Shown piece by piece: positions 1-33,693 of a stretch of DNA of 33,693 nucleotides. The stretch is from Woeseia sp. GTDB taxonomy: Bacteria > Pseudomonadota > Gammaproteobacteria > Steroidobacterales > Woeseiaceae. The stretch spans positions 1-33,693 of the forward strand of contig JABDKF010000249.1 of the NCBI GenBank assembly GCA_013003155.1. The letters are read 5' to 3'. The notes beneath the pieces were generated by a model. The model ran no database searches, was not told the DNA's origin, and saw only the letters and a list, made by a program, of their open reading frames with translations. The position numbers and the translations under genes are program-made. Each line of letters opens with the position of its first letter. The stretch's first letter is position 1.

Positions 1-1
1 T

Positions 2-1828
2 AGTGGGCAGCGTCAGGAAATTGCGCGCATCGATGCGGACCTCCTGGAAGACTTGTTGAACGCTGCAGGCGAGATCAGCATCTATCACTCGCGCCTCAGT
101 CAGCAAATCAGCACGATCGAGTTTCACGTCGAGGAGTTGGAGCAAACGGTTACTCGACTGCGGGAACAATTGCGCAAACTGGAAATGGAAACCGAAGCGC
201 AGATCATGCACCGTCACCAGGACACGCTGGCGGAGAAAGATTTCGACCCGCTGGAGATGGACCGGTACTCGAATATTCAGCAGCTGTCGCGCGCTCTTGC
301 GGAATCCGCCAGCGACATGGCCAGTCTTAAGGAGCTGTTGCGCAATACGACCTCAGACGCAGAGACACTACTGGTTCAACAATCCCGTGTGACGGCAGAG
401 TTGCAGGACGGGTTGATGCGCACGCGGATGGTACCTTTTGAGCGTCACGTACCACGCTTGACGCGGCTGGCGCGGCAGGTTGCGACCGAAACGGAAAAGC
501 GTGCGGAACTGGCTGTAGAAGGCGCATCCGGTGAGTTGGACCGGCAGGTGCTGGACAAGATGCTCGCACCCTTCGAGCACATGGTACGCAACGCTGTCAT
601 TCACGGAATAGAGTTGCCGCAGGTGCGCCAGGCCGCCGGCAAACCAGCGACCGGCCGAATTACAGTCCGGCTGCATCGTGAAGGCGCCGAAATGGTCATC
701 GATGTTTCTGACGATGGTGCGGGTCTGGACGTCGATGCCATTCGTCGCAAGGCATTCGAGCGCGAACTGTTGCGGCCGGACAGCAAAGTGTCAGACACCG
801 AGATCATGCAGTTGATTCTGACGCCCGGCTTCAGCACTGCCAAGGAGGTGACCCAGTCCGCCGGCCGCGGTGTAGGTATGGACGTCGTTGCGAACGAGGT
901 GAAGCAGCTCGGCGGCTCGCTGCAAATTTCTTCTGTTATCGGTCAGGGCACCAATTTTACCATTCGGCTGCCGTTTACGTTAGCCATCACGCAGGCGCTG
1001 ATTGTCCGCGCCGGCGACGAGGTGTACGCATTGCCGCTGCCAACGGTAGAAGGGGTGTCGCGTGTGGCGCGCCACCAATTAGAGGAAATGTTGCAACAGG
1101 CCGACCCGGTTTATGAATACGGCGAACAGACTTATCACTTTCGGCACCTGGGCATGTACCTTGGCGGACAGGCCGCGCAACTGCCGGAGGACGACAGCCA
1201 CATCCCGGTAATACTGGTGCGCGCTGGTGACCATGCCATCGCGCTGTTGACAGACGAAATGATCGCCAGCCAGGAGATCGTCGTAAAATCGCTGGGGCCT
1301 CAACTATCCAGTATTCGCGGCATTTCAGGTGCGACCATTCTCGGCGACGGCCGTATCGTGCTGATACTGGACATCAATGCGCTGGTGCGGGCCGGCATGC
1401 CGATTGTCGAGGTTCACAGTGCGACGCCGGCGGCGACAGATCAGCGACCATTGGCGTTGGTTGTCGACGACTCTATAACCGTGCGCCGTGTCATGGAGCG
1501 TTTCCTGACGCGTAACGGCATGCGCGTCGCAACCGCGAAAGACGGTATGGACGCGATAAGCGTTTTGCGGGATACGGTACCCGACATCATTTTGCTCGAT
1601 ATCGAAATGCCGCGGATGGATGGTTACGAATTCGCAACACACGTGCGGAATGACGAGCGCGTGTCCGACGTGCCTATCATCATGATTACTTCACGTGTTG
1701 GTGACAAACACCGGGCGCGCGCGATTGAAATCGGCGTCAACGACTATCTCGGCAAGCCGTACCAGGACTCGCAGCTGCTTGATGCAATTGCCCGACTGCT
1801 GCAGGATCGCGGGATTGAGCCGGGATGA
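2..1828 (+). CDS. Hybrid chemotaxis histidine kinase, CheA family (ChpA/PilL type), 3' part; HATPase + CheW-like + C-terminal REC domain; 5' end lies outside the window
   Basis: Frame is open from base 2 (…RQEIARIDADLLEDLLNAAGE…). HATPase motifs (MVRNAVIHGIE, DDGAGLD, GRGVGMDVV), CheW-like segment, and REC domain LALVVDDSITVRRVMERFL…DIILLDIEMPRMDGYEF. Confidence 0.92.
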   Translation, partial: SGQRQEIARIDADLLEDLLNAAGEISIYHSRLSQQISTIEFHVEELEQTVTRLREQLRKLEMETEAQIMHRHQDTLAEKDFDPLEMDRYSNIQQLSRALAESASDMASLKELLRNTTSDAETLLVQQSRVTAELQDGLMRTRMVPFERHVPRLTRLARQVATETEKRAELAVEGASGELDRQVLDKMLAPFEHMVRNAVIHGIELPQVRQAAGKPATGRITVRLHREGAEMVIDVSDDGAGLDVDAIRRKAFERELLRPDSKVSDTEIMQLILTPGFSTAKEVTQSAGRGVGMDVVANEVKQLGGSLQISSVIGQGTNFTIRLPFTLAITQALIVRAGDEVYALPLPTVEGVSRVARHQLEEMLQQADPVYEYGEQTYHFRHLGMYLGGQAAQLPEDDSHIPVILVRAGDHAIALLTDEMIASQEIVVKSLGPQLSSIRGISGATILGDGRIVLILDINALVRAGMPIVEVHSATPAATDQRPLALVVDDSITVRRVMERFLTRNGMRVATAKDGMDAISVLRDTVPDIILLDIEMPRMDGYEFATHVRNDERVSDVPIIMITSRVGDKHRARAIEIGVNDYLGKPYQDSQLLDAIARLLQDRGIEPG

Positions 1829-2295
1829 GTGACGCCGCCGAAGAACTCTACAGTCTGTTGGTGCCGCTGGCGGAGGATCGGCTCATCGTACCGCGTGCCT
1901 GCGTTGCCGAGGTTGTGCGCTTTGTGCCTCCCGATGAAATACCCGGCTGCGAGCCCTGGTTAACGGGCAGTGTTGCGTGGAATGGCCGTGCTCTGCCGGT
2001 CGTGTCTTTCGAGGGCACTCTCGGTCGAGCGTTGCCGCCGGTAACGGGACGCACCCGAATTGTCGTGTTTTATTCCAGTACGGGGCAGGTGCGCGCCGGT
2101 TATTTCGGCATTCTTACCCAGGGATTTCCGCAACTGGTGAGGGTCAATCGTGATGTCTTGAAGCTCGAAGCCAGGGACGGCTGGCCTATCGAGGCGCCCG
2201 TTCTATGTCGCGTTAAAATGATAAACGAGTATCCGTTGATTCCGAATCTGGAGAAACTTGAAGCCATGGTCGGCGACCAGGCAGTCGACGGCTAG
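1825..2295 (+). CDS. CheW-like chemotaxis coupling protein (ChpC/PilI-like)
   Basis: 156 aa; ATGA overlap with the upstream CheA. CheW-like pattern (LLVPLAEDRLIVPRACVAEVVRF…WLTGSVAWNGRALPVVSFE). Confidence 0.8.
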   Translation: MSDAAEELYSLLVPLAEDRLIVPRACVAEVVRFVPPDEIPGCEPWLTGSVAWNGRALPVVSFEGTLGRALPPVTGRTRIVVFYSSTGQVRAGYFGILTQGFPQLVRVNRDVLKLEARDGWPIEAPVLCRVKMINEYPLIPNLEKLEAMVGDQAVDG

Positions 2296-3050
2296 CTTCC
2301 GGGTCTTGGCACTCCGCCAAGGTCCCCCCAAAAAGCCTGTACCAGCGCCACGGCTGCCACCGCAGCAGTTTCAGTACGCAACACCCGTGGTCCGATCGCG
2401 ATCGGCAAGAATCCGTGTTGGCGCGCCAGGGTTGATTCCTGCTCACTAAATCCACCCTCGGGGCCGATCAATAGTTCGACACTGCCCGTGGGTTTTTTTA
2501 ATGATTCCATGGTTTCGGTAGCCTCGGGCGACAACATGAGACGAGTTGTTTCAGTCGGGCATTTAAGCGACAGGAAGTCTGAGAGGGTCAGCGCGCCATC
2601 GATCACGGGCAAGACGTTTCTGCCGCACTGCTCGCATGCACTGGCGCAAATCCCTTGCCAATGCTGCAGCCGTTTGGCAGCGCGTTGCGCATTCAGCCGC
2701 ACGACCGAGAACTCCGTTTGCAGCGGCGTAATTCTGTGCACGCCCAACTCGGTTGATTTCTGTACGACAAAATCCATGCGATCGCCCCGCGAGATCCCTT
2801 GTAACAGCCTTACCGCAAGCGGCGATTCTGTATCGCGCCGCGAGCCTTCACCAAGCCGCAGCTCGATGCAGTTTTTGTCGATCTGCTGTATGCGCGTACT
2901 GAATTCCTCGCCGCGACCATCAAACAGGGTAAGAAGATCACCGGGCCGGGCGCGCAATACGCGACCAATGTAGCGCGCCGCGTCGCCCCTCAGCGTAACC
3001 TCCGAATTTGCGGCTAGCGCCTGATCGACGAAAAGACGGGGGATGGACAT
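2292..3050 (-). CDS. rsmE: 16S rRNA (uracil1498-N3)-methyltransferase RsmE
   Basis: MSIPRLFVDQALAANSEVTLRGDAARYIGRVLRARPGD…LLIGPEGGFSEQE…LGPRVLRTETA-type SPOUT motifs. The ORF extends to 3107, but MSIPRLF is the likely start. Confidence 0.93.
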   Translation of the reverse strand: MSIPRLFVDQALAANSEVTLRGDAARYIGRVLRARPGDLLTLFDGRGEEFSTRIQQIDKNCIELRLGEGSRRDTESPLAVRLLQGISRGDRMDFVVQKSTELGVHRITPLQTEFSVVRLNAQRAAKRLQHWQGICASACEQCGRNVLPVIDGALTLSDFLSLKCPTETTRLMLSPEATETMESLKKPTGSVELLIGPEGGFSEQESTLARQHGFLPIAIGPRVLRTETAAVAAVALVQAFWGDLGGVPRPGS

Positions 3051-3170
3051 CGAAGAAATCCAGGAAAAGAACGTTGGTATTAGGCCGCCGCCGTTAATCG
3101 ATGTCAAAATCGTGCTCGGCCGCTATGATAAGTGCCAGGCAAAAGCTGTGTGAAGGCATCGATCAAGGCC

Positions 3171-3758
3171 ATGACCACCCGTTACACTATCAGTCCCGGC
3201 GAAGGCCTGATACGCCCGGCGCGGCAATGTCCTTCGCCGAATCAGGATGAACGCCCGCCGGACGTCCAGCTTGACCTGCTGGTTGTGCACGGCATCAGCC
3301 TGCCGCCCGGGGAATTTGGCGGACCTTACATTGAAGAATTTTTTTGCAACAGCCTCGAGCCCACCCAGCATCCTTATTTTTCTGAAATTTGTGACATGCG
3401 TGTCTCTGCACATCTGCTCCTGCGACGGGACGGCGAGCTGGTGCAGTTCGTGCCGTTTGCACGGCGTGCGTGGCATGCTGGCGAATCTTCATTCGCTGGT
3501 CGCAGTGCATGCAACGATTTTTCGATTGGCATCGAGCTGGAAGGAGAAGATCAAAGGCCGTACAGCGACGCGCAATACGCCGAGCTCCCCGGTATCGTTA
3601 GTGCATTGCAGCAGAGCTATCCGCGACTGAACGCGAGACGCATCGCGGGTCATTGTGATATTGCGCCGGCGAGAAAAGAGGACCCGGGCCCTGCTTTCGA
3701 CTGGTTGCGACTGTATGATGCACTCAGCGATTTCACCGAAACGACCGTGTCTCCATGA
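3171..3758 (+). CDS. ampD: 1,6-anhydro-N-acetylmuramyl-L-alanine amidase AmpD
   Basis: LLVVHGISLPPGEFGG…VSAHLLLRRDGELVQFVPFARRAWHAG…FSIGIELEG…IAGHCDIAPARKEDPGPAFDW; alternative GTG start at 3132. Confidence 0.95.
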   Translation: MTTRYTISPGEGLIRPARQCPSPNQDERPPDVQLDLLVVHGISLPPGEFGGPYIEEFFCNSLEPTQHPYFSEICDMRVSAHLLLRRDGELVQFVPFARRAWHAGESSFAGRSACNDFSIGIELEGEDQRPYSDAQYAELPGIVSALQQSYPRLNARRIAGHCDIAPARKEDPGPAFDWLRLYDALSDFTETTVSP

Positions 3759-4663
3759 AACTTATTGCGTTACTGATCGGCCTGCTGATCGAACGACTGG
3801 CTACCCAGCTTTTCCACCTGCGCGAACTCCGCTGGCTCGACAGCGTCATTGATGCCGGGTCTGAAAAAATATTTCGATCTACCAAGTGGCCGCCCGTAGT
3901 TCCGGTGTTACTGCTTACCGCGCTACTGGTTTTGCCGGTTTTTGCCGTGATGTTGCTGTTGGGCAATACCTTGTTTGGTTTTCCCTACCTCCTGGTGGCA
4001 ATCGTCGTCTTGTTTTTCTCTTTGGGCCCCACGGACATCGGCGAAGAGGTGGACGCCTATTGCGCGGCAGTTGAAGCGAAGGATCCTGAGGCTATTCGGC
4101 GAACCGCCAAAGCTCTGCTTGAACACGATGTTCCGGAGGATGACCGGGCGCGCACGCTGGCAGTTGAAAAAGCAGTTTTCGTGCAGGCAAACAATCGCTT
4201 GTTTGCCGTGATTTTCTGGTTCGTCCTGCTGGGCCCGCTGGGAGCCTGGTCCTACCGGATTACTGACTTGATTCGTCGCAGAACGGTGTTTCGGGCAGGG
4301 CGTCATGAAGCGGAAGAGCATTACTCGAAAATCGCGAGCGCGGCGAATTCAGTGCACAGCTGGGTCGCCTGGGTGCCTGCGCGCCTGACCGCTTGCGGAT
4401 ATGCGCTGGCCGGCAGCTTCGACGATGCGTTCGCCGTGTGGCGTGAATCACCAACTCAAGTGACGCCCACGACGGGCGTCCGCAGTGATGAATTGCTGGC
4501 GCGCGTCGGCGTTGCATCACTGGCATTGCCCCCGCTCGATGACGAGAATGAGGAGTCGCGCGCAATCCGCGGCGCGACCGCAGCAAATCGGCTGGTTTTC
4601 CGGCTTTTATTCTTCTGGGCCGTCGTGATCGCTGGTATGACACTCTACGGCTGGTCCGTCTGA
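3755..4663 (+). CDS. ampE: AmpE-like membrane regulatory protein
   Basis: Overlaps the ampD stop. Multi-TM protein with AmpE-like N-terminus (MKLIALLIGLLIERLATQLFHLRELRWLD) and GPTDIGEEVDAYCAA. Confidence 0.85.
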   Translation: MKLIALLIGLLIERLATQLFHLRELRWLDSVIDAGSEKIFRSTKWPPVVPVLLLTALLVLPVFAVMLLLGNTLFGFPYLLVAIVVLFFSLGPTDIGEEVDAYCAAVEAKDPEAIRRTAKALLEHDVPEDDRARTLAVEKAVFVQANNRLFAVIFWFVLLGPLGAWSYRITDLIRRRTVFRAGRHEAEEHYSKIASAANSVHSWVAWVPARLTACGYALAGSFDDAFAVWRESPTQVTPTTGVRSDELLARVGVASLALPPLDDENEESRAIRGATAANRLVFRLLFFWAVVIAGMTLYGWSV

Positions 4664-4671
4664 CGTCGATC

Positions 4672-5547
4672 ATGAAATTCTTAGTGCTGCCTGCCCTGGT
4701 GCTGTGTGCAGCGTGCGGCGCGGGTGACAAAAACCCTCCATCTGCGGAAACTGACCTCTCACAATTGCGCATCGTCGCGCTCTCGCCGCATCTGGCGGAG
4801 CTTACGTTCGCCGCAGGCGCCGGCTCGCAGCTCGTCGGCGTCAGTTCTTACAGCAATTTCCCGCCCGAAGTGTTGCAGCTACCTATCGTTGGCGACGCTT
4901 TTCGCATCGATCAGGAGCAACTGGCCCTGCTACAGGCTGACTTGTTGTTGGCCTGGGATAGTGGCACGCCTTCCCACGTCCTTGATTCGCTTCGCAGGAA
5001 TGGTTATCGAGTCGCACTAATCGAGACCCGGAGTCTCGCTGATATCGGTCGCGCGGTTGAACATATCGGTGCGCTGACGGGCAGGGAGGCCAGTGCCCGG
5101 GCGGCGGCAAAAGCGTTCGATGCCAAGCTTCTTAAACTGGCCGTGAGAGGGCGCGCGGCAGAACCGATCAGAGTATTTTACCAGGTGTCGTTGCGACCCC
5201 TTTACACGGTAAACGGGCAGCACTACATCAGCGAGCTCATCGAGCTATGCGGCGGTCAAAATGTGTTTGCCGAGCTCAATGAACTCGCGCCAATGATCAG
5301 CGAAGAGGCGGTGCTCAGCCGCGATCCGGAGGTTATTCTCTCCGCTGCTACCACGGGCGCGGCCACGGACCGGGATTGGGGTTACTGGCAAGATCTTTCG
5401 GCGAATCGCTACGCCAACCATTTTCTCATCCCGGCTGACGCTGTCGCACGCGCAACGCCGCGTGTTTACGGCGCTGGAGTTGCGATTTGCGATGCGCTAC
5501 AACGGGGGCGCGAACAACGTGCAGCCCGGCGGCAGAAAGCCTCTTAA
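4672..5547 (+). CDS. btuF: Cobalamin-type ABC transporter substrate-binding lipoprotein (BtuF-like)
   Basis: Lipoprotein signal (LPALVLCAACGAGD), then RIVALSPHLAELTFAAGAGSQLVGVSSYSNFPPEV…VGDAFRIDQEQLALLQADLLLAW, typical of BtuF/FhuD-fold proteins. Confidence 0.82.
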   Translation: MKFLVLPALVLCAACGAGDKNPPSAETDLSQLRIVALSPHLAELTFAAGAGSQLVGVSSYSNFPPEVLQLPIVGDAFRIDQEQLALLQADLLLAWDSGTPSHVLDSLRRNGYRVALIETRSLADIGRAVEHIGALTGREASARAAAKAFDAKLLKLAVRGRAAEPIRVFYQVSLRPLYTVNGQHYISELIELCGGQNVFAELNELAPMISEEAVLSRDPEVILSAATTGAATDRDWGYWQDLSANRYANHFLIPADAVARATPRVYGAGVAICDALQRGREQRAARRQKAS

Positions 5548-6098
5548 GTAGAGCGCTTTCGGTTCCAGGTGACTTCCTGGCCAGATTCCGCACGAGCAAG
5601 CCGCCTGGCAACGACGAACAACAGATCCGATAAACGATTCAGGTAGCGCAGCACTTCAACGCGCACCGTATCTGTATCTTGCAAAGTCCGCACTCGCCTT
5701 TCAGCGCGGCGTACTATCGTGCGGGCCAGATGGCAGGCTGCGGAAGCAGGGCCGCCACCCGGAAGAATGAAGTCCTTCAAAGGCGGCAGATCGGCGTTGA
5801 AGCCATCGAGCGCTACCTCGAGTCGTTCGACGAATTCGTCTTCAATGGCTGCGTGCCCCGGAATACATAACTCGCCGCCGAGATCGAAAAGATCGTGCTG
5901 CACCTCGAGCAGACAATCGCGAATATCATCCGGCACACTGTCGTAGCCAAGCACGGTACCGATCGCGCTATTCGCCTCATCAACGGTGCCGTACGCCTCA
6001 ACGCGCGCACTGTCTTTCGGCACCCGGCTGCCATCACCAAGGCCAGTGCTACCGTCGTCCCCGGTGCGCGTATAAATCTTGCTAAGGCGATGTCCCAT
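5544..6098 (-). CDS. Cob(I)yrinic acid a,c-diamide/cob(I)alamin adenosyltransferase, PduO type
   Basis: SKIYTRTGDDGSTGLGDGSRVPKDSARVEAYGTVDEANSAIG… ILPGGGPASAACHLARTIVRRAERRV, the PduO-type ATR signature. Confidence 0.94.
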   Translation of the reverse strand: MGHRLSKIYTRTGDDGSTGLGDGSRVPKDSARVEAYGTVDEANSAIGTVLGYDSVPDDIRDCLLEVQHDLFDLGGELCIPGHAAIEDEFVERLEVALDGFNADLPPLKDFILPGGGPASAACHLARTIVRRAERRVRTLQDTDTVRVEVLRYLNRLSDLLFVVARRLARAESGQEVTWNRKRST

Positions 6099-6104
6099 GC
6101 GTGT

Positions 6105-7859
6105 CTACCAGCGGTATTTAAGTTCGAGAAAAACGCTGCGTTCTGCCATCTGGTAGGGCGCAGCGGTCTGGTAACGGGTATTCAACAGGTTTTCCAGCCG
6201 CGAATGCAATTGCCAGTGCTGCCCCAGTTTAAACTGTCCGGTGACATTCAGCAGCACGTAGCCCGGCAAGCTCTCTGCGATATCCTGACGACGGCTGCTC
6301 GCCAGCATCGACAGGCCCAGCAGGTGGTTGCCGATCTCCCGGGTAACATTGATCGTCAGACTGCGTTCCGCGCGGCGCAAGAGCTTACTGCCATCGGCGG
6401 CATTCTCTGCGCTTTGGGATACAAGATCGGCGCGCAATCTGAACAAGTCGCCGCGGTATGTCCAACCCAACTGACCCCCGCGAATTTTTGCGCGCGCCAG
6501 GTTTTGCAGTGTGAATGAGTTGAAATCAAATTCAATGAGATCGTTGATATCGTTGCTGAAGAGATCGAAGCGCAACAGGTTGCGCGGATTGACCTCGACC
6601 TCTACCCCCAGTTGAATTTCGTCCGCGACCTCAGGCCGCAACGTGGTGTTGCCACCAAATCCGAAACGGTCAGTTGCATCGGGCGCGCGGAATGCGCGTG
6701 CCATGCCTGCGCTCAGCGACCAGGCATCGTTGAGGTCAAATGCGACCTCAGCGTTCCAGGTGAACTCATTGCCAAATGTTTCATGATCGGTATAACGGCC
6801 AGCGAGAAATGCACGGAGCCGGCCGCGGGTAATGCTGTCCTGCAAAAACAGCGCCCGCGTTGCGGTGTCCTCGCTGAAGCCGCTGCCGAAAGATTCTGCC
6901 CGGGCATTCTCTTCCGTGGCATAAATACCGGCGGCCAGGTTGTGACCCGGTAACGATACAGAGTAAAGCCAATCAAGGGCATACCGTCGGGAAGTTACAA
7001 AATCCGGCGACTGGTTCTGGTCGATCTTGTCGATCATATGGCTAAGTAGCAGGCGGCTTTCTGAGCGTTCGCCGAGAGGCGTGGTCACCTCGAGGGCGCT
7101 ACTTTGATTCTGATAATCCTGATCCACCGGCGCCAGGAAAAAGTCGAGATACTCGCTGTTGCCGCGAGCACTCCAATGGCGGAGATTAACAGTCGACCGG
7201 CCAATCTGTCGGCTGCCATAAATGTTGGCGCTAAAATTGTCATAGCCACGTTCGATTTCGCTGTCAGCACGAACTGCATATCCATCCGTATCCTGAACAT
7301 TAAGCGTGACGCCGAGCTCACCGGCGTCGGTAGCTGCGCCAAAACTTGTGTAGGCGGATTGCGTCGAAAAACTTCCGGCGCTGGCACCCGCTTCTGCGTA
7401 GCCACTGCCGGCGCGACGAGTGATGATGTTGATAACGCCGCCAATTGCATCCGTTCCGTACAGTGACGATCGTGCGCCTTTAACTATTTCGATACGCTCG
7501 ATCAGTTCGGGTGAGATGTTTTGCAGTGCTGCACCGCCAATCGTTCCCGGGTTAATGCGTACGCCGTCGATGAGGACCAGCGTGTGGTTGCTTTCGGTGC
7601 CGCGGAGGAAAACTGAGCTCGCCTGACCTGGCCCACCGTTGCGGCCGATGTCGAGACCCGCCTCGAAGCGCAGCAGTTCAGTAACGTCTCTTGCGGCTGC
7701 AAGTTCGATTTGCTCACGGTTAATAATCGTGACCGGTACGATCACGTCCTGCAGCGCAATTTCGTTGCGCGTTGCCGTGACCACGATGACATCGTCGTCC
7801 GCAACTGCGAACACCGGCAGCAGCGCAATGATCAGAAAAAATGTTCGAGTAAAAAGCAT
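6105..7859 (-). CDS. btuB: TonB-dependent vitamin B12 receptor BtuB-like
   Basis: Signal peptide, TonB box (DDVIVVTATR), plug (VFLRGTESNHTLVLIDGVRINPGTIGG…LIERIEIVKGARSSLYGTDAIGGVINIIT), C-terminal …YRW. Preceded by a cobalamin riboswitch. Confidence 0.93.
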   Translation of the reverse strand: MLFTRTFFLIIALLPVFAVADDDVIVVTATRNEIALQDVIVPVTIINREQIELAAARDVTELLRFEAGLDIGRNGGPGQASSVFLRGTESNHTLVLIDGVRINPGTIGGAALQNISPELIERIEIVKGARSSLYGTDAIGGVINIITRRAGSGYAEAGASAGSFSTQSAYTSFGAATDAGELGVTLNVQDTDGYAVRADSEIERGYDNFSANIYGSRQIGRSTVNLRHWSARGNSEYLDFFLAPVDQDYQNQSSALEVTTPLGERSESRLLLSHMIDKIDQNQSPDFVTSRRYALDWLYSVSLPGHNLAAGIYATEENARAESFGSGFSEDTATRALFLQDSITRGRLRAFLAGRYTDHETFGNEFTWNAEVAFDLNDAWSLSAGMARAFRAPDATDRFGFGGNTTLRPEVADEIQLGVEVEVNPRNLLRFDLFSNDINDLIEFDFNSFTLQNLARAKIRGGQLGWTYRGDLFRLRADLVSQSAENAADGSKLLRRAERSLTINVTREIGNHLLGLSMLASSRRQDIAESLPGYVLLNVTGQFKLGQHWQLHSRLENLLNTRYQTAAPYQMAERSVFLELKYRW

Positions 7860-7983
7860 TCCACCTTCCTTCGCATGCCGCCCGCATGCCGTGCCAATCG
7901 ATAGAACGAGAAGCTTGCGGGGAGAGAAGGACGCACAGCAGAAGGCACGTCCGAACAGCCGCCCGCCGCGCCGTTCGTGTGTT

Positions 7984-8197
7984 CATCGGGCCGGTCTCCG
8001 GGCTTACGAGCGGCGCTAAACGCCGGTTCACAGCGCCTTCCCGCGAATTATCGCGCCCGATGGGCACGGGGTCTCGCAGTGGCTCCGGTGTGCGTGTTGC
8101 ACATCGGGGGCTGTGGCTTAACTCGATCACCGTTGCGGGGGCAGCGCCGGATTAAGGAGCAAAAAACACTCCACACCGGCTTCCCGTTCACCCGAAT
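7984..8197 (-). promoter_or_regulatory. Cobalamin (AdoCbl) riboswitch upstream of btuB
   Basis: Minus strand reads …GGGAAGCCGGTG…AATCCGGCGCTGCCCCCGCAACGG…GCCACTG…GGGAAGGCG…CGTAAGCCCGGAGACCGGCC. This contains the conserved B12-box (core GCCACTG…) and the 'GTAAGCCCGGAGACCGGCC' segment. Confidence 0.93.
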
Positions 8198-8324
8198 CAA
8201 TGCCAATCCGGGCTCACCTGATGAGGCGGCCACACTAGGTATAGTGTCCGTCGCTGTCAAGGACGCATCTTGAGTCATGCGGCGGCTACGGCCATAGTGT
8301 CGCTTCAACAAACAGGAGCCATTA

Positions 8325-9119
8325 GTGGACGACGGCAAAAAGGTTCAGGAATCGCAAGAGCTTAGCGTTGCGCTCGAGGCAGCTCGCGCGGCGGCGAAAC
8401 TCAGCAGGCGGTTTTACAGCGGCAATTTTACCATTCGTACCAAGGCAGACCGCACGCCAGTGACGCAGGCTGATGTCGAATGCGAACAACTCATCCGCGA
8501 AATTATTCTGGGTGCGTTTCCCGACCACGGATTTTTCGGCGAAGAGACCGGCAAGTCCCGGGAAGACAGTTCGAGACTGTGGCTGGTCGACCCAATAGAC
8601 GGCACCAAGGGTTTCGTGCGTCAGTACCCGTTTTTTTCCACGCAAATCGCGCTAAGTCGTGAGGGTGAGCTGGTGCTCGGTGTTTCCAGCGGCACGATGT
8701 TCGATGAGCTTGCCTGGGCTGAGCGCGGCGCGGGTGCGTGGTTGAACGGCAAGTCGTTGCGGGTCAGCAACACTGCAGAGATCGAAAACGCCGCCGTCTC
8801 CGCGGGCAACCTCGCGTCACTCGCGGCCAGCGCCGGGTGGCAGGCCTATGGCGAACTCGTTGCGGCTGTGGACCGGATTCGCGGCTACGGAGACTTCTAT
8901 CACTATCATTTACTTGCTGCCGGCAAGATTGATGCGGTTATCGAGTCGGACGTGAATATCCTCGATATCGCTGCGCTGAAAGTCATCGTCGAGGAGGCCG
9001 GCGGAGTCTTCACGGATCTCAACGGAGGCGAGGTTGATCTGCAAACGCGCTCTGTACTGGCGGCAAATCCGGCGCTGCATGCCGCCATACTGCCGCGAAT
9101 TTCAGGTTTCGTACAATGA
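8325..9119 (+). CDS. Inositol monophosphatase family protein, possibly histidinol-phosphatase (HisN-like); GTG start
   Basis: IMPase motifs GEETGKS, WLVDPIDGTKGFVRQYPFFSTQIAL, YHLLAAGKIDAVIE, DIAALKVIVEEAGG. Confidence 0.87.
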   Translation: MDDGKKVQESQELSVALEAARAAAKLSRRFYSGNFTIRTKADRTPVTQADVECEQLIREIILGAFPDHGFFGEETGKSREDSSRLWLVDPIDGTKGFVRQYPFFSTQIALSREGELVLGVSSGTMFDELAWAERGAGAWLNGKSLRVSNTAEIENAAVSAGNLASLAASAGWQAYGELVAAVDRIRGYGDFYHYHLLAAGKIDAVIESDVNILDIAALKVIVEEAGGVFTDLNGGEVDLQTRSVLAANPALHAAILPRISGFVQ

Positions 9120-9122
9120 TAT

Positions 9123-9905
9123 TCAGCCGCTGGCAAAGAACAGGGTGTTGCCGCGCCACTCTACGGCATCCATCGACGTCGCATACAGACTGCTCAAAGT
9201 GTCGCTAGTCAGCACTTGCTGTGTCGGACCAAACTCCCATCGTCCATCTCCAAACAACAGCAGGCAATCCGTCGCGAAGCGTACGGCCAGGTTGACGTCG
9301 TGCAAACTGGCAATGACCGTACCCCCTCTCTGTGTTTCACCACGAAACACTTTCAGCACGTCCAGTTGGTGTTGCGGGTCGAGATGGTTCGTCGGCTCGT
9401 CGAGTAAGTAAAGCTGCGGTTGTTGCGCGAGCGTCTGTGCAATGGCCACGCGACGGCGCTCCCCGCCTGATAACGTTGCAACATCCCGCGCATGCAGCGT
9501 TGCGAGGTCCACACGTTGCAGGCAACCCAGCACAATTTCCCGATCTTCCGGTCCTTCCCATTGCAAGGGGGGTACGTGCGGATGTCGGCCTGCCAGTGCG
9601 GTGTCAAACACCGTTGCCGGAAACGCATCGTCAGAATGCTGCGGCAGCAACGCAAGTTGTCGAGCAATGTCCTTGCGAGGCAGCGACGCCAGGTTCGCTT
9701 CATGCAACGCGACGGAGCCCGCGGCTGGCGGCCGCAAGCCAGCCAGGGTGTGCAGCGTCAGCGACTTGCCCGCACCGTTCTGACCGAGCACCGCGACGAA
9801 TGCGCCCGTGGCAACCTTAAGCTCAAGCTTTTCGACCAGCAGCCTGCCCGGCACTTCCACGTTCAGATCGTTGCAGGTCAGCATTAAATTACCGTCTGTG
9901 CTCAT
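9123..9905 (-). CDS. btuD: ABC transporter ATP-binding protein, cobalamin/Fe-siderophore type (BtuD-like)
   Basis: Walker A GQNGAGKS, Q-loop LLPQHSDDAFPATV, signature LSGGERRR, Walker B LYLLDEPTNHLD, H-loop LHDVN. FecE/BtuD-like. Confidence 0.82.
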   Translation of the reverse strand: MSTDGNLMLTCNDLNVEVPGRLLVEKLELKVATGAFVAVLGQNGAGKSLTLHTLAGLRPPAAGSVALHEANLASLPRKDIARQLALLPQHSDDAFPATVFDTALAGRHPHVPPLQWEGPEDREIVLGCLQRVDLATLHARDVATLSGGERRRVAIAQTLAQQPQLYLLDEPTNHLDPQHQLDVLKVFRGETQRGGTVIASLHDVNLAVRFATDCLLLFGDGRWEFGPTQQVLTSDTLSSLYATSMDAVEWRGNTLFFASG

Positions 9906-9948
9906 GCACGGAGGCTAGCGGCAAGCCCGTACCAATGCCAGTTGCGTC

Positions 9949-10719
9949 TCAACGGACAAGGCGTATTTCCGCAGCCGTGTCAGGTCCTATCAAGACATAC
10001 TCCAGGCTGGACGGAACGATCGCTTGTTGGTCAGCGACCGCTATGCGTCCGCCCATCAATTCCGCGAAACGTTGCGGAAAAAGCGGCAATAATTCAGGTT
10101 CCGCGAAGCCGTCCGGGTACCGCGGTAAACCGCTCGCGGGGTCGTACTTGTCCGTGGCGCCCAGCGTGTGCAGGAATTCATGGGCGATAACGACGTTGTT
10201 ACTGCCGATCTGGCGGCGCCCGGTGTACGCGTTAACCAGTCCGACCATGCCTTTTTGCAGTCCTACCGAATTCTCGAGTCGCGCACCTTCGCGAGCCTCG
10301 AAGTAACGGACAAAGATTCGGACATCCGGCGCGGGTGAATCCTGCGGGGATGCTGCACGGTGCGCCCACCAGCGCATCTTCAGGCTCCAGGCCATGATCG
10401 AAAGCCGGCTATTGGCCAGCGGCACGTCCGGCGGCTGTTGATCGATAATCTCGCCAAGCTCAATACGCACTGGCCGTTCTAAACTGACTCCGTAGCGACT
10501 GACCTCCCGCGCCAGGAAGCTTTCGATTTCTGCAAACAGGGCCACGTCAAGATTTTCAATATAGCGCCGGCTGGCGGCGCTGCCGTCGCCGTTGATCGGA
10601 TAGATCTTCACCCACAGGCTGTTATTCCAGTCAGTGCTGCGCGCCTGCGCCAACCAGGTCGTCCCGGACACGAAAATCAGCAACAACAACAGCAGGGTTA
10701 TGCGAACGACTCTAAACAT
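9949..10719 (-). CDS. Membrane-anchored/secreted hypothetical protein with putative zincin motif HEFLH
   Basis: N-terminal hydrophobic segment (VVRITLLLLLLIFVSGTTWLAQA) and VVIAHEFLHTLGATDKYD, an HExxH-type motif. No family recognised by eye. Confidence 0.6.
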   Translation of the reverse strand: MFRVVRITLLLLLLIFVSGTTWLAQARSTDWNNSLWVKIYPINGDGSAASRRYIENLDVALFAEIESFLAREVSRYGVSLERPVRIELGEIIDQQPPDVPLANSRLSIMAWSLKMRWWAHRAASPQDSPAPDVRIFVRYFEAREGARLENSVGLQKGMVGLVNAYTGRRQIGSNNVVIAHEFLHTLGATDKYDPASGLPRYPDGFAEPELLPLFPQRFAELMGGRIAVADQQAIVPSSLEYVLIGPDTAAEIRLVR

Positions 10720-10813
10720 GAACGGCGCTCAAATTGCGAGCGTCGATTACGCCAGTGTCATGGGCCATGCGCCAGCGAGTGGTTCGCAGTTTCATTGGGC
10801 GTCGACCGTTCGG

Positions 10814-12382
10814 TCACGGGCGCATTGGATTTGTTGGATCGGGCACCCGGCGTGCTTTTCCGGCCTGTTCGAACGCGAATGCCATTTCGATCAACTGCCG
10901 TTCGCTGAAGGCGGTGCCGATAAAAGACAGACCAATCGGCAAGCCGAACACGTTGCCGGCCGGAACGGTCACATTGGCATAACCGGAAACCGCGGCGAAC
11001 GAGGAGCTGCCAACGCTAAAGTGATCGCCAAGCACATGGTCCGTCATCCAGGAGGGGCCGTTCGACGGAGCGATCAAGGCGTCGAGCTTGAATTCGCTCA
11101 ACGCCTTATCGATTCCTTCCTGCGCAATACGCTTCGAGTCGGCTAGTGCCTGCAGGTAGGCAGCATCCGTCAGCGGTCCTTTCTCCTGAGCGGCGATCAA
11201 ATTGTCCTGACCAAAAAACGGCATCGTGGCGTCCGCATTCTGCGTGTTGAACTCGATCACGTCGGCAAGCGAGCCGACCTCGGCACCGGCTGAGGCGAGA
11301 TAGCGATTCAGGTCGGCCTTGAATTCATACAGCAGTACGCCGTACTCCGCATCGCCCATGCCCTCAGTGTCGATATTTACGGGATCGATGATCTCAGCCC
11401 CGTTCTCCTCGATTAATCGAATGCTTTGGGCAAAGACTTCCTCAACCCGGGCATTCCGGCCTGAGCCGCCATAGGTACGCAGCACACCGATTCGCTTGCC
11501 CTGCAGGGCATCGGTCCGCAGGTCGGCGGCATAATCGGGCAATGTATCCGGCCTGTTTGACATCGCCGGGTCCTGATCGTCATGCGCCACCAGAACGTTG
11601 AGCAGCAGTGCCGCGTCTTTTACCGTCCGCGCCATCGGCCCGGCTGTATCCTGGCTGTGTGCGATGGGAATAATGCCGTCGCGACTGACCAGCCCGAGTG
11701 TCGGCTTGATACCCACAATGCCGTTGATCGAAGATGGGCAAATAATGGAACCGTCCGTTTCCGTGCCGATCGCCAACACGGTGAGATTTGCGGAAACCGC
11801 AACGGCCGAACCGGAAGAAGAACCACAGGGGTTGCGGCGGGGATCGTAAGCATTATTCGTTTGACCGCCGATACTGCTCCAGCCACTCGATGAATCGCGC
11901 GAACGGAAGTTCGCCCACTCGCTGAGATTCGCTTTCGCGAGTATCACAGCACCCGCTTCGCGCAATCGCGCAACGAGGAACGCGTCATCGGGAGCTCGAT
12001 GATCACGAAGCGCGAGAGAGCCGGCGCTGGTCGCCATCTGATCGCCAGTATCGATGTTTGCTTTTAACACGACCGGAACGCCGTGCAGCGGGCCGCGGCT
12101 CTGTCCGGCAGCACGCTCCCGATCGAGCTCATCGGCGATTGCCAGCGCGTCAGGATTGACTTCGATAATTGAATTGAGGATGGGGCCGTTGCGATCAATG
12201 GCCTCAATGCGTTCGAGATAAAGCTCAACAATTACACGCGTGCTGACTGAATCGTCCTGCAACGCACGTTGCAAACTGGCGATCGTGGCTTCTTCGATTG
12301 CGAATCGCGGGGCCTCTGTTTTTTCCGCACAAGCCGAGAACAGCAAGGCGCTCAGCAGTAGGGCTTTCACTTTTAGACTCAT
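10814..12382 (-). CDS. Amidase signature family protein, predicted lipoprotein
   Basis: Lipobox LLFSACAEK. Amidase signature HGVPVVLKANIDTGD, GGQTNNAYDPRRNPCGSSSGSAVAVSANL, GTETDGSIICPSSINGIVGIKPT. The supplied ORF opens at 12445; MSLKVK is the more likely start. Confidence 0.9.
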   Translation of the reverse strand: MSLKVKALLLSALLFSACAEKTEAPRFAIEEATIASLQRALQDDSVSTRVIVELYLERIEAIDRNGPILNSIIEVNPDALAIADELDRERAAGQSRGPLHGVPVVLKANIDTGDQMATSAGSLALRDHRAPDDAFLVARLREAGAVILAKANLSEWANFRSRDSSSGWSSIGGQTNNAYDPRRNPCGSSSGSAVAVSANLTVLAIGTETDGSIICPSSINGIVGIKPTLGLVSRDGIIPIAHSQDTAGPMARTVKDAALLLNVLVAHDDQDPAMSNRPDTLPDYAADLRTDALQGKRIGVLRTYGGSGRNARVEEVFAQSIRLIEENGAEIIDPVNIDTEGMGDAEYGVLLYEFKADLNRYLASAGAEVGSLADVIEFNTQNADATMPFFGQDNLIAAQEKGPLTDAAYLQALADSKRIAQEGIDKALSEFKLDALIAPSNGPSWMTDHVLGDHFSVGSSSFAAVSGYANVTVPAGNVFGLPIGLSFIGTAFSERQLIEMAFAFEQAGKARRVPDPTNPMRP

Positions 12383-12516
12383 CGCTTGACTCCGCGAGCG
12401 CTGCCGAAATGTGGCAGACGAGCGTAAAGGCCGCGCCAGCCTCACGCAAGCGCAACCAGGGAGTTTGGCTCAAGGCCGAATTGAGAAAGTACCGAACAGA
12501 ATTAAAGGGTCACAAA

Positions 12517-12722
12517 TAAAAAACCCCGCGGTGAACCGCGGGGTCAATCTCTCTTCTTATTATTAGAGAGGTAACTGGTTATTCGGCAAGCAAATACAAA
12601 TTATTATTGGAATTGGATTTCAAACTTATCGTTATTATTATTTTTTATAATTTTTCTTCTGGCGTCTTAGATCCTGTCTGTATTTTTTGCGCTTGCCCTC
12701 CAGTTACGCTTCGCTTGGGCAA
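12517..12722 (-). ncRNA. Candidate sigma-54-dependent small RNA (~205 nt) with CrcZ-like A-rich motifs
   Basis: Minus-strand sigma-54 promoter at 12732-12747 with correct spacing; 5' hairpin CTTGCCC…GGGCAAG (12692-12723) at the predicted start; AAUAAUAA motifs at 12632-12642, 12601-12608 and 12557-12564; intrinsic terminator at 12518-12543. No ATG within the predicted transcript. Confidence 0.62.
12518..12543 (-). terminator. Rho-independent terminator, minus strand
   Basis: Perfect 8-bp stem CCCCGCGG-TTCA-CCGCGGGG followed on the minus strand by TTTTTTATTT. Confidence 0.88.
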
Positions 12723-12731
12723 GTCTTATAA

Positions 12732-12747
12732 AGCAAGAGCTGTGCCA
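12732..12747 (-). promoter_or_regulatory. Putative sigma-54 (RpoN) promoter TGGCAC-N5-TTGCT
   Basis: Minus strand TGGCACagctcTTGCT matches the established consensus TGGCACG-N4-TTGCW, including exact -24 GG / -12 GC spacing. Confidence 0.72.
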
Positions 12748-12798
12748 GCCTCGATAAAACCTTTTAAATTCAATGGTTTAAAAATTAGTCTTGCAGCA

Positions 12799-12823
12799 AA
12801 GCACGCGCTTTTGTAGCGTGCTT
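12799..12823. promoter_or_regulatory. Inverted repeat AAGCACGC-N9-GCGTGCTT, possible upstream activator site for the sigma-54 promoter
   Basis: Perfect 8-bp inverted repeat about 75-100 bp upstream of the predicted minus-strand start, a typical position for a bacterial enhancer-binding protein site. Assignment is inference. Confidence 0.35.
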
Positions 12824-12956
12824 GTAAAAAATTTCGACATGCGAAGTTGGGCAATTCTGCAACAGGTCTCGCGTGCGGTCCGTAACTAATTGAATAATAT
12901 GAATGAATGTTTCTGCCCCCGAACCTGTCGGCCATCCCCGGGGTATGTATTATGTG

Positions 12957-12980
12957 AAAAAATGTCGCTAAACCGCGACA
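12957..12980 (-). terminator. Rho-independent terminator downstream of the TolB/amidohydrolase gene
   Basis: Minus strand TGTCGC-GGTTTA-GCGACA-TTTTTT. An adjacent, partly overlapping 10-bp perfect hairpin ACAAATGTCC-N7-GGACATTTGT lies at 12978-13004. Confidence 0.75.
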
Positions 12981-13008
12981 AATGTCCACTTTCCGGACAT
13001 TTGTAAAA

Positions 13009-15027
13009 TTATTCGACATCTTGAGGCGTTGCATCTTGCAGCAGCCTCGCGGCGCTGTAGAAACGCCCGTCCCGCACCACAGCAATGACTTCACCCACGT
13101 CGGCCAGCCGTCTGAGCGGGTCGCCTGTGACGAGCACCAGGTCGGCGCGCGAGCCGGCCTGCAATCTACCAATCTCCCCACCGGCACCTAGCGCATCGGC
13201 GGCGCCGCTAGTAGCAGCAACGAGCACATCGCGAGGACTCATGCCAACGGCGAGCAACGCCAAAAGCTCCGCTTGCGTCGCGAAGCCTGCCGGCAACCCG
13301 GACGGCCGGCTCCCGACAATGACGGTCGCGCTGCCCGCCAGCCAGCCGGGCTCGCCCGCAATACCTTGGCCAGAGAGGTTTTCGAGCTGCAAGCTACGAC
13401 CTTGCGGAGTTTGCTGCAGGTGACCAAGCCCTGGAGTTGTGCGTCCTGCCGCTCCAGAAACCAGCAGCATTTGCCGCCCGTCCGCCAGCTTGAGAACGTC
13501 GTCATAATGACGGCCGCTCGGTGAAGTCGGGAAGGTGGCGGTGCCAAGCAGCATGTCCGCGCCGGCCAGTAGTCCGGAATTCCAGTTAGCAGCCAGCAGC
13601 GGCAGGCCCTCTTGTCGCCACATCGAAATTGAGCGACTTCGGGCAATCTGAAAACCTGACGAATCAGGTATCTGCACCGCTCTTACGAAGGCCCTGGCGT
13701 CGCCGCTGGACGCGTCATTAACCGCGGCAACGGTTAACAAACGCGGGCCCGGTTGCGCAGCAGCATGCCATGTCGTTCGCGCCTGCTCGGGCGACAGGTC
13801 GGGGGATACCAGCGTTGTCACGCCGAAGGCCAATATGCGGGAGCCGAGGGCAGGCGTAAGGTTTGCTGGCAACGCTCCGTAGCTGTCGATTAAGCCGGGC
13901 AGCGCGGTGCTGTCGGGGATATCAATAACCAGCACATCGCCACGATCACGCTGTTCTTCAATCGCGGCAATGCGGCCGTTCTCAATGACGATGTCGACAC
14001 TATGCCGGTACTGGTCGCTCTCGCCGTCAAACAGGCGACTTGCGCGAATCACCATGCTGCCGCTTAGCGGCTTTGTGTTTGGCAAAGGCCGCTCATGCCG
14101 TCGCCATTGCGTCCACCGTTCAGATTTGCCAACGGCTGCAGAGAACGGCAGCGTCCGGGACTTCCGATCTTCGAAATGGCGCCACTTGATGACGCCGTCG
14201 GCCGCGTAAATGAATCGTGAGCGATCGCGCCAGGCAACGGGTGAGGCAAAGAAGTCTTCGCCGCTGGCATAAACGCGCGCCAGCGGTGGATCAGCCGGGA
14301 TGAGTATCATCAGGTCCAGCAGGCCGACCTCGTTTTGTGCGAGGAACGAAATCAAGGTGTTATCCGGTCGCCACGCAGGAGCGTAAATCGGCCGTGCCGA
14401 TTCGTGCAGGATTTGCGGCAGCTGACCCCAGCGTTTCAGCATCAGGTACCAGCGATTGCCCTCGTAGAGTCGGTAAATCAGGTGCCGGCCGTCGGCAGAC
14501 CATGCCGGGGATGATTCGTCACCCGCGTGATCCGTAAGCCGTGATGCCACACCGGTCGTCAGGTCCCGTTGCCAAATATCGAGACCGCTATCGTGGCGTG
14601 CCGCGGCAAACACGATTTGCTCTCCCGTCGGGTGCCAGGCGCCGTCTTGCTCCACTTGTATTGCTGGTGTGATGCGCTCCGGGACGTCATCTGCAAGCGC
14701 AATGCGCCAGAGTGAACTGCCGCCTGCGCGATTGCTGGCAAACAGTGCTGAAGTGCCATCGGGAGACCAGCGGGGCGCGCGGGCCTGCCAGTTGGCGTCG
14801 ACAAGCCGTCGTGCGTCACCGCCGCGGGCGGGAATGAGCCAGATGCTGCCAAGCAGGTCCGTGAGAACCCTGCCGTCGGCCGCGTTGATATCGGCACTGA
14901 TGTTCGTGCCCTGTGTCAATCGCAACTCAGCGGCCGGCAGCGGTGCAGCAAAAGGAATCAAGACAGCTGCCAGCACTAGCTGGCGAAACTCAGGAATCAC
15001 CGCTGACCTGCAGGAAAAGAATTTCAT
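13009..15027 (-). CDS. TolB/WD40-like beta-propeller fused to a degenerate amidohydrolase-family domain, exported
   Basis: PD40 repeats (ARAPRWSPDGTSALFASNRAGG, SSPAWSADGRHLIYRL) followed by ALPGLIDSYGAL…FGVTTLVSPD… GGEIGRLQAGSRADLVLVTGDPLRRLADVGEVIAVVRDGRFY. The ORF opens at 15138; MKFFSC… (signal peptide) is the likely start. Confidence 0.83.
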   Translation of the reverse strand: MKFFSCRSAVIPEFRQLVLAAVLIPFAAPLPAAELRLTQGTNISADINAADGRVLTDLLGSIWLIPARGGDARRLVDANWQARAPRWSPDGTSALFASNRAGGSSLWRIALADDVPERITPAIQVEQDGAWHPTGEQIVFAAARHDSGLDIWQRDLTTGVASRLTDHAGDESSPAWSADGRHLIYRLYEGNRWYLMLKRWGQLPQILHESARPIYAPAWRPDNTLISFLAQNEVGLLDLMILIPADPPLARVYASGEDFFASPVAWRDRSRFIYAADGVIKWRHFEDRKSRTLPFSAAVGKSERWTQWRRHERPLPNTKPLSGSMVIRASRLFDGESDQYRHSVDIVIENGRIAAIEEQRDRGDVLVIDIPDSTALPGLIDSYGALPANLTPALGSRILAFGVTTLVSPDLSPEQARTTWHAAAQPGPRLLTVAAVNDASSGDARAFVRAVQIPDSSGFQIARSRSISMWRQEGLPLLAANWNSGLLAGADMLLGTATFPTSPSGRHYDDVLKLADGRQMLLVSGAAGRTTPGLGHLQQTPQGRSLQLENLSGQGIAGEPGWLAGSATVIVGSRPSGLPAGFATQAELLALLAVGMSPRDVLVAATSGAADALGAGGEIGRLQAGSRADLVLVTGDPLRRLADVGEVIAVVRDGRFYSAARLLQDATPQDVE

Positions 15028-15181
15028 TGTCACTGCAGGCAAATTCAACGCGCATCGGCCGGCAACAAATCTGGCAGTCCTCGACGTAAGTCTGGTCGCC
15101 GGCAGAGGTATCGATAACGATGTGCATCCGTTCGCCACAGTAGGGGCAGCGTACGGGTTTTTCGTGTAACGGATCGTGCAT
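14990..15181 (-). CDS. CPXCG-motif cysteine-rich small protein
   Basis: MHDPLHEKPVRCPYCGERMHIVIDTSAGDQTYVEDCQICCRPMRVEF; CPxCG…CxxC zinc-ribbon pattern. Confidence 0.85.
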   Translation of the reverse strand: MHDPLHEKPVRCPYCGERMHIVIDTSAGDQTYVEDCQICCRPMRVEFACSDNEILFLQVSGDS

Positions 15182-15191
15182 CAGCGGAGAC

Positions 15192-15893
15192 TCACGGCTG
15201 CAGTCGCGAGGCTTTCCATGCGCTGCACTCGAAGGTGTCATCCGACGTTCGCGTGAGCGCGCGCACCCACCGTGCACGATCGTGAATTCGGTCCGCCCCT
15301 TCACGCCAGATTTCCAGCGCTTCCGGCCAGACCCGGAATCCGCCCCAGTGGGGCGGGCGTGGAATGTCGGGCGGCGTATTTCCGGCTAATGTGTTGATGT
15401 CTTTGCCAAGCTCTACGCCCAGTTTCACTGCGCGTTCGCGGATTTGCTTTTCAAGTTGCGCGCGCGTCGCGATCGGTTTGCTTTGATCAGAACCCCACGC
15501 GCCCAGTCGGCTGCCCCAGCCACGTGTCGCGAAATAGGCGTCGCTCTCGGCGGCCGGAGATTTAACGGCTATTCCCTCCATACGGATCTGTTGACCCAGC
15601 GCGTCCCAGTGCATGATCAGTGCGACGCGCTCGTTGGCAAGAATTGCCCGCGACTTGGCAGACTCATAGTTCGTATAGAACACCAGGTAGCCGGGCTCTG
15701 CGACAAAGGCCTTGCACAACACAATGCGCGCCGACGGCGTGCCGTCCTTATCGACGGTGGCGAGGGACATCGCGTTCGGGTTGCGCTGACTGGCCGACTG
15801 TTGCGCATGCTCGAACCACTCGGCGGCGAGTGGCAGCGGGTTCTCGGGTAACGGGTTCGGCAGTTGGCCGCCAGACTCGGGATTGCGGGTCAT
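15192..15893 (-). CDS. pdxH: Pyridoxamine/pyridoxine 5'-phosphate oxidase
   Basis: NPNAMSLATVDKDGTPSARIVLCKAF…LVFYTNYESAKSR…RMEGIAVKSPAAESDAYFATR…PHWGGFRVWPEALEIWREGADRIHDR. Confidence 0.94.
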   Translation of the reverse strand: MTRNPESGGQLPNPLPENPLPLAAEWFEHAQQSASQRNPNAMSLATVDKDGTPSARIVLCKAFVAEPGYLVFYTNYESAKSRAILANERVALIMHWDALGQQIRMEGIAVKSPAAESDAYFATRGWGSRLGAWGSDQSKPIATRAQLEKQIRERAVKLGVELGKDINTLAGNTPPDIPRPPHWGGFRVWPEALEIWREGADRIHDRARWVRALTRTSDDTFECSAWKASRLQP

Positions 15894-15989
15894 AGGATCA
15901 GTTCCACGCTGCTCGGGCAACGCATTGCAAATTGTCAGTCTCCAGTCGCGGAGAGTAGCAGACGCGCAATGGTGCTTTCTATTCGCAGT

Positions 15990-17510
15990 TTAGCGGTTGC
16001 TTACGCTGCTACCGCCGGCGCGTCGCGGATCCGTAGCAATCTGGAAACCCCCTGCAGGCTCATGCAATGCAGCACCGACGCCGCCAAAATACATACTCAA
16101 TTCCGGAAATTGATGCAGAGGCATCTGCAGCTTCCCGGTGGCGATGCCGGGCTCAGCAGCCACTCGATCGCCGTCGTCGCGTAACTCTACATGGAGTCGT
16201 GGGGCGCTGATTGCCTGTTCTATGCTCATATCGTATTGCAGAAAATTCACCAGGAACTGGTGGATCGCGGTGGTAATCCGATCGGCGCCCGGCGATCCGA
16301 AGGCCAGAACGCGTTCACCGTTACGGGCTGCGCCCGGCGTCATGTTTGACGGCAATCGTCTGCCTGCGGGTGCGGCTTCGAGGCCACGCGGGTTCAGCTC
16401 AATCTCACCCAGGCAGTTATTCAGCCACAATCCGGTGCCGGCGGGCATATCGCCTGCGCCGTAGCCGGACGAGGCCGTGATGGCACAGGCGTTGCCTTCA
16501 TCATCCACAGCGGAAGTATGCACGGTCGATGCGGATTGGTATTTTCCCGGAAATTGTCCGGTATTGAGCGCAGCCAGCAGCGCCGCGCTTTCCTCGGCAA
16601 GATCGTGCGTAAGGTCGAGCCGGTCACGACGGTACCGCAACACGGCGTGCTGCACGGCGACCAGTTGCGCCACGGTTGCTTCGTCCAGGTTCGCGGCAGA
16701 GGCGTCGCGAAACAGGCGCAGCATGGCCGCCAGCACCGTGCCGCCGATGGCAGGCGGTGGATTGCTGGCGATTTGCCAACCGCACAGTTCCGTTAGCAGC
16801 GGTTCTCTGGGAATCGCCCGGTACTCGCGCATATCTTCAAGTGTCATGCGCCCACCGTTTTCCTGGATGTGCGACACGATGGCGTGCGCCAGCTCACCCT
16901 CGTAGAAAATGCGGGCGCCTTCTTGAGCTATGTGCTCGAGACTGTCCGCAAGGTGCGGTACCTGGATGAGTTCGCCACGCGGCCTGAGATTTCCCTCGTC
17001 GTCGTGCAGCGCTGCGAAGCCGTCGGCGCTACGCCCGTAAATGCGGTGTCCCGCATACCCGAGGTAATAGTGACCGGACCTTGTCAATGGAAAACCATCT
17101 TTGGCATGACGAATACACGGCGTAAAGAGTTGCGACCAGGCGGCTACGCCATAGCGTTGGGAGGCAAGCTCGAGCGCGGCTACGGTGCCGGGGACGCCTA
17201 CTGAGCTGGCGCCGACCAGGGTTTGCACGCCGCCTCCGTATTCCATCTCAACGACGACCGGTTGCGGCGTGTCTATCTTGCTGCCAATGCCTGGCACCGC
17301 AACATTACCGTCGATGACAACCGGATCACTGCCGGCCGTCCAGACCGTGATATAGGTACCTCCGGCTAGCGCGCATACCCCCGGTTCCATGTTCATCGTT
17401 ACGAGCGCTGCAGCGATCGCGCAGTCGACGGCATTACCGCCAGCCTGCGCGGTTTCCAGCGCGGCGTCTGCCGCTATCTGCGAGCTGGTTGCCGTTGCGA
17501 CTCGTGTCAT
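15990..17510 (-). CDS. ggt: Gamma-glutamyltransferase family protein
   Basis: ATSSQIAADAALETAQAGGNAVDCAIAAALV, catalytic-Thr region STVHTSAVDDEGNACAITASSGYGAG, SNMTPG. No evident signal peptide. Confidence 0.88.
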   Translation of the reverse strand: MTRVATATSSQIAADAALETAQAGGNAVDCAIAAALVTMNMEPGVCALAGGTYITVWTAGSDPVVIDGNVAVPGIGSKIDTPQPVVVEMEYGGGVQTLVGASSVGVPGTVAALELASQRYGVAAWSQLFTPCIRHAKDGFPLTRSGHYYLGYAGHRIYGRSADGFAALHDDEGNLRPRGELIQVPHLADSLEHIAQEGARIFYEGELAHAIVSHIQENGGRMTLEDMREYRAIPREPLLTELCGWQIASNPPPAIGGTVLAAMLRLFRDASAANLDEATVAQLVAVQHAVLRYRRDRLDLTHDLAEESAALLAALNTGQFPGKYQSASTVHTSAVDDEGNACAITASSGYGAGDMPAGTGLWLNNCLGEIELNPRGLEAAPAGRRLPSNMTPGAARNGERVLAFGSPGADRITTAIHQFLVNFLQYDMSIEQAISAPRLHVELRDDGDRVAAEPGIATGKLQMPLHQFPELSMYFGGVGAALHEPAGGFQIATDPRRAGGSSVSNR

Positions 17511-17530
17511 CGGAATCGGGATCGGCAGAT

Positions 17531-18721
<1,191 letters not shown>

Positions 18722-18847
18722 TCAGTTGCAGGCATTGTTCAGCCGGCGTTCACAAAAAACTCGCTGCTTCGCATCGTCGGTTAAGTCGTGGTTCATCCAT
18801 GTCGCGCTAGTTTGCATCATGCGTTAACCGAAAAGGAGAACAGCGCC

Positions 18848-19210
18848 ATGCGACATTACAAAGCAGTTTGCCTGCCAGCCATATTGGGCGCGGCACTCAT
18901 GATGACGCCGCTGCCCGAGGCGGCGGCTCATGACATCGCGACCAGGATTTATCACGGACACCCTGCCTCATACATCGACTACCGACGAGCCGCGCTGCCA
19001 CGCTGGTTGCGTCAGCATAAAGATTTTATGCGCTGGTATCGTCTCAATCACGCATATCTTGCCGTTGACCTCGGCTGGCATCGCCAGTATCGGCGTTACC
19101 AGCAGGATCGCTTCTACCACCGGCGCGCGAAACTCAGAAAAACTGCGAGATACAAGCAGCGGCGTTATTACAAGAGGAAGCGCCAGCAAAAGCGTTACTA
19201 TCGGGACTAA
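18848..19210 (+). CDS. Small secreted Arg/Tyr-rich basic protein, unknown function
   Basis: RBS AAGGAG upstream of ATG; signal peptide MRHYKAVCLPAILGAALMMTPLPEAAA; highly basic C-terminus (RRYQQDRFYHRRAKLRKTARYKQRRYYKRKRQQKRYYRD); followed by an intrinsic terminator. Confidence 0.75.
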   Translation: MRHYKAVCLPAILGAALMMTPLPEAAAHDIATRIYHGHPASYIDYRRAALPRWLRQHKDFMRWYRLNHAYLAVDLGWHRQYRRYQQDRFYHRRAKLRKTARYKQRRYYKRKRQQKRYYRD

Positions 19211-19240
19211 TTAAGTTCGTTACAAATGCTACTGATTCGC

Positions 19241-19266
19241 CCGGGCCCATAGCGGCCCGGTTTTTT
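19241..19266 (+). terminator. Rho-independent terminator after the basic secreted protein
   Basis: CCGGGCC-CATAGC-GGCCCGG-TTTTTT. Confidence 0.9.
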
Positions 19267-19351
19267 GTGCCAGAATTTTTGTTTGAATCTTCTGTTACGG
19301 GCAGAACTGCGGTAAAACCTTCGGCTACCCCTGATTTTGGATTGACCAAGC

Positions 19352-20437
19352 ATGACGCTCGACCAACTACGCGCCGAACTATCTGCCATCGACCAACAGC
19401 TGATCGAGCTGGTAGCGCAGCGCCAGCAGGTTGTAGGCAAGATAGGCAAGAGCAAGTTGACCACGGGCCGAGCGACGCGCGACTATGAACGCGAAAAAGA
19501 GGTGCTGAATCTCGCCCGTGAACATGCCAGCGCGATGTCGGTCAATCCCGATCTGGCCGAGTCGATCATGCGGTCACTGATTCGTTCGTCCCTGGCAAGT
19601 CAGGAGCGCGAGCGCGTCGCGGCTGAGGGCAAGGGAGACGGTCGACGTGTTCTGATCATTGGTGGTGCGGGTAAAATGGGCGGCTGGTTCGTCGATTTTT
19701 TTTCATCCCAGGGATTCGTTACGGTTGTCGCCGACGCCGCCATCGAAGACGGAGATCAGAGATTTAGCGATTGGCACGATGCCGGTCTCGATTTTGACGT
19801 CATCGTCGTTGCAACCCCATTGGCGACTTCCGGAGTGCTCTTGCTGGAACTCGCCGAGCTTGCGCCACGCGCGTTAATTTTTGATATCGGCTCCCTGAAG
19901 TCGCCGCTTCGCAAGGGTTTGTATGCTCTGCGGGATGCTGGCTGCAAAGTGACTTCTCTGCACCCGATGTTTGGCCCGGACACCGATTTGCTGTCAGGGC
20001 GTCACCTGATTTTCGTCGACGTAGGGTGCGCCGCCGCGACAGCCAGCGCGCGGGAAATGTTTGCAGCGACGATGGTTGAACAGCTCGAAATGAATCTCGA
20101 CGACCATGACCGGTTGATTGCTTACGTCCTTGGTTTGTCGCACGCTCTGAACATTGCGTTTTTTACCGCGCTCGCGGAGAGTGGTGAAGCGGCGCCGCAA
20201 CTCGCCAAACTGTCGTCTACCACTTTTGATTCGCAGCTGCTTGTTGCAACTGCAGTCGCGGACGAGAATCCTTATCTGTACTTTGAGATTCAGAACTTGA
20301 ATCAGTTTGGCCTGGGTCCGCTCGATGCATTGTGCGAGTCTACGAACCGAATTCGACGGCTGGTCGCTGACGGTGATCAGGAAGGATTCGTTAAATTGAT
20401 GAGCGCAGGTCGCGAATATCTCGCGACGCGAGTCTAG
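19352..20437 (+). CDS. tyrA: Bifunctional chorismate mutase/prephenate dehydrogenase (T-protein)
   Basis: N-terminal AroQ-type chorismate mutase (LRAELSAIDQQLIELVAQRQQVVGKIGKSK) and NAD-binding GGAGKMGGWF with TSLHPMFGPD. Confidence 0.95.
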   Translation: MTLDQLRAELSAIDQQLIELVAQRQQVVGKIGKSKLTTGRATRDYEREKEVLNLAREHASAMSVNPDLAESIMRSLIRSSLASQERERVAAEGKGDGRRVLIIGGAGKMGGWFVDFFSSQGFVTVVADAAIEDGDQRFSDWHDAGLDFDVIVVATPLATSGVLLLELAELAPRALIFDIGSLKSPLRKGLYALRDAGCKVTSLHPMFGPDTDLLSGRHLIFVDVGCAAATASAREMFAATMVEQLEMNLDDHDRLIAYVLGLSHALNIAFFTALAESGEAAPQLAKLSSTTFDSQLLVATAVADENPYLYFEIQNLNQFGLGPLDALCESTNRIRRLVADGDQEGFVKLMSAGREYLATRV

Positions 20438-20470
20438 AGCGCAGCCAGCGGGCAAGGGGAGAAGCAAAAA

Positions 20471-21577
20471 GTGTCGGCCAATACGCAGTCACAAAGGGAC
20501 ATAGCAGACGAATTACGCGAAGCGCAGCGCGAGCTGCAGCGGCTGACACGCGAAGTTGATCGCAATTCAAGAAAGCTGAAGGTTACGCAAGAGCGCGAGC
20601 TGAAAATGCTCAAGGCTGAAGATATTGCCGCGTTGCTGCGTGTCGTATTGAACGACCTCAAATCGAGCTACGCATTGGATTCGGTCAGCGTCGTGATTTG
20701 TGACCCGAACCACGACTTGCGTCACCTGTTGTTAGCGGGCGGCCATACAGTCGATGATTTTTCCGGGCTTCGCTTCGTCGATTCGTTGACCGGCCTCGCA
20801 CCACAGTACATTGCTTTGCGTAAACCCTGGCTTGGGCAATTTTCGGCCGCCGATCACTCGCTGATTCTGCCGCAAGGCGGCACCATCCGGTCCATCGCAG
20901 TTTTGCCGCTGCGCCACAAAGGCAAGCTGCTCGGCAGCATAAATTTTGGCAGTAACGATGAGAGCCGTTTCACTTCGTTGCACGCGACCGATTTCTTTGC
21001 GCACTTTAGTGTCATCGCTTCGTTCGCGCTCGAAAACGTTGTTAACCGAGCGAGGCTCTTGCGCAGCGGCCAAACTGACTTCCTGACGGGCTGGCACAAC
21101 CGGCGCTACCTGCAATTCCGCCTGAAAGAGGAGCTGGCACGCGCAAGTCGCGAGGGTTCAACGCTCGTGTGCCTGATGCTGGATATCGATCACTTCAAAC
21201 GCATCAATGACACGTACGGGCACGCCGCCGGCGATGAAGTGCTGCGTGAGATTGCTCACCGAGTGGAAACACAGGTTCGTGCGAGCGATGTCGCCGCGCG
21301 CTACGGTGGCGAGGAGTTCGTCGTCTTGTTGCCGGCAACCGACAGCAAATCGGCGCAGGCGTTAGCGGAACGCATTCGCACGGCGATATCGGCAACCCCG
21401 ATTGCGGTCAATGACGACGTTGCTGAGACCATCACTGCGTCGATTGGCATTGCAAGCTGCGCTGCGCCGACCAAGGGCGACGATCTCAAGACGCTGGGCG
21501 AGTCTTTGCTGGCGCGCGCAGACGTTGCGCTTTATCAGGCCAAATCGGCCGGTCGTAACCGCGTTGAGGTGGGCTGA
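20471..21577 (+). CDS. Diguanylate cyclase with N-terminal coiled coil and DUF484/GAF-like domain; GTG start
   Basis: RYGGEEFVVLLPA active site; RASD (RxxD I-site) five residues upstream; LMLDIDHFKRINDTYGHAAGDEVL. Confidence 0.92.
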   Translation: MSANTQSQRDIADELREAQRELQRLTREVDRNSRKLKVTQERELKMLKAEDIAALLRVVLNDLKSSYALDSVSVVICDPNHDLRHLLLAGGHTVDDFSGLRFVDSLTGLAPQYIALRKPWLGQFSAADHSLILPQGGTIRSIAVLPLRHKGKLLGSINFGSNDESRFTSLHATDFFAHFSVIASFALENVVNRARLLRSGQTDFLTGWHNRRYLQFRLKEELARASREGSTLVCLMLDIDHFKRINDTYGHAAGDEVLREIAHRVETQVRASDVAARYGGEEFVVLLPATDSKSAQALAERIRTAISATPIAVNDDVAETITASIGIASCAAPTKGDDLKTLGESLLARADVALYQAKSAGRNRVEVG

Positions 21578-21620
21578 TACTGCCTGAAATTGCCTGTAGC
21601 GCAGGCCCCCGGCCGTATGT

Positions 21621-21639
21621 GATAATGAGAAGCATTATC
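21621..21639 (+). promoter_or_regulatory. Fur box upstream of the ferric ABC transporter operon
   Basis: GATAATGAGAAGCATTATC versus consensus GATAATGATAATCATTATC, 17/19 identical. Confidence 0.88.
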
Positions 21640-21663
21640 ATTAACCGGGAATTTCTTGTCGCC

Positions 21664-22713
21664 ATGGCCACGTCAAAATTCACGCTAAGACTCCGCAGCC
21701 TGGCGCTGCTGGCGGTCGCAATGTTCACCGCCTGTTCAAACGAAACGCCGACCGCGGAGCAACCGGCGTTGACCCCGCCAGAGACGGTCGTTGTTTATTC
21801 CGCGCGCGCTGAACAACTCATTAAGCCCCTGTTCGATGCCTACACGGCGCGGACTGGTGTCACGGTGCAGTACACGACGGACAGCGAGCAGCCGCTCATT
21901 CAAAAACTGCTGGCCGAGGGCCAGACGACACCGGCAGACCTGTTACTGACCGTAGACGCGGGTAACCTCTGGTACGCGGCTGAGGAGGGCGTGCTGCGAC
22001 CCGTACAGGCAACAACTCTCGAAAACAATATTCCGGCGCATCTTCGCGATCCAGAGAAGCAGTGGTTCGCGCTGTCCGTCCGGGCGCGCACGATTGTGTA
22101 CGACACGCGCGAAGTCAGTCCAACTGAACTTAACGACTATGCGGATCTTGCGGATGAAAAATGGCGCGGCAAATTATGCCTGCGGACCTCGGCAAAGGTT
22201 TACAACCAGTCGTTGGTTGCAATGCTGATCGCCCAATTTGGTGAGCCACGGGCCGAAGAAATCGTGCGGGGCTGGGTCGCAAACCTTGCAACGGACGTCT
22301 TTCCGAATGACACGAAGTTAATTGAGGCCATTGCGGCCGGACAATGCGAAGTGGGTATTGTTAACACTTATTACTTCGGACGGTTGCAAAGGGAGAATCC
22401 TGATATCCCGGTTGCGATTTTCTGGCCGGCCGCCAGCACAGGCGGCGTGCACGTCAACGTGTCCGGTGCAGGTGTGACACGACACTCCAGCAACCCGGAC
22501 GGTGCGCTTGCCTTGCTGGAATGGATGTCGACGGAGGAGGCACAGCGCTTGCTGGGCGGCGAGAATCTCGAATACCCCGCTAACCCTTCTGTCGCCGCGG
22601 ATTCGATGGTGCTTGGCTGGGGTAGCTTCGAGGCGAGTCCCATGAACGTTGCTGCGGCAGGTGAGAATCAGGCGGCTGCGGTCCGACTGATGGATCGCGC
22701 CGGCTATCGCTAG
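21664..22713 (+). CDS. fbpA: Fe(3+) ABC transporter substrate-binding lipoprotein (FbpA/FutA-like)
   Basis: Lipobox MFTACSNE; VVVYSARAEQLIKPLFDAYTARTGVTVQYTTDSEQPLIQKLLAEGQTTPADLLLTVDAGNLW. Start placed at 21664 because the ORF-track start at 21619 precedes and spans the Fur box. Confidence 0.92.
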   Translation: MATSKFTLRLRSLALLAVAMFTACSNETPTAEQPALTPPETVVVYSARAEQLIKPLFDAYTARTGVTVQYTTDSEQPLIQKLLAEGQTTPADLLLTVDAGNLWYAAEEGVLRPVQATTLENNIPAHLRDPEKQWFALSVRARTIVYDTREVSPTELNDYADLADEKWRGKLCLRTSAKVYNQSLVAMLIAQFGEPRAEEIVRGWVANLATDVFPNDTKLIEAIAAGQCEVGIVNTYYFGRLQRENPDIPVAIFWPAASTGGVHVNVSGAGVTRHSSNPDGALALLEWMSTEEAQRLLGGENLEYPANPSVAADSMVLGWGSFEASPMNVAAAGENQAAAVRLMDRAGYR

Positions 22714-22737
22714 TCGTTAGCGGCGAGAGGCGAAAAT

Positions 22738-24390
22738 ATGGCTGACACCGGCGTTCTTTCCGCGCGTTTGTCGCGCGCGCCGGCCAGGAAGAACGGCTAC
22801 GCCCGACACCGCGGTTTTGGGTTGGCGATCGGGCTCATTGCGCTGGTGGCGACGGCGCCGTTGCTCGTTGCTGCATTGTCATTATTTTCAGACACCGGCG
22901 ATATTTGGCAGCACCTACTGCGTTACGTGCTGCCCGAAGCTTTCGCGAATACGCTGCTGCTGGTTTGCGGGGTTGCCGTTATTGCTGCAATTCTGGGGGT
23001 GTCCCTCGCGTGGTTTGTGGCTGTTTGCGAATTTCCCGGACGCAGTTTCTTCAGTTTCGCGCTGCTGTTACCCATGGCGATGCCGGGCTACGTACTCGGG
23101 TTTGCGCTCGCCGCCATTTTTGAATACACCGGTCCCTTACAGACAGGGTGGCGCTCGCTCTTTGGCATGCATGTCGGCTTTCCGGACGTGGGCGCGGCCG
23201 GAGCCTCGATCCTCACGCTTAGCCTGGTGCTTTATCCCTATGTCTACCTGATTACGCGACAAGGATTTAAAACGCAGGGTGTGCGCGGCATTGAGGTTGC
23301 GCAGAGTTGTGGATTGCGGCCGACAAAGGGCTTTTTCGCCGTGTCATTGCCTATGGCTCGCCCCTGGATCGTTGCCGGCGTCAGCCTTGTAATTATGGAA
23401 TGTCTCGCTGACTTTGGAACGGTGCAGCTCTTCAACTACACGACGTTTACAACGGCGATTTACCGAGCATGGTACGGCTTGTTTTCGCTGCAATCGGCTC
23501 TGCAACTGTCCCTCGTACTGGTACTTCTGGTGCTCGGAGCCCTTATGCTCGAAAAACGTGCGCGCGGTAATTCCCGGTTCACAGCGACCTCTCATGAAAG
23601 CCTTACGCGTTTGCGGCTCGGGCGACACAGTCGCTGGGCGGTTACTGTCTATTGCAGCGTCATACTGCTCATCGCATTCGTACTCCCGGCAGCGATGATC
23701 CTGAAATGGAGTGTGAGCTCATTCATTGTCGAGTTTGACCAGCGCTACTGGTCACTGGCAGCAAACTCGCTGATGCTCGCCACGCTTGCCGCCGTTTTGG
23801 TTTGTGCTATCGCGCTACTGCTGGCGTTTGCGGTGCGTTATTCACCCGGAAAAATAAATAGCGGCCTGGCGCGGCTTGCCACGCTGGGCTACGCAATACC
23901 CGGCACCGTGCTTGCCGTTGGCTTCTTCGTCCCGGTTGCAGCGCTCAGCCGCTGGATAAATGCATCGGGGCTGTTCGGCCCCGGCACTATCATCGCTTTG
24001 CAAAGTGGCCTGGCCGTCGTGTTGTTGGCCTATCTTGCGCGCTTCATGGCCGTGGCGCATGGCCCCATCGACAGTGCCCTCTTGCGCATCGGTCCAAGCG
24101 TGGAAGATGCAGCTCGTGGCATGGGTGTGGGTGGATTAAAATTGCTGCATCGCGTACATCTTCCCATCCTGAAGCCTGCGATCGTAACCGCTATGCTGCT
24201 GGTGTTTGTGGATGTAATGAAAGAATTACCTATCACCTTGATGACCCGCCCGTTTGGCTGGGACACCCTGGCCGTCAAGGTGTTTCAGCTCACGACAGAA
24301 GGCCAGTGGGAACGCGCTGCATTGCCGGCATTGGCGATCGTCCTGGCGGGTCTGTTGCCGGTCGCACTGTTGAACAGGCGCAATGACTGA
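22738..24390 (+). CDS. fbpB: Fe(3+) ABC transporter permease, fused double BPD-transporter domain (FbpB-like)
   Basis: About 12 TM segments; AMPGYVLGFALAAIFEYTG and YAIPGTVLAVGFFVPV; MKELPITLMTRPFGWDTLAVKVFQLTTEGQWERAALPAL. Confidence 0.93.
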   Translation: MADTGVLSARLSRAPARKNGYARHRGFGLAIGLIALVATAPLLVAALSLFSDTGDIWQHLLRYVLPEAFANTLLLVCGVAVIAAILGVSLAWFVAVCEFPGRSFFSFALLLPMAMPGYVLGFALAAIFEYTGPLQTGWRSLFGMHVGFPDVGAAGASILTLSLVLYPYVYLITRQGFKTQGVRGIEVAQSCGLRPTKGFFAVSLPMARPWIVAGVSLVIMECLADFGTVQLFNYTTFTTAIYRAWYGLFSLQSALQLSLVLVLLVLGALMLEKRARGNSRFTATSHESLTRLRLGRHSRWAVTVYCSVILLIAFVLPAAMILKWSVSSFIVEFDQRYWSLAANSLMLATLAAVLVCAIALLLAFAVRYSPGKINSGLARLATLGYAIPGTVLAVGFFVPVAALSRWINASGLFGPGTIIALQSGLAVVLLAYLARFMAVAHGPIDSALLRIGPSVEDAARGMGVGGLKLLHRVHLPILKPAIVTAMLLVFVDVMKELPITLMTRPFGWDTLAVKVFQLTTEGQWERAALPALAIVLAGLLPVALLNRRND

Positions 24391-25427
24391 TGCTGACCCT
24401 GGAAAATGTCAGTCATCGCTACGATGAAACGCCCGTACTGCACGATGTTTCGTTAGAGCTGGATGACGGCCACATTGGCTGTATTTTGGGCCCCAGTGGC
24501 TGCGGCAAGACCACGCTGTTGCGATGCATTGCCGGTTTCGAGAGGGTCGAGAGCGGTGAGATCCACGCAGGTTCGACCGTCCTCAGTTCAACTTCTACGC
24601 ACATTGCGCCCGAGGAGCGTCGTATTGGTATGGTCTTCCAGGACTATGCATTGCTGCCGCACCTGACTGCCCTCAAGAATGTTGTGTTTGCGCTGCATCG
24701 TGAACCCGCCGCAAACGCGGAAGCCACCGCTGCCGATTTTCTCGACCGTGTGGGTCTTGGAAAGTTAACAGGTCGATATCCACACGAACTGTCCGGCGGT
24801 CAACAGCAGCGAGTGGCATTGGCGCGTGCGCTCGCACCCCGCCCGCAGTTGCTGCTAATGGACGAGCCTTTCTCCAATCTCGATATCGGCCTGCGTGCAA
24901 AGCTCGGCAGCGAGGTGCGCGAGTTACTGCGCGAACTCAACACGACCGCATTGGTTGCCATGCATGATCACCAGGATGCGTTTGCCCTGGCCGACGATGC
25001 GGGCGTTTTGCGACGCGGCAAGCTCCTGCAATGGGACACCGCCTACCAGCTATATCATCGTCCGGCAGATAGATTTGTCGCGGACTTTGTCGGCCGAGGC
25101 GTATGGCTCGAAGGACAGGTGCAGGATGACAATTCCGTTACGACAAAAGTTGGTACGATTTCCGGGCGCATGAAAGACAAGTTGCCGGCGGGAACGCGTG
25201 TCGACGTGTTGTTTCGCCCTGACGATGTTGTGCACGATGACGATAGCCCGATGCAAGCAACGGTGCTTGCCAAGCAATTTAAAGGTTCGGAGTTTCTCTA
25301 CGAGCTATGCACCGAGAGCGGCGTGAAACTACTTTCCTCAGTGCCGAGTCACCATGACCACCCCATCGGCGAGCCTATCGGAATCTGCCTGGAAACCGAT
25401 CACCTCGTCGTGTTCCGACGCGACTAG
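24390..25427 (+). CDS. fbpC: Fe(3+) ABC transporter ATP-binding protein (FbpC-like)
   Basis: Walker A GPSGCGKTT, LSGGQQQRVALARAL, LLLMDEPFSNLD, C-terminal TOBE-like region; 1-nt overlap with the permease stop. Confidence 0.93.
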   Translation: MLTLENVSHRYDETPVLHDVSLELDDGHIGCILGPSGCGKTTLLRCIAGFERVESGEIHAGSTVLSSTSTHIAPEERRIGMVFQDYALLPHLTALKNVVFALHREPAANAEATAADFLDRVGLGKLTGRYPHELSGGQQQRVALARALAPRPQLLLMDEPFSNLDIGLRAKLGSEVRELLRELNTTALVAMHDHQDAFALADDAGVLRRGKLLQWDTAYQLYHRPADRFVADFVGRGVWLEGQVQDDNSVTTKVGTISGRMKDKLPAGTRVDVLFRPDDVVHDDDSPMQATVLAKQFKGSEFLYELCTESGVKLLSSVPSHHDHPIGEPIGICLETDHLVVFRRD

Positions 25428-25434
25428 ATACGCG

Positions 25435-26415
25435 CTACTCGCGGCGGGCGCTGCGGCTCATCAGGTAAAGAAACACCGGCACACCGATAGCCGCCGTCAA
25501 TGCGCCCACCGGCAACTGGCGCGGCGGCAAGGCGCTGCGCGCCAGCGTGTCGGCGATCAAGAGCAAAGTCCCACCGCAGATAACGGACATCGGTATCACT
25601 ACGCGGTGGTCGCTGCCGGCTATTAACCGCACCAGGTGTGGTACGACCAGGCCGACAAAACCAATAACACCCACGGCCGTAACCGATACGGCTGTGGCTA
25701 ACGCGGTAACCGCGAAAATGACCAGCCGAAACGAAGCGACACGTAGCCCCAGAATTGAGGCCTCCAGCTCGCCACGCGAAAGTATATTCAGATGCCGTGC
25801 CGCCAGCGTCGTGCTGGCAGTAATAATTGCCAGCAACACCAACAGTCGACCGGGTTCGCGTGAAAAACTTAAGTCGCCCATGAGCCAGAACAACATGCCG
25901 CGTAGATGCTGGTCGGGACTGAGCGACAAAAGCAGCGTGGTTGCCGCACTAAATCCGGCGGCGAGTACCACGCCAGTCAGCAGCAGGCGCGCCGGTGTCC
26001 AGCTGCCGCTGCCCTGGGCAATGGTAAAAACCAGAAGATTGGCAGCCATGGCGCCGGCAAATGCCGCGGCGTCCACCAGCAGCACGCCAGCGCCTGAGGT
26101 AATGGCAAGCAGTGCCGCGACGGCAGCACCGCCCGACGTGCCAAGGATGTAGGGTTCTGCGAGCGGGTTGCGCAGCAACACCTGCATCAACACGCCGGCA
26201 ACGGCCAGCAAGCCGCCGACAGCAAATGCCGTCAACGCCCGCGGCAACCTGAGTTCCAGTACGACGGTATGATTCGACGATGAGCCGTCACCAAGCAACG
26301 TTGCCAGCACTTCGGCAGCGCCAATCTCTGCGCTGCCGGACGTCAATGCTGCCGCAAACGCCAGCAAAGACACCAAAACCAGGCCAAGATAGAGTCCGGT
26401 ACGTTTCAGCGGCAC
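25435..26415 (-). CDS. btuC: FecCD-family ABC permease (BtuC-like)
   Basis: LRLPRALTAFAVGGLLAVAGVLMQVLLRNPLAEPYILGTSGGAAVAALL; GVIGFVGLVVPHLVRLIAGSDHR; typical BtuC/FecCD. Confidence 0.87.
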   Translation of the reverse strand: MPLKRTGLYLGLVLVSLLAFAAALTSGSAEIGAAEVLATLLGDGSSSNHTVVLELRLPRALTAFAVGGLLAVAGVLMQVLLRNPLAEPYILGTSGGAAVAALLAITSGAGVLLVDAAAFAGAMAANLLVFTIAQGSGSWTPARLLLTGVVLAAGFSAATTLLLSLSPDQHLRGMLFWLMGDLSFSREPGRLLVLLAIITASTTLAARHLNILSRGELEASILGLRVASFRLVIFAVTALATAVSVTAVGVIGFVGLVVPHLVRLIAGSDHRVVIPMSVICGGTLLLIADTLARSALPPRQLPVGALTAAIGVPVFLYLMSRSARRE

Positions 26416-26573
26416 TGAGTTTTAACCTGCAACGTGATGGTCATTGGCACAGAGTCTACTGCGCGACCCGGAGCCAAAGGCTAATCAATGGTGTAAGTTC
26501 ATACAAGGTGATTGCAGCAAGCCCGCACGGATGCTTTATAGTGTGCTGCGAGACGGGAAACAATGATTCGGCC

Positions 26574-27155
26574 ATGAGCAGCGACCTCATCGATTCGGAA
26601 GGCTACCGCGCCAATGTCGGCATTGTCATCGCAAACGACGCAGGCAAGTTGCTGTTAGCAGGGCGTGTCGGCAGCAAGGGGTGGCAGTTTCCGCAGGGCG
26701 GAATAGTCGAAGCAGAGAGTGCTGAAGAGGCGATGTACCGTGAGCTGCAGGAGGAAGTGGGACTGGAGCCAAGTGACGTGGTGGTACTCGCTGCAACTTC
26801 CGACTGGTTGCGCTACCGGCTACCAAAAAAATACCTGCGCCGCGGCAGCAAACCACTTTGCATTGGTCAGAAACAGCGGTGGTTCCTGCTACGACTCAAA
26901 TGCTCTGACGATCGATTGCGTTTCGATCGCTGTGATACACCGGAGTTTGACCGGTGGCGGTGGGTCGACTTTTGGAAGCCCGTCAATGAAGTTATCTATT
27001 TCAAGCGCCGTGTTTATGCACAGGCGCTTCACGAGCTCGGGCCTCACTTGCACCCGGACGGGGTTCCTCCACGACCGCGATGGTGGCCGCAAAGGTGGCG
27101 CACCGCGTTCGATAAGGACATTGCGCGCGGGGAAAAGCGGGACACCGACAAGTAG
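26574..27155 (+). CDS. rppH: RNA pyrophosphohydrolase RppH (Nudix)
   Basis: MSSDLIDSEGYRANVGIVIANDAGKLLLAGRVGSKGWQFPQGGIVEAESAEEAMYRELQEEVGL; Nudix box present. The longer ORF start at 26280 overlaps btuC and is unlikely. Confidence 0.93.
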   Translation: MSSDLIDSEGYRANVGIVIANDAGKLLLAGRVGSKGWQFPQGGIVEAESAEEAMYRELQEEVGLEPSDVVVLAATSDWLRYRLPKKYLRRGSKPLCIGQKQRWFLLRLKCSDDRLRFDRCDTPEFDRWRWVDFWKPVNEVIYFKRRVYAQALHELGPHLHPDGVPPRPRWWPQRWRTAFDKDIARGEKRDTDK

Positions 27156-27590
27156 CTACAGCGGCTTGATGACGGCCAGGCCGACGATCCCCAATAAGAA
27201 AATTACCGGGATCTCGTTAAACCAGCGTAGCCACCGGGTGCTTGTAGGACGATCGTCATTGGCGAGGCGCGTTATCCAATGGCGACAGCGTAGGTGGTAG
27301 ACAATGAGTCCGGCCAGCAGCAGGAGTTTTAGCCGGAACCAGTAGAAGTCCAGCAAACTGCTGTTCAGCCATAGCATTAGCAGGCCGAAGAGTATGGTCG
27401 TAACAGCGCCGAGCGTCATGATTGCGTACAGTCGCCGCTCCATGACCTGAAAACGATCCAGACTGGGCTGATCATTTGCCTCGCAGTGGTATATGAAGAG
27501 GCGCGGCAGGTAAAACAGGCCGGCGAACCACGTCACCATAAAGGCGACGTGAATGGCCTTCAGGTACGGGTACCACTGGATCAGTCGCAC
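27156..27590 (-). CDS. hemJ: HemJ/CopD-family membrane protein, putative protoporphyrinogen IX oxidase
   Basis: YPYLKAIHVAFMVTWFAGLFYLPRLFIYHCEA…QVMERRLYAIMTLGAV; UPF0093/HemJ pattern. Confidence 0.9.
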   Translation of the reverse strand: MRLIQWYPYLKAIHVAFMVTWFAGLFYLPRLFIYHCEANDQPSLDRFQVMERRLYAIMTLGAVTTILFGLLMLWLNSSLLDFYWFRLKLLLLAGLIVYHLRCRHWITRLANDDRPTSTRWLRWFNEIPVIFLLGIVGLAVIKPL

Positions 27591-27596
27591 GAGCTG

Positions 27597-27692
27597 TTAT
27601 TCCGCGGATAACTGGTGATTTTCCCGATATTTCTCATAGTTGCCGTACCTGGTGATAGTCGATATTTCGCCCAAATCCGTGAAGTAACGCAC
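27597..27692 (-). CDS. Possible 31-aa microprotein immediately upstream of hemJ
   Basis: GTG-initiated frame (M)RYFTDLGEISTITRYGNYEKYRENHQLSAE ending 6 bp before the hemJ start. Protein-like composition but very short. Confidence 0.25.
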   Translation of the reverse strand: MRYFTDLGEISTITRYGNYEKYRENHQLSAE

Positions 27693-27750
27693 TTCTGTTT
27701 GCCAGGGCCACCGCGTAACATAACGCTTCTGTCTCCCGAGCTTTGTACCC

Positions 27751-28467
27751 GTGGCCAAACGATCTACAGCAAATATCAGTGGCACCCCGGCCTGGCTGGT
27801 CTGGTCAGGCATAGGTCTCGGTATTCTGCTGGTTCTTTATCTTACCTTCGAGTTCGGGCGGATTCAGGCCGGTTACAGCATGACCGATGCAATGCATGAG
27901 CGTGATGCCCTTTCACAACAGATAGCGGCGCTCGAGACGACCATCGAGGCACAAAAAGAGCAGATAGCGTTGTTGCAGACGCACCGGGACATCGACAAGG
28001 CGGCCTATCGAGACGTCGAGGCGAGCCTTGGCAAATTGCAGCGAAAGATCCAGGAGCAGCGCGAAGCCATCGCATTCTATCGCGGCATAATTTCGCCGGC
28101 CGATGGAGGAAGGGGTTTACGCGTCCAGGATCTAAAACTTGCGAAAGGTTCAGAGGAAGGTCGTTACAGTCTGCGGTTGGTGTTGGTACAGGTCAAGCAA
28201 CATGACCGCAGCGTCAAGGGTGAGGTTGATGTTACTTTCGACGGTGAACAGGACGGGGTCGCCAAAACCTATACGTTGGCCGAGTTGATGCCGGCGAGTG
28301 AAAACAGTAAATGGCCGTTCTCGTTTCGCTATTTTCAAAATTTTGATCGTGATCTGTTGTTGCCAACCGGCTTTCAACCTGAGCGCATCAACATCGAGGT
28401 CAAGTCACGCACAAAATCCGTGGCGAGCCTCAAGCAAAGTTTTCCATGGGAATCGAGCCGTAGCTAA
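27751..28467 (+). CDS. DUF6776-like membrane-anchored coiled-coil protein; GTG start
   Basis: Single TM (WLVWSGIGLGILLVLYLTF), coiled coil, RGIISPADGGRGLRVQDLKL…; located directly upstream of bactofilin and erpA. Confidence 0.78.
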   Translation: MAKRSTANISGTPAWLVWSGIGLGILLVLYLTFEFGRIQAGYSMTDAMHERDALSQQIAALETTIEAQKEQIALLQTHRDIDKAAYRDVEASLGKLQRKIQEQREAIAFYRGIISPADGGRGLRVQDLKLAKGSEEGRYSLRLVLVQVKQHDRSVKGEVDVTFDGEQDGVAKTYTLAELMPASENSKWPFSFRYFQNFDRDLLLPTGFQPERINIEVKSRTKSVASLKQSFPWESSRS

Positions 28468-28476
28468 GGAGTATTA

Positions 28477-28905
28477 ATGTTTGGTCGTAAGAAAAGACAT
28501 CTCTTCGTCGTTGACACGCTGGTCGGGAACAACTCCCGTGTAAACGGCGACCTGAACTTTACTGGTGGTTGTCACGTCGACGGCACGGTCAAAGGCAACG
28601 TTTCAGCAGACCCTGATACTGAATCTGAACTGATAGTGACAGAAGACGGGACCGTTGAAGGGAATGTCCACGTACCTTACGTAGTGTTAAACGGCATCGT
28701 TCGGGGCGACGTCTCGGCCGGTCAACGGGTGGAACTCGGCCCGACAGCCCGTGTCATTGGTAATGTATATTACAACTTGATCGAGATGGCGATCGGCGCG
28801 GAAATCAACGGCAAGTTGGTACATCAGCCCGAAGGGCACGTGCCGCTACTCGAGCAGACACAGCATTTACAGCCAGCGACCGCCGACGCCACAGGGAATT
28901 CCTGA
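28477..28905 (+). CDS. Bactofilin (polymer-forming cytoskeletal protein)
   Basis: VDTLVGNNSRVNGDLNFTGGCHVDGTVKGNVSADPDTESELIVTEDGTVEGNVHVPYVVLNGIVRGDVSAGQRVELGPTARVIGNVYYNLIEMAIGAEINGKL. Confidence 0.94.
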   Translation: MFGRKKRHLFVVDTLVGNNSRVNGDLNFTGGCHVDGTVKGNVSADPDTESELIVTEDGTVEGNVHVPYVVLNGIVRGDVSAGQRVELGPTARVIGNVYYNLIEMAIGAEINGKLVHQPEGHVPLLEQTQHLQPATADATGNS

Positions 28906-28938
28906 GCACGGCCGTCGCAAGCAGAGTATAAAGTTAAT

Positions 28939-29304
28939 ATGACAAGCGAAAATACAGTAAGCAGTTCGATGCCACCGCCCCCCATCGTATTTACCGATGC
29001 GGCAGCCGACAAAGTGAGTGAGCTCATCAAGGATGAAGATAATCCCGGGCTTAAGCTGCGCGTGTTTGTTTCAGGTGGCGGTTGTTCCGGCTTTCAGTAT
29101 GGATTCACCTTCGACGAGAAATTCGAAGAAGGTGACAGTGCCGTCGAAAATCGAGGCGTTACGCTGCTCGTCGATCCGATGAGCGTGCAGTACCTGATGG
29201 GTGCCGAAATCGATTATAAGGAAGACTTGCAGGGCGCGCAGTTCGTCATTCGCAATCCCAATGCAGAAACGACCTGTGGTTGCGGCCAGTCATTCAATGT
29301 CTAG
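28939..29304 (+). CDS. erpA: Iron-sulfur cluster insertion protein ErpA
   Basis: [39 protein letters not shown]…[16 protein letters not shown]. Confidence 0.96.
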
Positions 29305-30890
29305 GACTCCCTAGCCAACCATCCCAAAAGCAGGACCCCGCAATAAGCGCCGTCGACGAAAAAACGTATGCACCGGAATCGGCGGACTCGACAGCCGCTG
29401 AAGTCATTGCGGCGGTCGATCTGGGCTCCAATAGTTTCCACATGATTGTCGGCGAGTTGCGCCACGGGCAACTCGTAATCATTGATCGATTGCGTGAGAC
29501 CGTCCGTCTTTCTGAAGGCCTGGAGGCAACGGGAGGACTGACGGAGGCCGCCTGTGCCCGTGCACTGCAATGCCTGTCTCGTTTTGGAGAGCGCCTCCGC
29601 GATATGCGCGCGTCCAACGTGCGGGCGGCGGGTACCAGCACGCTGCGACGAGCGAGCGACAGCGTTTCCTTCCGCGAGCGCGCCGAGACGTCGTTGGGCC
29701 ACCCCATCGAAGTGATCTCCGGTATCGAAGAGGCGCGTTTGATTTACACGGGCGTATTGCACAGCCTGCCACCGCATGACGGGCACAGGCTTGTTCTGGA
29801 CATCGGTGGCGGCAGTACCGAACTCATTCTCGGCAAAGGTAACCAGACCCTGCGGCTGGAAAGTCTGCACTTGGGCTGCGTGGCCATAACCGAGCGCTTC
29901 TTTCCGGACGGTAAGCTGACGCGGGACGCGTTTGATCGGGCGCGAATTGCCGCACGGCTTGAATTGCGGCCTGTTAAAGCGTTTTTTCGTGAATATCCGA
30001 AGGTTCAGGCAATAGGAACATCAGGCACGATCAACTCAACAGAACAGGTTGGACGCGCCACCGGTATCGTCGAGGTTGCGGGCTTGACCCCCGCCGCCGT
30101 AGAGGCGCTTATTTCCAAAATTATCGAGCTTGGCAGCATTAGTGCGCTGTCGTTGCCCGGCTTGTCTGAGCGCAGGGCCCAGGTTTGGCCGGGAGGTCTC
30201 ACTATACTTGCGGAGCTTCTCCACGCACTTCGCATTCCCCACCTGCAGATTTCTGACGGCGCTTTGCGCGAGGGCCTGCTGTACGAAATGATCGGGCGCC
30301 GCAAGCGGGAAGACGCGCGACAGCTCTCCGTTCGCGCTATGGCCAGTCGCTATCATGTCGACGAGTTGCAGGCCGAGCGCGTGGCGAAAACCGCGGCCAA
30401 TCTTTTGGCGCAATGCGCTGCTGATTGGGGGCTGCAATCGGAGCTATCGGCAAACATGCTTGACTGGGCCGCTCGCCTGCATGAGATCGGCCTCGATATT
30501 TCACACGACGGCTATCAAAGGCACGGCGCCTACATCGCGGCAAACGCTGACATGCCGGGCTTCCCGTGGACCGAGCAGGCGACGCTCGCCTACCTTATTG
30601 CGAGTCAGCGCCGACAATTTCGACAGCGCGATAATGAAAAACTACCGACGGCGTGGCAGCTCAGCGCGCAGCGCTTGGCTGTACTCTTACGTCTCGCGGT
30701 GTTGCTTAATCGCAGCCGCAGTTCTGAGTTGCTGCCCGATATTCAATTGAAGGCAAACAATCACACCTTGCTGCTGACGTTCCCCGCCCAATGGATCGAC
30801 GACAACCCGTTAACCCTGGCGGATTTGCAGCGGGAGTTCGACTATCTGAAGTCGGCCGGCGTTACGCTGACGGTCGCCAGGCAGACCTGA
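29280..30890 (+). CDS. ppx: Ppx/GppA exopolyphosphatase family protein
   Basis: [43 protein letters not shown]…[14 protein letters not shown]…[14 protein letters not shown]. Start uncertain (TTG at 29280, overlapping erpA). Confidence 0.92.
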
Positions 30891-30894
30891 CCGC

Positions 30895-32040
30895 TCAAGG
30901 TCCCGGGGCGGCGGGGCGACCCGCGTAAATGCCGCCAAGAATCGCGGCTTCGCGAGCCCCGGTGACATCGGGCAGATTGCCGGTTTGGTTGGCCAGGCGA
31001 CACGCAGCGAGCCAGGCGAACGCCGCGGCCTCGATCCAGTCGGGCGCGACACCCAACTCTGACGTACTCTTTAGCGAGGCTGGCACCAGCGTTTCGCGCA
31101 TCCTCGAAACGAGGTAAGAATTGCGAGCGCCGCCGCCGCACAACCACACTTCGTTCGTTTCCGGCGCATGCCTTGAGATAGCAGCGGCAACTGACTGAAC
31201 CGTTAGTTCGCACAGAGTGGCCTGCACGTCAGCGGCATCAATATTGCTGCCGTCGATATGCTTTGCCAGCCAGGCGAGATTGAAATACTCAAAGCCCGTG
31301 CTTTTCGGCGGTGCAGCCGCGAAATAGGCGTCGTCCAGCATGCGGCGCAGTAATGGCTTATTGATCTTGCCGCTTGCCGCCCAATGACCCTCTGCATCAA
31401 AGCTTTCGCCCAGCTGCTGCATGCACCAGGCGTCCATTAGCGTGTTACCCGGGCCGGTATCGAAGCCGAATGTTGACGACTGGCCTGCCTGTAGCACCGT
31501 GATGTTGGCAAAACCACCGAGATTCAAGACGACGCGGTGCAGGTCTGCATGCGCGAATAACCAGTGATGAAACGCCGGCGCCAGCGGCGCACCCTCTCCG
31601 CCTAACGCGATGTCGCGGCGCCGGAAATCGGCCACTGTCGTGATGCCGGTGCCCGCCGCAATAACGTTGGGATCGCCAATCTGGATCGTGAAAGGGAATT
31701 CCGAACGCGGCCGATGGCGTATCGTTTGGCCGTGGCTGCCTATCGCCGTAACAGCGGATTTCGCAATGCCGGCATCCGCCAGTAGCTCTACGGTTGCCGC
31801 TGTGAACGCGTCCGCGACCTGGCGATCGAGGCGGCCGAATTCATCGAGGCCGCATTGGGCCGGATTGCGGCTTGCTTGATGCAGCGCCTCTCTAAGGCTT
31901 TTCTCATAGGGTGTTGTGTAAGCCGCCACGACAGAACAACTCTTTGCCGTCAGCGCCACAAGTGCGGCGTCCACGCCGTCCATACTCGTGCCGGACATCA
32001 GCCCCACATAAAGTCGCTGATCGGACGCGGACTGCGGCAA
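30895..32040 (-). CDS. anmK: Anhydro-N-acetylmuramic acid kinase
   Basis: YVGLMSGTSMDGVDAALVAL…AIGSHGQTIRHRP…TIQIGDPNVIAAGTGITTVADFRRRDIALGGEGAPLAPAFH…LNLGGFANIT. Confidence 0.96.
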   Translation of the reverse strand: MPQSASDQRLYVGLMSGTSMDGVDAALVALTAKSCSVVAAYTTPYEKSLREALHQASRNPAQCGLDEFGRLDRQVADAFTAATVELLADAGIAKSAVTAIGSHGQTIRHRPRSEFPFTIQIGDPNVIAAGTGITTVADFRRRDIALGGEGAPLAPAFHHWLFAHADLHRVVLNLGGFANITVLQAGQSSTFGFDTGPGNTLMDAWCMQQLGESFDAEGHWAASGKINKPLLRRMLDDAYFAAAPPKSTGFEYFNLAWLAKHIDGSNIDAADVQATLCELTVQSVAAAISRHAPETNEVWLCGGGARNSYLVSRMRETLVPASLKSTSELGVAPDWIEAAAFAWLAACRLANQTGNLPDVTGAREAAILGGIYAGRPAAPGP

Positions 32041-32045
32041 AAAGC

Positions 32046-33560
32046 TTACTCGGCGGACGACGACGCAATCTGGGTGCGCTTGTAGCGATTCAGCTCGTCG
32101 AGAATGGGTTGCGCCGATGCCAGAAACTCTTCGCGATACTCGCTGCTGATCGGCTGCGCCTGCGGCAGAGCAACCGTGCGTGGATTGCGATGTGCGCCGT
32201 TCAGGCGGTATTCGTAATGCAAATGCGCGGCCGTAGCGAGCCCGGTGCTGCCGACAAAGCCAATCGTTTGCCCTTGCTTAACTCTTCGTCCAACGCGCGC
32301 TTTTTTGGCGAACGACGACATGTGTGCGTACAGGGTCGTAATATTGCCGCCATGCTGGAGGATGATCGCGTTGCCATAGCCACCTTTACGTCCGCGAAAA
32401 ATGACCTTGCCATCGCCTGCTGCCTTTATCGGGGTACCGCGCGGTGCCGCGTAATCGACGCCCCTGTGAGCGCGAATAGTGTTGAGTACAGGGTGCCTGC
32501 GCCGCGGATTAAAATTCGAACTGATTCGAGTGAAATCTACCGGCGCACGAATAAACGCTTTGCGGACGCTGCGGCCCTCTGGCGTGAAGTAATCTGATTT
32601 GCCATCCCGATCGATAAAACGGACGGCGTGGTTAGACCTGCCCGCGTTGTTGAATTCGGCAGCAACAATTTCCCCGGTCGATACAAATTTTCCGTCCTGC
32701 CAGATTTCCTCGTAGAGAATGTGGTAGTCATCGCCCGTGCGAATATCGAGAACGAAATCGACATCCCACGCAAAGATACCTGCAAGGTTCATTATCACGT
32801 TGTCGGACAGACCGGCGGCCACCGCACTCTCAAACAAAGACGTTTCGATCCGGCCATAGGCGTGATTGCGACGAATCTCGATTGGCCGTTCGATCAACGT
32901 CGTGGTGAATCGATCGGTGTCGCGAGATATGTGCAATGCCTGGGTGAGACTCAATTCACGATAGAGGCTCATCAAGCGGCCATCGTCATGTTGAATTTCA
33001 AAAGTATCGCCGGGGCGCAGCATCGTCAGATGATCTTTCGCCTCCGGCAGGCGCACGATCCGAGCAAGATCCTGCAGGCTAACTTTATTTTTTCTGAAAA
33101 CTCGTTCGAGTGTGTCGCCGCGACGCACTGTGTGGTCGAACACATCGTATTGTGGCAGAGACAACGGCGGGTGAAACATCGGATCAACGAAGACGGCATT
33201 CACAGTAGCGGATTGAATCTTGGGGACGGCAGGCAACAAAGTGGCCGTGGTAACGACAGCTTCGCTTTCAGCGGTAACAACAGCTTCGCTTTCCGTTGAA
33301 GATTCCGCAATCGTGAGCAGCGATTCGACCTGCATAGCTTCGTCATGAGCCATGTCCGCTTGCGCTGTTTCGCCTGCTTCAATGTCTGCGTCGTTGAGTT
33401 GGTTTTTGCCATCTGCGCCGCTCATCATCAACACACCGCTTACCGCAAGTAACGGCAGACCGAGCCCCACGGTGAACCAGTGCCACGCCTTGATTTTCGC
33501 AGGCGATGACGCAGCGATCGATTTGTAATCGTGAAGTAACGGGCTCACCGGTCTTCGCAC
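32046..33560 (-). CDS. M23-family murein endopeptidase with LysM/OapA-like region (MepM-like); GTG start
   Basis: VRRGDTLERVFRKNKVSLQDLARIV (LysM/OapA-like); HPVLNTIRAHRGVDYAAPRGTPIKAAGDGKVIFRGRKGGYGNAIILQHGGNITTLYAHMSSFAKKARVGRRVKQGQTIGFVGSTGLATAAHLHYEYRLNG (M23). Confidence 0.94.
   Translation of the reverse strand: MRRPVSPLLHDYKSIAASSPAKIKAWHWFTVGLGLPLLAVSGVLMMSGADGKNQLNDADIEAGETAQADMAHDEAMQVESLLTIAESSTESEAVVTAESEAVVTTATLLPAVPKIQSATVNAVFVDPMFHPPLSLPQYDVFDHTVRRGDTLERVFRKNKVSLQDLARIVRLPEAKDHLTMLRPGDTFEIQHDDGRLMSLYRELSLTQALHISRDTDRFTTTLIERPIEIRRNHAYGRIETSLFESAVAAGLSDNVIMNLAGIFAWDVDFVLDIRTGDDYHILYEEIWQDGKFVSTGEIVAAEFNNAGRSNHAVRFIDRDGKSDYFTPEGRSVRKAFIRAPVDFTRISSNFNPRRRHPVLNTIRAHRGVDYAAPRGTPIKAAGDGKVIFRGRKGGYGNAIILQHGGNITTLYAHMSSFAKKARVGRRVKQGQTIGFVGSTGLATAAHLHYEYRLNGAHRNPRTVALPQAQPISSEYREEFLASAQPILDELNRYKRTQIASSSAE
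33249..33296 (-). repeat. Imperfect 24-bp tandem duplication within the M23 peptidase gene
   Basis: GGTAACGACAGCTTCGCTTTCAGC / GGTAACAACAGCTTCGCTTTCCGT; encodes …ESEAVVTAESEAVVTT…. Confidence 0.85.
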
Positions 33561-33693
33561 GGTGTTGTCTCCCCCGAGGGTGTCGATGCCGCTACTGTAC
33601 AGCGACGTCCAGGGCCCGTCAAAGAAAAAGCTCTCAAAATCATTACCTTAATTTCGTTTCATCAAGCGGCTTCTGATTTAGGCGGCCCCGGTT

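Follow-up and report, generated by a model that had tools for sequence, protein, structure and literature searches.

A predicted small RNA gene of Woeseiaceae with a PrsR-type enhancer, a sigma-54 box and A-A-N tracts

NtrC-type response regulators drive the sigma-54 promoters of the small RNAs GlmY/GlmZ and Qrr. Repeats of the A-A-N type are known to be read by the distal face of Hfq, and class II Hfq sRNAs (e.g. ChiX) combine ARN-type repeats with a U-tail; hfq is widespread in Gammaproteobacteria, and its presence in the hosts considered here is assumed on that ground. In Pseudomonas, the layout of crcZ and crcY comprises an activator site, an IHF-like site, a -24/-12 box and AANAANAA repeats, and the CbrAB system has been described as exclusive to pseudomonads (PMC6296734). 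A second sigma-54 promoter type, formed by a 17-nt motif 1 ending in TTTACA, a spacer and a sigma-54 motif 2, precedes PEP-CTERM genes and a small number of others, with no RNA described among its sites; it was attributed to PrsR, and control of PEP-CTERM proteins by PrsK/PrsR has been a prediction since 2006 (Haft et al. 2006, PMC1569441). RpoN dependence has been shown for one Aquincola PEP-CTERM gene with such an enhancer (PMC9850573).

The locus described here lies in a 33,693-nucleotide stretch of Woeseia sp. DNA, referred to as the window. With CrcZ/CrcY/CrcX of Pseudomonas and Azotobacter it shares a sigma-54 promoter, activator and IHF-type sites, an intrinsic terminator, an intergenic A-rich RNA in which several AANAANAA motifs stand in otherwise poorly conserved sequence, and occasional duplication. 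It differs in that the activator site is of the PrsR and not the CbrB type, the RNA is roughly half as long, Crc was not found, the locus lies between pdxH/amidohydrolase and cobalamin genes, and there is no detectable sequence relation. GlmY/GlmZ and Qrr share the sigma-54 promoter with this sRNA, which differs in its lack of an Rfam match, its enhancer motif and its long A-A-N tracts. ARN-type repeats and a U-tail are shared with class II Hfq sRNAs, whereas the tracts here are longer and repeated (about nine and four triplets) and the promoter is of another class. With the PrsK/PrsR PEP-CTERM regulon the locus has in common motif 1, spacer, motif 2 and PrsR itself (TIGR02915), and PEP-CTERM genes with the same promoters occur in the same genomes; the difference lies in the target, in this case a non-coding RNA.

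The transcription unit and its conservation in Woeseiaceae

On the minus strand, TGGCAC-AGCTC-TTGCT (12747-12732) is the sole exact match to TGGCACNNNNNTTGCW in the window. This -24/-12 element (TGGCACAGCTCTTGCT, 12732-12747), already recognised as an RpoN box in the preliminary description, is intact as TGGCAY-N5-TTGCY in 86/86 distinct loci of the family and recurs in orthologues from three further families (f9, f6 and f8). The predicted sRNA of about 204 nt spans 12518-12721 (minus strand; model R1, E 1.6e-29), starting at 12721 or within a few nt of it, an extent assigned because the conserved block opens at the predicted +1 and closes at the terminator. The latter (12517-12545, minus strand) consists of a stem from 12545 to 12522, followed by Us. 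The unit of about 205 nt has no ATG on the minus strand, and its fold z-score is -5.6 against dinucleotide shuffles. The preliminary description had correctly reported this lack of an ATG, the closing terminator with its U tract and the motifs AAUAAUAAUAA (12642-12632), AAUAAUAA (12608-12601), AAUAAUAAGAAGA (from 12564) and AGAAGAAAAA. The 5' hairpin CTTGCCC...GGGCAAG, which it had treated as an architectural element, turned out to be window-specific, occurring in 1/86 homologues.

A 271-base query was compared by BLAST with 107 genomes of Woeseiaceae (f1), and the sRNA gene was found in 87 of them. This count excludes trivial hits and a promoter-only hit in genome G086 and includes the divergent copy of G001, which was missed by the model, was seen only via its promoter and opens with GUGCCCAAGCGA behind the same promoter. 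In nearly every match, the alignment opens at the TGG of the -24 element or immediately ahead of it (query 20-24) and closes at the terminator (~256). Conservation resumes at the predicted start with UGCCCAAGCGAAGYGUAACUG (12701-12721, minus strand), a 5' end of invariant alignment columns that is a candidate seed or protein site. The order of promoter, motifs and terminator, for which a conservation check had been proposed, is kept in relatives and bounded by the -24 box and the terminator. Inside Woeseiaceae, model R1 gave E values below 1e-28, with only weak matches outside. In one genus (g10, nine genomes), rpoN and the sRNA are both absent.

Fold and occurrence beyond the family

RNAalifold and pair counting recovered a conserved fold consisting of a long-range helix GUAACUG/CAGUUAC, which shows double changes, and further helices, GGAU/AUCC and the covarying terminator stem (helix 5). 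In the long-range helix (helix 2, 97% paired, with changes on both sides), the 3' arm CAGUUAC (12571-12577, minus strand) pairs with 12707-12701. Changes on both sides were seen in 8 of 29 pairs, against 4.0 in shuffles (0/500 shuffles reach 8), and pairing was destroyed when the partner strand was slid as a control. A CUCU..AGAG hairpin stands 3' of CAGUUAC in 85/86 loci, taking the form CUCUCU-AAUAAUAAGA-AGAGAG in the window (12549-12570, minus strand); its A-A-N loop is found in some members only.

Weak model matches outside the family that carry a -24/-12 box, an A-rich body and a terminator were obtained in f9 (L123, L125, L127, L128, L129) and f6 (L124, L131). These loci share their gene neighbourhood with the Woeseiaceae locus: one flank holds glutamyltransferase, pdxH and/or amidohydrolase genes, and the opposite flank genes for a metalloprotease, a BtuD-type ABC ATPase and a cobalamin adenosyltransferase, names that were read from the translations. 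With queries specific to each family, BLAST detected the f9 form in 33/41 genomes and the f6 form in 18/22, and an f8 genome (L348) carries a similar RNA in which AANAANAA occurs eight times, with the same promoter type. Judged by these comparisons, the copies in f9 and f6, both further families of the order, are divergent orthologues. Four further matches (L126, L132, L133, L134) were rejected as homologues, being terminator-only matches that lack a matching sigma-54 box, and were treated as noise.

Several other observations concern these loci. One f9 genome (G150) has two sRNA copies (C79:17227-17475 and C17:1059-1309), each with a PrsR-type site, a state reminiscent of the CrcZ/CrcY duplication. 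The sRNA 5' pattern also matches L143, L155 and L192, from records titled Gemmatimonas UBA2094, Limnohabitans and Betaproteobacteria, which may be mislabelled bins or chance matches. The window contains a cobalamin riboswitch (Rfam RF00174, 80 bits; 7972-8236, minus strand) upstream of a BtuB-like TonB receptor gene (6105-7859), and the cobalamin gene neighbourhood of this riboswitch also adjoins the sRNA in other families.

Because of this comparative evidence (conservation, covariation and synteny), the locus appears to be a real and previously unlisted sRNA gene. That the unit is instead a chance combination of a -24/-12 box and a terminator in a diverging spacer, or the leader of a downstream gene, is refuted, as far as sequence comparison goes, by the conservation, the box in 86/86 loci and the covariation. 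This reading, to which we attach a negligible probability, is also opposed by the closure of the unit by its terminator and by a synteny common to three families despite differing downstream genes.

The upstream activator site and its relation to prsR

The only strongly conserved motif upstream of the sigma-54 box is TGTCG-N7-TTACA (TGTCGAAATTTTTTACA, 12823-12839, minus strand), found in 81/86 f1, 26/30 f9 and 6/7 f6 loci and identical to motif 1 as Haft et al. (2006) defined it for PEP-CTERM genes. In the window the span from GTCG to TTGC is 106 nt; spans are 105-108 in most sRNA loci and 91-115 before PEP-CTERM genes. Across the order, this motif with a sigma-54 box 58-88 nt downstream occurs in 131/248 genomes (reversed control, 0), and the other copies of the promoter pattern precede genes for proteins ending in PEP-CTERM signals. 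The PrsR-site promoters L317-L361 fall into two classes of total span, about 93-95 and about 104-107, roughly one helical turn apart, the sRNA promoters belonging to the long class. Between enhancer and promoter lies an IHF-like site (TAAACCATTGAAT, 12768-12780, minus strand), present as YAAN4TTGW in 58/86 family loci (reversed pattern, 0) and weak in other families (3/30 and 2/7). The same interval holds a near-perfect palindrome, AAGCACGC-N9-GCGTGCTT (~12798-12822), in the window genome only; it was ruled out as an activator site, being unconserved in homologues.

Since the upstream activator site, missed in the first reading, is the PrsR motif, the sRNA would belong to a regulon different from that of CrcZ. 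The preliminary description had suggested an analogue or divergent homologue of CrcZ. The parts of that proposal that hold are a sigma-54-type intergenic sRNA and selected AANAANAA repeats outside Pseudomonas; homology, Crc and CbrB control are not supported. The promoter layout and repeats are indeed those of crcZ/crcY (PMC6296734), as expected of a divergent orthologue acting as a CbrB-activated Hfq/Crc decoy in carbon catabolite repression. Against such an orthologue, a search of the window with Rfam at gathering thresholds yielded only the cobalamin riboswitch, and the proposed comparison with the CrcZ covariance model gave no match even at E<=10, either for the window copy or for a copy from a second family; a permissive search of the window-copy region returned weak, terminator-driven hits. 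The CbrB subsites TGTTAC/GTAACA are not conserved upstream, where TGTCG-N7-TTACA is the only activator-type motif, the gene neighbourhood is another one, and CbrAB is regarded as exclusive to pseudomonads (PMC6296734). Crc was not found in a complete genome of the same genus, whose nucleases are of the NApe/ExoIII type with the catalytic Asp; its best EEP protein scored 316 bits to the Neisseria exonuclease vs 263 to Crc and, being nearer the former and retaining the catalytic Asp, was rejected as Crc. CrcZ homology was rejected on the Rfam, CbrB-site and Crc tests, and the orthologue reading is largely refuted and in our judgement very improbable.

PrsR was detected above its cut-off (502.6 bits) both in the window's own assembly (704.7 bits) and in the complete genome of the same genus (717.5 bits). 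In Woeseiaceae, the sRNA occurs in 74/77 PrsR-positive vs 13/30 PrsR-negative genomes (Fisher p 4e-9, phylogeny ignored), counting as positive G086, in which a contig breaks inside prsR; omission of the rpoN-less genus g10 leaves p 1.4e-4, phylogeny again ignored. In f6, the PrsR site and sigma-54 box are present in 5/5 PrsR-positive genomes and both absent from 5/5 PrsR-negative ones (loci L254, L259, L260, L263, L266), in which the A-rich body and terminator remain. This pattern suggests that the promoter has been replaced in prsR-less f6 genomes.

In the complete genome of the same genus, prsR is convergent with a gene for a GlrR-like response regulator (L366:11736-14634), and the two genes adjoin in many relatives. 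This neighbour could cross-act at the sRNA promoter, a point against the PrsR reading, and it might itself be the activator, as in a GlmY-like case. Two MAGs (G028 and G029, 91-95% complete) encode GlrR and keep the sRNA and its site while PrsR is undetected, exceptions that may reflect loss, incompleteness or another activator. Activation by the GlrR-like protein is nevertheless unlikely, given that the site and the PEP-CTERM motif are the same, that this motif follows PrsR and that f6 sites and boxes vanish together with PrsR. Also, L302 falls under the GlrR cut-off (634 vs 763 bits), and Rfam gave no GlmY/GlmZ match for the window copy.

A-A-N tracts and the proposed mode of action

Two A-A-N tracts occupy the body of the RNA in the window, tract 1 at 12625-12658 and tract 2 (AAUAAUAA) at 12601-12608 (both minus strand). 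In alignment A1 they comprise about nine and then four triplets, with AA at 92-100% and N free. Tract 1 corresponds to columns 71-105 (AA at 93-100% in almost every triplet, N free) and includes a 7-nt window-specific insertion in the window copy; tract 2 corresponds to columns 115-127. Sites matching AANAANAA number 7.1 per RNA in f1 vs 0.8 in dinucleotide shuffles (about 9-fold), 8.8 vs 0.8 in f9 and 7 vs 0.9 in f6, with at least two AANAANAA blocks in every member tested from the three families. Together, the fixed AA with its free N and this excess show selection on the A-A-N triplet pattern, which is what a ligand of the Hfq distal face would be expected to display. That the pattern is selected, instead of an exact sequence, points to recognition by a protein. 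The features of an Hfq ligand, distal-face A-R-N/A-A-N repeats and a terminator U-tail, are present.

On balance we favour, as fairly probable, a trans-acting, Hfq-binding sRNA of the PrsK/PrsR-RpoN (PEP-CTERM/exopolysaccharide) regulon that probably acts by occupying Hfq. Comparative support covers the PrsR site, the sigma-54 box, an RNA of about 200 nt whose fold is conserved, its two to four A-A-N tracts and the terminator; we infer that PrsR activates the promoter and that the RNA binds Hfq and acts mainly by occupying it. Phosphorylated PrsR would bind at about -100, aided by bending at the IHF-like site, and would open the sigma-54 promoter when the matrix programme of the cell is switched on. 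The A-A-N tracts would then engage the Hfq distal face, with the U-tail holding Hfq, and other Hfq-dependent messages would be released or destabilised. Such occupation, most likely the main mode, may represent CrcZ-like action on Hfq alone, without Crc. The conserved unpaired 5' end and the GCCAGAAG core (12656-12663, minus strand) might in addition pair with one or a few mRNAs.

The unpaired non-A segments are conserved more strongly than a pure sponge needs, which is a point against this explanation. The chief rival is a conventional base-pairing sRNA of the PrsR regulon, in which the 5' end or the GCCAGAAG core would pair with target mRNAs and the A-A-N tracts would only load the Hfq distal face, as in ChiX; we consider it possible, if somewhat doubtful. 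It is favoured by the unpaired 5' end UGCCCAAGCGAA and ACGCCAGAAGAA, nearly invariant across 62 sequences, by the conservation of the 5' end within f9 as well, and by a GCCAGAAG core common to f1 (83/86 members) and f9 (29/30). Yet the core is missing from f6, and the 5' end differs strongly between families, whereas A-A-N tracts, promoter and position persist. As for the PEP-CTERM leaders, AANAANAA was found in 0/25, so that they were rejected as direct Hfq-type co-targets; no direct link from the sRNA to those mRNAs was seen.

In the literature searched (subscription papers being outside its scope), no sRNA was found in the PEP-CTERM/PrsR regulon or in Woeseia, nor any described regulatory RNA for Woeseiaceae, which are common marine-sediment bacteria. 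We tentatively propose that the PrsK/PrsR PEP-CTERM/exopolysaccharide programme might include a conserved arm that acts after transcription, in the form of a dedicated sponge RNA for Hfq. This RNA would be convergent with CrcZ, wired to matrix formation and not to carbon source, and would persist with a replaced promoter after loss of prsR. If true, the CrcZ strategy of a sigma-54 promoter and an A-A-N decoy would have arisen a second time, independently. A conserved sRNA under a PrsR-type enhancer makes the PrsK/PrsR regulon directly testable, and it suggests that matrix formation may reset Hfq-dependent regulation in these bacteria.
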